DNA from: a candidate division KSB1 bacterium
GTDB taxonomy: Bacteria > Zhuqueibacterota > JdFR-76 > DREG01
Assembly (NCBI GenBank): GCA_022566355.1
Contig: JADFJB010000006.1
Span: 1 to 64,000, forward strand
Reading direction: 5' to 3'
Length of the DNA: 64,000 nucleotides
In this document: positions 1-64,000 of the stretch, piece by piece
Layout: every line of letters begins with the position of its first letter
How positions within the stretch are numbered: the stretch's first letter is position 1
Position numbers and translations under genes: made by a program
Notes under the pieces: model-generated
The model's input: only the letters and a program-made list of their open reading frames with translations
What the model was told of the DNA's origin: nothing
Database searches by the model: none

Positions 1-177
1 AAACAAACAAAACAAACCTTGCAAAATGTCCAGATCAGGTTGGCCGAAGTGGATAACCTGAAAATGAAGATGGCGCAGTTGGAAGCCTATTTGCAAAAAC
101 TAACATCGTTCTCAGAAAATCAAAATAGTCCAGTGGAAATCAGTTTAATGCTAAAGAAAAATTCTCAAGATAAATAA
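1..177 (+). CDS. C-terminal end of a secreted fibre-like protein (partial)
   Basis: Reading frame 1 is open from the window edge to a TAA at 175-177, giving 58 residues. The segment is rich in Gln, Lys, Leu and Glu with heptad-like spacing (for example LAEVDNLKMKMAQLEAYLQKL), so it is probably a coiled coil. The same kind of tail, KVVQEQQKKIEALEARL, ends the S74-type protein at 2049-3275. Position and pattern therefore suggest the end of a related tail-fibre protein with an intramolecular-chaperone C-terminus. The diagnostic part of the domain lies outside the window, so the family is an inference. Confidence 0.5.
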   Translation, partial: KQTKQTLQNVQIRLAEVDNLKMKMAQLEAYLQKLTSFSENQNSPVEISLMLKKNSQDK

Positions 178-246
178 TCGTAAGAACACAAAACCTATTT
201 AAAGCCTTTTTTAAAGAAGCTATAACGAGAATTTTAGGAGCATAAC

Positions 247-795
247 ATGAAGAACCCATTCTCAATTTTGTTCAACACCGCATTATTTTTAATTTGCAGC
301 CAGCATAGCATCGCCCAAATCACCGTATCCAAAAGTGTAATGAGCAATGGCGGTGTGGTTGTTATCAACGGCGAATATGCCATGCTGGGAACGGTTGGAC
401 AAACATTCGTCGGAGTTACTGAGAATTCAACCCATGTAAACCGGGTCGGCTTCTGGTATCTTACCGATCAAACAGTGGCAACAGATGTTGCTGATGAAAC
501 AAATACCAGTTTACCAACTGAATTCGGTCTTGACCAAAACTATCCAAACCCCTTCAACCCGGAAACAGAAATTCCATTCCGGATTCCGGAAGAATCCGAT
601 GTTGTATTAAAGATATTCAACATTCGCGGCCAGCTTGTGCGTGCACTCATACAAGCTGATTACACGCCTGGATTTCACAGCATTCGCTGGGATGGCAAGG
701 ATAACAATGGCATGACTGTTTCGAGTGGTGTGTATATTTATCGATTTCAGGCTGGGGAATTTATTCACGTAAAGAAGATGAGTTTGCTTCGTTGA
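247..795 (+). CDS. Secreted protein with C-terminal YPNPF / FlgD-like sorting domain
   Basis: A 182-residue protein with a signal peptide (hydrophobic stretch to about residue 23, cleavage near IA-QI). A short glycine-rich region follows that resembles the MSNGG...GTVGQ segments of exported FCB proteins. From about residue 98 it carries the YPNPFNPET motif and a roughly 85-residue Ig-like FlgD-type domain ending in GVYIYRF and basic residues, the layout of type IX-like (T9SS type A) sorting domains. AGGAG lies 6 nt before the ATG. It sits between two fibre-type genes and could be exported with them. The short passenger part has no recognisable activity. The domain call is strong; use of a type IX route in this organism is inferred. 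Confidence 0.8.
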   Translation: MKNPFSILFNTALFLICSQHSIAQITVSKSVMSNGGVVVINGEYAMLGTVGQTFVGVTENSTHVNRVGFWYLTDQTVATDVADETNTSLPTEFGLDQNYPNPFNPETEIPFRIPEESDVVLKIFNIRGQLVRALIQADYTPGFHSIRWDGKDNNGMTVSSGVYIYRFQAGEFIHVKKMSLLR

Positions 796-869
796 GTGAG
801 GACTTCAATAGCGATACCATCGCTTCGGTACTAACTAATAAATTGTTTTTTTAATTGGAGGTTATTATC

Positions 870-3275
<2,406 letters not shown>

Positions 3276-3329
3276 AGGCATCTCCTGGAAGGAAGTAATA
3301 GAGATACTTACTCTGTAAGGAGAATTAGT

Positions 3330-3503
3330 ATGAGAAAGTCAAATTCAATTTGGGTGTTGATCGCTTTTGCTGCTGGTATCCAAATCCCGCGCATCCGGTT
3401 ATTGTCTAGTTTGCCCTATTTACTTGGCTGTCATGGCCGAGAGCCTGGACGAATTCGAGAAGCGTTTGAAGGCGGATGGAATCATATAAGGTCCATCTGC
3501 TGA
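3330..3503 (+). pseudogene. Orphan signal-peptide start fused to unrelated sequence
   Basis: A good ribosome-binding site (AAGGAG) precedes ATG 3330. The first 16 codons read MRKSNSIWVLIAFAAG, a signal-peptide start. After that the reading loses all protein character and passes out of frame through the antitoxin remnant below, stopping at 3501-3503. The 5' end of an exported-protein gene seems to have been joined by a deletion to toxin-antitoxin debris, with the junction somewhere in 3380-3415. Confidence 0.45.
3415..3489 (+). pseudogene. Phd/YefM antitoxin remnant (C-terminus)
   Basis: In frame 1 the sequence reads YLAVMAESLDEFEKRLKADGII, then TAA at 3487-3489. This is the characteristic end of Phd/YefM-family antitoxins (AVM near the end of the DNA-binding domain, then the toxin-binding helix). 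Nothing of the N-terminal domain is left upstream. The stop lies 14 nt inside the RelE-like toxin frame, the overlap normally seen for antitoxin-toxin pairs. Confidence 0.6.
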
Positions 3504-3739
3504 AATTAGCCGACCGTGATATTAGAAAGATTGACGAACAACAAATTAGGCGCATTCTGGATGTGATTCGGTCGCTTGCGGAAGATCCTTTTCAGACACA
3601 GCACAAGAAACTAAAGGAATAGGAGTCAGCATACCGTTAGCGCGTCGGTGATTATCGTGTAATATATGAGGTAAACAAAGCGAAAAGGACCGTAAAGATT
3701 TTCTACATTCGACACAGAAAAGATGTTTATCGAAAGTAA
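3476..3739 (+). pseudogene. RelE/ParE-family toxin, inactivated by two stops
   Basis: Reading from ATG 3476 gives MESYKVHLLKLADRDIRKID, then a RelE/ParE pattern: QIRRILDVIRSLAEDPF, KKLKE-stop-ESAYR-stop-RVGDYRVIYEV, and RTVKIFYIRHRKDVYRK to TAA 3737-3739. The stops are TAG at 3620 and TAG at 3638, in the conserved KLKGs...YRlRVGDYR loop, where each can be explained by a single substitution. The length (87 codons) and the C-terminal HRKDVY motif fit the family. RelE enzymes cut mRNA on the ribosome; this copy cannot make full-length toxin. It pairs with the antitoxin remnant just upstream. Confidence 0.8.
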
Positions 3740-3790
3740 TGCACCGTTTCCTCACAACCCGACGATCACTTTTTTTTGGATAACCCCGCC

Positions 3791-3850
3791 TTAGCGATAA
3801 TTCTCCACAATCTGCGCAATCTCCCCCTCACTCAGGTCCGGCAACTCGGA
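3791..3850 (-). pseudogene. Duplicated 3' tail of the gene at 4765-5511
   Basis: Read on the minus strand, this piece encodes ELPDLSEGEIAQIVENYR-stop, nearly identical to the last 18 residues of the secreted protein encoded at 4765-5511 (ELPDLSEGKIAQIVENYR). The nucleotide match is also clear (ttctccacaatctgcgc in both). Upstream the similarity stops, so this is a truncated duplicate or the end of a lost paralogue, about 950 bp away in the same orientation. Confidence 0.65.
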
Positions 3851-3939
3851 TCTCCTGGTCCGGCTTTTGGTGCTTGCTGATGTTTTCCAGGTAGGTCACG
3901 TAGAGCCCGTTTCACCGGGTCGTAGATGTCGTGGTAGGT

Positions 3940-4291
3940 TTAGATTGGAATATATAGGACACGGTTTATCCATTCTTCTGCTTCTGTTGCAATCCAAAGC
4001 AGGATTAGTTCTCAATAGCTGTATGAACACTGAGATGCTGTGGAACAATTAGGACACCTGGGCTTTCTTGTGAGGAAATAAATTGCGCGAAATTGCCTGG
4101 GTATGCTCTTTTTATCATGCTGTGACCAGGATGCGCTCTTCGTCTGCAGCAATTTTAAGAACATCTAAATCGAGTTTTCCCTCAAGCCCGGCTGCCGTTG
4201 CCGTTTGAAAGTCGATGGCAGGTTCACGGCGAATAACACCATTTAGAATAATGTGACTGAAGTCAGCATCGGCCTGAAATTTAGTTTTCAA
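3940..4291 (-). pseudogene. DUF5615 PIN-like toxin, three frameshifts
   Basis: Starting at TTG 4291, overlapping the stop of the DUF433 gene, the frame reads LKTKFQADADFSHIILNGVI, ...RREPAIDFQTATAAGLEG and ERILVTA, matching DUF5615 PIN-like toxins (acidic QADAD start, VTHD motif). A one-base insertion (extra G) shifts it to HDKKSIPRQF, a second (extra C) to FAQFISSQESPGVLIVPQHL, and a one-base loss to LILLWIATEAEEWINRVLYI and TAA at 3940-3942. Together the frames rebuild a normal-length toxin of about 115 residues. The pairing with DUF433 is the usual arrangement for this toxin family, which is inferred to be RNase-like. The toxin is dead here while its partner is intact. Confidence 0.75.
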
Positions 4292-4605
4292 ATCAGTTCT
4301 GCTTTTCGTTTTCGTCTGGCATCAGCCAGTTTGAGGTAAAAACCGGGATCTGCTTGCTGAGCAGTTTTAAGTTTAGCTTCATAATCAGCCCGTTGATTTT
4401 TGAGGTATGCGTCAATGTTCTTTTTGTTGGCCAGGTAATAGGCAATGGCGCCGTAAACCTGCTCAAGGGAGAGCACAGGAAAAGCCTGAGCAATACTTTC
4501 AGCGGATTGCCCCTCCAGGAAAGCATAAACCACAGAATCAAGAGAAACTCTACTTCCTACAATCCAATAACCTTCTTTCCGTTTTTCTATGTATGGTTTT
4601 TTCAT
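4288..4605 (-). CDS. DUF433-family antitoxin-like protein
   Basis: A 105-residue protein with the DUF433 winged-helix pattern: YWIVGSRVSLDSVVYAFLEG, then SAESIAQAFPVLSLEQVYGA and AIAYYLANKKNIDAYL, and a basic C-terminus. GGAGAAA lies 5-6 nt before the ATG. The stop overlaps the start of the DUF5615 toxin pseudogene downstream on the same strand, so the two formed an operon. DUF433 proteins are regarded as the DNA-binding antitoxin partner. With the toxin broken, this copy may survive as an orphan regulator or as a protein not yet lost. Confidence 0.8.
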   Translation of the reverse strand: MKKPYIEKRKEGYWIVGSRVSLDSVVYAFLEGQSAESIAQAFPVLSLEQVYGAIAYYLANKKNIDAYLKNQRADYEAKLKTAQQADPGFYLKLADARRKRKAELI

Positions 4606-4764
4606 CGTATTTCTCCTGAAAGGCGTTGATCAACTCCAAGGAGCTCAAGAGATCCTAATTATCTATCGATAATCGCTTTGCTCCTAGATAGCATGTGTCT
4701 CTGTGTGCACAAATAATATTACAAAAACTAATGACAAATCAAACCTTTTTGGGACAACCCTAGC

Positions 4765-5511
4765 CTATCTGTAGTTCTCCACAATCTGCGCGATCTTACC
4801 TTCACTCAGATCGGGGAGCTCGATCTCGTAGTGAAACAGCGTGCTCTCCGTCACCACCGTTTCACCTGGCCCGTGCAGCTCCAAGCGGATCTCCAGCAGC
4901 CAGGGACCTTTGCGACAGTAGTCGTCCCACTTAAGCGTGCGCTCGATGTAGAAAAGTTCGTTATTAATAGCGTCCGCGAGGCGCTGCTTCTCTTTGTTAT
5001 GCCTTTGCAGCTCGGCATTCCCGGCTTGCGTGGTGTCCGGTGCGTGCACCTTCACAAACTCTGCAACTTGAGGCTTGAGAATGTCCAGCCAGCGCCGGCG
5101 GCGGACCAGGGCGTCTTCCAGCTTAGGCCAACCGAACTCCCGCAGCTTAACCTTGCCGCTTCTCTTGAATTCCTCGATCTGTTTTTCGCTCAGACGCCAG
5201 GGGTATTTCGACCATTGAAAGGATTCTAACTTCTTACTCTCCAGATAGGCCTCGAAAGGACTCACCACTTCTTGGAGCTTGGCAAGAAGCTCGTTGAAGT
5301 CACGGTCGAGTCGTGCGTGCAGGCTGTCGTTGGAGAAATGTTCCTGGACGAAGGCTGAGTCGCGATAGGCGCCTGGGCAGATTTGTGCCTGTCCGCGCGC
5401 TGCAATGGGAAGAAAAAGGGAGAACAGCCAGAAGCCGGCAGTAATCGAGCTAAGCCGCGTTTTGGCAATCGATAGCATCAGAGGTTCTTGGAAAATTTTC
5501 TGAAGGATCAT
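4765..5511 (-). CDS. Secreted protein of unknown function
   Basis: A 248-residue reading from ATG 5511. An internal ATG at 5478 gives a more normal signal peptide (MLSIAKTRLSSITAGFWLFS..., cleavage near ARG-QA), and neither start has a clear ribosome-binding site. The mature part has a single early Cys (QICPGAY) and one later (DDYCRKG), a charged helical middle (LARLDRDFNELLAKL, ELQRHNKEKQRLADAINNEL), and a beta-type end (LEIRLELHGPGETVVTEST). I do not recognise the family. The last 18 residues are repeated in a remnant at 3791-3850. It lies between decayed genes, but its own frame is fully open. Confidence 0.65.
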   Translation of the reverse strand: MILQKIFQEPLMLSIAKTRLSSITAGFWLFSLFLPIAARGQAQICPGAYRDSAFVQEHFSNDSLHARLDRDFNELLAKLQEVVSPFEAYLESKKLESFQWSKYPWRLSEKQIEEFKRSGKVKLREFGWPKLEDALVRRRRWLDILKPQVAEFVKVHAPDTTQAGNAELQRHNKEKQRLADAINNELFYIERTLKWDDYCRKGPWLLEIRLELHGPGETVVTESTLFHYEIELPDLSEGKIAQIVENYR

Positions 5512-5561
5512 TTTTGCGAAAGCCGGGTCCGTGACTTGCTTTTCAGTTCCTCGTGCGTCCC

Positions 5562-6108
5562 TTACTGCAGGTAGAGCTGGTCGTGGCGTCGTGCTTCAGT
5601 TTCGTTTCCCAGCTTCCAATATAGGGTGGCCAGATGGAATATCGCTTCCGTGTAGTCTGAGTCGAGTTCAAGCACTTTTTTGTAAAGCACTGTTGCACGA
5701 GACCAATCGTGCTTGGACGCTCCGTCTCTGTAAGCGTAGGCCAGGTTAAAGTTTCCCTGGACGTGTGTTGGGGCGACCTGGAGGAGTTCCTTGTAGTAGC
5801 GGATCGGCCTCCGTCCTGTCGCCAAGCTTTTGATGTGAGAACGCCAAATTGAACAAAAGATCAGGATCCTTGGCCTGTGACGCATCTAATTCGAGAAGTT
5901 TCTGATAGCTCGCGTGTGCATCTTGGTACTTTCCCTGCCTTTTGTGGAACTCGGTGAGCCACCTGTAGCCTTTCAGATAGTTAGGACGGAGACGAATGGC
6001 AGCGAGTAATTCTCTTTCCGCATCTTGGATTTGTCCATTTTTCTCCAGACCATACGCTAGATGTAAATGCGCCTCAGGCGGTGGGTTCTTCTTTTGGTAT
6101 CCGGACAC
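5562..6108 (-). pseudogene. TPR-repeat protein, frameshifted and 5'-truncated
   Basis: On the minus strand two overlapping frames carry consecutive tetratricopeptide repeats. The first (from 6108) has HLAYGLEKNGQIQDAERELL, LRPNYLKGYRWLTEFHKRQG and LLFNLAFSHQKLGDRTEA. The second has RYYKELLQVAPTHVQGNFNL, LYKKVLELDSDYTEAIFHLA and LYWKLGNETEARRHDQLYLQ to the stop at 5562. The join is at about 5800-5810, where one extra base (GAGGCC-G-ATCCGC) breaks EAIRYYKELL. The frame is also closed upstream by a TGA seven codons before the GTG at 6108, so the N-terminus is missing. TPR proteins scaffold protein complexes; the specific role is unknown. Confidence 0.75.
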
Positions 6109-6660
6109 GTCTCTTGGGCCCTCGTGTCAAGGCTAGCCGAAGTTTTCTCCTCCACCGGCCTTGGAAAGTGGAAAGGCTGATTTCCTCATACTGGCCCCAA
6201 CCCACATTGCCGATGTACAGGGTAGCTCGGAGCAAACGCTATCCCTACCGGTAGTTTAAAACTCCTGCCGGAGGCTGCGTTTCTAGTAACAAATTTGGAC
6301 GGCAATTGCTGGGCGGAGACACTTCCCCACGAAGGTCAAGAAAGCGCCAACTAAGGCGGTCATGGTACGTCTGGTTATCATGGTTGAACTCCCAAATGTT
6401 GAATTGCCCAGTACAGGAGGCACCGGGTGGCTATGAATAATTACAAAGACTTACGGGCTCAAATGGGACTGAGCGTAGCTCCTAAGAAATCAACTCACCA
6501 TTAATGTTGATCATTTTAGATTTGTAAGAAATTGAGAGTATTAATTTATTGTGGGATTTTCAATTAATCTCAGGTAGGAAGTAGTATCTGCAAATATCAA
6601 ATTTAAAAAAGTAGGGGGGGGGGTAAAATATTCATCCTTGGCAGGTTTTTCTCATGTGTT
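6109..6660. other. Intergenic region without a convincing gene
   Basis: About 550 bp between the broken TPR gene and the phosphoesterase. The part next to the TPR gene (6120-6400) is GC-richer and may be more eroded upstream coding sequence: the minus strand reads LYIGNVGWGQYEEI in one short frame. That is too little to name a gene. Nearer the phosphoesterase stop it turns AT-rich and holds a run of ten G at 6614-6623. Confidence 0.5.
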
Positions 6661-8316
6661 TCATTGGTTATTAACTTTTACTCGAACATTCATGGGACCT
6701 TTGGGCGGTACGGCGATCTTCACAGAAGCTCCTGAAGTTATTTGATTGCCAACCTTTCCGTTCTCGTCTACTAGTGCATTAGATGGTAATGAGAAATAAC
6801 CCTGGCCATCAGCGACACTTTGGTCAATTACGAGAATCCCGGTAAACACCGTTCCAGGTACGGATCCGTTAAGATTCACAGTTGTGGTTGAACTGTCGCT
6901 TTCATTAAAAACCAAGAGAGAGGGCAATGTTGTAACAAGTTTCGAAGTTGTTAAAGTTACCTGGATGTTTCCGGTCTTAACAGGTGATGGGTTGTCAACT
7001 GTAACTGTTGCGGTTGGTACAGCATTGGTTATATCTACCGGCTCGAAACTCAATGTAAAATTTTGTTCCTGGGGAAGTCCACTCGCAACATTTTTTGATG
7101 AATGCATGCTATCACATAAAGATCGCCAGTTTGGAGCGGGGTACTTTCCGCCGATGCTTTCAGTGCGCACCTTGACTCTGTCAGAATAAACTTCGACATA
7201 TTTGTAAACTCCTCCTTCAAAATTTGCTGCCACAGTGGTATAGATCATATCATCAGGGCTATCAAATGTTAAGTGATCAGATGAAGACAAGAAGCGTTCA
7301 CCATTCTTATGTTGACCCGCAGAGGTCATATGATCGTGGCCTGCAAAGGAAATTAAAACATTGCCATGAGTTTTGAGAGTATTTATTAATGTTCCATTTT
7401 TCTTCAAATAAAAAGTTGAACAACTAGAACATTCACATCCAAGGTTAGAATTAGGGCCTTTATCGTCCCGGGAATAAATGGCATTGGCATGAGTAAAATA
7501 AAATACTTTCTTGTCTTTGTTCGTTTTAAGTACATCGTTCAACCAGTTATTATCTGGGTTTCCACCATGTTTTACACCTTGGACAACAAAGAGAAAACTG
7601 CCTTGAGTCCAGTAATAGTTAAACTTATCACCAGTCGTTCCGTTGTAGGGTTCGCTACCGAAAACTTCAATATAGCCCGCTCCATTGTCATGCTCTATTT
7701 TGCCCCATTCACACTTACTGCTCCTTGAGGAGTTTTCATCATACCAATGTTCCCTGTGAGACATCGTATCATGGTTGTGTGTTAAAAGATAATAAGGAGC
7801 TTGTAAACCATCAGCAATACTCTTGAAATCCTGAAATGCTTCCGCTGTCGTTCCTGCTACTTTTTTATCATTACCGCACCCCTCGGTAATTGTCCTTAAA
7901 GCTCCTTCAATATTATCTCCGGTAAATATAACAAATCCAGGTTTGGGGTGATTGGTTTGACTGTTAATCGTGTTTACAAAATCATTCAGAGCATTGTTGT
8001 ATTTATTTTCTGGTCCATGCCAGTTATCACTTATATGTGTATCTGATACTTGCACAAAAGTAAAAAGCAGAATCTCACTCTGAGCCGGAGCTGGAGATTC
8101 TTCTTTTGTCAATGATGAATTATTTGGTCGATTAATTTTCAGAGACCCTACATCAACACTAGCACTAGCATTAGCATTAGCATTAGCATTAGTACTTATC
8201 AAAAATGTTAAGACAAAAGTCAAACAATATATAAATATTAAGCAATAGGGAAGATGGCTGTTAAAAGAATGGTACAATCTTGAACATTTGGCTAAGTTAT
8301 CAAGAAGTTTTTTCAT
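6661..8316 (-). CDS. Secreted calcineurin-like metallophosphoesterase
   Basis: ATG 8316 (551 residues) is chosen because GAGGAG lies just before it and a signal-anchor sequence begins there (LPYCLIFIYCLTFVLTFLIS); the frame is open for 23 codons further upstream. The metal-binding motifs occur in order: VSDTH (about residue 92), FTGDN (about 135), LTHNHD, FTHAN and AGHDH (about 335). These belong to binuclear metallophosphoesterases, which hydrolyse phosphomonoesters or diesters. The last ~120 residues form an Ig-like domain (ATVTVDNPSPVKTGNIQVTL). A low-complexity NANANANASASV stretch follows the membrane segment. The substrate is unknown. The usual GNHD motif is HNHD here, a minor deviation. 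Confidence 0.85.
   Translation of the reverse strand: MKKLLDNLAKCSRLYHSFNSHLPYCLIFIYCLTFVLTFLISTNANANANASASVDVGSLKINRPNNSSLTKEESPAPAQSEILLFTFVQVSDTHISDNWHGPENKYNNALNDFVNTINSQTNHPKPGFVIFTGDNIEGALRTITEGCGNDKKVAGTTAEAFQDFKSIADGLQAPYYLLTHNHDTMSHREHWYDENSSRSSKCEWGKIEHDNGAGYIEVFGSEPYNGTTGDKFNYYWTQGSFLFVVQGVKHGGNPDNNWLNDVLKTNKDKKVFYFTHANAIYSRDDKGPNSNLGCECSSCSTFYLKKNGTLINTLKTHGNVLISFAGHDHMTSAGQHKNGERFLSSSDHLTFDSPDDMIYTTVAANFEGGVYKYVEVYSDRVKVRTESIGGKYPAPNWRSLCDSMHSSKNVASGLPQEQNFTLSFEPVDITNAVPTATVTVDNPSPVKTGNIQVTLTTSKLVTTLPSLLVFNESDSSTTTVNLNGSVPGTVFTGILVIDQSVADGQGYFSLPSNALVDENGKVGNQITSGASVKIAVPPKGPMNVRVKVNNQ
8155..8196. repeat. Hexanucleotide tandem repeat AGCATT inside coding sequence
   Basis: Four perfect AGCATT copies (8167-8190) with degenerate copies on both sides. 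On the coding strand this is GCTAAT, giving the Asn-Ala repeat just after the signal sequence of the phosphoesterase. The unit is a multiple of three, so gain or loss of copies changes linker length but keeps the frame. Confidence 0.85.
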
Positions 8317-8616
8317 AAACTCCTCTCTGATTCTAGATGCACAAAGGTGCATGAATAAAATTTTATGATCTATATTATTTGGCAATTGTCTTTCTGCCGC
8401 TAATAATTAATTTGTTTAAACTCTATTAAAACTCTACTGTAAATGCTTGAATACACGCCTAAATCTCTAATCGGCATGATCACATAGTTAGTTAAACATT
8501 AATAGAAAGGTTAAAGAGGATAAACTTTGAAACTAATACTAATACAGTATACTCCGGATTAAAAACTTGTCGAATTCACGAAAAAATAAACACATGATGT
8601 CCCCTGGAATTCACTG

Positions 8617-9516
8617 TTAAACCAGGAACCCACTTTCAAAATAATCTTTAATTCCGGATCGGATATCAATTTTGGGTATAAAGCTTAGCTTTTCCTTTGC
8701 GAGGGTCATATCACACTCCGTATAATCCTGGTAGGTGTCCTTGTATGGATTGTCAAAATATTCGGCTATTCTGTTGGTCCCCAATATCTCATTTAGCATA
8801 TCAATCAGCTTATTGAACATAACAGCCTCGCCATAGCCGCAATTCACAACACAACTTTCACGAGCTTTTGCCGCAAGCATATTTGCCCGAACCACATCCT
8901 GGATATAAATGTAATCGCGTTTTTGTTCTCCGTACTTGAAGAGCTTGGGATTGCCATTCCGCATCTGTTGTGCAAGGTGATAAATCATAGTTGCACGTTT
9001 ACCTTTATGATTCTCCCGCGGTCCATACACATTGCAATATCGAAGTCCGACAATGGTTACACCGGGGTGCTGATCCGCAAATACCATAGCAAAATCATCC
9101 AACATCTTTTTGGACTCCGCATACGGTGTGTTTAGATCGAACGGCCCTTCTTCTTTGTAAGGCGCCGGCAATCGACCATAAATTGCTGTGGTCGAAGCAT
9201 AAACGATACGTTTACACCCTTTTTCCACGGCATATGAAAACAGCTTTTCGGAGGATTCAAGATTGGCGCGCAGCATTTCTTTTCGATCCATTAACCTCGT
9301 ATCGTTGATGGCTGCCTGGTGGAACAATACATCAAGTGCACCGATTTCATTCCAATCAATACCAATTAAACTGGGCTGTAAATACTTACCGGAAAACCCC
9401 GGCAACTGCTGTTCGGCATCATGGCCGGTAATCGCAACCTCCCAACCTGCCTGTATAAGATGAAGGACTAAATTCGATCCGATAAAACCGGTGCCGCCTG
9501 TCACCAAACATTTCAT
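8617..9516 (-). CDS. NAD-dependent nucleotide-sugar epimerase (HldD/RfaD-like)
   Basis: A 299-residue extended short-chain dehydrogenase. The Rossmann motif GGTGFIG is at residues 7-13, VLFHQAA at the NAD-binding strand, VYASTTAIYG carries the catalytic Ser/Thr, and YAESK is the YxxxK catalytic pair. The segment YCNVYGPRENHKGKRATMI and the later QKRDYIYIQDVV resemble ADP-glyceromanno-heptose 6-epimerases, which make the heptose precursor of lipopolysaccharide. Other NDP-sugar epimerases of this fold share much of this, so the substrate is provisional. GAGGAGAAAG precedes the ATG. It stands alone between two noncoding stretches. Confidence 0.85.
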   Translation of the reverse strand: MKCLVTGGTGFIGSNLVLHLIQAGWEVAITGHDAEQQLPGFSGKYLQPSLIGIDWNEIGALDVLFHQAAINDTRLMDRKEMLRANLESSEKLFSYAVEKGCKRIVYASTTAIYGRLPAPYKEEGPFDLNTPYAESKKMLDDFAMVFADQHPGVTIVGLRYCNVYGPRENHKGKRATMIYHLAQQMRNGNPKLFKYGEQKRDYIYIQDVVRANMLAAKARESCVVNCGYGEAVMFNKLIDMLNEILGTNRIAEYFDNPYKDTYQDYTECDMTLAKEKLSFIPKIDIRSGIKDYFESGFLV

Positions 9517-10346
9517 TTAACTTTCTCCTCATGAATGACTTTTCAAAATAACAATTAGGCCTGATCTATATCATAGCGCAGCTCAAGGCTGTAAACAAAA
9601 AATATACTTTAACAAATCAGATGTTCATTTTTAGACAGGATAAACAGGATTATCAGGATAAAAATCCAGTATATCTTGTTAATCCTGTCAAAAAAAGAAA
9701 AACAGCTATTAAAAAGTTTGTTCAAAAAACAAAGTTTTACACTGTAATAGCAAACCTTATCACTGTCATCCCGGAAGGATCTATTTTACAACTAATTTAT
9801 ACAACCAATTTTACTATTCCCTTTTTATGGAAATAGATCCAGTTGCGACGGGATGACATTAGGAAACTTTAAGCTTAAAAGCTGATTCATGAATTCCAAG
9901 TTTGTAATATACTTCACAACATTGTGGTTTACAAGACAAGGTTAAGGTTGATGCTAAGGATAAAATCAAGGTTAAGGTTGAGAATAAGTTTAGTTAGTGA
10001 CTGAACAAAAACACCCAAGCTGTCATTCCCGCATGCTTTCAGGCAGTTAGATAACTACCAAAATGTCACCCCAGAATGCTTTTATCGGGGGTCTATTTGC
10101 ATTAGTTAAGTACTCGCTTATGAACATGCAGAGGTGAAAAACCGGTTCTCGGACACCCTGGCTTTTATCGCGGATCTTTAACCACTTATAAAAATATTCG
10201 TGCTTGACTAAAATGAAATTAGATATTACTTTTAAGAAAATTAGCATTAAATAAACTATCTAAATAAATGATAATAAATATGGATAACTAGCCTTTCATT
10301 TTTTATCTGAACTCGAAGAAAAGCAACATAAATTTCATTAATACAA
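9517..10346. other. Intergenic repeat-rich region
   Basis: About 830 bp with no supported gene. It holds a short internal repeat at 9635-9700 (AGGATAAACAGGAT and AGGATAAAAATCC close to TTAATCCTGTC), the nested inverted repeat at 9764-9858, a repeated AAGGTTAAGGTTGA motif near 9938-9985, and two fragments near 10020-10095 that resemble the arms of the inverted repeat (TGTCATTCCCGCATGCTTT, GTCACCCCAGAATGC). It looks like a landing site for small palindromic repeat elements. Confidence 0.6.
9764..9858. repeat. Nested inverted repeat (REP/MITE-like element)
   Basis: Two nested exact inverted repeats: TGTCATCCCG (9764-9773) with CGGGATGACA (9849-9858), and GGATCTATTT (9777-9786) with AAATAGATCC (9831-9840). 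The transcript or single strand would fold into a long interrupted hairpin. The flank AAACCTTATCACTGTCAT (9752-9769) recurs exactly at 47463-47480, which shows the element or its edge is dispersed. Confidence 0.8.
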
Positions 10347-11048
10347 ATGCATTACCATTTTTCCAAATACGGTTTTCCGCTTTTTCTTCTTTCTTTATTT
10401 ATCCTATTTTGGAGTTGTGAACCGCAAAAGGAAGATCTAAGTGAACAAGAGTTAGCTAACAAACACAAGGCTGTCTTGCTGAATCCCGACCATGAATTCT
10501 GGCAAGAAACTGCGCCAGAACTTTTCAAAGTAAAAGTTGAAACTACAAAAGGGGATTTTGTCATTGAAGCTCATCGAAATTGGGCGCCCATTGGAGTAGA
10601 CCGGTTTTATAATCTTGTGCGATCCGGTTTTTTTGACGATTCCCGGTTTTACCGGGTGAGGGTGGGTTTCATCGCGCAATTTGGCCTGCCGGGCAATCCG
10701 GAAATAACCAAAGCCTGGGAAAAGCGAACCATGCCGGATGATTCTGTTAAACAGAGTAATATTAGAGGAACTATTGCCTATGCCATGACCGGCCCGGACA
10801 CAAGGACTACCCAACTGTATATCAACTATGGCGATAATTCAAGATTGGATGAGCAAGGATTCGCCCCGATTGGTCGTGTAATTGAAGGGATGGCTGTTGT
10901 GGATAGCCTATATTCAGGTTATGATGAAAGCGCCGGCGGGGGTATGCGTGGGGGAAAACAAGGCAAGATCTTGGAATTCGGCAATGCCCACCTTGATAAA
11001 GAATTTCCCAAACTTGATCGCCTGGAAAAGGCATATATTTTATTATAA
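10347..11048 (+). CDS. Lipoprotein peptidyl-prolyl cis-trans isomerase (cyclophilin type)
   Basis: A 233-residue protein with a lipoprotein signal (LLSLFILFWSC, Cys about residue 27), so it should be membrane-anchored on the periplasmic side. The cyclophilin domain runs from about residue 65 (VETTKGDFVIEAHRNWAPIG, VDRFYNLVRSGFFDDSRFYR) through GFIAQFGLPG, RGTIAYAM, TTQLYINYGDNSRLDEQGF and PIGRVIEGMAVVDSL. The canonical FHRV...QGGD stretch is altered (FYRVRVGFIAQFG), as in the divergent secreted cyclophilins. Cyclophilins speed proline isomerisation in folding exported proteins. No close partner gene. Confidence 0.9.
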   Translation: MHYHFSKYGFPLFLLSLFILFWSCEPQKEDLSEQELANKHKAVLLNPDHEFWQETAPELFKVKVETTKGDFVIEAHRNWAPIGVDRFYNLVRSGFFDDSRFYRVRVGFIAQFGLPGNPEITKAWEKRTMPDDSVKQSNIRGTIAYAMTGPDTRTTQLYINYGDNSRLDEQGFAPIGRVIEGMAVVDSLYSGYDESAGGGMRGGKQGKILEFGNAHLDKEFPKLDRLEKAYILL

Positions 11049-11316
11049 GAAAAATGACCTTTCGCTTAAGGTGAGTTTTTTCAAGAACAAAGCGTTAACC
11101 GGCTTTAACATTTCTGATCTGTTGGGGGTCATAGTTTTGACCTTGAGTTCAATTTTAAAATTGTTTTCTCTTCAGTCTGTTAAACCTGTATACCATTGTA
11201 TGTTCCGGTTCCCATTTGCTCATAAAAATCAAATTGAATGTGAAAGAATAATTGTTAGTTTTCATAAAATAGTGCATTAATTTACGTATTATATTCAAAA
11301 CAATTATTCAAGGTCT

Positions 11317-12222
11317 ATGTGTTACAAAATTTTATGTATCGGTGAAATTCTCTTTGATATCTATCCGGATACCAGGCATCTTGGCGGCGCCCCTTTTAAT
11401 TTTTCATATCACATGCATCAATTGAGGAATGAAGTTGCATTTGTCAGCAGAATAGGAGACGATGAGAATGGCAAAGAAATTCTCAGGATCCTGAAAGAAT
11501 GCGATTATCCGATTGGTTTCATTCAAATAGATAAAGACCATCCTACCGGCAATGTGATGGTTGAGCTGGATGCAAAAGCAGTCCCGACGTTTACAATTAC
11601 TCCCAATGTGGCATACGATTTTATTGAATATGATGATGGCGTTCAAAAACTTCTCGACAATGTTGACCTGTTCTATTTTGGAACCCTGGCGTTAAGATGT
11701 CCGGTTTCCCAAAAGACGATTCAAAATATTTTAAATAATCGTTTACCAACGACAAAAGTCTTTTATGATATCAATCTTAGGCAAAATTTTTATACCGAGA
11801 CAATCCTTCGTGAATCACTACAGCAGAGCGACATAGTAAAACTCAATAATAATGAATTCAAATTTCTGAAAGAATTATTGAATCTTTCACATTCTGAAGT
11901 TGAGGCAGCTAACTCTATTTTACAAAAATTTGAACTATCAGTCTTATGCATCACGAAGGGTGAAAAAGGCAATGTTCTTTATACTGAAGATGAAAAACTG
12001 GATTTAAAACTGTCAGCTGCATACCAGAAAAATAGTATCGATACTGTTGGCGCCGGAGATGCTTTTGCGGCCATCCTGGCTTTTGGTATTTTAAAAAAGT
12101 GGGATTTTTCTACAATCCTGAAAAGAGCAACTGATTTCGCCGTAGATATTTGTGAGATTCCCGGAGCCATTCCAAGAGATTCCGAATTTTATCAAAAATA
12201 TAAAGATGAATGGAACCTTTAA
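11317..12222 (+). CDS. PfkB-family carbohydrate kinase (fructokinase-like)
   Basis: A 301-residue ribokinase-fold kinase. The N-terminus CIGEILFDIYPDTRHLGGAP carries the GG substrate motif of fructokinases. The C-terminal signature DTVGAGDAFAAILAFGIL holds the catalytic Asp (GAGD), and ELSVLCITKGEKGNVLY is the usual TxG strand before it. It transfers phosphate from ATP to a sugar, most likely fructose or a related ketose; the sequence alone does not settle the sugar. The ribosome-binding site is weak (AAGGTCT near the ATG). It is monocistronic here. Confidence 0.88.
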   Translation: MCYKILCIGEILFDIYPDTRHLGGAPFNFSYHMHQLRNEVAFVSRIGDDENGKEILRILKECDYPIGFIQIDKDHPTGNVMVELDAKAVPTFTITPNVAYDFIEYDDGVQKLLDNVDLFYFGTLALRCPVSQKTIQNILNNRLPTTKVFYDINLRQNFYTETILRESLQQSDIVKLNNNEFKFLKELLNLSHSEVEAANSILQKFELSVLCITKGEKGNVLYTEDEKLDLKLSAAYQKNSIDTVGAGDAFAAILAFGILKKWDFSTILKRATDFAVDICEIPGAIPRDSEFYQKYKDEWNL

Positions 12223-12304
12223 CAGAACTCCGACATCTCACTTCTGTTTACCTATCTAAGATTTGATCTTTAATTTAATTTATTTCACACTTTGAATTCA
12301 GGTG

Positions 12305-13057
12305 CTATCTGTGATGCCGCCTGCTTCGCCGTTTATCATGCCGTTCTACTTTACCTTTAACGTTCCTGATACTAACTCCGCCGGAACCGTCATCACCGAT
12401 AACCACATTGCGTTCAACCCCATTGATAGTAATTGAACCCGATCCGTCTTCCACGTAGACACTTCCCAGTATATCCCTAACCAAAATGCTGCCTGAATTG
12501 TCGTCAATTTCAACGTCACCTTCAATGTCTCTAATCTCTAACCTTCCCGAACCATCATTTACATCCACATCACCTATGATTTTTTCAATGGTCAATGAAC
12601 CGGATCCGTCATGAATATTAATATTCCCTTTTAGATTTTCGATCTCGGTGTAGCCGGAACCATCCTCTATGACCAGGTTCATTTCGTATGGTATTCTAAC
12701 AATTAGATTAACCAGCGCTGATTTTCGCCTGCCGAAAAAAGAACGGGATCTACGTGAATGATGAAAGGTACTGATCAGGACGACTCGTTTGCCTTCACGT
12801 TCTAATGAGAGTTCTAAATTATCCTCTAGAAATTCATCAATATCTTTTTTGCGAATACCCTTGACGACAATCTCAGCTTCAACTTCTATCTTCTTTAAAC
12901 CCTCGACTCCCCTAATCTTAAGAAATCCCGCTCCGGCTTCAATTTCTAATTCTTTAATGCCGTTTGCGGATAATTCCAGATCCCTGGTTTCCCGCTGTGC
13001 AAAAGAAACGCTTGAACAAACGAGAATTAACACAGTCAAATAGATGAACTTTTTCAT
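12305..13057 (-). CDS. Secreted DUF4097-type beta-strand repeat protein
   Basis: A 250-residue exported protein with signal peptide MKKFIYLTVLILVCSSVSFA. After a short beta domain, residues ~125-240 are a regular ladder of about 20-residue repeats: VIEDGSGYTEIENLKG, NIHDGSGSLTIEKIIG, DVNDGSGRLEIRDIEG, EIDDNSGSILVRDILG, YVEDGSGSITING. Each has a DGSG turn, typical of DUF4097, which folds as a right-handed beta solenoid. The C-terminus is basic (RHDKRRSRRHHR). The family is described as a putative adhesin but its function is open. AGGAG lies 8 nt before the ATG. Confidence 0.82.
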   Translation of the reverse strand: MKKFIYLTVLILVCSSVSFAQRETRDLELSANGIKELEIEAGAGFLKIRGVEGLKKIEVEAEIVVKGIRKKDIDEFLEDNLELSLEREGKRVVLISTFHHSRRSRSFFGRRKSALVNLIVRIPYEMNLVIEDGSGYTEIENLKGNINIHDGSGSLTIEKIIGDVDVNDGSGRLEIRDIEGDVEIDDNSGSILVRDILGSVYVEDGSGSITINGVERNVVIGDDGSGGVSIRNVKGKVERHDKRRSRRHHR

Positions 13058-13254
13058 ATTTTACTCCTGGAAATTTTACAAGTTGATTAGCATTAATATG
13101 TTTGGCTACGTTGTAAAGTTGAAAATGGTTTCATTCTTATCCACTTGCATCAAAAATCTTAAAATCATACATTAACCTGGATAATTCATAGCCATCAAGA
13201 CTCAAAGACACAAAGCTTTAAAAAATAAAGGTTAAGAAAGATTGATTTTTTATA

Positions 13255-13282
13255 TTGACATAAAATTGGTTCATAGTAATTT
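13255..13282 (+). promoter_or_regulatory. Candidate sigma-70-like promoter for the fabH-like gene
   Basis: TTGACA (13255-13260), a 16-bp spacer and TAATTT (13277-13282), about 110 nt before the start at 13391. The match to a consensus housekeeping promoter is fair. This phylum's promoter consensus is not established, so this is tentative. Confidence 0.4.
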
Positions 13283-13390
13283 TCTTTATAACTTTAATAT
13301 TCTTAGTGACTTAGAGTTTTTGTGGCAAAAATTCATGAATAGTGCAGGTTAATAGATATTGTTGTTATATAATCAAAATTGGGAGTTGTT

Positions 13391-14383
13391 ATGAGACGTT
13401 CTCGCATCATTGGGGTTGGCAGATATTTACCGCCCAGGGTTGTTACCAACCAGGAATTAGAACAATATATGGACACAAGTGACGAATGGATACGAGAGCG
13501 TTCGGGCATCGAGGAAAGACATTGGGTCGATGCGGAAACCACGACTTCCGATCTTGCCTACCAGGCTTCAATAGCTGCGCTGGACAATGCAAACATAAAC
13601 GCCGAAGAAATCGATTTTATCATTCTTGGTTGTTTAATGTCTGATTTTTTCTTCCCGGGCGCCGGGGTTATGCTTCAAAATAAATTGGGTTTGAAACACA
13701 TCGGTGCACTGGATGTTAGAAACCAGTGTTCCGGTTTTATCTATAGCCTCTCAATAGCCGACCAGTTTATTCGCACTGGAATGTATAATCGTATCCTGGT
13801 GGTTGGCGCAGAAATACATTCAAAAGGAATGGATCTCAGCACTAGAGGGAGGGATCTTTCGGTACTTTTTGGCGACGGCGCCGGCGCTGTTATCATGGAA
13901 GCAACAGATGAAGATCGCGGTGTACTTTCCACTCATCTTCATTCTGATGGCTCGCAAGCAGAGCACTTGTGTTTAAAAAGGCCGGGTACGGCAACGGCAC
14001 GATTTATTTCGGAAGAGACCTATACATCCGGTGAATATTTTCCTTACATGAATGGCAGGGAAGTATTCAAAAATGCCGTAGTCCGTTTTAACGAGGTAAT
14101 CAACGAGGCATTAATCGCGAACAATATTCAGCCTGAGGACATCAAGCTGGTAATTCCCCACCAGGCCAATAAACGCATTTCCGAAGCTGTCGCGCATCGG
14201 CTCAAGCTGCCGAAAGGGACGGTGTTCAGCAACATCGAAAAATACGGCAATACAACCGCCGCCTCAATTCCAATTGCCCTGAGTGAGGCCCTAGAGCAGG
14301 GATTGATTCAAAACAACGATCTTATTATTCTGGCTGCTTTCGGTTCCGGTTTTACCTGGGCGTCGGCTGCTATAAAGTGGTAA
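13391..14383 (+). CDS. fabH: Beta-ketoacyl-ACP synthase III (FabH-like)
   Basis: ATG 13391 (330 residues) is chosen over TTG 13379, since that TTG is part of the ribosome-binding sequence TTGGGAG. The FabH catalytic triad is visible: Cys in DVRNQCSGF (about residue 115), His in VIPHQANKRISEA (257), Asn in EKYGNTTAASIPI (287). The N-terminus IIGVGRYLPPRVVTNQEL and GDGAGAVIM are typical. FabH condenses acyl-CoA with malonyl-ACP to start fatty-acid synthesis; related OleA/KAS III-like enzymes make specialised lipids. It stands apart from other fab genes, but a phosphodiester glycosidase and a fatty-acid desaturase follow on the same strand, so a lipid role beyond the core pathway is possible. 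Confidence 0.88.
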   Translation: MRRSRIIGVGRYLPPRVVTNQELEQYMDTSDEWIRERSGIEERHWVDAETTTSDLAYQASIAALDNANINAEEIDFIILGCLMSDFFFPGAGVMLQNKLGLKHIGALDVRNQCSGFIYSLSIADQFIRTGMYNRILVVGAEIHSKGMDLSTRGRDLSVLFGDGAGAVIMEATDEDRGVLSTHLHSDGSQAEHLCLKRPGTATARFISEETYTSGEYFPYMNGREVFKNAVVRFNEVINEALIANNIQPEDIKLVIPHQANKRISEAVAHRLKLPKGTVFSNIEKYGNTTAASIPIALSEALEQGLIQNNDLIILAAFGSGFTWASAAIKW

Positions 14384-14440
14384 AGATTTTTTATTTTGAA
14401 ATTAGTTCTTACAGAAGTGGTAAATAAATCCAGGGGAATC

Positions 14441-15586
14441 ATGCGCAAATTCAACCTGCTTGTACTCTTTCTTGTTTTCATAAGTCTTACTGCAAATGCA
14501 CAAGAGATTAGTAGTTCTATCGTTTGTCCCGGTGTTAAACATCATACTTACTATTTTGATGATCAACCATGGACAATAAACCTTTTAGAAGTAGATTTGG
14601 CAAATTCCAATGTGGATATCGAAACCATAAAAGCCAGGGATTTGGTAGCAGGTTATGAAACTACCAGGCAAATGTCTGCCCGCAGAAGTTTCAATAAACA
14701 TTGGATTGCCGGTGTGGTAAACGGCGACTTTTATCAAAAAGGCGGCACACCCATCAATACACAGGTGATCAACGGTAAAATTCTAAAATCTCCGAATAAC
14801 CGTTCACTTTTTGGTATTTACTATGACAAGACGCCATTCATTGCAGTGCCATCCTATTCCGGAAAAATTGTGCTCACAAAAGGGAATACTTATGCGATCC
14901 AGGGGATCAACCAAAATCGCGACTCGAATCAACTGGTTCTTTATAACAGCTTTTTCGGAGACTCAACCGGCACCAATCGCTATGGAGCCGAGATCAGCTT
15001 TCGATTATTGGATGCATGGGCAGTGAATGAACCTTTCCGGGTGATTGTTTCCGAAATTGATTCCGTTAAGGGCAACGGCGAGATTAAAGTTAATGGCGGA
15101 CTTCTATCAGGTCATGGTTGGGCTCGAGTTTGGCTTCTCATGGAAATGTCTTTGGGCGACACATTAAAGCTTATTCTTAAGCTTACAAAATCAGACAAAA
15201 AAATTAAGGAGGCGATTGGCGGATTACCCCGAATCATCCGTGATGGGTTAACCTCAATTGAGAAAGGGGGAAGATTTGCAGATGTTCGTCACCCCCGTAC
15301 CGGTATTGGTTTCTCTGAAGATGGTTCAAAACTATTTCTATTTACAGTGGACGGCCGCCAGGAAAACTACAGTAAAGGAATGACACTTTATGAAATGGCC
15401 GATTTTATGCGAAGTATTGGCGTGTACCAGGGGATTAACCTGGATGGCGGCGGATCCACCACTATGGTGGTTGCAAACAGAATTGTAAATCGACCCTCTG
15501 ATGCTACGGGTGAAAGACCGGTTGCGAACGCATTGCTGGTTATTTCTAAGGAGCCATTAATAATAAGGGATAATCAGAATCGTTAA
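14441..15586 (+). CDS. Secreted phosphodiester glycosidase family protein (NAGPA-like)
   Basis: ATG 14441 (381 residues) follows AGGGGAA and begins a signal peptide (MRKFNLLVLFLVFISLTANA-QE). Domain features of the phosphodiester N-acetylglucosaminidase family (DUF2233) are present: AGVVNGDFYQKGGTPINTQV, NNRSLFGIYY, HPRTGIGFSEDG, LFTVDGRQENYSKGMTLYEM and QGINLDGGGSTTMVV. The family's founding member removes GlcNAc from a phosphodiester; bacterial members act on cell-surface polymers or are uncharacterised. It is likely periplasmic or surface-located. It begins 57 nt after fabH on the same strand. Confidence 0.85.
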   Translation: MRKFNLLVLFLVFISLTANAQEISSSIVCPGVKHHTYYFDDQPWTINLLEVDLANSNVDIETIKARDLVAGYETTRQMSARRSFNKHWIAGVVNGDFYQKGGTPINTQVINGKILKSPNNRSLFGIYYDKTPFIAVPSYSGKIVLTKGNTYAIQGINQNRDSNQLVLYNSFFGDSTGTNRYGAEISFRLLDAWAVNEPFRVIVSEIDSVKGNGEIKVNGGLLSGHGWARVWLLMEMSLGDTLKLILKLTKSDKKIKEAIGGLPRIIRDGLTSIEKGGRFADVRHPRTGIGFSEDGSKLFLFTVDGRQENYSKGMTLYEMADFMRSIGVYQGINLDGGGSTTMVVANRIVNRPSDATGERPVANALLVISKEPLIIRDNQNR

Positions 15587-15782
15587 TTTATGAGCTTGGT
15601 TGATGCCATCGCTCCATGTAATGACATCAATTGTAGTGAGTATTTATCCCTATTATTCATAAAAATTATTCATTTCATTTCCGATAATTGTTTCATTGAC
15701 TTTAGAAATTTAATCACCTATCTTTAGACTTTCAATTTGAACAAACTATACATGATAATAAAAATATTTTGGAGATATAATA

Positions 15783-16814
15783 ATGGATTTACAAGCTTTA
15801 TCAAAAGAGGCACAGATAAGTTGGAAACAAATAACGTCTAAATATTCGAATCCGGATTGGCGTCGAAGCATGTGGCAAACCTTGAATTCACTGCTCCCCT
15901 ATTTTATCCTATGGTATTTAATGTACCAAAGCCTGGCAGTCTCCTACTGGCTCACCATTGCCTTAGCCATACCTGCTGCAGGTTTTTTAACCCGTATTTT
16001 CATCATTTCTCATGATTGCGGTCATGGCGCATTTTTCAAATCTAAAAAGGCCAACTCAATACTTGGTTCATTTTGTTCGGTAATGATTTTTACACCTTAC
16101 CATCGTTGGAGACATGAACATGCAATTCATCATGCATCCGCTGGTAATTTAGACGGACGCGGGCTTGGCGATATTTGGACTTTAACCGTAAAGGAATTCC
16201 AGGAGGCACCGCGTTGGACAAAATTTTACTACAGGTTCTACCGAAATCCGGTAGTCATGTTCACCATAGGGCCTCTTTTTATATTTTTGATTAAATATCG
16301 ATTTACACGCAGCACATCCAGTACGCGGGAACGTAATAGTAATAATAGAACCAATTTTGCACTTTTAGGTATTTTCATTCTAATTTCCCTAACGATTGGT
16401 ATCAAAGCTTTTATTCTAATTCAGGCGCCAATTTTTATCTTTTCTTCGGCAACCGGTGTGTGGCTTTTTTATGTTCAACACCAATTCGAAGGTGTCTATT
16501 GGGAACGTAAGGAAAACTGGGATTATGTTACTGTCGCATTAGAGGGCAGCTCTTTTTACAAATTGCCTAAAATTCTGCAATGGTTCTCCGGCAACATCGG
16601 TTTTCACCATATCCATCATTTAAGCCCAAGAATTCCTAATTATTTCCTGGAGAAATGCCACAAGGAGAATTCAATCTTTCATAGCGTAAAGCAAATTACT
16701 TTATGGTCCAGTTTAAAATCCATAACCTATCGTCTTTGGGACGAAGAAAACCGGAAGATGGTTCATTTCCGTTACCTTCGGAAAATTCAACCCTCTATGA
16801 ATGCAGCCGGTTAA
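15783..16814 (+). CDS. Membrane fatty-acid desaturase
   Basis: A 343-residue membrane di-iron desaturase. The three histidine boxes are present: HDCGH (residue 77), HRWRHEHAIHH (from 107) and GFHHIHH (His 275). Hydrophobic spans precede the first box (LPYFILWYLMYQSLAVSYWL) and lie between boxes two and three (FALLGIFILISLTIGIKAFI). It matches the DesA/delta-type acyl-lipid desaturases, which put a double bond in acyl chains using O2 and reduced electron carriers. The enzyme needs oxygen, so it argues for at least occasional aerobic growth. The downstream gene overlaps it by 14 bp, so the two are co-translated. Confidence 0.9.
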   Translation: MDLQALSKEAQISWKQITSKYSNPDWRRSMWQTLNSLLPYFILWYLMYQSLAVSYWLTIALAIPAAGFLTRIFIISHDCGHGAFFKSKKANSILGSFCSVMIFTPYHRWRHEHAIHHASAGNLDGRGLGDIWTLTVKEFQEAPRWTKFYYRFYRNPVVMFTIGPLFIFLIKYRFTRSTSSTRERNSNNRTNFALLGIFILISLTIGIKAFILIQAPIFIFSSATGVWLFYVQHQFEGVYWERKENWDYVTVALEGSSFYKLPKILQWFSGNIGFHHIHHLSPRIPNYFLEKCHKENSIFHSVKQITLWSSLKSITYRLWDEENRKMVHFRYLRKIQPSMNAAG

Positions 16815-17796
16815 ACTGGGTATAATTGGCTGTGGCATTGCAGCAAAGGAACTTCATTGGCCCGCCTTAAAAGAACTGAAAGACCAGTTCGAGATAACTC
16901 TCATTTGTAACCATACCGAGGGAAAAGCGAAAGCGTTTTCTCAATTAATAGGAAATGTCCCATATGTGTTGGACTATCGGGAACTGTTGCAAAGTCCTGA
17001 TGTAGAGGCTGTAGATATAATCCTTCCCATCGATTTAAACTATAAAGTCACAAAAGAAGCTTTACAGGCAGGGAAGCATGTGATGGTCGAAAAACCATTG
17101 GCTGCAAATCTTAGCGAAGCAAAAGAAATGTTGTCGTTTGAAAGACAATTTACCCAGGTAAAAATGGTTGCTGAAAATTTTCGCTACCATCCCATTTTCT
17201 ACAAAGTAAAATCTTACATTGATGATGGAAAAATTGGCGAACCCTATGGAGTGATTTGGGATATTTTTCATTTTATCGATGAAATCAAGAATAAATTTGC
17301 ACAAACAAAATGGCGAATAGACCACAAGTACCCCGGTGGATTTATCACTGATGGCGGCATTCATAATATTGCCGCTTTGCGTGTGCTTTTTGGTGATATT
17401 ATTTCCGGCTCAGCTTTTACGAAATCGGTTAACCCTAAAATCGGGGAAATGGATACGTTCAGCTTTCAATTCTTAACTCCAGGTAATATCCACGGCGTTT
17501 TGAATATCTTCCTGAGTGTAAATGGATTTTCCCAGAACCAGCTTTATGTTTTAGGCAAGGAAGGCACTATCCTTATTAAGGATCTAAGTGAAATCACACT
17601 GAAAACAGCGAAAGAAGAATTGTGTGAAAATGTAGAAGGCAGCCTTGGTTATAAGGAAGAATTTGAAGATTTTTATAAGGCCATCCGCACGGGAAAGAAT
17701 GTAACCAGTTCTTTTGAACAAGCCTATCGAGATTTAGAGGTAATGATCAATGCCTTACAATCAGCAGAAAGATGGCCGGAGTTTGAGTTAAATTGA
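16801..17796 (+). CDS. Gfo/Idh/MocA-family oxidoreductase
   Basis: A 331-residue NAD(P)-dependent dehydrogenase. The Rossmann start KLGIIGCGIAAKELHWPAL, then VDIILPIDLNYKVTKEALQA, GKHVMVEKPLAANL (the conserved EKP motif) and AENFRYHPIF; the C-terminal part has ITDGGIHNIAALR in the catalytic region. Members oxidise or reduce sugars, sugar acids and similar compounds. Its start lies inside the desaturase gene (14-bp overlap), an unusual partner for a sugar dehydrogenase. The overlap points to a shared function, perhaps in a glycolipid, but that is inference. Confidence 0.87.
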   Translation: MQPVKLGIIGCGIAAKELHWPALKELKDQFEITLICNHTEGKAKAFSQLIGNVPYVLDYRELLQSPDVEAVDIILPIDLNYKVTKEALQAGKHVMVEKPLAANLSEAKEMLSFERQFTQVKMVAENFRYHPIFYKVKSYIDDGKIGEPYGVIWDIFHFIDEIKNKFAQTKWRIDHKYPGGFITDGGIHNIAALRVLFGDIISGSAFTKSVNPKIGEMDTFSFQFLTPGNIHGVLNIFLSVNGFSQNQLYVLGKEGTILIKDLSEITLKTAKEELCENVEGSLGYKEEFEDFYKAIRTGKNVTSSFEQAYRDLEVMINALQSAERWPEFELN

Positions 17797-17971
17797 GTGT
17801 CATACATGATCATAAAAAAGACTCTATTTCTGTAATCTTCTTTTAAGGAATTTTCCCTTCGTTATCTTCCAATAGTACATTTAATCTCTTGCCTGCTATT
17901 TTCTAAGTCGTTACATTATTCTGTAAATTGAACGGTTCACCCATTCAATACTTTTAGAAGGAGATCAATAA

Positions 17972-19621
17972 ATGAACTTTTTTCTGCGCCTGGTTCTTAC
18001 TTTAATCCTCTTTCCAACAATTCTTGCAGCAGATAACTATCCTCGCAACGAGCGTATCGATATACTTCATTACACTTTCAAAATTACTTTGGATGATCAA
18101 ACAGATGAAATCATGGGTGAGACCACAATTGATGTGAGATTTCTGGCTGATGGAATAACCGAGCTTGGTCTCGATCTGATAGGAAAGGCATCTGAGCAAA
18201 CCGGCATGCATGTTGGTTCAGTCTTTCGAAATGAAAAATCTATAGCATTCAGCCACACAAACAATAGAATTGTTATCAAATTGATGTCACCCTCACAAGC
18301 CGGAGAACACCGGTCGTACAGTATCTCGTACCGCGGCATCCCCGCAGATGGTTTGATCATCTCACAAAACAAATACAACGAAAGAACATTCTTTGGCGAT
18401 AATTGGCCGGATCGTGCTCGTCATTGGCTGCCAACCGTAGATCATCCCTCTGACAAAGCTACTTGCGATTTTATCATCATTGCCCCGAATCATTACCAGG
18501 TTATTGGCAATGGCTCCCTGCGAGAAGAGACGGATTTGGACGATCATACTCGACTTACACACTGGCATGAAGCAGTGCCCATTCCAACCAAAGTGATGGT
18601 GATCGGTGTGGCCAGGTTTGCGGTTGAGACTGTATTTACTTATGAAGGTATCCCGATCCAAAGTTGGGTTTATCCCCAGGATCGTGAACCCGGTTTTTAT
18701 GATTATGCACAGGCAATCCGGGTGATCCAATTCTTTTCAAGCCATATTGGTCCCTACCCTTATGAAAAGCTGGCAAATGTTCAATCCAAAACCCGCTACG
18801 GTGGTATGGAAAACGCCGGTAATATTTTCTATAGCGAAAGGAGTGTGACTGGAAAACGCCGGAGTGAATCACTTATCGCCCATGAAGTCGCCCATCAATG
18901 GTTTGGCGATTCCGTTACTGAAGCGGATTGGCACCACATCTGGTTGAGTGAAGGATTCGCGACCTATTTTACCCAGCTTTATATGGAATTTACTTATGGT
19001 CGCGATAAAATGATCGGATCCGAAACCGGGGAAAGACGCAGCATGAAAGGCTCACGGCAACGAGTCATTCAATATTTTAACGAAAATCCTGCCAGTCCAA
19101 TTGTTGACACAACCATTACTGATCTCAACCTACTGCTTAATGCAAATTCCTACCAAAAGGGCGGTTGGGTACTCCACATGCTCAGGCACGTCGTTGGCGA
19201 TGAAGCATTCTGGCAGGGGATCCGGGAATTCTATAAACAATTTCGGGATAGCAATGCATTGACGGAAGATTTTCAGCAAAAAATGGAAGAGGCATCCGGA
19301 AAAGAACTGTCCTGGTTTTTCCGGCAGTGGATTTACCAGCCCGGGCATCCAAAATTCGAAGGCTCGTGGAAGTTTGATGAAAACAAAAAAGAGCTGGTCG
19401 TTAAATTGAATCAAATTCAGGAAACCGGGGTTTTGTTTTCCATGCCCGTGGATCTTGGCATATACACTGAGGATGAAGGTGTTCCTCGCATTGAAGTGCT
19501 AAAGATTAATCAAAAAAAACATGATTTTACTTTTCCAGTTGACAAGAAGCCAAAGAAAGTTAAATTGGATCCCAACACCTGGTTGTTAATGGAAGCGGAT
19601 TTCAAGGAAAAATTGAACTAA
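17972..19621 (+). CDS. Secreted M1-family metallopeptidase (aminopeptidase N-like)
   Basis: A 549-residue protein with a signal peptide (MNFFLRLVLTLILFPTILAA) and AAGGAG before the ATG. The M1 hallmarks are present: GGMENAG (about residue 277), the zinc site HEVAH (304-308) with Glu 327 in LSEGF, and the catalytic Tyr region YQKGGWVLHML. The N-terminal beta domain (RIDILHYTFKITLDDQTDEI) is typical. At 549 residues it lacks the long C-terminal helical domain of aminopeptidase N and resembles the shorter leukotriene-A4-hydrolase-like or Bacteroidota exported forms. It trims N-terminal residues from peptides outside the cytoplasm. Confidence 0.92.
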   Translation: MNFFLRLVLTLILFPTILAADNYPRNERIDILHYTFKITLDDQTDEIMGETTIDVRFLADGITELGLDLIGKASEQTGMHVGSVFRNEKSIAFSHTNNRIVIKLMSPSQAGEHRSYSISYRGIPADGLIISQNKYNERTFFGDNWPDRARHWLPTVDHPSDKATCDFIIIAPNHYQVIGNGSLREETDLDDHTRLTHWHEAVPIPTKVMVIGVARFAVETVFTYEGIPIQSWVYPQDREPGFYDYAQAIRVIQFFSSHIGPYPYEKLANVQSKTRYGGMENAGNIFYSERSVTGKRRSESLIAHEVAHQWFGDSVTEADWHHIWLSEGFATYFTQLYMEFTYGRDKMIGSETGERRSMKGSRQRVIQYFNENPASPIVDTTITDLNLLLNANSYQKGGWVLHMLRHVVGDEAFWQGIREFYKQFRDSNALTEDFQQKMEEASGKELSWFFRQWIYQPGHPKFEGSWKFDENKKELVVKLNQIQETGVLFSMPVDLGIYTEDEGVPRIEVLKINQKKHDFTFPVDKKPKKVKLDPNTWLLMEADFKEKLN

Positions 19622-19809
19622 TGAGTTGTTAAAATATGCTGAACTGGTGTGGAAATAGTGATCGCAAAATAACCAATTTTCAAATAAATTACAATGACTA
19701 ATACTCAATATCCAATCTGTAGTTTCTTGTTTGAATATTTGTTTTTGGAATTTGACAATTATTTATATTTTGAGAATTGTCTATTGGAATTTAAAAAAAA
19801 GAGGTCTGA

Positions 19810-21162
19810 ATGAACACAGAAAACAATACAACTACCCCTCAGCAACCGACACTACGCCGGACATTAGGCCTTTTAGAAGGTGTCACCATCCTCATCGGTA
19901 TTACGATTGGAGCCGGTATCTTCTCCACTCCCCAAATTATCGCAGGCTACCTGGATTCATTCTACTCGATCATCGGGTTATGGATTTTGGTTGGCGCTTT
20001 TGTGTTTATCGGGGGATTAATATATGGGGAGCTCGGAAGTCGATTACCCAATACCGGCGGCGAGTATGTCTATATTAGTAACTGTTTTGGGCCTTTTGCC
20101 GGCTTCATGTTTGGATGGGCGCAGCTCTTCATTATTCGCACCAGCCCCGCTGCTGGTTTAGCCATTATAACTGTAAACTACTTTGAACATTTTGTCGAAC
20201 TAAGTTCTTTTGCTCATATGGTAGCAGCAATATTTGTCATTTTTATTTTCGGCGTGGTCAATTATATTGGAATTAAACGGGCAAGCATTTATCAAAACAT
20301 ATCAACGATATTAAAAGTCGGGGGGCTCGGTTTTCTTGTAGCTTTAGGACTTATTCTGGTTGGAGGTCACGAAAACCTATTGAGTACAAAAGCTCCACCT
20401 ACCGGTACATTAGGACCCACGGGTAACATGGTGGCAGCCCTTATGCTGGTCGTTTTTTCATATGTCGGATGGGATCGTGTGGGCTATTCGGCGGGCGAGA
20501 TGAAAAATCCAAAAAGAGTCATCCCCCTCAGTATGTTCATAGGAATGGGGTTGATTATTTTGATTTATGTTCTAGCTAATTTGCTTTATTACAGAACCTT
20601 AGGAATTGAAGGTATGCGCGGTAGTACGATCGTGGCTTCTGAAACCGCAACACAATTAATGGGTCCAATTGGAGCCGGATTTATCGCCATCATTGTAATG
20701 ATCTCAACAACCGGCAGTATCAACGGAACAATGATGACTGCCCCGCGGGTTTATTACGCCATGGCAAAAGACGGTTTATTTTTCAAATGGCTTAATTATA
20801 TTCATCCTAAATTTCGCACCCCCTCTCGGGCCATCATTGCCCACTGCATTTGGGGTACTGTAATTCTGATCGTTAGAGGTTCGTTTGAAAACATTGTAGC
20901 CGGAATGGTATTTGCCATTTTGATATTCTACATCTTTACTACCTTTGCATTATTCAAGTTGCGAAAAAATGAAGTTGGGGGTACAGATGTTTTTAAAATG
21001 CCTTTCTACCCGATTCTTCCAGTGATTTATCTGGTTGGAATTATTAGTCTACTTGTTTCACGCGCCATTTTTGAATGGCAGAAATCATTGGTTGATATTG
21101 CCTTTATTGCTTCTGGTCTGCCATTCTCGATTTTTTGGTTGCGGAAGAAAAAGAAGGGTTGA
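19810..21162 (+). CDS. APC-superfamily amino-acid permease
   Basis: A 450-residue protein with about 12 hydrophobic segments. The first helix has the APC signature GVTILIGITIGAGIFSTPQI (the GAGIF substrate-binding break), followed by GGLIYGELGSRLPNTGGEYV and VVFSYVGWDRVGYSAGEMKN, matching LAT/serine-threonine exchanger-type permeases. It should sit in the inner membrane and carry amino acids or related compounds. A second APC permease lies on the other strand at 23647-25047. The gene starts after a purine-rich AAAAGAGG. Confidence 0.9.
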   Translation: MNTENNTTTPQQPTLRRTLGLLEGVTILIGITIGAGIFSTPQIIAGYLDSFYSIIGLWILVGAFVFIGGLIYGELGSRLPNTGGEYVYISNCFGPFAGFMFGWAQLFIIRTSPAAGLAIITVNYFEHFVELSSFAHMVAAIFVIFIFGVVNYIGIKRASIYQNISTILKVGGLGFLVALGLILVGGHENLLSTKAPPTGTLGPTGNMVAALMLVVFSYVGWDRVGYSAGEMKNPKRVIPLSMFIGMGLIILIYVLANLLYYRTLGIEGMRGSTIVASETATQLMGPIGAGFIAIIVMISTTGSINGTMMTAPRVYYAMAKDGLFFKWLNYIHPKFRTPSRAIIAHCIWGTVILIVRGSFENIVAGMVFAILIFYIFTTFALFKLRKNEVGGTDVFKMPFYPILPVIYLVGIISLLVSRAIFEWQKSLVDIAFIASGLPFSIFWLRKKKKG

Positions 21163-21281
21163 TAGGTTTGATTTCGTCAAATAACTTCAAATTAAAAACC
21201 AAAACATTCTAATGGAAGTAATGAATAATAATTCATACACTGTAACTTATTTATAAATGATCAAGATAAAAGGAGTTAAAG

Positions 21282-21566
21282 ATGAATATTTTCGTGGGAA
21301 ATTTAGCACAAGAAGTAACCGAAGAAGATTTAAAAGAAGCCTTTGCCGCTTTCGGGCAAGTTACATCTACAACCGTAATTAAAGATATTTTCACCAGGGT
21401 ATCCAAAGGATTCGGATTTGTGGAAATGCAGGGCAAGGCTGAAGCCCAATCTGCAATTGAAGGCCTAAACGGCAAAGATTTGAAGGGAAAAAATCTGAAT
21501 GTGAATGAAGCTCGTCCTCGCAAAGAGCGTGGCAGGGGAGGCAAGCGAGGTGGTGGACGGCGCTAA
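21282..21566 (+). CDS. RRM-type RNA-binding protein
   Basis: A 94-residue single RNA-recognition-motif protein: MNIFVGNLAQEVTEEDLKEA (RNP2 is IFVGNL), SKGFGFVEM (RNP1 is KGFGFVEM), then a basic Gly/Arg tail (RPRKERGRGGKRGGGRR). This architecture is shared with the cold-responsive Rbp proteins of cyanobacteria and Bacteroidota. It binds single-stranded RNA, probably as a chaperone. AAGGAG lies 8 nt before the ATG. The small gene after it starts 25 nt downstream. Confidence 0.92.
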   Translation: MNIFVGNLAQEVTEEDLKEAFAAFGQVTSTTVIKDIFTRVSKGFGFVEMQGKAEAQSAIEGLNGKDLKGKNLNVNEARPRKERGRGGKRGGGRR

Positions 21567-21591
21567 CCGACCGGTTTAACAGGATGCGATA

Positions 21592-21960
21592 ATGTCTGAA
21601 ACCGTTACCTTACGAGATGATTCGGGAATTATTGAAATCTACTCTTTTGGTAAACCAACCGAAAAAGACAAACTCCGGACACAAATTACTGTTGAGCAGA
21701 TCTGCCAAGAGAAGGATGTGTCCGGTGTTCTTGTTGATGCCAGTAAATCAACTTCCGTTCCGACTATTTTTGCCAATTTAGATTATGGAGCAAATTTATT
21801 CCGGTATAATGCCATACCCAGAACTGTTCGATATGCGATAGTCCCCTCTGAAACAATAAAAGAAGACTGCGGATATTATGTAACGGTTTGCCAAAAACGG
21901 GGATTATTCATACGGCTTTTTGATTCTGTTGGGGAGGCTGAGGAGTGGTTGGTGAGTTAG
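21592..21960 (+). CDS. Small SpoIIAA/STAS-like protein
   Basis: A 122-residue soluble protein. MSETVTLRDDSGIIEIYSFG, KDVSGVLVDASKSTSVPTIF and YYVTVCQKRGLFIRLFDSVG, then EAEEWL, fit the alternating alpha/beta layout of the STAS/SEC14-like SpoIIAA family, a loose assignment. No catalytic residues are evident. It lies 25 nt after the RRM gene on the same strand, so the two may be co-transcribed. Confidence 0.55.
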   Translation: MSETVTLRDDSGIIEIYSFGKPTEKDKLRTQITVEQICQEKDVSGVLVDASKSTSVPTIFANLDYGANLFRYNAIPRTVRYAIVPSETIKEDCGYYVTVCQKRGLFIRLFDSVGEAEEWLVS

Positions 21961-22380
21961 CTGATTTCAGAAAATTAAAATAAGTTGCAACTAATTATAA
22001 TTCTATCACAACTAATTTATTAATTTTTGACAATATACAAACAAACATTTGACATTGATTAAATAAATGCTTTTTTTATGAGAAATTAGAAAAGGGTAAT
22101 CACATTACGAGGTATTATAATTAAATTCCAAAATCCATTTTCTATAAAAAGTTTTTTTGATTTTAGTAAAACCCTCTATGAAAAACTAGATCAATTACAA
22201 ATATTATGAATAAAATTTAGAAAATATCTTTACTTATTATCTTGTTTATTTTAATTGCACTTATAATATTTGACGATCTCGTAAAAAGTCGCCTTTGTTT
22301 TAAAGTATTGATAAATAGTTAGTTAACAGCATTTAGTTCTTGCATTTAATCGTCCAAATACTTACCTTATCTCATTGATA
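21961..22380. other. AT-rich intergenic region, no gene seen
   Basis: About 420 bp, very AT-rich (TTTTTTATGAGAAATTAG and similar), with stops in all frames. I see no hairpin terminator and no structured element. It separates the SpoIIAA-like gene from the transposase remnant. Confidence 0.6.
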
Positions 22381-22735
22381 TTAAATAACATAAGGCAAAA
22401 AGGTGATAAAGGTCAAAAATCGCAACAACTTGTATCTCAAAGGCATGTTGGAATGAATATGGACCGAATCGAGGCGCTGGAGACTGGTATCAACCTTATA
22501 GACTTCCTTAAGTCTATCTGTTGCATTTGCCTTTTTTATTATGCTTGATTTTCTCTGGAGCATAGCCTTGGGGACAACGTTTGACTTCATGTGTTTGCTG
22601 GTCAAATTCGAAATCAACTAAATTGTGTTTTGCTTTTTACCCGGGGTTGGAGCGATTAACTCAACCTTGTGTTCTTTGGCTTTTTCCTTGTTTTCCTGGC
22701 TACCGTAGAGGGTGACTATATTTATCATAGAGTGT
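22381..22735 (-). mobile_element. Scrambled transposase remnant (IS1182-like)
   Basis: Three minus-strand frames carry transposase pieces. The 22618-22735 frame has VTLYGSQENKEKAKEHKVEL and IAPTPGKKQNTI-stop, like the YGSDEN...VELVSPTPGKK segment of DDE transposases. The next has VDFEFDQQTHEVKRCPQGYA and PEKIKHNKKGKCN, the CPxGhxP block. The 22381-22617 frame has YKVDTSLQRLDSVHIHSNM, which in IS1182-like proteins is an N-terminal motif but here comes last. The order is therefore rearranged and all pieces are broken by stops. No terminal inverted repeats were found. The family assignment rests on these motifs alone. Confidence 0.6.
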
Positions 22736-23507
22736 CAGAGCCAATCTTTTTTCTTCATTTGTTATTGCCATTTTTATACCTTTATATCTTGTTTTCAAAT
22801 TTTTAATGTACTGAATAATAAAAGGTTTAACTTTTTCATTAAGGTTTGGATGATCTAACAAAGGTATCAATAATTTATCATTTAAAAGTTGATAATCCAT
22901 GCAATACCACCGGTAGTCACCAACCGTAGAGTGTGAGTTACTCATCAAATTTGGTGTGAGATATATTAAAAAATTAACATCACTACTATGATTCTGAAGA
23001 AGCCAATCTGCGTACTTAATTGACTGGTCGTTTCTCGGTTTTGAATCTATTTTCAGTTCAAAAATTATATTAACTATACCAACATTGCCGGATTCATCTG
23101 AATATTTTGCGGATAAAAAGATATCAAATCGACCAACACCAGTAATACTTGTCTCTGAGGGGAAGTTCTCATTTGGAGTAACTTGGAAGGTCTCAAAATT
23201 GGCCGTGGGCAATATTTTCAACAAGAAATCATTTTTATGATTATTGGGCTTCAGGCTTTTTTCATCCAATAACAACATCAAAAAGCGTCGTAAAACATAA
23301 TCGCCTAATAAATGCGATCCTGTTGTATCAAGCAACCAACCAAAAAATGAAGAATGCCATCTTTCATAATGAGTTCTTCCTACAATTTTAAAAAAATTGG
23401 GTTCGCTTAAAATATTTTCAAATTTAATAAATTATGGCTCTGAGATAAGATTTATTAATCTCTCTGTGAAATTATTTGATTTATTTTTCTTCACTCAAAG
23501 TTTCCAT
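22700..23507 (-). pseudogene. PD-(D/E)XK nuclease-like protein (PDDEXK_4 type), disrupted
   Basis: The open part 22700-23335 (211 codons from a TTG) reads SHLLGDYVLRRFLMLL, GVGRFDIFLSA and VNIIFELKIDSKPRNDQSI, then KYADWLLQN. The D...ExK pattern (RFDI, FELKID) is the active site of PD-(D/E)XK nucleases. Upstream in frame the sequence continues ILSEPNFFKIVGRTHYERWH and SSFFGWLLDT, the normal family N-terminus, but it is cut by TAA at 23432-23434. Before that, an A-run shift separates the likely start METLSEE at 23507. The 3' end runs directly into the transposase remnant, losing the normal C-terminus. The family occurs in accessory and defence islands. Confidence 0.7.
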
Positions 23508-23646
23508 TTTCTTCAATTTAAATTAAAATTATTTTAAAGTTACCTTAGCGATAAACAGTTTTCAAGCAAATATTTTATGCAAGTAAATTGATTATTTGTT
23601 TAACTCAGCATTTGTGCAATCTAATAGAAAAAATCTGTCTGCACAA

Positions 23647-25047
23647 TTATGATCTCTTAATCTTCATCCGGATTTCCGCCCGGTAATAATAGAGCAGCCC
23701 GGTACAGGTAAGCAGCACACCCAACAAAGACGGAATGAAGGCCGTGATTAATGTAACTGCCATAAACCAAATTTGGATCGCCAAAACGATTATCAGTGTG
23801 TATGGATAACCCCAGGCTTTGTAGGGCCGAAGTGCGTCGGGATATTTTTTGCGCAACACCCAAATGGAACCGAAAGTCATGACATTAAAAATCGACGATG
23901 TGAATGAAAAAAAGTCGATTAATGTTACATAGGCATTACCTGCGAACCCGGCGCCCATGAGCAATACGGACGCCCAAAATGCTTGTACGAGAATCGCTAC
24001 GTTTGGGGTTTTGTATTTTGGGTGAATTTTTGCCAATGGTCCGATAAACATACCATCACGAGACATTGCATACCAGGTGCGTGACTTGCATAAAATCTGC
24101 GTACTCACATTGCCAAAAGTATTCAACATCACTGCAATCGATATCAACATTCCGCCGGCCAAACCGGCTGCTTTACTTACAGCAGCAGTTGCTACCCAGG
24201 GAGCTTCTTGAATCTCGACTACGGAGAGCTGGTAAATATAGGCAGTATTGGCAGCCAGATATAGCAGAATGATACCGCCGATACCCAAAAATAGTACGAG
24301 AGGCAGGTTCCTGCGAGGGTTGCGGATCTCCTCCGCCATATAGGTTGGACCTTCCCAGCCACTGTAAGCAAAAAATCCATAACGCATGGCAGCGCCGAAT
24401 GCCAGCATGGTAGACCAGTTGAATTCATCCGGCCAAAAGGGTGATGAAAAATTAGCGATCTCCCCCCCTTTGGCAAAGCAGACTGCGATTACAGCGCCTA
24501 TTGCAACCAATTTCAGAAAACCAAAAACATTTTGAATGACACCGCTCAGCGATACACCGAAGCAGTGGCTGGTGGAATGGCCCCAAATGACCATAAGAGC
24601 GATAATTACTTCTGTAAGTTGTGAGTAATTCTCTCCGGTTATAGAGAAATAAAATGCATTCCCATATTCGGCAAATACCAGCGCAACTGCCGCAATGGCG
24701 GCCGTTTCCGACACAAAGAACATAGCCCAGCCACGCAGAAAAGCCACTATGGGTGGGTATGCCGCTTTAAGGAAAACGTAAGGCCCGCCGGATTTGGGCA
24801 TCATGGCAACCAATTCCGCATACAGGAAAGCGCCTAGAATCGTGGCTATACCACCGACAATCCACACTCCGTAAAACAAACTTACTGAAGCAACTAACAT
24901 CATGATGGGTGCAGGAGCGCGAAAAATGCCCGATCCAAGAATTCGATTGATAATGATCGAAAATGCTTCTATTACTCCAAGGTTGCGATTGAGTTCGGTT
25001 TCTTCGGTAAAGAATTCTTCTTCGGAAAATTTGTGTTTAGGGGACAT
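23647..25047 (-). CDS. APC-superfamily amino-acid permease
   Basis: A 466-residue inner-membrane transporter with about 12 spans. GVIEAFSIIINRILGSGIFR, then AELVAMMPKSGGPYVFLKAA, and FFAYSGWEGPTYMAEEIRNP are APC signatures near helices 1, 2 and 6, closest to LAT/GerAB-like amino-acid permeases. The usual GxGIF helix break is GSGIF. The soluble N-terminus is acidic (FSEEEFFTEETELN). No clear Shine-Dalgarno precedes the ATG. Nearest neighbours are debris on both sides; the gene itself is open. Confidence 0.88.
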   Translation of the reverse strand: MSPKHKFSEEEFFTEETELNRNLGVIEAFSIIINRILGSGIFRAPAPIMMLVASVSLFYGVWIVGGIATILGAFLYAELVAMMPKSGGPYVFLKAAYPPIVAFLRGWAMFFVSETAAIAAVALVFAEYGNAFYFSITGENYSQLTEVIIALMVIWGHSTSHCFGVSLSGVIQNVFGFLKLVAIGAVIAVCFAKGGEIANFSSPFWPDEFNWSTMLAFGAAMRYGFFAYSGWEGPTYMAEEIRNPRRNLPLVLFLGIGGIILLYLAANTAYIYQLSVVEIQEAPWVATAAVSKAAGLAGGMLISIAVMLNTFGNVSTQILCKSRTWYAMSRDGMFIGPLAKIHPKYKTPNVAILVQAFWASVLLMGAGFAGNAYVTLIDFFSFTSSIFNVMTFGSIWVLRKKYPDALRPYKAWGYPYTLIIVLAIQIWFMAVTLITAFIPSLLGVLLTCTGLLYYYRAEIRMKIKRS

Positions 25048-25764
25048 GAAAGGAATTTATGATTTATGATTTACAAGTGATGATTTATTTTGAACGATTA
25101 GGACAGCAATAGATACGGAATGAAAATTTAACAGTCAATATTTAAAATAAAGGCAGGTCTTATTACGGTAAAAATTAAAGAGAGCAACCCTATTTCACTG
25201 AAGAATTAGTTTGGATATTTTTTAAAATCCGTACTACAAGCCGACGGCAATGTGTTTTTTTAGCAAAGTTTTGGTTTTTCTATGCTGCGTTTTGGAGCAT
25301 AGATAAATTTGAATTCTGAAAAGTCAGTGAAGTAGACATAAGCAATTGCCCTTTGTGGAGTGTTTTTCAACAAATGCACCAAAGTCTTTCAACAACACGT
25401 TTCGACATGAAAGAAACAAGCTCATCTCCTAAACATGGCTGATCAGGCGTAACCTCCCACGAAAAAGAACGCTGCTTATATACTTTTTATGACAGAGTAA
25501 GAAATTGCTCCATGGTATTCTCCTCCATATCGATAGTCTGCACTATCCAATATGGTTGGGGAATGCCTGGAGTTTCAACTTTTGTTAAATTCATCCGTGT
25601 CAATCAGTGTAAATCCGTGGCTAAATCAAATTATTTGGTTGTGGTCCAAGGCCGCGCTGGGAAAGTCTGTGGCTTTTTATCATAAAGAACATTTATCCTT
25701 GAATAGGATTTGTTAAATCCAATATATTTCACTTAAAGGTTTAGCGTTTCTTAAAACCGAAGAA
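25048..25764. other. Intergenic region with traces of decayed coding sequence
   Basis: About 720 bp. On the minus strand, 25367-25483 reads as an uninterrupted protein-like stretch (VYKQRSFSWEVTPDQPCLGD and ELVSFMSKRVVERLWCIC, then a stop), and just beyond it another frame reads RAIAYVYFTDFSEFKFIYAP. Neither is recognised and both are short. A common intergenic phrase (ATCCGTGTCAATCAGTGTAA) lies near 25594. No intact gene. Confidence 0.45.
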
Positions 25765-26187
25765 TCAACCGGATAAATCGTTGTCAGAATAAAAGTTTTT
25801 TGAGGTAAATGAAGATTGTTTGATGTTGATTTTGTTCTGTATAAATCCTCTAACCTGGCGGCGTAGGAAATTTCTTCCAAAAGGAGTAAGGAAGAAAAAT
25901 CCAACTAAATCTGTTAGAAATCCGGGTGTTAATAGTAAAAGTGCGGCAGAAAGGATGAAAAGACCATCAATCAGGGCATCGGTCGGTATTCGCCCCATTT
26001 GCATTTCTTCACGAATTCGATTCAAGGTTGCAAAACCCTGAATACGGGCGAGTGCCGCGCCTGCAATTCCGGTGAGAATAATGATTAAGAGGGTCGACGA
26101 AACGCCAATAGTATTGCCAACTTCCAGCAAAAGGGTTAATTCAATAAAAGGAACGATGGTAAATAGCAATAACAAGCGGTAAAACAT
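25765..26187 (-). CDS. fxsA: FxsA family membrane protein
   Basis: A 140-residue protein: MFYRLLLLFTIVPFIELTLL, LLIIILTGIAGAALARIQGF, then DALIDGLFILSAALLLLTPG and FLTDLVGFFFLTPFGRNFLR. These are the conserved blocks of FxsA (T7 exclusion suppressor), an inner-membrane protein with three or four helices. In E. coli, overproduction of FxsA relieves phage T7 exclusion by the F plasmid; its normal role is unclear. ACGGAG precedes the ATG. Standalone gene. Confidence 0.9.
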   Translation of the reverse strand: MFYRLLLLFTIVPFIELTLLLEVGNTIGVSSTLLIIILTGIAGAALARIQGFATLNRIREEMQMGRIPTDALIDGLFILSAALLLLTPGFLTDLVGFFFLTPFGRNFLRRQVRGFIQNKINIKQSSFTSKNFYSDNDLSG

Positions 26188-26433
26188 ATCAACTCCGTGA
26201 TGAATGGTTAACTTGATCTATTTATTAACCTTATACGCTTAATCGAGGAAATGATCTTTTCATTATATTTTATGCTTATCATTCAGCTTTTTTAAATGTA
26301 TGGAAATAGATTCCGTCGAGCGCCGGAAGACATAGTTTGCAGTTTTAAGCATAAAGCATGAATTCATGAATTACTCAGGTTAATGTTGTGGCTTGAATAT
26401 ATCTTAACAACAGACTAAAATCATACTATTTTT

Positions 26434-27042
26434 ATGCAGGTAAACAAACCATCAACCGTTCATTTCGTACTGATTTTTATTTTCAGTATCGGCTGTGACA
26501 ATCCATTTGCGTCGAGAGAAGTCGAAGCTCCGGAAACTCAGCAGGCAACAAACTGGATTCCACCGACCAAAGCCAGTGATGTGTTGGACAACCTGCTAAA
26601 CGCAATCAAAGATCAGAACTTAACCAATTATATGAATTCGCTCACCAACACGGCATTGAACGGCAGGAAATATAAATTTCGTCCGGATAAGAAAGCGTTG
26701 ATTCGATTTCCCGGTGTTTGGGACAACTGGGATTTAGACACGGAAACGACCTATATAATCAACGTATTTCAAGCGGTTCCGGACGACTCAAACTTGAGCA
26801 TGATTTTTTTAGGTGAGGGGATAGAAACTCCCTTACCCGATTCGACTGTTATTATCCGTGACTATGAATTGTATGTTCCCCACATAAGAACAACCGGCCA
26901 GTTCCCGAGGTTGATTAAAGGCCGTGCGGAATTTCACCTGGCCATCAACGCCGAAGGTTTCTGGGCCATTTTCACATGGATCGACGACAGTATTGAAGAC
27001 AATTCTTCATGGAGTGAATTAAAGGCATCTTTTACCCAATAA
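26434..27042 (+). CDS. Lipoprotein of unknown function
   Basis: A 202-residue protein with a short lipoprotein signal (VHFVLIFIFSIGC, Cys about residue 25). The mature part has a helix (ASDVLDNLLNAIKDQNLTNY) and then a beta-rich domain (AEFHLAINAEGFWAIFTWID) that resembles the NTF2-like folds of many small exported proteins; the resemblance is only structural. It ends 13 nt before the polysaccharide deacetylase gene on the same strand, so the two probably form an operon and may both act at the envelope. Confidence 0.65.
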   Translation: MQVNKPSTVHFVLIFIFSIGCDNPFASREVEAPETQQATNWIPPTKASDVLDNLLNAIKDQNLTNYMNSLTNTALNGRKYKFRPDKKALIRFPGVWDNWDLDTETTYIINVFQAVPDDSNLSMIFLGEGIETPLPDSTVIIRDYELYVPHIRTTGQFPRLIKGRAEFHLAINAEGFWAIFTWIDDSIEDNSSWSELKASFTQ

Positions 27043-27055
27043 ATACTCGGAATTT

Positions 27056-28231
27056 ATGAAAAGACAATTTAACGCAAAACAGATCAAATCACGGGGAAAA
27101 ATAAGATCTCCTATCCTTTCTAAACTATTAATGACGCTTGGATTAGGTGTTATCCTGGCCATATCGGTGCTGGTTTTCTTTGATCCCGGTGAAGCCAACA
27201 TTGAACAATCTCCACCGGAAATCACAAATAATACTTTAACGACTAATCAAACCTGGGCAAGAGAATTTGAGAGGTTGATGCTTCAGCTTCATTTCTCTTC
27301 CGATTGGGCTAGAGGAATAGAAAAAATTAAAGATTCCGAATCTTTCAATCCAAATCGGTTTTTACTGACATTAAAATACCCGGTTGGATACCGGATTCAT
27401 AAATTCATTTTTTCTGTGATTCAAATGTCTAAAAGGAAGCATTACCAGGTAATGGAAACCTATGAAAAATTCAGCCCGCGTGAAATAAGTGTCGGAATCT
27501 CCACTGCAAGGGGTGATTACATTCAGATGAATTACAAAGAAAATTCCGATCTGGAATGGCACAGCGGAAAGATCGCAATTATTATTGATGATTTCGGTTA
27601 CCGTTCCGATCATTTTGTGAATGCATTTTTTGAAATGCCATACCCGATAACCATTGCAATCATTCCCGGAACTGAGTTTGCAGAACAAATGGCCGAGAAG
27701 GCACATCAAGCCGGATTGGATGTGCTTATCCATCTCCCGATGGAGCCACTTCAGGGAGAAGTGGAAAATAAGGGTTATACCATTTTCACGGGAATGTCTC
27801 TAGAAGAAATAGATTCGACTGTGAAACGGGCATTGGAAAATGTGCGCGGCGCGATAGGAATTAACAATCATATGGGCTCTAAGGCGACGGCGAATCGAAC
27901 CACAATGCAAAGATTGATGCAAAGTTTAAAAAATCGTAATCTTTTATTCATAGACAGCATCACAAATCGAAATAGCGTGGCCTATCAACAAGCATTACAA
28001 GCTGGGGTTCCCACATTAAAATTAAGTACTTTTATTGATAATCCTGAAAAGAACATGCAGCTGGAAATTATTATGCGGAATACCGTGAGCCAGCTTTCAC
28101 CCACGAATCCTGCTGTTCTAATCGGACATACCCGGGATGAGACCAGCAAAATATTACCCGGCGAGATGGCTAAATGGGCAAGAAAGGGGATCTCCTTTGT
28201 AAGTGTCCTTGATTTGTTGGAAAAACAGTAA
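27056..28231 (+). CDS. Divergent polysaccharide deacetylase family protein (YibQ-like)
   Basis: A 391-residue protein with an N-terminal membrane anchor (LLMTLGLGVILAISVLVFF, residues ~22-42). The C-terminal ~220 residues carry the divergent polysaccharide deacetylase (DUF610) blocks: KIAIIIDDFGYRSD, ITIAIIPGTEFAEQMAEKAH, DVLIHLPMEPLQ, GAIGINNHMGSKATANRTTM and PTLKLSTFIDN. IIDD and NHMGS are the equivalents of the metal and substrate motifs of the NodB fold. The activity of the family is not settled; members often lie with cell-envelope genes. It overlaps nothing but directly follows the lipoprotein at 26434. Confidence 0.88.
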   Translation: MKRQFNAKQIKSRGKIRSPILSKLLMTLGLGVILAISVLVFFDPGEANIEQSPPEITNNTLTTNQTWAREFERLMLQLHFSSDWARGIEKIKDSESFNPNRFLLTLKYPVGYRIHKFIFSVIQMSKRKHYQVMETYEKFSPREISVGISTARGDYIQMNYKENSDLEWHSGKIAIIIDDFGYRSDHFVNAFFEMPYPITIAIIPGTEFAEQMAEKAHQAGLDVLIHLPMEPLQGEVENKGYTIFTGMSLEEIDSTVKRALENVRGAIGINNHMGSKATANRTTMQRLMQSLKNRNLLFIDSITNRNSVAYQQALQAGVPTLKLSTFIDNPEKNMQLEIIMRNTVSQLSPTNPAVLIGHTRDETSKILPGEMAKWARKGISFVSVLDLLEKQ

Positions 28232-28312
28232 ATTTTGACTATATTCAAAATTTGATTTTTCAAATATTCAGCTGTTGATCAGCAAGAAATTAAATCTCTA
28301 TGTGGAGGCAAA

Positions 28313-29026
28313 ATGATACGGCTCGGGGTTAACATAGACCATGTAGCGACAATTCGACAAGCTAGGGAAGGACATGAACCCGAACCCATAGCAGCAGCCG
28401 TACTGGTTGATTTGGCCGGCGCCGATGGTATTGTCTGTCATCTTCGTGAAGACCGGCGTCACATCCAGGACAGAGACTTGAAATTACTTAAGGAAATCGT
28501 CAAAACTCACCTGAATTTAGAAATGGCTGTGACTTCCGAAATGGAAAATATCGCAATCAAGATATTGCCGGACATGGTTACCCTGGTACCGGAAAACCGC
28601 CAGGAACTTACCACAGAGGGCGGTATGGATGTAATCGGTCATTCTACCCGTATCGCACAAATGATTTCAAACCTGCATACGCACAATATTGTCGTAAGCC
28701 TTTTTGTCGATCCGAATATCCACCAAATCAAAGAAACATCTCGTATTGGCGCAGATTACATCGAGATCCATACCGGCGAGTACGCCAATGCCAGTGATTT
28801 AATTACACAAAATGAAGAACTTGAAAAAATAGTAACCATGGCTGCTGCCGCTACCAAGCTTGAATTAGGTGTAAGCGCCGGACACGGTTTGAATTATCAA
28901 AATGTGATTCCCATCGCTAATATCCCACAGATAGAAGAATTAAATATAGGCCATTCTATTATTGCACGATCAGTTTTGGTCGGGATGGAGCGTGCCGTCA
29001 CCGAAATGCTTAGACTAATACGGTAG
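28313..29026 (+). CDS. pdxJ: Pyridoxine 5'-phosphate synthase PdxJ
   Basis: A 237-residue TIM-barrel enzyme, the normal PdxJ length. The sequence MIRLGVNIDHVATIRQAREG carries the N-terminal signature, with REDRRHIQDRDL, LEMAVTSEMENIAIKILPDM, VTLVPENRQELTTEGG and GVSAGHGLNYQNV following. PdxJ joins 1-deoxyxylulose 5-phosphate and aminoacetone 3-phosphate in the DXP-dependent route to vitamin B6. A strong GGAGG precedes the ATG. The asparaginase gene begins 8 nt after the stop, so the two are likely co-transcribed. Confidence 0.96.
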   Translation: MIRLGVNIDHVATIRQAREGHEPEPIAAAVLVDLAGADGIVCHLREDRRHIQDRDLKLLKEIVKTHLNLEMAVTSEMENIAIKILPDMVTLVPENRQELTTEGGMDVIGHSTRIAQMISNLHTHNIVVSLFVDPNIHQIKETSRIGADYIEIHTGEYANASDLITQNEELEKIVTMAAAATKLELGVSAGHGLNYQNVIPIANIPQIEELNIGHSIIARSVLVGMERAVTEMLRLIR

Positions 29027-29033
29027 AAGTTTA

Positions 29034-30032
29034 TTGAGAAATTCTGTTCTTGTATTGAGAGGCGGTAAAGTAGAAAGCTGCCATGTAATCCATGCAGCAG
29101 TTGTAGATTCAAAAAACAATCTGATTGCTAAAGTAGGTAATCCCAACCTCAAAACATTTATCCGCTCTTCAGCTAAACCATTTCAAACCTTAGCTCTTTT
29201 TCGTGCCGGGGTAATCGATCACTTCGATTTTGATGACAAAGAAATAGCTATCATTTCGGCGTCACATAATGGTGAAGTCTTTCATTTGGATGTCTTAAAT
29301 TCCATTATCCAAAAGACCGGTTTGAAAGAATCCCAGCTGCTTTGCGGTTATCATTCACCATTTCATGCAGCATCGGCAAAACGGATACTGACTGAAAACA
29401 AAACCAAAAGTTTGTTGCAAAACAATTGCTCCGGTAAGCATCTGGGTATGTTATCTGCCTGCCTTGTTAAGGGATATTCGATGGATTCCTACATAGATCC
29501 GGAACATCCGCATCAAATAGCGATTCGCGAGATCATTTCCGAATATAGCGAAATACCATACGAAAATAGTGAATTTGGAATCGATGGCTGTGGAGTACCT
29601 GCGTTTTATCTGCCTCTAAAAACAATGGCATTGATGTTTACGAAATTTGCTTCTGGCAAAGATTCAGATGTGGTTCGGATCAGGGAAGCCATGGCAAAAT
29701 ATCCGGAATTAGTTGCTGGTACACGCCGTTTCGATACCCAATTTATGCAAACAACACAGGGAAGGGCAGTATCAAAAGTTGGCGGTGAAGCAGTGGAGTG
29801 TTTTTCTTTCTTTGATTCACATGGAATGGGTATTGCCTTGAAATGTGAAGACGGCCAATTGCGTGGTGTTGAGCCTGCTGCGATTGATATTCTGCTTCAA
29901 ATGAACTTGATTTCTGAGAGTGAAGCGATGACTATGGATAATTATTGGCGTCCGGTTCTGAAAAATCATGTTGGTGTGGAAACCGGTCGAATTCTAACAG
30001 ATATTCAAGTTGAGTTTCTGAATCAGGGATAA
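29034..30032 (+). CDS. Asparaginase (L-asparaginase II / PF06089 type)
   Basis: A 332-residue protein of the Asparaginase_II family, unrelated to the classical AnsA/AnsB fold. LRGGKVESCHVIHAAVVDS, FIRSSAKPFQTLALFRAGVI, ISASHNGEVFH, NNCSGKHLGMLSACLVKGY and FGIDGCGVPAFYLPL are its conserved blocks, with SSAKPFQ and NCSGKH central. It hydrolyses asparagine to aspartate and ammonia. The start is TTG, only 8 nt after the pdxJ stop, so translation may be coupled. No other asparagine-related gene is nearby. Confidence 0.9.
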   Translation: MRNSVLVLRGGKVESCHVIHAAVVDSKNNLIAKVGNPNLKTFIRSSAKPFQTLALFRAGVIDHFDFDDKEIAIISASHNGEVFHLDVLNSIIQKTGLKESQLLCGYHSPFHAASAKRILTENKTKSLLQNNCSGKHLGMLSACLVKGYSMDSYIDPEHPHQIAIREIISEYSEIPYENSEFGIDGCGVPAFYLPLKTMALMFTKFASGKDSDVVRIREAMAKYPELVAGTRRFDTQFMQTTQGRAVSKVGGEAVECFSFFDSHGMGIALKCEDGQLRGVEPAAIDILLQMNLISESEAMTMDNYWRPVLKNHVGVETGRILTDIQVEFLNQG

Positions 30033-30108
30033 ACAGGAACCTTGGTAACTCAATTCAAGTATACAACAAAATCAATTAATAGAAACTAACAGTAGAAAGC
30101 GGATACAG

Positions 30109-31239
30109 TTGCCCCCGAAAAGACGATTTTCCATCCTTTCAATTTTTTTATCCTCACTTTTCTTTTTTATTGCTTGTGAAAAAAAAGCTCCGGTGGAAAT
30201 CGTTGAGTCTATACCGACAATATCCGTTTACAGCATCCCGGATTTGATCAAACAGAATTCTTCAATACCAGTATTGTTTATGGTACAGGCTGCTGATCCA
30301 CAAGGATTGAATGATCTATCGCAAGTAAACTTCTCATTGATTAACGAAATGGATCTTATTCTTATTGCTCCTGCCCCGATGTATGATACAGGTCTGGATG
30401 GAGATATTATTCGTAACGACGGGGTCTATACTTTCCAGCTTACTCCAAAAACATCGAATCTTTCTCCAGGTCAATTTTTTGTTCACTTTCAGGCGATCGA
30501 TCATGATGGCAATGAAAGTGAAATTGCGATGGATACGGTTTTGGTGGAATCCGGTGGTGATGGTTCTGCCCCCACAATAACCACGGTAGATTTTCCTGAA
30601 TCCCTGTCTATAGATTCCGATACCGTGTTAACACTCGTTGTTAGAGCTGAAGATGAAGACGGAGATTTGAATGGCCTTGATTTAAGTATTTATCAAGAAA
30701 ATTCACTGGATCCTTTTTTATCCGCTACCCTTATTCTTGCTAATAACAATGAATTTCGAATGGATCTAAACACATCTATTTTTACCCAGACCAGGTCGAA
30801 TTACCTGTTTCGGTTTTCGGCGTTTGATCTATTAGAAAATAAAAGTAAACCGGTTGTAAGGAAATTCTATTTAGAGCGCGTCGCTGCCAATGATCCACCG
30901 CAAGTTATAGCGGTAACTGCTCCGGATACAATTTCCCGATCAGGCGAAAATACATTCCTCCTGACAGCGCAGGTTACAGACCCGGATGGGTTAAGTGATA
31001 TAGCTGAAGTAACCATGAACAGCTTTCTGCCTGGCGGTACGCCGGCTTCAGACAATCCCTTCTTATTACGCGACGATGGAATCGGTGGTGATGTAGAAGG
31101 TGGCGATGGCATATATTCACGCATTTTTACAATCGGTCAGTCAAACGCCACGGGAATATATCGTTTTGACATACAGGCCAAAGACAAAGCAGGACAATTG
31201 AGTAATATTGTTTCACATTCCATTACAGTGATCGAATAA
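30109..31239 (+). CDS. Ig-like repeat lipoprotein of a secretion cassette
   Basis: A 376-residue lipoprotein starting at TTG 30109 (signal RRFSILSIFLSSLFFFIAC, Cys about residue 23). Three ~110-residue Ig-like/cadherin-like modules follow, each with the pattern VxAxDPxGLxDLSxVxF (VQAADPQGLNDLSQVNF, VRAEDEDGDLNGLDLSI, AQVTDPDGLSDIAEVTM) and a DDGxGGDxxxGDGIYS end. The repeats look like calcium-type acidic turns. It ends one base before the next gene, so it is first in a four-gene unit with a YPNPF-tailed propeller and two PorV/PorQ-like barrels. Surface display is inferred. Confidence 0.75.
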   Translation: MPPKRRFSILSIFLSSLFFFIACEKKAPVEIVESIPTISVYSIPDLIKQNSSIPVLFMVQAADPQGLNDLSQVNFSLINEMDLILIAPAPMYDTGLDGDIIRNDGVYTFQLTPKTSNLSPGQFFVHFQAIDHDGNESEIAMDTVLVESGGDGSAPTITTVDFPESLSIDSDTVLTLVVRAEDEDGDLNGLDLSIYQENSLDPFLSATLILANNNEFRMDLNTSIFTQTRSNYLFRFSAFDLLENKSKPVVRKFYLERVAANDPPQVIAVTAPDTISRSGENTFLLTAQVTDPDGLSDIAEVTMNSFLPGGTPASDNPFLLRDDGIGGDVEGGDGIYSRIFTIGQSNATGIYRFDIQAKDKAGQLSNIVSHSITVIE

Positions 31240-32678
31240 TGAAAAAGTGGGTTCAAAAAAGTTTAGTCTTTCTGGTTTTAATCGGACCAACCGTAAACGG
31301 ACAAATACTCTCAAAATCATTTTATGATTTGGATAATCCTTCCGCAATCATTTCAGGGAATGGCATAGCTGATATCCGCTATAACAATGGCCATCTTTGG
31401 ATCGCGACTGGCGGTGGTCTTAGCCGAACCCAGGATGGAGGAACGAATTGGTTTAATATCAAGGAAGTGGAGGGTATTGGCAAAGGCAGTATCTCTGCGA
31501 TTGCATTTAAGGGAAACACCATCTGGATTGCCACTTCCTTCGACACTTTAACTGATGATGCCGGTTTATTATCTGCCGGCGGTGGCCTTAGTTATTCCGA
31601 TGACAATGGTTTAACCTGGACTTATTTTCCTCAACCAGGATTAACGAATGTTCAAAACATAACTTTCGATATTTCTTTTGTCGATTCTACCATCTGGATT
31701 ACCAGTTTTGGTGGCGGCTTAAAGCGATCCGACAATTGGGGCCAATCCTGGCGCGATGTACCGCCGGATTCTTTCTTTTTTGATCCATTAGCTAATCTAA
31801 ACCACCGGGCATTTTCTACCATTTCCGCGGACGGTATTCTTTGGGTGGGAACAGCAGGCGGCATTAACCGCAGTTTTGATAAAGGCGAAAGTTGGGTTAA
31901 TTTTAATCATCAAAATCAGGAATATCCCATTTCAGGGAATTTTGTAGTTGCTCTGGCTTTTCAAAAATGGCGAGATCGTAATATTCTTTGGGCGGCAACA
32001 AGAGAAGCAGAAGAACGTGATGAGTTCAGGGCTGTGTCATATAGCGAAGATTTTGGCTTCACCTGGAAAACTACGCTTCCTGGTGTCTTTGCCCATAACT
32101 TTGCCTTCGACGATTCTACAGTTTATGTCGCTACAGATCGAGGTTTATTCAAATCGATAGATTTTGGCCTGACCTGGGCGAGTTTCCAAAATATTGTCGA
32201 TGCCAATTCCGGGGAATACTTATTGGCCGAGGATATATTTTCAGCTGGTGTTTCTCCCGGACAAATATTGTGGTTAGGTAGTGAAGGAGGCCTTGCGAAG
32301 ACTGATGACGATGGAGATACCTGGACTCTATTTCGCTCCTTCGAAACTTTGCTTGATGAAGAAAATATCAGCGAAACCTATGCATACCCAAATCCGTTTT
32401 CGCCTTTGCGTCATAATCCATTTAATGGCGAAGGCCACGTGCGATTCCATTACCGGGTAAAAATATCGGGAACAGTTTCAGTCTCTGTGTATGATTTTGC
32501 CATGGCATTAGTGAAAAATGTAGAAGAAGGTATTTCCCGAATGGGTGATTCCGAATATGATGCGGTGTGGGATGGCAGGAATAATTTTGGCGAACGAGTG
32601 GCAAATGGCGTCTATTTTTATCGCGTGGATCTGCCGGGTGACAACCCGGTTTGGGGAAAGGTCATTGTAATTGACTAA
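31239..32678 (+). CDS. Secreted BNR/YCF48-like beta-propeller with FlgD-like sorting tail
   Basis: A 479-residue exported protein (signal VQKSLVFLVLIGPTVNG). Repeated WIATGGGLSRTQDGGTNW, LSYSDDNGLTWTYF, GGINRSFDKGESWVNF and VYVATDRGLFKSIDFGLTW units are BNR/Asp-box-like blades of a six- to seven-bladed propeller. The last ~90 residues (AYPNPFSPLRHNPF..., VWDGRNNFGERVANGVYFYR) are a FlgD-type sorting domain of the type IX kind. It overlaps the preceding gene by one base and ends 21 nt before the first PorV/PorQ-like gene. The neighbours suggest export by a type IX-like route. Confidence 0.85.
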   Translation: MKKWVQKSLVFLVLIGPTVNGQILSKSFYDLDNPSAIISGNGIADIRYNNGHLWIATGGGLSRTQDGGTNWFNIKEVEGIGKGSISAIAFKGNTIWIATSFDTLTDDAGLLSAGGGLSYSDDNGLTWTYFPQPGLTNVQNITFDISFVDSTIWITSFGGGLKRSDNWGQSWRDVPPDSFFFDPLANLNHRAFSTISADGILWVGTAGGINRSFDKGESWVNFNHQNQEYPISGNFVVALAFQKWRDRNILWAATREAEERDEFRAVSYSEDFGFTWKTTLPGVFAHNFAFDDSTVYVATDRGLFKSIDFGLTWASFQNIVDANSGEYLLAEDIFSAGVSPGQILWLGSEGGLAKTDDDGDTWTLFRSFETLLDEENISETYAYPNPFSPLRHNPFNGEGHVRFHYRVKISGTVSVSVYDFAMALVKNVEEGISRMGDSEYDAVWDGRNNFGERVANGVYFYRVDLPGDNPVWGKVIVID

Positions 32679-32699
32679 ACAAAACTCGAAATTCGAAAT

Positions 32700-33713
32700 A
32701 TGAAATTCAAATGCATTAAAATAAAAAGTCTCATTAAAGCAATAGCAATTGTGAGCTTTATTTCATTTTCTCAACATATTCCCGTGGCTACGGCAGATAC
32801 TCCGGCAGGACAAGCCGGCGCGTTCCTTCGAATGGGTATTGGAGCTCGCGCCATGGGCATGGGTAATGCCTTAACCGGCCTGGCTCGCGATGGATTTGCA
32901 GGATATTATAATCCCGCCAGCCTGCCCTTTATGAAGAGACCGGAGCTGGTATTTTCCCTGGGCCTGTTATCGCTGGATAGGAAACAAAATTTCATAGGAT
33001 TCTCGACCTTCTTACAACCAAAATCAAAAGTTGATACCTTATCCACTAATGGAAATGTCTTTCGCGGAGGGATTGCTTTTGGTTGGGTTCATGCCGGTAT
33101 TTCGGATATCGATGGGCGGGATAGCGATGGCAATCATACCGGTATGTTGTCGAACACCGAAAATGCTTTTTTTGCTTCATTTGCATTACAACCGAAAGAA
33201 TACATAGGAATCGGGCTGACCGTAAAAATTGTTCAGAACCGCTTGCCCGGATTAGAAAAAGATGAGGGCACGTTGAGTGCAAATGGTCTCGGTTTTGATT
33301 TGGGATTGTTTTCTGAGCCCATGACCAATTTGACATTAGGATTAGTTGTTAAGGATATTAGCACTAAATATACCTGGGATACTGAAAATGTTTTTGCGAG
33401 AGGTTCCAGAACCATCAATGAATTTCCCATGCTTGTGCGCTTTGGTGGTGCTTACAAATTTCAGCAAGAAACCCTTCTTTCGATGGATGCTGAATTCAAC
33501 GAAGAGCAGGGATGGCGGATTTACTTGGGTGGTGAGAGAAAATTCAGGGAATCCTTTACGGCAAGAGCGGGCTACAATTCAGACCGCCTTACATTTGGGT
33601 TTGGGGTTCAATTCAATATCTGGAATTTTAAGGGTGAATTGGATTATGCCTACGATACAATTTCGATTACACCCAATGCTGAACAACATATTTCCTGGCG
33701 TCTCATTTTTTAA
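32700..33713 (+). CDS. PorV/PorQ-family outer-membrane protein
   Basis: A 337-residue beta-barrel protein with a signal sequence and the family motif AFLRMGIGARAMGMGNALTG, then DGFAGYYNPASLPFMKRPEL. The rest has alternating beta strands and ends in a strand (HISWRLIF) with an aromatic C-terminal residue. PorV and PorQ work in the type IX secretion system: PorV is the shuttle that hands cargo to the attachment complex. In FCB lineages such proteins often sit beside YPNPF-tailed cargo, as here. Whether this copy is a shuttle or a structural porin cannot be decided from sequence. Confidence 0.85.
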   Translation: MKFKCIKIKSLIKAIAIVSFISFSQHIPVATADTPAGQAGAFLRMGIGARAMGMGNALTGLARDGFAGYYNPASLPFMKRPELVFSLGLLSLDRKQNFIGFSTFLQPKSKVDTLSTNGNVFRGGIAFGWVHAGISDIDGRDSDGNHTGMLSNTENAFFASFALQPKEYIGIGLTVKIVQNRLPGLEKDEGTLSANGLGFDLGLFSEPMTNLTLGLVVKDISTKYTWDTENVFARGSRTINEFPMLVRFGGAYKFQQETLLSMDAEFNEEQGWRIYLGGERKFRESFTARAGYNSDRLTFGFGVQFNIWNFKGELDYAYDTISITPNAEQHISWRLIF

Positions 33714-33740
33714 GGTTTTGGAATTTCAAAGAAAAGAATC

Positions 33741-34634
33741 ATGGCAAAATATTTGTTAACGATTTTACTGGCTTTAAATATTGTCTCAACTGCTTTGAGT
33801 CAATCCGGACTTTCTTTTCTAAAGATAGGCATTGGAGGCAGGGCTTCAGGCATGGGAGAAGCTTTTTCTGCAGTAGTCGATGATGCCACAGCGACTTACT
33901 GGAATCCTGCCGGTTTAATGCAACTCAACCAGCAACAACTCTTTCTGATTCATAATGAATGGCTTGAGGATGTTCGCAGTGAATTTGTTACATTTGCCTT
34001 GCCGACGAAAAACTATTCTATTGGCTTCAGTCTCAATAGTATCAACATAGGCGATATTGAACTGCGAGGACGTCAGCCTTCAGTCGATCCAATTGCCACC
34101 TTCACAGCGCATGATCTTGCACTTGGTTTATCTTATGCTCGTTCGATTACAACGGAATGGGATGTCGGGGTCACCGTAAAATACTTATTTGAAAAGATAT
34201 ACATCGAAGAATCCAGCGGGATTGCCGGGGATATTGGCGTTCAATATCATCCGGCGGTTATTCCCATCAAATTCGGTATGACATTGCAAAACCTCGGGAG
34301 GATGAATAAATTAGGAAGCGAATCACCAGAATTGCCCCGTATATTCAGACTTGGACTTGCTTTTAATCCAACCATATTACAAGTGGATCACTTGCTTTTT
34401 GCCGGAGATTTTGTACATGATTTTGAGGGCAACTCCCATTTTCATGTGGGTACAGAATATCTTCTGAAAGATTACTTGGAAGTCAGACTAGGATACCAAA
34501 CAGGTTATGAAATAAAAAGCATTCAATTTGGTTTCGGTTTCCGGTTCGATAAAATCTTGATGGATTATGGTTATGTGCCATTGCAGAAGAATTTCGGACA
34601 GGGGCATAGGTTTTCGTTTGGAATCAATTTTTAA
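33741..34634 (+). CDS. PorV/PorQ-family outer-membrane protein (second copy)
   Basis: A 297-residue paralogue of the preceding protein. Signal peptide ending near ALS-QS, then the family signature LKIGIGGRASGMGEAFSAVV, DDATATYWNPAGLMQL and GFSLNSINIGDIELRGRQP; strands such as FRLGLAFNPTILQVDHLLFA fill the barrel. It ends HRFSFGINF, an aromatic C-terminus as expected for BAM-dependent insertion. It starts 27 nt after the first copy. Tandem PorV-like genes after an exported propeller suggest a dedicated export and anchoring set. Confidence 0.85.
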   Translation: MAKYLLTILLALNIVSTALSQSGLSFLKIGIGGRASGMGEAFSAVVDDATATYWNPAGLMQLNQQQLFLIHNEWLEDVRSEFVTFALPTKNYSIGFSLNSINIGDIELRGRQPSVDPIATFTAHDLALGLSYARSITTEWDVGVTVKYLFEKIYIEESSGIAGDIGVQYHPAVIPIKFGMTLQNLGRMNKLGSESPELPRIFRLGLAFNPTILQVDHLLFAGDFVHDFEGNSHFHVGTEYLLKDYLEVRLGYQTGYEIKSIQFGFGFRFDKILMDYGYVPLQKNFGQGHRFSFGINF

Positions 34635-34866
34635 GAATTTGATTAAGTTATTTTTTTATTTGAGCATATGCTGTAGAACTGCAATCAGTATTGGAATAAT
34701 GATTGTTGTAAGTAGAGAAAATAAAACCGGTGTATCAAACGACCATTCATTCATCCTTTTCAGGTATTCTTGGATATAACATAACGTACCGTACTGCTCC
34801 ATGTTTTCTGCCGATGGATTACTAAATATATTTTGCAAACTTTTTTCAAAATAGATTGCAAGTTGT

Positions 34867-35631
34867 TTAAATTTTTTTCTCGATTACCATAATTTGGTGA
34901 ATTTTGATTTGGGGAATTAAAAAAACTCCTAACACAAAAATTCCTGAACCGGATATCCAAGCTAGGGTTATAAAACTCATTGGGATTGGACTTAGCCAAA
35001 CCCCTAAATATATCAGCGTTATCGCAATCATTAAATTCACTGAAACAAACCGCAAAAATTTCCCTATTTCTCTTATACTCATATCTGGATTTTGAAAATT
35101 CAAATGGTTTCCCGGTAGTTTTGAAATCTTATTAATCAGAGAAACCACACCATAAACAAATAAAACATGATGAGAAACTAGAAAGCACCAAATAACAAAT
35201 GCAATTATTCCGCTTGTATTTGAAGCTTGAGTTCCAAACCATGGCTTTTGAAATTGAAAGAACTTTGTAACATGAATTAAGCTTAAAACAAGAGGAGGCC
35301 CTAAAAAGCTAAATATTACAAAATCTCTTCTTAATTTGAACAGATTTTCCAATTCAGATGAATACCATGTTCTTATAGTTTCTTTAGGAAGCTTTATGAA
35401 ACTATTCATTGCGTAAAGCAGATTTTCCAAACGATAAAGATTTATTGAGGGTAGAAAGCCTGCATAACTTATTATAAAACAATATATTCCAAATGCGGCT
35501 AAACCATAATGAGTACCGTGACCAATGAAAATCAATAAGTTTTGCAAAAAAAAGATAAATATTCCCACAAATAACCAAAATATGATCACATTTATTTTCA
35601 AGATTCGAGGAATTTTCTCTTGCCAAGGCAC
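34867..35631 (-). CDS. Integral membrane protein of unknown function (5' end frameshifted)
   Basis: A 254-residue reading from GTG 35631 with about six hydrophobic spans (KINVIIFWLFVGIFIFFLQN, GIIAFVIWCFLVSHHVLFVY, NLMIAITLIYLGVWLSPIPM). In-frame upstream sequence is clearly coding (EIELLLKFDAKRQIKRNRLL), but no start precedes it. In another frame ATG 35737 begins MSKTKLEEDFQKHH and stops. One base change near 35705, beside an A-run, would join the two into a 289-residue protein. The family is not recognised. It lies 26 nt downstream of the membrane protein at 35764, on the same strand. Confidence 0.6.
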   Translation of the reverse strand: MPWQEKIPRILKINVIIFWLFVGIFIFFLQNLLIFIGHGTHYGLAAFGIYCFIISYAGFLPSINLYRLENLLYAMNSFIKLPKETIRTWYSSELENLFKLRRDFVIFSFLGPPLVLSLIHVTKFFQFQKPWFGTQASNTSGIIAFVIWCFLVSHHVLFVYGVVSLINKISKLPGNHLNFQNPDMSIREIGKFLRFVSVNLMIAITLIYLGVWLSPIPMSFITLAWISGSGIFVLGVFLIPQIKIHQIMVIEKKI

Positions 35632-35763
35632 TAATAACCTATTTCGCTTTATTTGCCTTTTTGCGTCGAACTTAAGGAGTAATTCTATCTCATTAGTGGT
35701 GTTTTTGAAAATCTTCTTCTAATTTAGTTTTACTCATACTAAACAACACACATCCTATATTAA

Positions 35764-36546
35764 TTAAAAAGTATTTGCTGAATTGTTTCTCTTTTTCATT
35801 ATTTTTTTATTAAAGCTTATTTGTGATATTAAGCTCACAATTATCAAAAAATAACCTAATAGAAACAATTCCCACCAAAAAGAATCAGGTTTGAATTCAA
35901 CCAATCCTTGTTGACCTTTCTCCACATACATAGCGATCCCTGGTTGCAAAAAGGCTGTAAAATCTAAAAGGGATCCAATAATAAACAAAATAAATCTTTT
36001 ATAAGAAAAACTAAAATGAAGGTTGTATTGCAGTACAATAAGGCTCCATATAACAAATACTAATGAAATGAGAACCGGGCAAATCCAAGGTGCAAGCCAA
36101 ATACTAGGGACGAGAAAAAGTACATCCCACTCAAAAAGACTGACAGGCCAACCTATGATTAACTTCAACCATATGTAATAGAAAATATCCCATAATCCAA
36201 AAATATATAAGAACGTAATAAATGCTTTTGAGATACTTACGCCAGATACAAGTACAGCAACAGAAAAAATCATCAAAAGTGTAGAAATCTCTCTCCCAAT
36301 TTCTAAAGAATAGTTAATTTGTGTAAGAAATTTAAGAGGAAAAATATTTTGAATATTGTCTTGATAGTACAATTCTCGTAGATAAACAACGATCGTACTT
36401 TCCAAGAAGGCCATAGAAATGGCAAAAATAGATATCCAGACTAATTTATTCTTCATAAAAACACTACTAAACTGTATATATTTAATTGGATTCGTATCTA
36501 AGTACAATATAATTTGTTTTGTATGTACTACTTTTTTGATTGACAT
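35764..36546 (-). CDS. Integral membrane protein of unknown function
   Basis: A 260-residue hydrophobic protein; an internal start at 36456 (MKNKLVWISIFAIS) would also suit, since the first 30 residues look poorly conserved in character. About seven spans are predicted from hydrophobicity (WISIFAISMAFLESTIVVYL, LLMIFSVAVLVSGVSISKAF, LFLLGYFLIIVSLISQISF). ESTIVVYLRELYY near the N-terminus, with its charged residues, is notable and recalls small integral membrane families of unknown role. The next gene on the strand is the membrane protein at 34867, so they form a unit. Confidence 0.6.
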   Translation of the reverse strand: MSIKKVVHTKQIILYLDTNPIKYIQFSSVFMKNKLVWISIFAISMAFLESTIVVYLRELYYQDNIQNIFPLKFLTQINYSLEIGREISTLLMIFSVAVLVSGVSISKAFITFLYIFGLWDIFYYIWLKLIIGWPVSLFEWDVLFLVPSIWLAPWICPVLISLVFVIWSLIVLQYNLHFSFSYKRFILFIIGSLLDFTAFLQPGIAMYVEKGQQGLVEFKPDSFWWELFLLGYFLIIVSLISQISFNKKIMKKRNNSANTF

Positions 36547-36595
36547 TTCAAGATATTTGGATTCAAATAGTTATGCTAATAAATTATAATTAGCC

Positions 36596-37000
36596 ATGAA
36601 AACTGTTTTGGTAATATGCACAGGAAATTCTGCCAGAAGTCAAATGATGGAAGGTTTACTCAACCATTTTGGCAATGGAAAAGTTCAAGCCCACAGCGCG
36701 GGCACTAGGCCCTCGACAATAAATCCATTTGCGATCGAAGCCATGACGGAAATTGGCATCGATATTTCAACCCATTATTCAAAATCCATCGATGAATTTT
36801 CCAACCAAACTTTTGATGTAGTTCTTACTGTTTGCGATTCAGCACGAGAAAGCTGTCCCTTTTTTCCCGGTGAAAAAATCATCCATAAGAGCTTTACGGA
36901 TCCGGCCGCATTAGAAGGCTCGGATCAAAAAAAATTGAAGCTTTTTAGAAAAGTCAGGGATGAAGAGATGGAATGGGTCGAAGACTTTTTGAAGAAATAA
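36596..37000 (+). CDS. arsC: Arsenate reductase, thioredoxin-coupled (ArsC, LMW-PTP fold)
   Basis: A 134-residue protein with the low-molecular-weight phosphatase loop CTGNSARS (Cys 8), and later Cys residues in DVVLTVCDSARESCPFFPGE, which fit the Cys82/Cys89 relay of thioredoxin-coupled arsenate reductases. It also has the DPA motif (SFTDPAALEG). It reduces arsenate to arsenite, which is then exported; no arsenite pump or ArsR gene is visible nearby. The gene is monocistronic, with a weak ribosome-binding site. Confidence 0.88.
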   Translation: MKTVLVICTGNSARSQMMEGLLNHFGNGKVQAHSAGTRPSTINPFAIEAMTEIGIDISTHYSKSIDEFSNQTFDVVLTVCDSARESCPFFPGEKIIHKSFTDPAALEGSDQKKLKLFRKVRDEEMEWVEDFLKK

Positions 37001-37182
37001 CTGATAGCTTTTCATTAAAATACAAACTTTATAAATGTATAAAATGTAAGAGATATGTGAAGATTGTTCATCCCAGAGAATTTTTGAAGATTATTAATGA
37101 CGTAATCTAATACGAAATTTTTGATATTTGGTAGTTTGGCAATTTTTCTTTTGAGTCAGAAATAGATCTGTTAGTAATTCTT

Positions 37183-37950
37183 TTATAATTTCTTCTCAGC
37201 AATTTCCCGCAATGTGGAGACATCCAATCCTGCTTGATTTGCAAAGTTTAAAGCTCTTCTCAAACGGTCCGGTGCTGTCCGGCCCATACATTTGTGATCC
37301 GGATCGCCTTCAAATGCTTCTAACATGCCGGTAATCACCCTTTCTCTTTCCAGCTCCTGGCCAACCAGCCAAGCTTGAACATCCATGATGTCATTGGCTA
37401 CTTTTCGGACGAAGTCTTCATGATTTTGCCACAACTCACCCACGGAACCTCCTTTAATTAATCCCGCAATATTGATCGTTATGATATAGACATTTTTTCG
37501 CACCAATTCGAATTGGAGTTCGTCCTGGTCTTTAAGTATTCTTGTAGGAATATCGATTATCTCCAGTCCTTCGCCAATCAATCCGGCATTTGGTCCGTAA
37601 ATTGGCGATGGCAAAAGCACATTGGCATCCATGCCTTTTTTCTTTTCAAACCAGACTGAAATGACGGTTGGATGGGTTATTTCGAAGGCCTGCCAATCCC
37701 GCGGAAGAAGTTCATTTTGTAGCAAAACAAGGCGATCTCGCCAAATTGCAGGTATCTCTTCCAGAACATTGTTTAAGTCCCCTTCCGCAACGGATACCAG
37801 GACAGCTTTTGGATTCTGAATCATATTTGCTTCAATCTTTATATCCATACTTCGAATGATGGGGTAAACCGGATGTCCTGTTGCCAAAATTCCTTTAGCA
37901 AAAACACCACCTAATTGTCCCATACCAACAATAATTACCTTCGCTTTCAT
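37183..37950 (-). CDS. Ketopantoate-reductase-like NAD(P)-binding protein
   Basis: A 255-residue protein with an N-terminal Rossmann start VIIVGMGQLGGVFAKGILAT and a helical C-terminal half (RVITGMLEAFEGDPDHKCMG, LRRALNFANQAGLDVSTLRE). The domain order is that of ketopantoate reductase and 6-phosphogluconate-dehydrogenase-like enzymes, but the motifs that set the substrate are not obvious. It is probably an oxidoreductase of a small molecule. GGAGAG precedes the ATG. No operon partner. Confidence 0.65.
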   Translation of the reverse strand: MKAKVIIVGMGQLGGVFAKGILATGHPVYPIIRSMDIKIEANMIQNPKAVLVSVAEGDLNNVLEEIPAIWRDRLVLLQNELLPRDWQAFEITHPTVISVWFEKKKGMDANVLLPSPIYGPNAGLIGEGLEIIDIPTRILKDQDELQFELVRKNVYIITINIAGLIKGGSVGELWQNHEDFVRKVANDIMDVQAWLVGQELERERVITGMLEAFEGDPDHKCMGRTAPDRLRRALNFANQAGLDVSTLREIAEKKL

Positions 37951-38147
37951 TAAGCTCTCCGGGGTTAAAATCCATATTAGAAATACAATGGCTCAAAATA
38001 TAAGAATGAATCTAAAATTTCAATGCTTTCCGGTTAGATTGGATTTTCAACAAAAGTATAAAATTTTGTTGTATTTTAATGCTGAAATCGCTAAAATCAT
38101 CTGTTATTAATTTATTAATGGAATATTTCATTTTGACAAGGAAAGTC

Positions 38148-38765
38148 ATGAGAGTCACAATATTATTATTTATTCTTATTTATCTTCTTCCTGTTAACAT
38201 AGACGCCCAACCAGCTAGGTTTTCACGAATAGAAATCACTCCGAGCTTTGGGGCTTTCCGAATTAGTAATGATGCCTTCAGCAGGTTTTATGACAATCGA
38301 TGGTTATATCCTGCTGGTGTATCTATTGATTACGCATTAAATCCATCTTTACATTTAAATGTACGTGCAAAATTTTCCCAAAAAAATTCATCTTATTTTG
38401 ATGAAGATCTCAATGAGAATGTAGATCTTAAATGGGAGCAATCGTGGTTTGGTATCGGGATCCAACGTTTTACTTCTTCTCCCTTTTCCAAAAGCAGAAG
38501 TTATTTTGGCTTTGGGTTTGCATTTTTTCAAATTGATGAAAACAAGGAGGGATATCTCCTGAGGGAGTTGAGTAGAAGTTCATCAAGCACCAATCCGAAA
38601 GGGTTTTTCATATGCGGTGGTTTTGATCGCCCTGTTTCAAGTAAAATAAACTTTCGTTTTGAAATCGAGGCGACTTCAGCGGGTGTTGGAGATGGATTTG
38701 GATTCGAATCACAAAGCCTGGGAGGGATTTATATTGGTTTGGGGATCAATTTCAATTTATTGTAA
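38148..38765 (+). CDS. Outer-membrane beta-barrel protein of unknown function
   Basis: The frame is open from 38079, but ATG 38148 begins a signal peptide (MRVTILLFILIYLLPVNIDA-QP) and is the likely start (205 residues). Alternating strands follow (LHLNVRAKFSQKNSSYFDED, SYFGFGFAFFQID, KINFRFEIEATSAGV) and the protein ends GIYIGLGINFNLL, an outer-membrane insertion signal. This is the size and style of small eight-stranded barrels. I do not recognise the family. Confidence 0.7.
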   Translation: MRVTILLFILIYLLPVNIDAQPARFSRIEITPSFGAFRISNDAFSRFYDNRWLYPAGVSIDYALNPSLHLNVRAKFSQKNSSYFDEDLNENVDLKWEQSWFGIGIQRFTSSPFSKSRSYFGFGFAFFQIDENKEGYLLRELSRSSSSTNPKGFFICGGFDRPVSSKINFRFEIEATSAGVGDGFGFESQSLGGIYIGLGINFNLL

Positions 38766-38884
38766 TTGTATTTGAAAAATGAATTTTTATAATATTTTGT
38801 TGACATTTTCAAAATTAATTCTCAATTTAGTGCGAAGTTAAACCCTTCACAATTATTTATATTTTCGAGAGGAGGTGATTTCGA

Positions 38885-39034
38885 GTGGCCGAAACAGCAT
38901 ATTGTGTAAAGTGTAAAGCAAAAAGAGATATGATAGATGCAGAAAGAGTGACAATGAAAAATGGGAGACCGGCAATGAAAGGTAAGTGCAATACTTGCGG
39001 AACCGGAATGTACAAAATATTGCCCTCAAAGTAA
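38885..39034 (+). CDS. DUF5679 zinc-ribbon mini-protein
   Basis: A 49-residue gene starting at GTG 38885. It reads VAETAYCVKCKAKRDMIDAE, then RVTMKNGRPAMKGKCNTCGT and GMYKILPSK. The two CxxC pairs (CVKC and CNTC) form a zinc ribbon, the DUF5679 pattern, a small family of unknown role. A near-perfect anti-16S sequence AGGAGGTGAT (38870-38879) lies just ahead, suggesting strong translation. A terminator-like hairpin follows at 39087. The gene is easy to miss because of its length. Confidence 0.85.
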   Translation: MAETAYCVKCKAKRDMIDAERVTMKNGRPAMKGKCNTCGTGMYKILPSK

Positions 39035-39086
39035 TTAACTGCTTTTGCCGGATACAGGGTGAGTAATTGAAAGTTACATAAATTTG

Positions 39087-39124
39087 TTAAAGAGGTGGAG
39101 AGAGCATTCCACCTCTTTAACTTT
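39087..39124 (+). terminator. Intrinsic terminator-like hairpin
   Basis: The perfect 13-bp inverted repeat TTAAAGAGGTGGA (39087-39099) and TCCACCTCTTTAA (39108-39120) with an 8-nt loop, then CTTTT. It lies about 50 nt after the DUF5679 stop. Symmetric A/T runs let it work on either strand. Confidence 0.85.
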
Positions 39125-39330
39125 TATGCTGGCTAGGGATTGAGTATTTATCATTTGACTCTCTGCAATTACATCAAAATTGCTAATTACGATTTATCTA
39201 TCCCTTTTTCCAACCTTGTGAAATTTTTTGTTAGCGCTTTGAAGCTTTCTTTTTAATGCGTTTAAATCAGTTGTAAATTATTATTGATTTGCAAGTTTAA
39301 GGTGATAAATTATGCTTGTAGTGCTACTTA

Positions 39331-40848
39331 GTGCTCGGGAATTCTGAAACTTGGAGAAATTTATATTTTGTGAATTTGTTAACTTTAAAATCTTTTAGAA
39401 ATATCTTTTCACAATTTTTAATCTTTCTTCTTATCTCAATATTTCATATTAGTGGATTAGCACAAGACCAGGTAAGTCCAAGAGAACAAATTTTTGGTGA
39501 AGTCGATAAATTAATAGAAGAAGCTCAACTTCTTCAAGCCAGTCTCTATTCGCCCAAAAATTTTTCAAAAGCCGTAGAAAAATATAAGGAAGCAGAAAGA
39601 AGGTTCCAAAGAGGAAGCAACTTAAATGATATTCGTAAAAGACTGGTTGAAGTAGCGGATTATTTAAATAAATCAATCGAAACATCAAAATTGGCATTAG
39701 TGGCGTTTATTGATATTAATGCAGCAAAGAAAGCCGCCATGAAAGCTGATGCTGATGTGCTTCTTTCCGAGGATTGGCAAAAAGGTGTAAAACTATTAAA
39801 GGAAGCCGCCGAGAAACTGGAAAGTGGAAATTCAACAGATGCAAGAAAAAAATCCGGCCTAGGGGAATTGCATTTTCGAACAGCCGAATTAACTGCAATA
39901 AAAAATAAATTTTTGCTTCCTACCTGGGATTTACTAAATAGAACGAGGGAGCTCAAGGTTGAAGACCATGCACCGAAAACTTTGGAAAAAGCCAAACGCT
40001 TGGCTGCTCGTGTAGAGGTTCTGTTAAATCAAAATCGATATGATACGGATGAAGCGTTACAGCTTGCACAAGAAGCAAAATATGAGGCTGTTCATGCAAT
40101 TTACTTATCTCAGCTAATTAAGGGATTAAAAAAATCAAAAGACTATGAAGGTGTTTTGCTGGAATCTGAAGCGCCTTTGCAAAAAATCTCATCAGAATTG
40201 CAATTGAATCTAGAATTCACTGAGGGGTTACAAGTCCCAACTAACAAAATAATCACTGCAATCAAAGTATTGGCTAGTAAGATCCGCAAAGATGAGTCAA
40301 CAATTGACCAGAAGAACCAGGAAATCAAAAATTTGGAAGAGCAAGTTGAAACAATGAAGGATCGGCTAGGTAGTGCAACCGAAACTGAAAAAGAGCTGCA
40401 ATCGAAATTAGCAAAAATTCGTGACGAAGAAGAAAAAATGAAAAGAATTTCCAAAATGTTTGCTACCAGCGAGGCAAATGTACTTCGGAGTGGCTCAAAT
40501 ATCATCATCAGATTATATGGATTGACATTCCCGGTTGGGAAGGCTATTATTGAACCACAATATTTTCAATTGCTTTCCAGAGTTAAAAAAGCATTTGATG
40601 AATTTACCAATGCACAGATTATCATTGAAGGTCATACGGATTCCAGGGGATCTGATGAGTTAAACCTAAAGCTTTCTCAAGATCGCGCACAGGCAGTCGC
40701 TCGATATTTTACTGCGATTGAAGAAAATTTGTTGGGCAAGATTCAATCAGAAGGTTATGGTGAATCGAGGCCGATTGCAAGTAACAATAGTGAAGAAGGC
40801 AGGGCAATAAACAGGCGTATTGACATTGTTATTACCCCGGTCAAATAG
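39331..40848 (+). CDS. OmpA-family protein with long coiled-coil region
   Basis: A 505-residue exported protein. The start is uncertain: GTG 39331 or GTG 39370; both precede a hydrophobic signal (NIFSQFLIFLLISIFHISGL-AQ). Residues ~40-280 are helical with DUF4398/TPR-like repeats (SPKNFSKAVEKYKEAERRFQ, DWQKGVKLLKEAAEKLESGN), followed by a coiled coil (DQKNQEIKNLEEQVETMKDR). The last ~110 residues form an OmpA peptidoglycan-binding domain: FPVGKAIIEPQYFQLLSRV, IIIEGHTDSRGSDELNLKLS, QDRAQAVARYF and RAINRRIDIVI. It should link the outer membrane or periplasm to peptidoglycan. No partner gene is visible. Confidence 0.87.
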   Translation: MLGNSETWRNLYFVNLLTLKSFRNIFSQFLIFLLISIFHISGLAQDQVSPREQIFGEVDKLIEEAQLLQASLYSPKNFSKAVEKYKEAERRFQRGSNLNDIRKRLVEVADYLNKSIETSKLALVAFIDINAAKKAAMKADADVLLSEDWQKGVKLLKEAAEKLESGNSTDARKKSGLGELHFRTAELTAIKNKFLLPTWDLLNRTRELKVEDHAPKTLEKAKRLAARVEVLLNQNRYDTDEALQLAQEAKYEAVHAIYLSQLIKGLKKSKDYEGVLLESEAPLQKISSELQLNLEFTEGLQVPTNKIITAIKVLASKIRKDESTIDQKNQEIKNLEEQVETMKDRLGSATETEKELQSKLAKIRDEEEKMKRISKMFATSEANVLRSGSNIIIRLYGLTFPVGKAIIEPQYFQLLSRVKKAFDEFTNAQIIIEGHTDSRGSDELNLKLSQDRAQAVARYFTAIEENLLGKIQSEGYGESRPIASNNSEEGRAINRRIDIVITPVK

Positions 40849-40850
40849 AA

Positions 40851-41885
40851 TCACGCAGGTATATTTTGGTGTTGATCGAATATTGTTTTTATATGAATCT
40901 CATTTAAAGCAATTTTAAGAACCTCCGAACCAGCCCCGGATTTGTAAGCATTCTCACTTATAAACCTTCTCCACAAACGAGCATAAGGTATATGTGCAAA
41001 CAATCCTAGCATAGGTCTTGTAATTCTCTTGAGAGGAATTCCACGCTGCACCTGTTCTTCTATGTAGGGTATCATGGCATTAGCAACCTGTTCTCTACTA
41101 ATCTCTTTTACCTCTTCGCCATAAAACCTGGAATCCACTTCGGCAAACAAAAACGGATTTTCATAAGCAGATCTGCCTATCATAACTCCATTCACATGTT
41201 GAAGATGAACTGAGATATCTTCCAGCGTTCGCACCCCACCATTGACTTCAATAATAAGGTTTGGAAATTCACTTTTTAAGCGATAGACTTCTTCATGCCG
41301 GAGTGGGGGAATTGAACGATTTTCTTTTGGATTCAGTCCTTTTAAAATGGCTTTGCGTGCGTGTATCATGAAGCGGTCACAACCGCCTTCGGTAACAATC
41401 CGAACAAAATTCGCAAGATCTTCATAAGTATCCAGATCATCGATACCAATCCTGTGCTTAACCGTTACTGGAATACAAACAGCCTGTCGCATTTTCTCGA
41501 CTGCAGCAGCAATCAATTCAGGTTTCGCCATTAGGCAAGCGCCAAAATTACCGTTTTGCACCCGGTCGCTGGGACACCCCACATTGATATTCACTTCATC
41601 ATAACCCCAATCTTCCGCAATTTTAGCGCATTCAGTCAACAGCTTAACATCATCCCCGCCGATTTGCAGAACCAATGGTTTCTCCATCTCTGAAAAGCCT
41701 AACAGCTTTTCTCGATTTCCCCGCATGACTGCACCTGTCGTGATCATTTCTGTGTATAAAAGTGTTTTCCGTGTAATCTGGCGCATAAAATAACGAAAAT
41801 GCCTGTCGGTCCATTGCATCATGGGTGCAATACTCACAGGCCATTTTTTACTGCGTAGATCGATATTTTTCTTATTGAATTCCAT
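40851..41885 (-). CDS. dusA: tRNA-dihydrouridine synthase A (DusA)
   Basis: A 344-residue FMN enzyme. SIAPMMQWTDRHFRYF, the NINVGCPSDRVQNGNFGACL block with catalytic Cys 117, VTVKHRIGIDD, RFMIHARKAILKGLNPKENR and VMIGRSAYENPF are the DusA-specific motifs. DusA reduces uridines 20 and 20a of the tRNA D-loop. It ends a minus-strand run whose upstream genes are three glycosyltransferases; the gap to the nearest is 47 bp, and there is no functional link I can name. Confidence 0.95.
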   Translation of the reverse strand: MEFNKKNIDLRSKKWPVSIAPMMQWTDRHFRYFMRQITRKTLLYTEMITTGAVMRGNREKLLGFSEMEKPLVLQIGGDDVKLLTECAKIAEDWGYDEVNINVGCPSDRVQNGNFGACLMAKPELIAAAVEKMRQAVCIPVTVKHRIGIDDLDTYEDLANFVRIVTEGGCDRFMIHARKAILKGLNPKENRSIPPLRHEEVYRLKSEFPNLIIEVNGGVRTLEDISVHLQHVNGVMIGRSAYENPFLFAEVDSRFYGEEVKEISREQVANAMIPYIEEQVQRGIPLKRITRPMLGLFAHIPYARLWRRFISENAYKSGAGSEVLKIALNEIHIKTIFDQHQNIPA

Positions 41886-41932
41886 ACTAAATGATAAAAG
41901 ATAGTACTCGATTTGTTCCCGTTTTATAAAGT

Positions 41933-42667
41933 TTACTGTTTTTTTGTATCAAATTCTTTAGTTTTCCGATTAAACGATTTTGTAAATAATGCCGCCCAGA
42001 AGATAGTTCCCAGAATTTTTGTTCCAGCGCCAATAACACCCGGAATCGTTCCGGACACTTTCGATTTACCAATCCGTTTTCGATATCGCACCGGCACTTC
42101 CAGAGATGGAATATTCTGCTGCGCCGCTCGGATCTGCATTTCAACAGTCCAGCCATAATTCGGATCTCGCATCCCTAATTCAAGAAGAGTTGAATATCGA
42201 ATCGCTCGAAATGGACCTAAATCAGTAAATTTGACCTTCCAGATTTTCTTAATTAAAAAGCATGCCAGCATATTTCCAAACCTGGCTTGTAAAGCCAGGG
42301 AGCCTGGTTCTGTTATCCCTAACAATCGGCTACCGATTACCATTTCCGCTTCTCCGGATAAAATCGGGTCTACAAGCAGGTGCATATCACCAGGATAATC
42401 ACTGAAGTCGCCATCTAAAAATACAACAATATCACTTGTTTGAATGGCTGCTATTCCGGTCAAACAAGCTGTCCCATATCCTCTTTTAGGTTCCTGAACA
42501 ACCCTAGCGCCGTTGTCCCTGGCAACCGAACCGGTATTATCCGTTGAGCCATTATCAACGACAATAATTTCATCGATCCATTCGGGAATGGCTTGGATGA
42601 CTTTATCGATAGATTTTTCCTCATTATACGCAGGAATGATGACGGTTATCTTGGCATTAGATTTCAT
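41933..42667 (-). CDS. GT2 glycosyltransferase (polyprenyl-phosphate sugar transferase type)
   Basis: A 244-residue GT-A fold protein: VIIPAYNEEKSIDKVIQAIP, IIVVDNGSTDNT, FLDGDFSDYP (the DxD motif) and VIGSRLLG. The domain order and size resemble the dolichol-phosphate-mannose synthase (DPM1) branch without membrane spans. It most likely transfers a sugar from a nucleotide sugar to a lipid carrier. It overlaps the end of the membrane glycosyltransferase at 42657-44123 by 11 bp and is the third gene of the run 45647 to 40851, which suggests envelope glycan assembly. Confidence 0.87.
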   Translation of the reverse strand: MKSNAKITVIIPAYNEEKSIDKVIQAIPEWIDEIIVVDNGSTDNTGSVARDNGARVVQEPKRGYGTACLTGIAAIQTSDIVVFLDGDFSDYPGDMHLLVDPILSGEAEMVIGSRLLGITEPGSLALQARFGNMLACFLIKKIWKVKFTDLGPFRAIRYSTLLELGMRDPNYGWTVEMQIRAAQQNIPSLEVPVRYRKRIGKSKVSGTIPGVIGAGTKILGTIFWAALFTKSFNRKTKEFDTKKQ

Positions 42668-44123
42668 TAGCAGTTAAAAATTGAGTAGTGAAATGAGGGA
42701 TTTTTTTTGTTGAATAATAAATCTCACGACCTAAGAAAATCCAAATGGGTATATATTCAATCCAAACAATACCAAAATCAAAAATGTCGACCATACCCCT
42801 TGAATCAAAAAAGTAGCGTAAATAATAGAGGGGCAAAGTTGCTGTCAACAAAAGCAAAGAAAAGCGCGGCCTGACGGTAAGTAAAGGAAGCAACCACAGG
42901 AAATACCATGGGAATTGTGTTGGAATTAAAAAGAATAGCGCTGCAATAGTCCATTGACAATGGTCTACAAAGGCCTTTGGGCTCTCTTGCTTTCTCAGTA
43001 CAAGATAGAACATCCAAGCAACCATAAGTATCACGACGATATATCTAGCTGTCAAAAACTTAAAGCCTGGGTGAATGCTAAATAACCCCAGCCCCAGTTG
43101 CGATCCCCATACCAATAATTTGAATATGGCGTCGTTCAGCTGCCATCGTTCGCTATAATTAATAAATCCGGAATTCTCGTCAAACCCAGTAAGATACACT
43201 GGCGCCAATAAAGCCAAGACAATCATCGTAAAAAGAGCTATGGATAGAGTCAATTCCTTAGGTTTCAGCAATTTATTTTTCAAAAAAAACGGCAGTAAAA
43301 GCACCGGCCAAAGTTTAACCCCAACCGCAAATGCCAGTAAAACAATTGCTGAAAATCTTTTGTTTCGCAGGTGGACTAACACTGCTCCGATAATGAAAGG
43401 GAATATGAGCACATCCATATGAGCTGAATTGAAAATTTCTTTTATAAGCAAAGGATTCCACCAGTAGATTATCAACCAAAATACAGACAAATTTAATTGC
43501 CGGAATATCTTAAATAACAAGAATAAAGTAATAACATCAACAGCCAACAGAATAAAACGCCAGGCAATTATATCCCAGGGACTTATCATATGTGCAAGCG
43601 CAAATGCAATTTGCGTAACCGGCGGATAAACCGTTTTTAAATCGGAATGATTAATTTTTCCCAGAATTCCATTAGACTCACGCGCTAATTCCAAATAGTC
43701 TTGCGGAATTTCCCCTGGTGTTTTCTCAGTATTCTGAATTTCATAGGGAGAATATTTGTATGGATTCAATCCATTTGCAGTTACAGCTCCATCCCATAAA
43801 TATCGATTGAAGTCAACTTCCAGAATGGGGGTTGAGCTAATCATCAAAAGCCGGAGGATAATCCCGACGGCGAAAGTCCATGCTATTATTTTCTTCGATT
43901 TCTTAAGCGTTGAAATTCTCCTTACTATTATAAGATAGATTATTGATGATGAGACAAGAAGCAAAACAAGAAGTATAACCGGTTGCTCGGATATTGGAAT
44001 TTCAGGGCTGAATTTTTTGGAGAGAAGAACTAAACAACACGTTAAACTGAGAAGGAGAACCCCGCTTAATATCCAAAGATGATTTGCAAGAAAATTTTTT
44101 ATGATCCGGAGAGAGGAAGCCAA
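42657..44123 (-). CDS. Multi-span membrane glycosyltransferase (GT87/ArnT-like)
   Basis: A 488-residue protein starting at TTG 44123, with about 11 to 13 hydrophobic spans (LWILSGVLLLSLTCCLVLLS, WTIAALFFLIPTQFPWYFLW). The first luminal loop has EVDFNRYLWDGAVTANGLNP, the GT-C pattern of an acidic metal-like motif after helix 1. PPVTQIAFALAHM and WNPLLIKEIFNSAHMDVLIF are similar to GT87/mannosyltransferase regions. Such enzymes use lipid-linked sugars outside the inner membrane. The carrier sugar could come from the small GT2 whose start overlaps its 3' end by 11 bp. Confidence 0.8.
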   Translation of the reverse strand: MASSLRIIKNFLANHLWILSGVLLLSLTCCLVLLSKKFSPEIPISEQPVILLVLLLVSSSIIYLIIVRRISTLKKSKKIIAWTFAVGIILRLLMISSTPILEVDFNRYLWDGAVTANGLNPYKYSPYEIQNTEKTPGEIPQDYLELARESNGILGKINHSDLKTVYPPVTQIAFALAHMISPWDIIAWRFILLAVDVITLFLLFKIFRQLNLSVFWLIIYWWNPLLIKEIFNSAHMDVLIFPFIIGAVLVHLRNKRFSAIVLLAFAVGVKLWPVLLLPFFLKNKLLKPKELTLSIALFTMIVLALLAPVYLTGFDENSGFINYSERWQLNDAIFKLLVWGSQLGLGLFSIHPGFKFLTARYIVVILMVAWMFYLVLRKQESPKAFVDHCQWTIAALFFLIPTQFPWYFLWLLPLLTVRPRFSLLLLTATLPLYYLRYFFDSRGMVDIFDFGIVWIEYIPIWIFLGREIYYSTKKIPHFTTQFLTANEI

Positions 44124-44177
44124 GTTGCCGTTCCAATATAATTACAGAGATTTATGTCTCAAAAATCAAGATACATA

Positions 44178-45647
44178 TCATCTGTATTGATTGGCAAAAG
44201 AAGAAATAGAGATATAATAAAAACCCATTTGGAAAAGAATGAAAAATGGCAACGAAAAATAAAACCCTTGAGCTGCGAAGTAGAACATTCCATAGGTGAA
44301 ATAACAGGCAATTATAAATTCCAGAACAAAAATGTAGTCTTTTCCTGTTCTGTAGGTTTTCTTACGCCAGGAATCTTTCCGAGATTTGACACCAAATTTT
44401 GGCGTCCGCTTAAAATCACTCTGTCGGTGAAGCAATGCTTCCAATGCTGCCCGACCATTGTTTAATGATAGGCCAATCCCCATTGCCATTACTAAAGGGA
44501 GAAAAAGCACATAAGGCCAGCGTTTACCCATAGCTTCTTTCATTGCGAAGCTATAATAAACCATTATAGAAAGAGTTGCTGAAAAAAACATTATAAAGTA
44601 AACGATTGTTGGCCACAATTTCCCGGTGCCTGCTGTGTATTTCACCACAGGAATCATGAGTAATGCCGGAACTAACATAAATAAATATGCAAAATTATTG
44701 CTTAAGTGGATAATGGCTTCAAGTCGGATAAAAAAGGGAAAATTGGATCGCCATATCCTTGGGATAAGTTTTAAAGCGGTTTGAACCGATCCTTTTGCCC
44801 ATCGATATTGTTGCCCCTTATAGGCATTCATTTCTATAGGTAATTCGGCTGGTGAAATGACATCCGGTAAGAAAATAAATTTCCAGCCTTTAAGCTGTGC
44901 CCGGTAGCTCAGATCCAAATCTTCAGTTAGTGTATCATGCTGCCATCCACCGGCATCTAAAATTGCTTGTCGACGCCAAATACCTGCCGTCCCATTGAAA
45001 TTAAAGAACCGTCCGGATCTATTTCTTGCTAAATGTTCAATAATAAAATGGGCATCGAGAAAGATTGCTTGTAGTCGAGTTAACAATGAGAATTTTCGAT
45101 TTATATGTCCCCAACGAGTTTGCACCATTCCGATTCCTGGTTGCATCAAATGTGGAATGCTTTTCTTCAAAAAATCAGGATGTGGAACAAAATCCGCATC
45201 GAAAATAGCGAGAAATTCGGACTTGGATTGTTCCAATCCCAATTTTAAGGCGCCTGCCTTAAATCCCAAATTAGTGGGCCGATTAATGTATTCAATTCGA
45301 TATCCCTTTTTTTGCAAAAGACTGACCAATCGTTTTGCCAGTCGAATTGTAGAATCCGTGGAATCATCCAATACCTGTATATGAAGCTTTTCTTTTGGAT
45401 AATTAAGCGAAATAGCAGCTTTAATTAACCTTTTAATCACATAACGTTCATTGAAAATGGGCAATTGAACTGTAACCTCGGGCCATTCAGTAGGAGTTTT
45501 TGGTGAAGAGAAAATTCTGTTTTTATGTTTTTTATAGGTATATAATAGAAAATATTTGTGAAGCCCAAATAGAGCAAGACAAGTTAATGCAAAAAAATAA
45601 AAAACGAATATGATTACTTGGTCCACTGCGAATTCAATCCTTTCCAA
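44178..45647 (-). CDS. Cellulose-synthase-like GT2 membrane glycosyltransferase
   Basis: A 489-residue processive-type GT2. The first span is FVFYFFALTCLALFGLHKYF, then the catalytic domain: VTVQLPIFNERYVIKRLIKA, VLDDSTDST, AIFDADFVPHPDFLKK (DxD), TLTEDLDLSYRAQLKGW and GQQYRWAKGS (the QxxRW motif), followed by about four spans. It is closest to the single-sugar membrane GT2 proteins near ceramide glucosyltransferase or bacterial CesA-like enzymes. It heads a run with two more glycosyltransferases and dusA. A lipid or polysaccharide role at the inner membrane is likely. Confidence 0.87.
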   Translation of the reverse strand: MERIEFAVDQVIIFVFYFFALTCLALFGLHKYFLLYTYKKHKNRIFSSPKTPTEWPEVTVQLPIFNERYVIKRLIKAAISLNYPKEKLHIQVLDDSTDSTIRLAKRLVSLLQKKGYRIEYINRPTNLGFKAGALKLGLEQSKSEFLAIFDADFVPHPDFLKKSIPHLMQPGIGMVQTRWGHINRKFSLLTRLQAIFLDAHFIIEHLARNRSGRFFNFNGTAGIWRRQAILDAGGWQHDTLTEDLDLSYRAQLKGWKFIFLPDVISPAELPIEMNAYKGQQYRWAKGSVQTALKLIPRIWRSNFPFFIRLEAIIHLSNNFAYLFMLVPALLMIPVVKYTAGTGKLWPTIVYFIMFFSATLSIMVYYSFAMKEAMGKRWPYVLFLPLVMAMGIGLSLNNGRAALEALLHRQSDFKRTPKFGVKSRKDSWRKKTYRTGKDYIFVLEFIIACYFTYGMFYFAAQGFYFSLPFFILFQMGFYYISISSFANQYR

Positions 45648-45868
45648 TAATATTGAATGTACAAAAAAGCTTTAAATGAAAAACTAATATCAACCTTTAA
45701 ATAATTCAATGAAATAATATTTCCAAGATAAATCGAAATCTATTTCAAATACTTTTATTAACAAATCGTTTAGTCTTATCACTAGAACTAACAAATTGCA
45801 CGAATTTCTTAACAGTTTAAATTATAAATTAATTCCTTGAATATAAAGATTTAAGGGATAGATTTTTA
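45648..45868. other. Divergent intergenic region
   Basis: The two flanking genes are divergent (45647 minus, 45988 plus), so the region should hold promoters for both. Very AT-rich. A good candidate for the plus gene is listed separately; I see no clear one for the minus strand. Confidence 0.4.
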
Positions 45869-45897
45869 TTGACAAATTAGTTTAATTTTGGTAAAAT
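45869..45897 (+). promoter_or_regulatory. Candidate sigma-70-like promoter
   Basis: TTGACA (45869-45874), a 17-bp spacer and TAAAAT (45892-45897). This is a near-consensus housekeeping promoter about 90 nt before ATG 45988. Confidence 0.6.
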
Positions 45898-45987
45898 ACA
45901 GATTATTGCCTTCATTGTCATTTAATTAAAACGTTATACTTTTCGGGCAGCAATTGTTTATAACTCAAAAACCTTATGGGAGGTCCG

Positions 45988-47196
45988 ATGGTCACCTTAC
46001 AAAATAATTTTAAAGATCTATTTAGAGCCGGCCGTGTAGCCTTTAGTTTGCAGCGAGTTTGGATCAATTTCTTTGGCCTCGCAATCGGCTACGGAGTTTA
46101 TTTGATATTTACCTATCTTAGTTTTCTAACTGCAGGAAAGACCTTTCTTGCAATGTGGGATCGCTATGGGTTATTTCCTTGTCTTTTCGGCAATGAGTAT
46201 CCCTGGTTTAGTTGGGCAATTTTTATCATTGGATCATTATTGCTGCTGATGATGGTTTTGGTTACGAATACGGCGGTTAGCCGGGCAGTTTATATGAACT
46301 TGAAAGGAGAAACTTTCTATACCTGGAAGGAAGCTTATAAATTTGCTATGAAGAACATGGCTTCTATTCTGGGTGCACCCGTTGCTATAGGAGGAGTTAT
46401 AATACTATTTGTAATCGGTGCTTTGGTTATGGGACTGGTTGGAAAAATCCCTTTTGTAGGGGAATTGATTACCTCCACAATGACTTTATTTTACATGGGT
46501 GCCGGGCTGTTTGTGTTTTTCCTGGGATTGGTGCTCGTTATCGCATTGATATTAGTTCCTTCAATTATTGCAACCACGGATGAGGATGGGTTTGAGGCAG
46601 TATTCCAATCATTCTCCCTTTCAACCGGTCAACCGGTCAGACTTATCACTTACTTATTCATTGTTTGTGCTATTGAGTTTCTTGCATTTTGCATAATGGC
46701 TTTTTCGGCAAAAGAAGCCTGGTTCATTTATTCCGATCTGTTTGCAATTTCGATGGGAGATAAGTTCACACAAATCGGCCAACAAGCCATGTATTATACA
46801 CAATATACACTTGCAGCTTCACGACCCTGGATCGATTATTATTTGCAGGATCTATCAGGATTTGTTTATTTCTCCAAGGATTTTATACCGGTCGCCGATT
46901 TATCAGCCTGGTCAACGTTTTGCTCTTACATTTTTGCCATCTTTTTGCTGATGGTTGGTGGGTTGGTAGTGGCTTATGCTGAGGCTACGGGTAACGCCGG
47001 ATTAACCCTAATGTATTTGGTTATGCGGCAAAAACATGATGGTGAAAATCTCCTCGAGCGAAAAGAGGAGGACGATGAATTTGAAACCGAAGACACCCCA
47101 GCTACCGAAGACTCATCTGGCGAAGACGAAGCTAAAGATGAAAATTCCGAGGAGAAGACAAATGACAAATCCGAGGACGAAGAAAATAAAGAATAA
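45988..47196 (+). CDS. Six-span membrane protein with acidic C-terminal tail
   Basis: ATG 45988 (402 residues) follows GGGAGG; an in-frame ATG 12 nt upstream lies ahead of that site and is less likely. About six spans are seen (FFGLAIGYGVYLIFTYLSFL, WAIFIIGSLLLLMMVLVTNT, FVFFLGLVLVIALILVPSII, FCSYIFAIFLLMVGGLVVAY). GLALI-style motifs near SFSLSTGQPVRLITYLFIVC recall the DUF975/YesL-like glycerophosphoryl-type membrane families, weakly. The last 55 residues are almost all Glu, Asp, Ser, Lys and Thr (EEDDEFETEDTPATEDSSGE). The function is not known. A terminator follows. Confidence 0.7.
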   Translation: MVTLQNNFKDLFRAGRVAFSLQRVWINFFGLAIGYGVYLIFTYLSFLTAGKTFLAMWDRYGLFPCLFGNEYPWFSWAIFIIGSLLLLMMVLVTNTAVSRAVYMNLKGETFYTWKEAYKFAMKNMASILGAPVAIGGVIILFVIGALVMGLVGKIPFVGELITSTMTLFYMGAGLFVFFLGLVLVIALILVPSIIATTDEDGFEAVFQSFSLSTGQPVRLITYLFIVCAIEFLAFCIMAFSAKEAWFIYSDLFAISMGDKFTQIGQQAMYYTQYTLAASRPWIDYYLQDLSGFVYFSKDFIPVADLSAWSTFCSYIFAIFLLMVGGLVVAYAEATGNAGLTLMYLVMRQKHDGENLLERKEEDDEFETEDTPATEDSSGEDEAKDENSEEKTNDKSEDEENKE

Positions 47197-47219
47197 CTGA
47201 ATATTGGAAATCTAAGCAT

Positions 47220-47253
47220 AAGGCGCTGGCAGCGATGTTAGCGCCTTTTTTAT
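47220..47253 (+). terminator. Intrinsic terminator
   Basis: AAGGCGC (47220-47226) pairs with GCGCCTT (47241-47247), followed by a T-run (TTTTTATTT), 23 nt after the stop of the membrane protein gene. Confidence 0.8.
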
Positions 47254-47806
47254 TTCTACCCCTTAAAAAACAAAGGATGCCAAGTCAAACTTTCCGTTCG
47301 CATTTAATCCCTTAATAATGCTCCCATAACTCCCATTATGAGCGCGATTATGAGTTCATTATGCGAAATTATCATCCTTGATTCCGGCAGTATCAAATCA
47401 GCATCCTAAATTTTCATTCTTCAAGAGCGTAATAGTTAAATTTATTTACCTGGTCTATTCATAAACCTTATCACTGTCATATGGTTTATTTATAGGTCAG
47501 GTTTATAATTAATAATAAATGGTTCGCTGAAATATTAAAAAAAACCGTATAAAGAAAGTAACTTAAAAATTGGTGTAAAGTCAGAAAATCCTATTTTCTT
47601 CATTCGGCTATCATTCAAATTTATAAAAAATTCAAGTCTTCGATCATTCAGAAGGATAGGAATAGTAAGCTTTGATTTGAAATGGTTTTATTATCATATA
47701 ACCATTCATTATAAAAATCCATTTGGATTTTAATAAAAGACTATCTATCTTAATTGATTGGTAAATAATGATTTTTAAGATCAAATTGATGATTACGGAG
47801 GTCGAA
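47254..47806. other. Intergenic region with dispersed-repeat edge
   Basis: About 550 bp without a gene. It contains CCCATTATGAGCGCGATTATGAG-like short repeats near 47330-47370. It also holds AAACCTTATCACTGTCAT at 47463-47480, an exact copy of the left edge of the inverted-repeat element at 9752-9769, here in a small palindrome (ATAAACC ... GGTTTAT). Confidence 0.6.
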
Positions 47807-50029
47807 ATGAACCCCAAAAAATTTAGATCCATCCTGATTTTTATATGGATCCCGATATTCTTTATTTCAAGTGTAGTTTTTGCTCAAGAAAAGAAATCAC
47901 TCACTTATGAACAGGTTTTTGAATCTGGTCAACCTAGGTTAACCAAACCCTTACCACGAATTCGCGGTTGGCTGGATGATAACCATTTTCTCCAACAAAA
48001 ACAGGATCAATCTGAAAATAATAGGGAGCTATTTAAAATTAGTGCTGCAACAGGCGATGAGACTATCTTTTTGGATCCTGAAGATTTTAAAGATGTGCTC
48101 CCCGGTGGATTTACATTATTCAGTACTGCAGGTACTACTTCGGATTATTCCGGTTTTCTTTATAACCGTAATAATGATTTGTACTATTTAAATACAAACA
48201 CGAAGGTATTTAAACAGCTAACTGCTACTTCTGCTGAAGAAAAGAATCCAACGTTTTCTCCAGATGGGAAATTCATTGCCTACACTCGGAATCGTGATCT
48301 ATTCGCCTTCGACATTGAAACAGGACTGGAACATCAATTGACTGATGATGCATCTGACCATATCTATAATGGTTGGGCTTCATGGGTTTATTATGAAGAA
48401 ATACTTGGCCGCCGCTCTAGGTATCGTGCTTTCTATTTTTCGCCGGATGGCAACAAACTTGCGTTCCTCAAGTTCGACGATAGTCCTGTACCGAAATTCA
48501 CTTTATTTCGTGCAAACGGAGCCCACGGTGAACTGGAAGTTGCGTATTATCCGAAACCCGGAGATTCAAATCCAAAAGTGAAATTAGGGATTGTCGATAT
48601 ATCGTCAGGAGAAACCACCTGGGCTGATTTTGATGAAAACGCTGACGAATATATCGCCTGGGTTTCCTGGACCCCAGACAACGAAAATGTGACGATCCAA
48701 TGGATGAACCGGGATCAAAATCATATAAAAATCTATTTGGTAGATCCTTTATCGGGAAGCAAAAAAGAAATATATGATGAAAAGCAAGATGCCTGGGTAG
48801 AGTTTTTTGAAGATCTTCATTTCTTCGAAGACGGCAGTGGCTTTTTAGTCCGTAGTGATGTGGATGGTTGGAGACATCTTTACGTTTATAACATGGATGG
48901 CAGCCTTAAAAAACGGCTAACTAAAGGGGAATGGACGGTTAGAAGCATTCAATTGGTAGATGAAGATAATGGACAAATCTTCTTTACTGCAAACAAAGAT
49001 GAATCAACCGAGAGCCACCTTTACCGGGTAGGGCTGGACGGTAAAGGGTTGAAAAAGCTCTCTTCTATTCCGGGTTCCCACCGTATTCAAATGTCACCCG
49101 GTGGCAGTTTTTACATCGACACCTATAGCAACATTACAACTCCAACCAAAATGGCTTTGCATAAGGATAATGGTGAATTTGTCCGTGAACTCGGCGACAG
49201 CAAAACCCCGGAGATGGACAAATATGCATTGGGAAAAATCGAGTTGTTCCGTGTCAAAATTAAGGATGGTTTTAACCTTCCGTTAAAATGGTACCTGCCT
49301 CCTGATTTTAATCCCAATATCAAATACCCGGTTTTATTTTCTGTATATGGCGGACCTAATGCAGGATCCGTTCGTAACTCCGGCCCATCCTTGTCATCGC
49401 ACTATCGGGCTCAACAAGGTATTATTGTCTTGAATGTGGATCATCGTGGATCCGGTCATTTTGGCAAGAAAGGCGTTGCTCAAATGTACCGGAACCTGGG
49501 TAAATGGGAAATGCATGATTGGATTGAAATCGTAAAATGGCTGCGGAAAAAATCATTTGTAGACCCTCACAGGATTGGTATTACCGGCGGAAGTTATGGC
49601 GGCTATGCCACTTTATTAGCGCTTACAACTGGTGCGGAATATTTTACGCATGGCGTTTCCAATTCTCCGGTTACCGATTGGAAGCTTTACGATACTGTTT
49701 ATACTGAACGCTATATGGACCGGCCGGTAGACAATCCCGAAGGCTACAAAAATAGCTCAGCCATGACAAATATTGAGAATTTTAAAGGAAAGCTTCTGCT
49801 GACCCATGGAACGATAGATGACAATGTCCACATGCAAAATTCCATTCAATTTATCGAAGCAATGATGAAACATGGCAAACAGTTTGAGTTGATGATTTAC
49901 CCGAACGAAAGACATGGCTTTCGCAATCCGGAGCGCCGCAGCCATCGAAGTAAATTGATTGATAATTTCTGGTCCAGGCATTTTGGGAATAATGAAGCGA
50001 AGGATACAGTAGCTATTTCCGGGAATTAA
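47807..50029 (+). CDS. Secreted dipeptidyl peptidase IV-type S9 peptidase
   Basis: ATG 47807 (740 residues) follows CGGAGG and starts a signal peptide (NPKKFRSILIFIWIPIFFIS, ending near VFA-QE). The N-terminal DPPIV_N beta-propeller has FSPDGKFIAYTRNRDLFAFD, WVYYEEILGRRSRYRAFYFS and FSPDGNKLAFLKFDDSPVPK. The C-terminal alpha/beta-hydrolase domain carries the triad: Ser 596 in GGSYGG, Asp 671 in TIDDNVH, His 703 in ERHGF. These enzymes release N-terminal dipeptides, preferably with Pro at position 2. Typical length for S9B. Periplasmic or surface location is inferred. Confidence 0.93.
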   Translation: MNPKKFRSILIFIWIPIFFISSVVFAQEKKSLTYEQVFESGQPRLTKPLPRIRGWLDDNHFLQQKQDQSENNRELFKISAATGDETIFLDPEDFKDVLPGGFTLFSTAGTTSDYSGFLYNRNNDLYYLNTNTKVFKQLTATSAEEKNPTFSPDGKFIAYTRNRDLFAFDIETGLEHQLTDDASDHIYNGWASWVYYEEILGRRSRYRAFYFSPDGNKLAFLKFDDSPVPKFTLFRANGAHGELEVAYYPKPGDSNPKVKLGIVDISSGETTWADFDENADEYIAWVSWTPDNENVTIQWMNRDQNHIKIYLVDPLSGSKKEIYDEKQDAWVEFFEDLHFFEDGSGFLVRSDVDGWRHLYVYNMDGSLKKRLTKGEWTVRSIQLVDEDNGQIFFTANKDESTESHLYRVGLDGKGLKKLSSIPGSHRIQMSPGGSFYIDTYSNITTPTKMALHKDNGEFVRELGDSKTPEMDKYALGKIELFRVKIKDGFNLPLKWYLPPDFNPNIKYPVLFSVYGGPNAGSVRNSGPSLSSHYRAQQGIIVLNVDHRGSGHFGKKGVAQMYRNLGKWEMHDWIEIVKWLRKKSFVDPHRIGITGGSYGGYATLLALTTGAEYFTHGVSNSPVTDWKLYDTVYTERYMDRPVDNPEGYKNSSAMTNIENFKGKLLLTHGTIDDNVHMQNSIQFIEAMMKHGKQFELMIYPNERHGFRNPERRSHRSKLIDNFWSRHFGNNEAKDTVAISGN

Positions 50030-50237
50030 CCACTCGTGCTTAATTTTAGCTACTAATAATTTACAGGATTGCCCATAATAAGTGGATGGATGTCATTCAG
50101 GCGGAAACTATTTTTATACTACGTAAGGTGCTGTTTTTTAAAATAGATTCCTTTCGACTACGTAGAGCGGCGCCTCCAGGATGATAAGAGATGCATTATT
50201 AGTTTAGCTCTTTCAACCCATAACCAATTAAAAACCT

Positions 50238-52232
50238 ATGAATGTCGAACAACAAGCCGTGCATACCATTCGTTTCCTTGCTGTGGATGCTGTCGAAAAA
50301 GCCAACTCGGGACACCCGGGTCTGCCCATGGGGGCGGCAGATTATGCCTTTGTTTTGTGGACCAAATTTTTACGTTTCAATCCCAAAGATCCAAAATGGA
50401 TCGATCGGGATCGATTTATTTTATCTGCCGGCCATGGTTCAATGCTGTTGTATGCCCTGCTGCATTTAAACGAATATGACCTTAGCCTTAAGGACATCAA
50501 ACAATTTCGGCAATTGGGAAGTAAAACACCAGGCCATCCAGAGTATGGAGCGGCGCCGGGTATTGAAACGACCACCGGTCCGCTCGGCCAGGGTTTTGGA
50601 ACCGGAGTCGGAATGGCTCTTGCCGGAAAAATGTTGGCCGCTAGGTTCAACACACCTGACTTTTCTCCTATTACCTATCGGATATTTGGCATTGTAAGTG
50701 ATGGTGATTTAATGGAAGGCGTCACTGCCGAGGCAGCTTCTTTAGCCGGTCATTTGGGGCTTGGCAATCTTATCTACATTTATGATGATAATCGAATCAC
50801 CATAGATGGATCTACGGATCTATCATTTTCTGAAAATGTTGCTCAAAGATTCGAAGCTTATGGATGGCATGTGCAATCCATCGATGGACATGATAGGACT
50901 GAAATTGAAGCTGCTCTGAGTGCTACGGTTGCTGTATCAACACAACCTTCATTGGTCATCGCTCGGTCGCATATTGCCTTTGGCAGCCCTAACAAACAGG
51001 ACTCAGAAGCTTCTCATGGTGCACCGCTCGGAGCTGAAGAAGCCAAGGCTACCAAGAAAAAACTTGGCTGGCCAACGGATGTTGAATTTCACATCCCGGG
51101 TTCTGTTAAGGAATTTTTTCACCAAATTGTGCATAAAAATGAGATTGAATATCAAAATTGGCAGGTAGCATTTTCTTTATGGAAACAAAATTTTTCCGAA
51201 AAGGCCGTCTTGTGGAATCAGCACTTTGATAATCCCACGCCAAATCATTTCGCTGAAGAGCTCTTAAAAGCTGCCGGTACGGATGCCGGAGCAACCAGGA
51301 CTCATTCCGGTAATGTCCTGCAAAAAGCCGCCGAATTAGTACCTGCCCTTTGCGGCGGTTCTGCCGATCTGGCTGCTTCCTTGAAAACTTTGGTAAAAAA
51401 TAGTCCGGATATCACCAAAAGTGATTTTACCGGCCAGAATATTCATTTTGGCGTTCGTGAACATGGCATGGCCGCTATTGCAAACGGACTTGCTTTATCA
51501 GGAGGATTTATTCCTTATGTTTCAACATTCTTAATCTTTTCCGATTACATGCGTCCTTCTATTCGGCTGGCGGCATTGATGGGAATTCAGGTAATTTATG
51601 TTTTCAGCCACGACAGTATATTCCTGGGAGAAGATGGACCAACTCATCAATCCGTCGAGCAAATAGCGTCGTTACGATTGATTCCTTGCATGAATGTTTT
51701 TCGTCCGGCAGACGCAAGCGAAACTGCTTTTGCCTGGGCACATGCTATCGAACATAACGAGGGACCTACGGCGCTCATTTTAACGCGTCAAACGATTCCT
51801 GAGTTTGAACGTGATCATCCGATTTCATATGATGAATTCAAAAAGGGTGGCTATACTCTTCAGGAAGCAACTCGTGGTAATCCGGAATTTGTTATCATAG
51901 CTACCGGCTCGGAAGTGCCATTGGCATGCGAAACACGAATGTCGCTGGAAGCTAAAGGTTTTCCAACGCGTGTGGTATCAATGCCGGCAGATTCTTTATT
52001 CCGTCGTCAAACAGAGGAATATCAACGGGCAGTTTTGGGAAATCAAAAAACCAGGAAGATAGTTATGGAAGCCGGCTCGCCTAATGCCTGGTATGAATTT
52101 GCTGGTCGTGAAGCGCTTACTATTGGAGTAACAAGATTCGGGGAGTCAGCTCCTATACGGGATTTGGTTCCTCATTTTGGATTTACTGTTGATGCAGTAC
52201 TAAAAAGAATGGAAGAAAAAGGTTGGATCTAA
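50238..52232 (+). CDS. tkt: Transketolase
   Basis: A 664-residue thiamine-diphosphate enzyme. HTIRFLAVDAVEKANSGHPG, LPMGAADYAFVLW, ETTTGPLGQGFGTGVGMALA, GIVSDGDLMEGVTAEAASLA (the GDG...N ThDP motif region), YDDNRITIDGSTD and FSHDSIFLGEDGPTHQSVEQ are transketolase signatures. It moves two-carbon units in the non-oxidative pentose phosphate pathway. Normal length. No other pentose-phosphate gene is adjacent. The preceding intergenic stretch holds a palindromic repeat (50090-50185). Confidence 0.96.
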   Translation: MNVEQQAVHTIRFLAVDAVEKANSGHPGLPMGAADYAFVLWTKFLRFNPKDPKWIDRDRFILSAGHGSMLLYALLHLNEYDLSLKDIKQFRQLGSKTPGHPEYGAAPGIETTTGPLGQGFGTGVGMALAGKMLAARFNTPDFSPITYRIFGIVSDGDLMEGVTAEAASLAGHLGLGNLIYIYDDNRITIDGSTDLSFSENVAQRFEAYGWHVQSIDGHDRTEIEAALSATVAVSTQPSLVIARSHIAFGSPNKQDSEASHGAPLGAEEAKATKKKLGWPTDVEFHIPGSVKEFFHQIVHKNEIEYQNWQVAFSLWKQNFSEKAVLWNQHFDNPTPNHFAEELLKAAGTDAGATRTHSGNVLQKAAELVPALCGGSADLAASLKTLVKNSPDITKSDFTGQNIHFGVREHGMAAIANGLALSGGFIPYVSTFLIFSDYMRPSIRLAALMGIQVIYVFSHDSIFLGEDGPTHQSVEQIASLRLIPCMNVFRPADASETAFAWAHAIEHNEGPTALILTRQTIPEFERDHPISYDEFKKGGYTLQEATRGNPEFVIIATGSEVPLACETRMSLEAKGFPTRVVSMPADSLFRRQTEEYQRAVLGNQKTRKIVMEAGSPNAWYEFAGREALTIGVTRFGESAPIRDLVPHFGFTVDAVLKRMEEKGWI

Positions 52233-52236
52233 AGAA

Positions 52237-52545
52237 TTATGACCACCGGTTGCGATGATTTCGGGAATGTTCTAATCGCTCATGCCAATTATGATAGGCT
52301 TGCAAATCCGAACCTTTCAAACATAACTCTAAAAATTCCTGTTTGACGGTGGGACGGTTTTCAGCATCGTGCAACTTTAGCTGATCAATTAAATCATATA
52401 ACTGAAATTTTTCATCAAAAGAAAGCATTTGAGACACCGGTTCGAAAATCTTATAAACCTCTTTTCGTAATTTGGCTTCTTCTGCAGCGCCTTTAGCAAT
52501 GGTAAAGTTTGGAGACTCTTTTAATATTTCTAAATAATTTTCCAT
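52237..52545 (-). CDS. Small soluble protein of unknown function
   Basis: ATG 52545 (102 residues) follows AGGAGGAG, so it is preferred to the upstream start at 52569. It reads MENYLEILKESPNFTIAKGA, then a charged helical middle (EEAKLRKEVYKIFEPVSQML, FDEKFQLYDLIDQLKLHDAE) and a His-rich end (YHNWHERLEHSRNHRNRWS). I do not recognise it. It lies tail-to-tail with transketolase, 4 bp from its stop. Confidence 0.65.
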   Translation of the reverse strand: MENYLEILKESPNFTIAKGAAEEAKLRKEVYKIFEPVSQMLSFDEKFQLYDLIDQLKLHDAENRPTVKQEFLELCLKGSDLQAYHNWHERLEHSRNHRNRWS

Positions 52546-52732
52546 AGTTTTACTCCTCCTCGTTAACATATCGGTTGTTCGAATACTTTTTTAAAGGAAA
52601 CTGGACTAACATTTTAATTATTTTTGGAAATTGATTTCTACAAAACATAAAACAGCTAACTTTTACTTGACATTAGCTTTCTGTTTTTTGATTTTTGAAT
52701 GGTACATTTTTTATTTTTTGTAGCTGTAATAA

Positions 52733-53911
52733 ATGGGTATGAAAATCGAACGAAATTTAAAGATGGGCATGGTCGGTGGCGGACCGGATGCGTTCATTGG
52801 TGAGGTTCATCGCAAGGCCGCTCGTATCGATGGCGGGATTGAACTTGTTGCAGGGACTTTCAGCCGGGATTTCGAAAAGTCCAAACAAACCGGCAACGAA
52901 CTTTTCCTAGATAGCGCCAGAGTCTATAGCAGTTTCACTGAAATGATTAATCAAGAAAGAACACTGCCCGAAGGAGAACGAATTGATTTTGTTTCCATTG
53001 TTACACCCAATAATTGGCACTTCCCCATTGCCAAAGATTTCTTAAAAGCAGGGTTCCATGTGGTTTGTGACAAACCTATGACCATCAACCTGGATGAAGC
53101 TAAGCAGCTTAAAAAAATAGTTGGTGAAACCATCAAACTTTTTGCATTGACTCACAATTACACCGGCTACCCGATGGTTAAACTGGCCCGGGATATGGTT
53201 CGACAAGACGATTTAGGAAATATCCGCAAAGTTGTTGTGCAATATCCCCAGGGATGGCTTTCTACTCCCCTGGAAAAAACCGGGCAAAAACAAGCCGAGT
53301 GGCGCACCGATCCGAAGCAAAGCGGCGCAGGTTGCATGGGTGATATTGGCACTCATTGCGAAAACCTGGCAGAATATATCACGGGATTGAAAATCACTGA
53401 AATCTGCGCGGATATAACTACGTTCGTCCCTGGCCGTAAAGTTGATGACGATGGTAATTGTCTTCTTCGGTTTGATAATGGCGCTAAGGGTATTTTACAT
53501 GCCAGCCAAATTTCAGTTGGAGAGGAAAATAATCTCGCGATTTGGGTTTACGGTGAAAAGAAAAGCCTGGTGTGGCACCAGGAGTATCCCAATGATCTTA
53601 CTATAAAATCACAAGAGGCACCGGTGCAGGTATGGCGCCGGGGTAATAGTTATGTCGCTGAAAAAAGTCCTGCTGCTGCTCGTGCGACTCGACTGCCACC
53701 CGGACATCCGGAAGCCTTTATCGAAGCATTTGCAAATATCTACTGTAATTTTGCCGACACGTTAAGGGCTCGTTTAGCAAACAGAAGCCCTGATGATCTT
53801 GCGCTTGATTTTCCAACAGTTGAAGACGGCCTTCGTGGAATGGCATATTTAGATTCAGTATTTACTAGCGCTAATAACAATCAAAAATGGACTCCCTTGA
53901 AATCAAGTTGA
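52733..53911 (+). CDS. Gfo/Idh/MocA-family oxidoreductase (sugar-oxidation cluster)
   Basis: A 392-residue dehydrogenase. [20 protein letters not shown] (Rossmann), [40 protein letters not shown] (CDKP, the conserved Lys-Pro), [17 protein letters not shown] and [20 protein letters not shown] are the family blocks. It is one of the longer members, as with glucoside 3-dehydrogenase-like proteins. It begins a four-gene run with a TIM-barrel epimerase, a DUF1080 lipoprotein and a second Gfo/Idh/MocA protein, which suggests oxidation-dependent sugar breakdown. Confidence 0.9.
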
Positions 53912-53932
53912 TTATGTTTTTAGGAGAAGTTT

Positions 53933-54925
53933 ATGAATAGACCCGTTACCCTGTTTACCGGCCAATGGGCCGACTTAGCTTTAGAAGAACTCGCCCGAAA
54001 GGCGGCTATCTGGGATTATGATGGATTAGAGTTGGCTTGTTGGGGCGATCATTTGGATGTTGAAAAAGCAGCCACGATCCCGGATTACTATGAACATCAA
54101 TTGGAAATTTTGAAAAGAAATAATTTGAATGTTTACTCAATCAGCAATCACCTTGCCGGACAACTTGTATGCGATTTGAATAATGATTCGCGTTCCGATG
54201 CATTCGCTCCCGCTGATTGTGCCGGAGATCCTGATAAAAAGCGACAGTGGGCAGTGGAAGCCATGAAGAATACTGCCAGAGCCGCGAAGAACATGGGTCT
54301 TTCTGTGGTTAATGGTTTTACCGGTTCTTCGATTTGGCATTTGTTGTATAGTTTTCCCCCGGTTAACGAAAAGACGATCGAGGAAGGATTTTCTTATTTC
54401 GCCGAAATGTGGAATCCTATTCTGGATGTATTCGATGAATGCGGTGTAAAATTTGCTCTGGAAGTTCATCCCACGGAAATAGCTTTTGATATTATCACAG
54501 CACGAAAAGCGCTTGAAGTTATCGATAATCGGGAAGCATTCGGATTTAATTTCGATCCAAGCCACCTTCATTGGCAGATGGTCGATCCGGTCAATTTTCT
54601 CAAAGAATTTCCGGATCGTATTTATCATGTTCATATGAAAGATGCCGCACTACAATTGAACGGAAAATCAGGGATACTTGCTTCTCATTTAAAATTTGGT
54701 CATCCTGATCGCGGTTGGGATTTTCGCTCATTGGGCCGGGGAGGTGTTGATTTTGAGGAGATCATTCGAACCCTGAATCAAATCGGTTACAATGGACCGC
54801 TTTCTGTAGAATGGGAAGACAGCGGTATGGACCGTGAAGACGGCGCCAGAGAAGCTTGTGAATTTGTAAAGAAACTCGATTTTAAGCCGTCCCAGGTTGC
54901 TTTTGATGGAGCGTTCGATCAATGA
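53933..54925 (+). CDS. Sugar phosphate isomerase/epimerase-like TIM-barrel protein
   Basis: A 330-residue xylose-isomerase-like TIM barrel (AP endonuclease family 2 fold). LFTGQWADLALEELARKAAI, WDYDGLELACWGDHLDVEKA, VKFALEVHPTEIAFDIITAR, FGFNFDPSHLHWQMVDPVNF and YHVHMKDA place the metal residues Glu, Asp, His and Glu (SVEWEDSGMDREDGA) in the usual order. These enzymes isomerise or epimerise ketose-type sugars. GGAGAAG precedes the ATG. It starts 22 nt after the first Gfo/Idh/MocA gene. Confidence 0.9.
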   Translation: MNRPVTLFTGQWADLALEELARKAAIWDYDGLELACWGDHLDVEKAATIPDYYEHQLEILKRNNLNVYSISNHLAGQLVCDLNNDSRSDAFAPADCAGDPDKKRQWAVEAMKNTARAAKNMGLSVVNGFTGSSIWHLLYSFPPVNEKTIEEGFSYFAEMWNPILDVFDECGVKFALEVHPTEIAFDIITARKALEVIDNREAFGFNFDPSHLHWQMVDPVNFLKEFPDRIYHVHMKDAALQLNGKSGILASHLKFGHPDRGWDFRSLGRGGVDFEEIIRTLNQIGYNGPLSVEWEDSGMDREDGAREACEFVKKLDFKPSQVAFDGAFDQ

Positions 54926-54934
54926 AGATAAATA

Positions 54935-54970
54935 CAAAGGCACAAAGGCACAAAGGCACAAAGGCACAAA
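54935..54970. repeat. 8-bp tandem repeat CAAAGGCA
   Basis: Four and a half perfect copies of CAAAGGCA in the gap between the TIM-barrel gene and the DUF1080 gene. A simple microsatellite that could alter the distance between the two genes. Confidence 0.9.
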
Positions 54971-55009
54971 TTATTTTAGGAATAATAACAAAAATATAAA
55001 GGTATCATA

Positions 55010-55717
55010 ATGAAAGTTACCATTTCATTGTTTTTATTTATTTTAGTAATTGGCTGCTCTTCACAGGAAGCACAGAATGCCGGTAATGAAGATGAACAAA
55101 CCGAATGGATTGTATTATTCGATGGCAAAACCTTCGATGGCTGGCGTGGTTTTAAAAAGGATGTTGTTCCTGAGGGTTGGGTCATTACCGAAAATGCCGA
55201 GCTCTATTTTATGGGTAAAGGAAAAGGATACATCATGACGGATGGGCAGTATGACAATTTCGAATTGGAATTGGAATGGAAAATTTCCGAGGGAGGGAAT
55301 AGCGGTATATTCTTTCGTGTCAGCGAAGATGACAATGCAGTCTACCGCACTGCTCCTGAAATGCAAGTGTTGGATAATGCCAAACACAAAGATGGTAAAA
55401 TTCCAGAGGAATCCGCCGGCTCAAATTATGCCCTTCACGCACCTTTTGCGGATGTAACCAATGAAGTGGGACAATACAATAAGATCCGGATCATCGCAAG
55501 AGAAAATCATATCGAGCACTGGATGAATGGACAAAAACTTTTGGAGTATGAGATCGACAGTCCGGCATGGAAGGAATTGGTGGCAAACAGCAAATTCGGT
55601 AAAATGCCAAAGTACGGAACCTACAGTAAAGGGCACATCGCCTTACAAGACCATGGTGATAAGGTATGGTATAGAAATATCCGGATTCGAACTTTACCAT
55701 CAACATCAACCCATTAA
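55010..55717 (+). CDS. DUF1080 lipoprotein (3-keto-disaccharide hydrolase type)
   Basis: A 235-residue lipoprotein (MKVTISLFLFILVIGCSSQE, lipid Cys 16). The DUF1080 concanavalin-like domain starts WIVLFDGKTFDGWRGFKK, then GYIMTDGQYDNFELELEWKI, EGGNSGIFFRVSEDDNAVYR, PEMQVLDNAKHKDGKIPEES, AGSNYALHAP and HIALQDHGDKVWYRNIRIR. The domain is known for cleaving glycosides after oxidation at C3. Neighbouring Gfo/Idh/MocA proteins could supply the oxidised substrate, so a keto-glycoside pathway is a good hypothesis. It sits in the periplasm or outer membrane. Its gene ends 23 nt before the next start. Confidence 0.9.
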   Translation: MKVTISLFLFILVIGCSSQEAQNAGNEDEQTEWIVLFDGKTFDGWRGFKKDVVPEGWVITENAELYFMGKGKGYIMTDGQYDNFELELEWKISEGGNSGIFFRVSEDDNAVYRTAPEMQVLDNAKHKDGKIPEESAGSNYALHAPFADVTNEVGQYNKIRIIARENHIEHWMNGQKLLEYEIDSPAWKELVANSKFGKMPKYGTYSKGHIALQDHGDKVWYRNIRIRTLPSTSTH

Positions 55718-55739
55718 CCGCGATAATTGGAGTATCACT

Positions 55740-57113
55740 ATGAAAATTCAGAAAAAAAATATTTCCCGGCGCGACTTTATTACTCGCGCCGCAATATCCA
55801 CTGCTGTTTTTTCCATCGTCCCTCGACATGTACTTGGCGGTCCTGGTTTTATTGCGCCCAGTGACAAACTCAATATTGCATGTGTCGGCGCCTGGGGCAA
55901 GGGTCGATCGGATATCATGGGGGTCAGCACAGAAAACATATTCGCTATATGCGATATCGATCTTGCTCATTTACAAAGATTTAAAAATTCCGTGCAAAAA
56001 GAGGAAGGCGGCACGGAGCTTTGGGATAAAGCGCTAAAATACCAGGACTTCCGCAAGATGTTGGACGAAAACAAAGACAGTATCGACGCGGTTACCGTTA
56101 CTGTTCCGGATCATTCGCACGCGATTATTGCACTATCAGCGATCCAATTGGGCAAACATGTCTTCGTACAAAAACCGCTCACCCACACAATTTACGAGGC
56201 CCGTAAGCTTACCGAAGCTGCTCGTGAAGCTAAAGTCGTCACGCAGATGGGCAACCAGGGTCACGCTGGCGAGGGCGGCCGATTGATCAACGAATGGATC
56301 TGGGATGGCGCTATCGGACCGGTGCGCGAGGTGCATTGCTGGACCAACCGACCGATCTGGCCGCAGGGCATCAGAAGCCCCAAAGAAGTCATTTCAAAGC
56401 CGCCCACCATAAATTGGGATGTCTGGATCGGACCCGCGCCATACCGGGCTTACCACCCGGCTTATGCGCCGTTCCGCTGGCGCGGCTGGTGCGACTTCGG
56501 CGTTGGCGCCCTCGGTGATATGGCGGCTCATATCATGGATCACCCGTATTGGGCCTTGAAATTAGGTTATCCGACCAGCGTAATCGCAGAGTCTTCGGAA
56601 TTCAATGGCGAGACCTACCCGGTGTCCTGTAAAGTAAAATACCAATTTCCGGCAAGAGGAGATATGCCGCCGGTCGAGTTAACCTGGCATGATGGCGGCC
56701 GGATGCCGGATCGCCCGGATGATTTAGAGCCGGGCAGAAAAATGGGTGACGGCGATGGCGGCGTCCTGATGATCGGCGATAAAGGCAAACTGATGCACGG
56801 CACCTACGGCAGAAATCCAAGGATTATCCCGGAAACAAAGATGCGTGAATATACACGACCGCCTAAAACCATCCCGCGTTCGCCGGGTATCCACCAGGAA
56901 TGGGTTGAAGCTTGCAAAGGCGGCCCGCCCACAACGTCACATTTTGATTACTCCGGTCCGCTTACCGAGACCATGTTATTAGGAAACCTGGCCATTCGCA
57001 TGGCACATAAAAACACCGCGCTGGAATGGGACGGAGAGAAGATGGAAGTGACTAATATGCCGGAAGCCAACGAGTTTCTAACTAAGCGGTATCGTTATGG
57101 GTGGAAGGTTTGA
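55740..57113 (+). CDS. Secreted (Tat) Gfo/Idh/MocA-family oxidoreductase
   Basis: ATG 55740 (457 residues) is the proper start; the frame is open earlier only because it overlaps the DUF1080 gene in another frame. The N-terminus ISRRDFITRAAISTAVFSIV is a twin-arginine signal, so the enzyme is exported folded, with its cofactor. The dehydrogenase domain has KLNIACVGAWGKG, DAVTVTVPDHSHAIIALSAI, GKHVFVQKPLTHTIYEARKL, QMGNQGHAGEGGRLINEWIW and MAAHIMDHPYWALKLGYPTS. These long Tat-type members occur in Bacteroidota and Planctomycetota and are thought to act on carbohydrates outside the cytoplasm. It is fourth in the sugar cluster. Confidence 0.92.
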   Translation: MKIQKKNISRRDFITRAAISTAVFSIVPRHVLGGPGFIAPSDKLNIACVGAWGKGRSDIMGVSTENIFAICDIDLAHLQRFKNSVQKEEGGTELWDKALKYQDFRKMLDENKDSIDAVTVTVPDHSHAIIALSAIQLGKHVFVQKPLTHTIYEARKLTEAAREAKVVTQMGNQGHAGEGGRLINEWIWDGAIGPVREVHCWTNRPIWPQGIRSPKEVISKPPTINWDVWIGPAPYRAYHPAYAPFRWRGWCDFGVGALGDMAAHIMDHPYWALKLGYPTSVIAESSEFNGETYPVSCKVKYQFPARGDMPPVELTWHDGGRMPDRPDDLEPGRKMGDGDGGVLMIGDKGKLMHGTYGRNPRIIPETKMREYTRPPKTIPRSPGIHQEWVEACKGGPPTTSHFDYSGPLTETMLLGNLAIRMAHKNTALEWDGEKMEVTNMPEANEFLTKRYRYGWKV

Positions 57114-57116
57114 AAG

Positions 57117-57156
57117 AAGTGCCTAAAGTTCATAAAGTGCCTAAAGTGCCTAAAGT
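57117..57156. repeat. Left arm: AAGTGCCTAAAGT repeats
   Basis: Three direct copies of the unit AAGTGCCTAAAG (57117-57130, 57134-57146, 57143-57156, partly overlapping) just after the dehydrogenase gene. The reverse complement TTTAGGCACTTTAGGTACTT lies at 57751-57770, so the four-helix-bundle gene lies between inverted arms. Confidence 0.75.
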
Positions 57157-57217
57157 TGAAGAAGCGAAATAAAAAATTTTAAAAAATAACAGAATGTCAT
57201 TTCGACAAAGTGAAGCG

Positions 57218-57276
57218 AGGAGAAATCTTATCGCCTAATAATTCATTTTCCGAATGGCTCTAAAGATTTCTCGCAT
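57218..57276. repeat. Short inverted repeat (GAGAAATCTT type)
   Basis: GCGAGGAGAAATCTTA (57218-57233 region) is nearly complementary to TAAAGATTTCTCGC (57263-57276). With the adjacent TGTCATTTCGACAAAGTG this has the style of small intergenic palindromes found in FCB genomes. Confidence 0.55.
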
Positions 57277-57349
57277 TAAACTCTTCAAATTGTCAATAAG
57301 GCAAATTGTCAAAAGTATAACAAAATAACTTTAACCTTTAGGGGGAGTT

Positions 57350-57709
57350 ATGGACAATAAGGAATTTGCAAAGCAGCTTGAAAATCGAACAAGAACTTTC
57401 GCGATTCAAATTATTCAATTATCAACTAAATTACCAAGGACACCAGAAGCAAATGTAATTAGAAAGCAAATAACTAAAGCGGGAACTTCAATTGGTGCGA
57501 ATTATCGGGAAGCTAATCGATCAAGAAGTAAAAATGACTTTATAAGTAAAATTAGAATATGCGAAAGTGAGTCAAGCGAAACCCAATATTGGCTTCAGAT
57601 TATTGGGCAAATGTCCTGGATTTCAAAAGAAATAATAAATCCTTTGTATGAAGAATGCAGCCAATTGCTCGCACTATTTTCCTCCATTGTCCAAAAAAGT
57701 AAATTATAG
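57350..57709 (+). CDS. Four-helix-bundle protein (S23/IVS family)
   Basis: A 119-residue all-helical protein: FAKQLENRTRTFAIQIIQLS, RTPEANVIRKQITKAGTSIG, ANYREANRSRSKNDFISKIR and ICESESSETQYWLQIIGQMS. These are the blocks of the four-helix-bundle family first seen in 23S rRNA intervening sequences and related to the accessory variability protein (Avd) of diversity-generating retroelements. GGGGGAG precedes the ATG. It lies between inverted AAGTGCCTAAAG arms, not in an rRNA gene. The function is unknown; binding of nucleic acid is the usual inference. Confidence 0.87.
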   Translation: MDNKEFAKQLENRTRTFAIQIIQLSTKLPRTPEANVIRKQITKAGTSIGANYREANRSRSKNDFISKIRICESESSETQYWLQIIGQMSWISKEIINPLYEECSQLLALFSSIVQKSKL

Positions 57710-57750
57710 GTTGTAGTTTATAAATAATTAAATAATAGCATCTTTTTAAT

Positions 57751-57772
57751 TTTAGGCACTTTAGGTACTTTT
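57751..57772. repeat. Right arm: inverted copy of the AAGTGCCTAAAG unit
   Basis: TTTAGGCACTTTAGGTACTT (57751-57770) and following Ts. The reverse complement matches the left arm (57117-57156) with one mismatch per unit. It lies 42 nt after the stop of the four-helix-bundle gene. Confidence 0.7.
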
Positions 57773-57795
57773 TTTATTATTGGATGACTTTTAGT

Positions 57796-57903
57796 CTAGC
57801 GAGCTATCGTCTGTAACTCTTCTCTGATAACTTTTCGGAGCGTACTTTCCAACTTACATTCGTGTTGTTGAATTACTGGCATAATGCATCATTGATCAAG
57901 GTC
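57796..57903 (-). pseudogene. Duplicate 3' fragment of the BrnA-type antitoxin gene
   Basis: On the minus strand it reads QQHECKLESTLRKVIREELQ, then TIAR-stop (stop 57796-57798), the same end as the antitoxin at 58627-58890 (KLESTLRKVIREELQTIAR). Nucleotide identity is about 88-90 percent over 57789-57903 against 58620-58736. A 2-bp loss near 57880 breaks the frame. Upstream of 57903 the similarity ends. The fragment and the intact copy flank the DUF433/DUF5615 pair. Confidence 0.8.
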
Positions 57904-57997
57904 GTCTTGCAGGATGGGTAAGAGGCAACACAACGTACGAAACAGATTTCGGTTAGCGCATCAGAGCGGTGCTAGCTAGTGTGAAATTTATGTGACA

Positions 57998-58264
57998 CTA
58001 TGCGCCCGCCAAACTTTTAGAACAACATGAGACGAGTGCAATCACAATTACCCCATTGTGATTTTCAAATTGGAGTGGAATAGTGTGAAAAAAATCTTTA
58101 TCCGTAGTTAGAAAAATTGCTGAATTTTTTTGTGCTATATCAAAAAGAACAGAATCATCAACTCCTTTATATTCAATGGAATGTCCATCTATCGTTTCAT
58201 GGCCAGTTGAATTTATATACGAAATACTTTTTCTAGGAAAATTCTCATCAAGAAAAAATATCAT
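57998..58264 (-). CDS. DUF5615 PIN-like toxin, C-terminally truncated
   Basis: An 88-residue PIN-like protein: MIFFLDENFPRKSISYINST with the acidic DEN metal-site motif, then IEYKGVDDSVLFDIAQKNSA and FLTTDKDFFH (TTDKDF, the second acidic motif). The last ten residues (VSCCSKSLAGA) do not fit the family, so the C-terminal part has been replaced at a junction near 58010. Overlaps the stop of the DUF433 frame at 58261 by four bases (ATGA), as in the usual antitoxin-toxin operon. PIN-like toxins are RNases. Activity is doubtful because of the lost end. Confidence 0.7.
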   Translation of the reverse strand: MIFFLDENFPRKSISYINSTGHETIDGHSIEYKGVDDSVLFDIAQKNSAIFLTTDKDFFHTIPLQFENHNGVIVIALVSCCSKSLAGA

Positions 58265-58507
58265 GATACCTTGAGATTGTAAGGTAGACTTTCAAAACTG
58301 GAGAGGTAACTTCCAAATGAGAGCGCTGCTTGAATATCCTCTTTTGATATATTTGGATAGTCTTCCAAAATTTCTTGAAACGTATCTCCCGGATGCAAGA
58401 GCGCCAAGTATGTTACTTACAAGGACTCTTGTCCCTTTGATAACCGGCTTTCCATGACAAACATTTGGATTTATAGAAATTCTTTCAATCATAACCATTT
58501 CCTGCAT
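58261..58507 (-). pseudogene. DUF433-family antitoxin, one-base frameshift
   Basis: The first frame reads ERISINPNVCHGKPVIKGTR, then VLVSNILGALASG, the DUF433 start (NPxVCHGKPVIKGTR). One extra G (GCATCC-GGG-AGATACG, where GGA is expected) shifts it. The other frame continues DTFQEILEDYPNISKEDIQA, ALSFGSYL and SLPYNLKVS to TGA at 58261-58263. Joined, the two halves give a normal ~80-residue DUF433 protein. The toxin start overlaps the stop. The first-frame continuation to 58292 is not real protein. Confidence 0.75.
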
Positions 58508-58626
58508 TCATTTATAGGTAAAAAAAACATTTTATAATTAAGCGCCAAAACGCAATAAGATCAAAATTATTTTTTTGTGTGTTTTAAAAATGAATAGAAT
58601 CTTCACTCGAAATGTTAATTTTTAGT

Positions 58627-58890
58627 CTAACGCGCTATTGTCTGTAACTCTTCTCTGATAACTTTCCGCAGCGTACTTTCCAACTTACCTTCGTGTTGTT
58701 GAATATACTGGCTTAATGCATCATTAATCAGGGTTTGGTAATTTCCACCACCCATTTTATGAACTTCATTGCGAAACCATTTAATTACATTGTCATCCAA
58801 ACGAATGGTTATGCGTGTCTTACCAGGTGGCGATTTTACAACTGCACCTTGCTTAGCGCTACTAAAATTATATTCTTCTTTTGCTTTCAT
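58627..58890 (-). CDS. brnA: BrnA-type antitoxin
   Basis: An 87-residue protein: KTRITIRLDDNVIKWFRNEV (the ribbon strand and helix of the ribbon-helix-helix fold), GGGNYQTLINDALSQYIQQH, and KLESTLRKVIREELQTIAR at the C-terminus. This matches the BrnA antitoxin, which binds DNA and neutralises the RelE-like RNase BrnT. The start ATG lies inside the end of the BrnT pseudogene frame (stop 58868), the normal toxin-first order for this system. The antitoxin is intact while its toxin is broken. Confidence 0.85.
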   Translation of the reverse strand: MKAKEEYNFSSAKQGAVVKSPPGKTRITIRLDDNVIKWFRNEVHKMGGGNYQTLINDALSQYIQQHEGKLESTLRKVIREELQTIAR

Positions 58891-59148
58891 ATGTTTTACT
58901 CTCCGTTTTTGTGGCTTTGCGGGCTGAAATTATTCGAATATTGTCACCGCGATGCGTATACACGACAACAAGTACTCGGCCAAATAAATCTATTCTGCTG
59001 TTGCAAATCGCTGTTCGTCCTCAATAATTTGATCTTTAATAGTTAAGCCCAGATCATCTTCAAGTACACTCATTGCATCTGCAAAATCTAATTTATGCTT
59101 CTTTAGATTTCGAGTTGCCTTTTGCGCATCCCATTGATAATCTACTAT
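58868..59148 (-). pseudogene. brnT: BrnT toxin, start codon lost and frameshifted
   Basis: The frame reads VDYQWDAQKATRNLKKHKLD, FADAMSVLEDDLGLTIKDQI and IEDEQRFATAE-stop, then in another frame IDLFGRVLVVVYTHRGDNIR and IISARKATKTESKTYESK (stop 58868). These match BrnT (start ...EWDxxKAxxNxxKH, end IRIISARKAT). A single G lost near 58985 (GCA-GA-ATA for GCA-GGA-ATA) breaks GIDLFGR. The expected ATG is ATA (59146-59148) with no ATG, GTG or TTG in frame before a stop. Both faults would prevent normal toxin. Confidence 0.78.
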
Positions 59149-59159
59149 GTTTCAATATA

Positions 59160-59174
59160 TGCACAATCAGTGCA
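59160..59174. promoter_or_regulatory. Candidate operator palindrome upstream of brnT
   Basis: TGCACAATCAGTGCA: 5-bp arms around a 5-bp centre, about 12 nt upstream of the toxin start. BrnA-type antitoxins repress their own operon from such sites. Inferred from position. Confidence 0.45.
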
Positions 59175-59570
59175 CAAAGCAAAGATTAAAAGTTGATCAT
59201 AAATATTGGTGGGGATGATACTTTTATAGTGTTTATAAAATATGGTTCATCATTAAGGATGCATACTTTTCGATTTGAAGCAAGGGGTCTATTTTTGAAA
59301 TTAGGTTGGGACACAATATATTTATGATCCTTACTTATTAATCCTCTACGAGGTTATTTATGATCAATTGCAGCAGAATGAGGCATCCACAGATTTTGAT
59401 TTATCCTCGTTTAGGATATATTTATAAAAACTCTCGCAGAGAAAAAAACATCGGAGATGTTTAATTATTGTAGAAACGAAGTCGAACATTTCCTCGTAGA
59501 GGATACATATGCGACTTGTATAACCTCTTCTTTCATTTCCACCATATTGACCTGGGGCAAAGAACCCCAA

Positions 59571-59630
59571 TGATTTTGAAATATGATATGACATACAATA
59601 TTTAGAAGCGAATGTCAAGTTATTTTTGGG
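59571..59630 (+). repeat. 60-bp direct repeat, copy 1
   Basis: Starts TGATTTTGAAATATGA and ends GCGAATGTCAAGTTATTTTT plus GGG. About 85 percent identical to copy 2 at 59880-59939 (nine mismatches, no gap). The shared core GCGAATGTCAAG is exact. Confidence 0.85.
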
Positions 59631-59642
59631 ATTATTATCAAT

Positions 59643-59767
59643 ACAGGGCCGCGGCACAATGAGATGAACGGCGCTCCTGATAACAGGATTACGGCTACTT
59701 GGCCAGTCCTGACGCCTCGGAACATAGATCTCGAATCCGATACTTGGACTGGTGCTTGCGGCCCTGT
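59643..59767. ncRNA. Candidate structured RNA or foldable DNA element
   Basis: The 10-bp ends ACAGGGCCGC (59643-59652) and GCGGCCCTGT (59758-59767) pair exactly, extended by GCAC (59654-59657) with GTGC (59752-59755). Inside are hairpin TCCTG-ATAA-CAGGA (59675-59688) and stem CAGTCC/GGACTG (59704-59709 with 59746-59751), itself enclosing TCGGA/TCCGA (59717-59721 with 59736-59740). This makes a multi-branch fold in a GC-rich island inside AT-rich DNA. The strand is not known. It does not match any RNA I recognise; a transposable or attachment-type element is also possible. Confidence 0.5.
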
Positions 59768-59879
59768 TGTATCCATGTTACAAACCGAGAAATCCTTTGG
59801 CAAGACATAAAGATTCAGGAAGTAAATTTTCCCAATTCTAACTTAGATTCATCCTGAATCTGGTCCTGTGAATTCTTAC

Positions 59880-59939
59880 TGATTTTGAAATATGACATTA
59901 AATACAATATTTGATTGCGAATGTCAAGATATTTTTGGA
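59880..59939 (+). repeat. 60-bp direct repeat, copy 2
   Basis: Starts TGATTTTGAAATATGACATT, ends GCGAATGTCAAGATATTTTT plus GGA; the partner of the copy at 59571-59630. The two lie on either side of the structured element. Confidence 0.85.
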
Positions 59940-60224
59940 AGCAAGGTCGGAAAAGTAGTTTAGATGAACACCGCTTGAGAGAACCGTGGGCATAAATACA
60001 TTCCTAGCTTCATAATTCAAAAATAATGTAATAATTTTTGCCTAGATTCCCAACAAATATTTTTAATGGTTAATTATTATTGAGCTTTCAAACAACCTTA
60101 CCTGCTCAAATTGCAACCAGGCAGCTAGCTGTTGTTGATTCATGGGGAGGAATAAATGTGGTAAAAGAAAAATATCATAGGTGAAGTTTCAGATTTTATT
60201 GTTTCATCGAAAAATGAAATTGTA

Positions 60225-61076
60225 GTGTCAGATAATCAAGCTAATCAGATCCTGTTTTTTGATAAAAAAGGCAATTGTATTCGCAGAGTAGGCCAAAAAG
60301 GACAAGGACCTAATGAATATAAACGCCCAGGTTCCATTGCACAAACTGATACGAATCTGATTATCAATGATCATGGAAATTCACGTTTTCAATATCTTTC
60401 GTTAACGGGTGATTATATAGCCATAAAAAGTTACGAAATAGAAGTTGCACCATTAATTTCATCTAGAGGTGAAAGTTTTGATCATTCCGGAAATTATTTT
60501 TTAGCTACAAACGGATATTTGGCGGACAGTCTTATACAGAAATTTGATAAAAGTTTTAATCCAAAGCAATTGTTCGGTGAATTAGAATCTGATCAATTTG
60601 ATTACCTAAATTACGCAAGTTTAAAGAAAGCCATTGAGAACAATCAAATTCCAGCAGTTCTGGTGAATTCTATTTTATTGGAATATTGTGAAGATGCTAC
60701 TTTGTTAGCCGTCCATATGTCGATACCTGTTATAAAAAGGTTTTCGAGCCAGGGCAAATTGTTGTTTCGAAAAAGCCTTAAAGTCCCGGAAATGGATTTG
60801 ATGAAGGAAAAATTCTTTTCGGATAATAAAAAGAGTAAGAAAAAAAGGTTTCGGCCTCTTTATTATTGGATGGATTTAGCATTGGACAATAAAGGTGGGG
60901 CTTATTTGTTATTATTCTATAATGAAAAGATGATTTTATACCATGTCGATTATGATGGCAACCTGATAGAAAAACTAATTGGCCCCAGCGATTTTATAAG
61001 TCAAATCGTTTTGAATGGCAACGAGTTATGGGCATTTGGTATTTCATCTTTAAAGTTTTATAGATTTGAAATTTGA
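60225..61076 (+). CDS. 6-bladed beta-propeller protein, 5' end damaged
   Basis: A 283-codon frame from GTG 60225. It starts with propeller blades: NQANQILFFDKKGNCIRRVG, QKGQGPNEYKRPGSI, TNLIINDHGNSRFQYLSLTG, LALDNKGGAYLLLFYNEKMI and YHVDYDGNLIEKL, the NHL/6-bladed pattern of exported FCB proteins. In-frame sequence before 60225 is also protein-like (NIIGEVSDFIVSSKNEIVVS) back to a TAA at 60162, and an upstream frame carries AVVDSWGGINVVKEK. The signal peptide is missing, so the gene is probably 5'-frameshifted near an A-run at 60164-60172 and may not be functional. Confidence 0.65.
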   Translation: MSDNQANQILFFDKKGNCIRRVGQKGQGPNEYKRPGSIAQTDTNLIINDHGNSRFQYLSLTGDYIAIKSYEIEVAPLISSRGESFDHSGNYFLATNGYLADSLIQKFDKSFNPKQLFGELESDQFDYLNYASLKKAIENNQIPAVLVNSILLEYCEDATLLAVHMSIPVIKRFSSQGKLLFRKSLKVPEMDLMKEKFFSDNKKSKKKRFRPLYYWMDLALDNKGGAYLLLFYNEKMILYHVDYDGNLIEKLIGPSDFISQIVLNGNELWAFGISSLKFYRFEI

Positions 61077-61130
61077 ACATCTTACCTATTATGAAAAAAT
61101 ACTTTGGAAACGATAATATTTATACTATGT

Positions 61131-61149
61131 TGTAACGTTTTGCGTTACA
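61131..61149. promoter_or_regulatory. Candidate HigA operator palindrome
   Basis: TGTAACG-TTTTG-CGTTACA, a perfect 7-bp inverted repeat with a 5-bp centre, 8 to 20 nt ahead of the toxin start. The antitoxin of this operon has a helix-turn-helix domain and such antitoxins repress their own operon, so this is a likely binding site. Confidence 0.6.
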
Positions 61150-61156
61150 AAGTAAT

Positions 61157-61468
61157 GTGACGTATATATTGATCACTGTTAAATTTAGAAGAATCTATTT
61201 GGAGAAATGTTATCGAATTAAAAGTGAAGCTCATAAAAAATGGGGCCCGATTGTCGGAGATAAGTATATTAAGCAATTAAATTTAATCTATGCTACTGAA
61301 TCAGTAAAGGATTTATATTTAATACCTCAATTACGATTTCATCCTTTAAAAGGCGACTTGGAAGGTCATCACTCTATTACTCTTACATATCGAGCACGTT
61401 TAATAGTTAAATGTGACGGTGATACTATCATTTTGATAGAAAAGGTAAGTACAAAACATTATGAGTAA
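61157..61468 (+). CDS. higB: HigB-type toxin (RelE superfamily)
   Basis: A 103-residue protein: KFRRIYLEKCYRIKSEAHKK, WGPIVGDKYIKQLNLIYATE, LYLIPQLRFHPLKGDLEGHH and SITLTYRARLIV, then EKVSTKHYE. LRFHPLKGDLEG is the HigB signature, and HYE at the end is a usual catalytic region. GTG 61157 or TTG 61169 may be the start; the latter gives the better N-terminus (ITVKFRR). HigB cleaves mRNA on the ribosome. The gene overlaps the antitoxin by 8 bp, and unlike the other modules here it is free of stops. Confidence 0.82.
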   Translation: MTYILITVKFRRIYLEKCYRIKSEAHKKWGPIVGDKYIKQLNLIYATESVKDLYLIPQLRFHPLKGDLEGHHSITLTYRARLIVKCDGDTIILIEKVSTKHYE

Positions 61469-62549
61469 TAATGATTTTTATACAGACAGTCCCATTCATC
61501 CGGGCGAGCATTTGAAAGATACTCTTGCATCTTTTGGTCTCTCACAAACTGAATTATCTAATCGTATTGGAAAGTCCAGAAAGGTCATCAATGAAATTAT
61601 TTCCGGCAAAGCTCCTATTGCACCCAGCACTGCGATTCTTTTAGAACGTGTTCTAAATGTGCCGGCTCATGTATGGAATAATCTACAGCGTAATTTTGAC
61701 CTGAATATTGCATATCTATCTGAGCAAGTCAAAATAAAAAAGGAAAGTAAATTATTAAGCTACTTTCCTATTCGTCAAATGATCAAATTTGGGTGGATTC
61801 CGGAGTGTATGTCTAATGAAGAAAAAGTAAAAAATTTACTTTCATTTTTTTGTGTATCCAGCCTCATGAATATTGAAAACTCTCTATCTGTTCAATTTCG
61901 TCGATCGATAAGAGATAATATTTCAAAAGAAGCTTTATACGCATGGATCCGGCAAGGTGAATATGAAGTCAGAAAAATTGAAACTTCAACCTACGACAAA
62001 ATTGGTTTACAAAAATGTCTATCAGAATTGAGAAATCTTACAAATGTTTCACCGGAACTGTTTCAACCTGAAGTTAAGAGAATTTGTGCTGGAGTTGGTG
62101 TTGCTGTTGTGTTTGTTCCAGAACTTCCAAAAACATACATCAATGGCGCCACATTTTGGTTTGATGGTTTTAAAAAATCAGCACTTTTATTAAGCCTTCG
62201 GTTTAAGACAAATGACAATCTTTGGTTTAGTTTTTTTCATGAATTAGGCCACATCATACTACATCGCAAAAAGGAAAACTTCCTGGATATCTCTGATTTA
62301 AAACTCACTGGTGAAGATCGAATCAAAGAAAAAGAAGCCGACACTTTTGCTGCTAATATTTTAATTCCGGATGCAAAATGGAACGATTTCAAATATTCGG
62401 TTCCGTACACAAGACAGAAGATTTTACAATTTTCGCAAGACATTGCAATAGCCCCTGGGATTGTTGTCGGACGTCTTCAAAAGGAAGAATTATTGCCTTA
62501 TAGTCACCTTAATGGACTGAAAGAAAAATATCAATGGGTTCTGGATTGA
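61461..62549 (+). CDS. higA: HigA antitoxin fused to an ImmA/IrrE metallopeptidase domain
   Basis: A 362-residue protein. Residues ~10-75 are a helix-turn-helix domain of the HigA type (IHPGEHLKDTLASFGLSQTE, LSNRIGKSRKVINEIISGKA, LERVLNVPAHVWNNLQRNF). Residues ~200-350 form an ImmA/IrrE-like peptidase: ICAGVGVAVVFVPELPKTYI, FFHELGHIILH (HExxH at about 260) and KEKEADTFAANILIP with the third ligand Glu. Classical HigA is about 100 residues, so this is a long form. The peptidase could degrade a repressor or the antitoxin itself; that is inference. Confidence 0.85.
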   Translation: MSNNDFYTDSPIHPGEHLKDTLASFGLSQTELSNRIGKSRKVINEIISGKAPIAPSTAILLERVLNVPAHVWNNLQRNFDLNIAYLSEQVKIKKESKLLSYFPIRQMIKFGWIPECMSNEEKVKNLLSFFCVSSLMNIENSLSVQFRRSIRDNISKEALYAWIRQGEYEVRKIETSTYDKIGLQKCLSELRNLTNVSPELFQPEVKRICAGVGVAVVFVPELPKTYINGATFWFDGFKKSALLLSLRFKTNDNLWFSFFHELGHIILHRKKENFLDISDLKLTGEDRIKEKEADTFAANILIPDAKWNDFKYSVPYTRQKILQFSQDIAIAPGIVVGRLQKEELLPYSHLNGLKEKYQWVLD

Positions 62550-62671
62550 ACATTATATACTTATTTTGGACCCATTCAAAATCCTACCAAACATAATCAA
62601 ATTTTCATTTTGACAACGAAATCTAACGAATTCAGGTAGATTGTCTTTTGCTCTAACTGTAAAAACTATTT

Positions 62672-62815
62672 TCATCCCTTCTCAGCGGCTTTTATAATTT
62701 TGTCAACATCCTCAAATGTATCTTCTATGGAAAGAACACGACCACTTTTATAGTCTTCTAGTCCTTGCACAACTTTACGCATAAATTCAATGTTGTCTAA
62801 ATCTAAAGTCTCCAT
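62672..62815 (-). CDS. Small antitoxin-like orphan protein
   Basis: ATG 62815 (47 residues) follows GGAG 8 nt upstream; the frame is open to 62887 but those codons would overlap the next gene. It reads METLDLDNIEFMRKVVQGLE, then DYKSGRVLSIEDTFEDVDKI. The GLEDxKxGRVxxxED pattern is common at the C-terminus of small antitoxins. No toxin gene accompanies it here. This may be a solitary antitoxin remnant. Confidence 0.55.
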   Translation of the reverse strand: METLDLDNIEFMRKVVQGLEDYKSGRVLSIEDTFEDVDKIIKAAEKG

Positions 62816-62879
62816 TTTTGATTCTCCAAATTTTTGTATTCCCAAGTGTACTATCGTTTTCGATAGTTTCCACAGCGAT

Positions 62880-63848
62880 CTACTCAAAAATTTCCCTCAC
62901 CAACATTACAACCTCCTTCGCACAACCCCAGGCAATTGTATGGCCAATAGAACCATGGCCATAGTTATGGATGATTGCCGATTTTTGTGAAATTCTTTCA
63001 AGCTCTAAACGCACAGAGTACCTGCCGGGTCGAAGTCCGACTTTGCTCTCCAGAATCTCCGGGTTGGCAAAAACCGGGTTTAACTTTGCACACCTTTCAA
63101 TGATCAACTGAGTCGCCTTTTCGTCCGGTTTTAAACTCCAATTGTTCTCTTCTTTAGTGCTGCCGAGAATGCAGTGGTTTTTGTGGGGAATAATGTAACA
63201 ATAAGAAGAGGGATCGCTTACATAAAAAATGTCAGATGGTAAATCAGTGGGTTTTCGGACCAGCAGAACCTGGCCTCGAATAGGATAAACCCGGTCGTCG
63301 TGGGCCAGTTCTTTCGCCCCAACCCCTGAGCAGTTGACCACTATCGAGTATTGATGGGTTAATTCGCCAAGGCTCTTTACATTCTCCTGTTGAATGATTC
63401 CACCCAACCCTAAAAATTGATGTTTTAAATATTTCATATACATCGGGGCATCGATTTTTGCAGATGTATATTTATAGCCAAACTTCCAGGGAGTTACGGT
63501 TTTGCCGCTAACAATGGCTTTGAAATCAGGAGCAAAATCCGCCCAATGTGAATCAGGAACCTGTCGATCGAAAAACTCATGAAGTGTAGTCATAGAAATT
63601 CCTGATCCCGGAATTTCCGCCAGAGCCTGAAATTTTTCCAGGCTGATTTTACTCCAGGTTCGAACTTTTTCGCCGGTTTCTATCCCATGCGGATACCAGA
63701 ATGCACCTGCAACATCCGAAGTGGTTTTGGGCGGCAGTTCACGAGCCAGTATTTTGACATTGAAGCCATTTTCGAGAAGACTCAAACCACAGGTTAATCC
63801 GGAAACGCCGCAACCAACGACTGCAATTTGGGGGGAGTTGTTGTGCAT
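62880..63848 (-). CDS. FAD-dependent D-amino-acid oxidase family protein
   Basis: A 322-residue DAO-family flavoprotein: IAVVGCGVSGLTCGLSLLEN (the FAD GxGxxG motif), VAGAFWYPHGIETGEKVRTW, IVVNCSGVGAKELAHDDRVY, PIRGQVLLVRKPTD, IIPHKNHCILGSTKEENNWS, VGLRPGRYSVRLELE and HNYGHGSIGHTIAWGCAKEV. These are the D-amino acid or D-aspartate oxidase blocks. It oxidises D-amino acids to imino acids with release of peroxide. The C-terminal Gly-rich FAD motif is complete. No operon partner is visible. Confidence 0.9.
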   Translation of the reverse strand: MHNNSPQIAVVGCGVSGLTCGLSLLENGFNVKILARELPPKTTSDVAGAFWYPHGIETGEKVRTWSKISLEKFQALAEIPGSGISMTTLHEFFDRQVPDSHWADFAPDFKAIVSGKTVTPWKFGYKYTSAKIDAPMYMKYLKHQFLGLGGIIQQENVKSLGELTHQYSIVVNCSGVGAKELAHDDRVYPIRGQVLLVRKPTDLPSDIFYVSDPSSYCYIIPHKNHCILGSTKEENNWSLKPDEKATQLIIERCAKLNPVFANPEILESKVGLRPGRYSVRLELERISQKSAIIHNYGHGSIGHTIAWGCAKEVVMLVREIFE

Positions 63849-63907
63849 GGTTTGGTTAATTTATAAAACAAACTAAATAATATTTCTTTGTATTGACCTT
63901 ATCTGCT

Positions 63908-64000
63908 CTAGCGTTTTCTTCTTTTTTTCTTTTTATGCGAATTTTTGTTAGAAGGAGGGCGAAAACCTGCTTTTACACTTTCACGGTTGATAACATCATT
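63908..64000 (-). CDS. C-terminal end of an unidentified gene (partial)
   Basis: The minus-strand frame is open from the window edge to a TAG at 63908-63910: NDVINRESVKAGFRPPSNKN, then SHKKKKRRKR. The tail is very basic (Lys/Arg-rich), as in RNA-binding or ribosome-associated proteins, but 30 residues are too few to assign it. Confidence 0.45.
   Translation of the reverse strand, partial: NDVINRESVKAGFRPPSNKNSHKKKKRRKR

Follow-up and report, generated by a model that had tools for sequence, protein, structure and literature searches.

The window analyzed here, a 64,000-nt stretch of DNA from a candidate division KSB1 bacterium (contig JADFJB010000006.1), contains a pseudoknotted RNA gene on the minus strand, flanked by two direct repeats. 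The features of the locus, ordered along the minus strand, are as follows.

59880-59938, minus strand: right direct repeat, with a TTGACA box at 59922-59927; outside the RNA gene
59798-59803, minus strand: -35 box TTGCCA, at the family's conserved distance; 9/12 jointly with the -10 box
59775-59780, minus strand: -10 box TAACAT, spacer 17; scored jointly with the -35 box
59643-59768, minus strand: pseudoknotted RNA gene, 5' end at about 59768 and 3' end at 59643 or slightly beyond
59758-59767, minus strand: outer 5' strand of the closing stem P1, ACAGGGCCGC, pairing with 59643-59652
59752-59755, minus strand: inner strand of P1, GCAC, pairing with GTGC at 59654-59657
59746-59751, minus strand: 5' strand of P2, CAGTCC, pairing with GGACTG at 59704-59709; covarying helix
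59736-59740, minus strand: 5' strand of P3, TCGGA, pairing with TCCGA at 59717-59721; covarying helix
59728-59732, minus strand: 5' strand of PK1, GAGAT, in the P3 loop, pairing with ATCTC at 59661-59665; pseudoknot
59713-59716, minus strand: 5' strand of the proposed PK2, GGCG, pairing with CGCC at 59670-59673
59675-59688, minus strand: hairpin P5, TCCTG-TTAT-CAGGA, which covaries
59571-59629, minus strand: left direct repeat, with a TTGACA box at 59613-59618; outside the RNA gene

Most of what a previous sequence-only reading had described at this locus is borne out. The GC-rich island is real, with 57% GC at 59643-59767 and 32-34% in the flanking 300 bp to the left and right; the closing stem of 10+4 bp (ACAGGGCCGC/GCGGCCCTGT plus GCAC/GTGC) is exact; and the sequence contains both the TCCTG/CAGGA hairpin, at 59675-59688, and the CAGTCC/GGACTG arm. 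The fold z-score is -3.4 on the plus strand and -2.8 on the minus strand, with 1-2 of 200 dinucleotide shuffles folding equally well. Consistent with the remark that nothing in the element resembles a known structured RNA, no Rfam 15 family reached its gathering score in the whole window or at the homologous loci, and relaxing the threshold at the element yielded only chance snoRNA matches (E>1). Around the RNA, the interval 57350-62549 carries a set of toxin-antitoxin-like genes, encoding a 23S rRNA IVP protein, a DUF5615/DUF433 pair, a BrnA antitoxin, a HigB-like toxin and an HTH/IrrE-type partner. In addition, an inverted repeat (CCTCTACGAGG/CCTCGTAGAGG) lies at 59336-59353 and 59492-59509, spaced 138 bp apart in AT-rich intergenic DNA that holds further related palindromic words.

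The homologues and covariation that the sequence-only reading proposed to look for both exist in related genomes. Nucleotide searches of 82 genomes from the same phylum revealed diverged copies, 70-80% identical, in about 10 of them. Aligned in one orientation, they share the letters GGCGCTCC...GGAT...TCCTGACGCC...CTTGGAC, and the closing stem swaps letters while keeping its pairing. A search pattern built from these homologues matched at least 116 stretches in reference genomes. By their record titles, the matches listed include Myxococcota, Thermodesulfobacteriota, Verrucomicrobiota, Planctomycetota, Acidobacteriota, Gemmatimonadota, Calditrichota and KSB1, Fidelibacterota (Neomarinimicrobiota), Cloacimonadota, Chloroflexota, Zixiibacteriota, Spirochaetota and others. 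The covariance model R1 matches the window at 59638-59773 on the minus strand with 111 bits (E 1.8e-30), and this is the sole copy in its genome.

Scoring the structure with its pseudoknots in alignment A2 (113 rows) showed that 91.7% of the pairs are kept, compared with 37%-47% in slid controls and 77.8% in shuffles, and that 617 cells are changed on both sides, compared with 193 in shuffles. P1, P2, P3, PK1 and P5 covary in this alignment, all five pairs of PK1 showing two-sided changes. PK2 (GGCG/CGCC), in contrast, is invariant and lacks covariation support, its invariance being at least partly fixed by the search pattern. Nine further members outside the pattern were found by a model from which PK1 and PK2 are absent. 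In these members, P2 is paired in 34 of 36 cases, P3 and PK2 in 35 of 36 each and P5 in 45 of 45, and the P3 loop is complementary to the 3' strand (PK1) in all nine. Two members illustrate the exchange of letters: P2 becomes AAATC/GATTT in L156, a member outside the pattern, and P5 becomes TGCGG/CCGCA in L156 and L166. The data support both the nested helices and the P3-loop pseudoknot. About 35 positions are invariant or nearly so, in part because the search pattern fixes them; most of the conserved letters are within helices or next to them, and no long unpaired stretch that could serve as a seed is conserved.

Read on the minus strand, the family shows TTGACA-N16-18-TATAAT upstream of the RNA at a fixed distance. 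Promoters scoring at least 9/12 occur at 47-55 nt in 38 of 113 members, compared with 8 in the adjacent bin and 0-3 in the others. T-runs follow the closing stem in 56 of 111 members and appear farther downstream in only 12 of 111, and 188 G-U cells against 93 A-C cells also favor this strand. Promoter, T-run and wobble evidence together rule out a plus-strand reading of the fold. The data therefore support the minus strand as the functional one, which corrects the sequence-only reading. The window copy itself has a modest promoter, TTGCCA-17-TAACAT (59803-59775, 9/12), and a poor, unclear T-run.

The same reading had raised the possibility of a conserved minus-strand ORF at 59615-59803. A 62-aa frame does exist there, and a conserved small protein would be the corresponding alternative. 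The frame is unconserved among 115 homologues, however; stops interrupt all six frames, each in 66-91% of them, and the changes track base pairing. We regard this alternative as refuted, with next to no chance of being right. Covarying helices, a promoter at fixed distance and the lack of coding potential together mark a standalone structured RNA gene, and the earlier suggestion of a novel ncRNA is strongly supported by the covarying structure, the promoter of its own and the lack of an Rfam match.

We found no protein family recurring within 3 kb of the RNA beyond a few related species. The named proteins among 30 scanned neighbors are unrelated (MutS, EPSP synthase, GlgC, CstA, asparagine synthase, TetR and Cas1), and 10 unnamed neighbors had no match in a defence library. 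A tRNA link was likewise discarded, given that only a few loci have a tRNA gene within 500 bp. In an Opitutaceae MAG, a Cas4-Cas1 fusion gene (L030 1498-3564) follows 79 nt after the RNA, the only such case observed. The arrangement of the neighbors bears on whether the RNA is a cis-acting riboswitch or attenuator, in which the core would sense something and P1 with its T-run would stop transcription before the next gene. The highly conserved core, the T-run after P1 in about half of the members and the co-orientation of the nearest downstream ORF in 52 of 77 cases, above chance (p 0.003), are all in keeping with such a device, and P2/P3 and PK1/PK2 could be rival pairings that alternate. The downstream genes, however, have no common function, and a third of them (25 of 77) are antisense; co-directed genes of related function, as expected for a riboswitch or leader, were not found. 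Moreover, individual sequences preserve the two pairing sets side by side, and in 107 of 112 the nested P2/P3 fold has greater stability than the PK1/PK2 alternative. We read this as both sets being present together, though a switch between them may occur. Since the neighboring genes are unrelated and often antisense, the RNA is standalone and probably acts in trans, and control of the next gene is an unlikely role.

Another part of the sequence-only reading, that the element is an integration site or part of a retro-element, did not hold up. The 60-bp flanking direct repeats it described (85% identical) do exist: 59571-59629 and 59880-59938 are identical at 51 of 59 bases (86%), compared with at most 33 of 59 in shuffled flanks. 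Searching elsewhere in the genome located the 59-bp repeat singly at two other places (contigs C44 and C158), both without the RNA; the repeats thus recur, as the reading had proposed to check, but do not delimit the RNA. The copy on C158 precedes a 101-aa ORF. The repeats were rejected as ends of a mobile unit, since the other copies stand alone and one lies ahead of this unrelated ORF; they look like promoter-bearing sequences separate from the RNA rather than its borders. The 101-aa ORF after a copy of the window's repeat at L003 1566-1871 presumably resembles DUF2442.

The idea that the RNA travels with a mobile element or forms one of its ends (integron attC, MITE, retro-element or IS-associated guide RNA) would be consistent with these repeats, with the patchy presence of the family, which extends to presence or absence between near-identical genomes, and with one member that adjoins an IS110 transposase. 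It is nevertheless very improbable. There is mostly one copy per genome, and no integrase, reverse transcriptase or transposase is recurrently linked; the several copies with a linked integrase or transposase expected of an attC site or mobile end were not found. A plasmid and phage search with a representative RNA gave no match, and viral contigs yielded no family copy, five loose pattern matches there being rejected as they are not covariance-model matches. In the RNA tree, members cluster by phylum (28 label changes compared with 64.5 when shuffled, few columns being usable), and the copies in one family of the window's phylum share a site in a kynurenine-pathway locus (TDO-ALDH-[RNA]-x-RidA-HAO).

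Near-identical genomes provide a closer view of gain and loss. The flanks in G053 and G048 are 98-99% identical, and 76 bp in G053 replaces a 377-bp segment with the RNA. Given this RNA-free sister genome, the RNA is dispensable, and its gain or loss leaves no evident marks of a mobile element, although the compared genomes are metagenome-assembled or drafts and assembly error is possible for this pair. An empty-site comparison of G005 and G006 gave no syntenic flanks. A same-genus species carries the kynurenine operon and lacks the RNA. We attribute the link to this operon to local history, as it is confined to one family, plus ALDH alone in one acidobacterial MAG (L074). Near a tryptophan-dioxygenase-like gene (L182, L181 and L183 in G048, G053 and G036, respectively), the DNA is entirely substituted between near-identical genomes, and in a third genome it holds three kynurenine-pathway-like genes.

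Altogether the family comprises at least about 115 loci in about a dozen phyla, and carrier genomes nearly always have a single copy. Within the phylum of the window, 15 of 82 genomes are positive, nearly all with a single copy and one of them doubtful (a 25-bit match); in two other phyla, 7 of 99 and 2 of 115 are positive, counting the positive starting genome in each; and of 24 additional genomes spread over many phyla, 21 have a single copy. These counts are lower bounds, the large scans scoring few candidates per genome, and L157 (25 bits) and L191 (37 bits) are treated as doubtful. The RNA thus appears to be an accessory trait, mostly inherited within phyla and often lost.

The best explanation overall, held with roughly even confidence, is a standalone, accessory, trans-acting RNA that binds protein. 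In this model, a structured RNA of about 125 nt would be transcribed from a single-copy gene on the minus strand under a sigma70-type promoter of its own, with the closing stem and the T-run behind it ending transcription in many members. The compact pseudoknotted body would then bind a protein in trans, in a ribonucleoprotein or sequestration mode as for 6S and CsrB, and would act neither by pairing with mRNAs nor by controlling the next gene. Protein binding in trans, our best guess for the function and one that we would back about half the time, is favored because there is no seed, no adjacent partner gene and a conserved compact core. We found no protein partner for the RNA. Hfq was detected in none of 82 genomes of the phylum, in a search whose control was positive in 5 of 14 known genomes, and Ro60 (TROVE) in none of the 15 RNA-bearing genomes of the phylum (1 of 82 overall); both partner schemes are disfavored accordingly. 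The lack of detectable Hfq and of a conserved unpaired seed also speaks against a small RNA repressing mRNAs through base pairing, which we consider unlikely despite a size, a promoter and a terminator typical of sRNAs.

Known systems resemble the present RNA only in part. Like 6S and CsrB-type RNAs, it has an independent gene and a proposed protein-binding role; unlike them, it is patchy and dispensable, has no Rfam match and lacks the long bulged hairpin and repeated GGA loops that mark those RNAs. It shares with the bacterial Y RNAs, partners of Ro60, a patchy occurrence, a low copy number and a long stem closing the ends, but its core is different and its genomes in the phylum lack Ro60. 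A compact pseudoknotted fold in scattered single copies also recalls HDV-like and other small ribozymes, and a catalytic RNA with a nested pseudoknot might account for the partly pattern-fixed set of near-invariant positions. We nevertheless consider catalysis improbable: no Rfam ribozyme matches, the strand order differs from the HDV-like topology, and it is not obvious what a cleaving RNA that has a promoter and terminator of its own would cut.

Further parallels are the orphan standalone motifs Acido-1, Acido-Lenti-1, Gut-1 and Whalefall-1 from comparative screens, which are likewise structured, predicted apart from mRNAs, without gene association and unassigned in function, several of them mostly in environmental genomes, as here (PMC2864571). 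All four are in Rfam and none matches in sequence or structure, and the present family spans more phyla and has a pseudoknot that covaries. Our literature search found no matching motif, many subscription papers and supplements lying outside its reach. The element almost certainly represents a genuine family of standalone RNAs that Rfam does not contain; a range of this many phyla is rare for a structured RNA outside Rfam. We consider it possible, somewhat short of an even chance, that it constitutes a new trans-acting class in about a dozen phyla, whose pseudoknotted core would serve a function outside present RNA classes, such as a new ribonucleoprotein, sensor or catalyst. Near-strict single copy, a promoter of its own and a covarying pseudoknot point to real selection, and the RNA-free sister genome marks an accessory RNA and offers a clean setting for finding its role. 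The covariance model, which rejects chance pattern matches in viral contigs, could be used on any genome or metatranscriptome.
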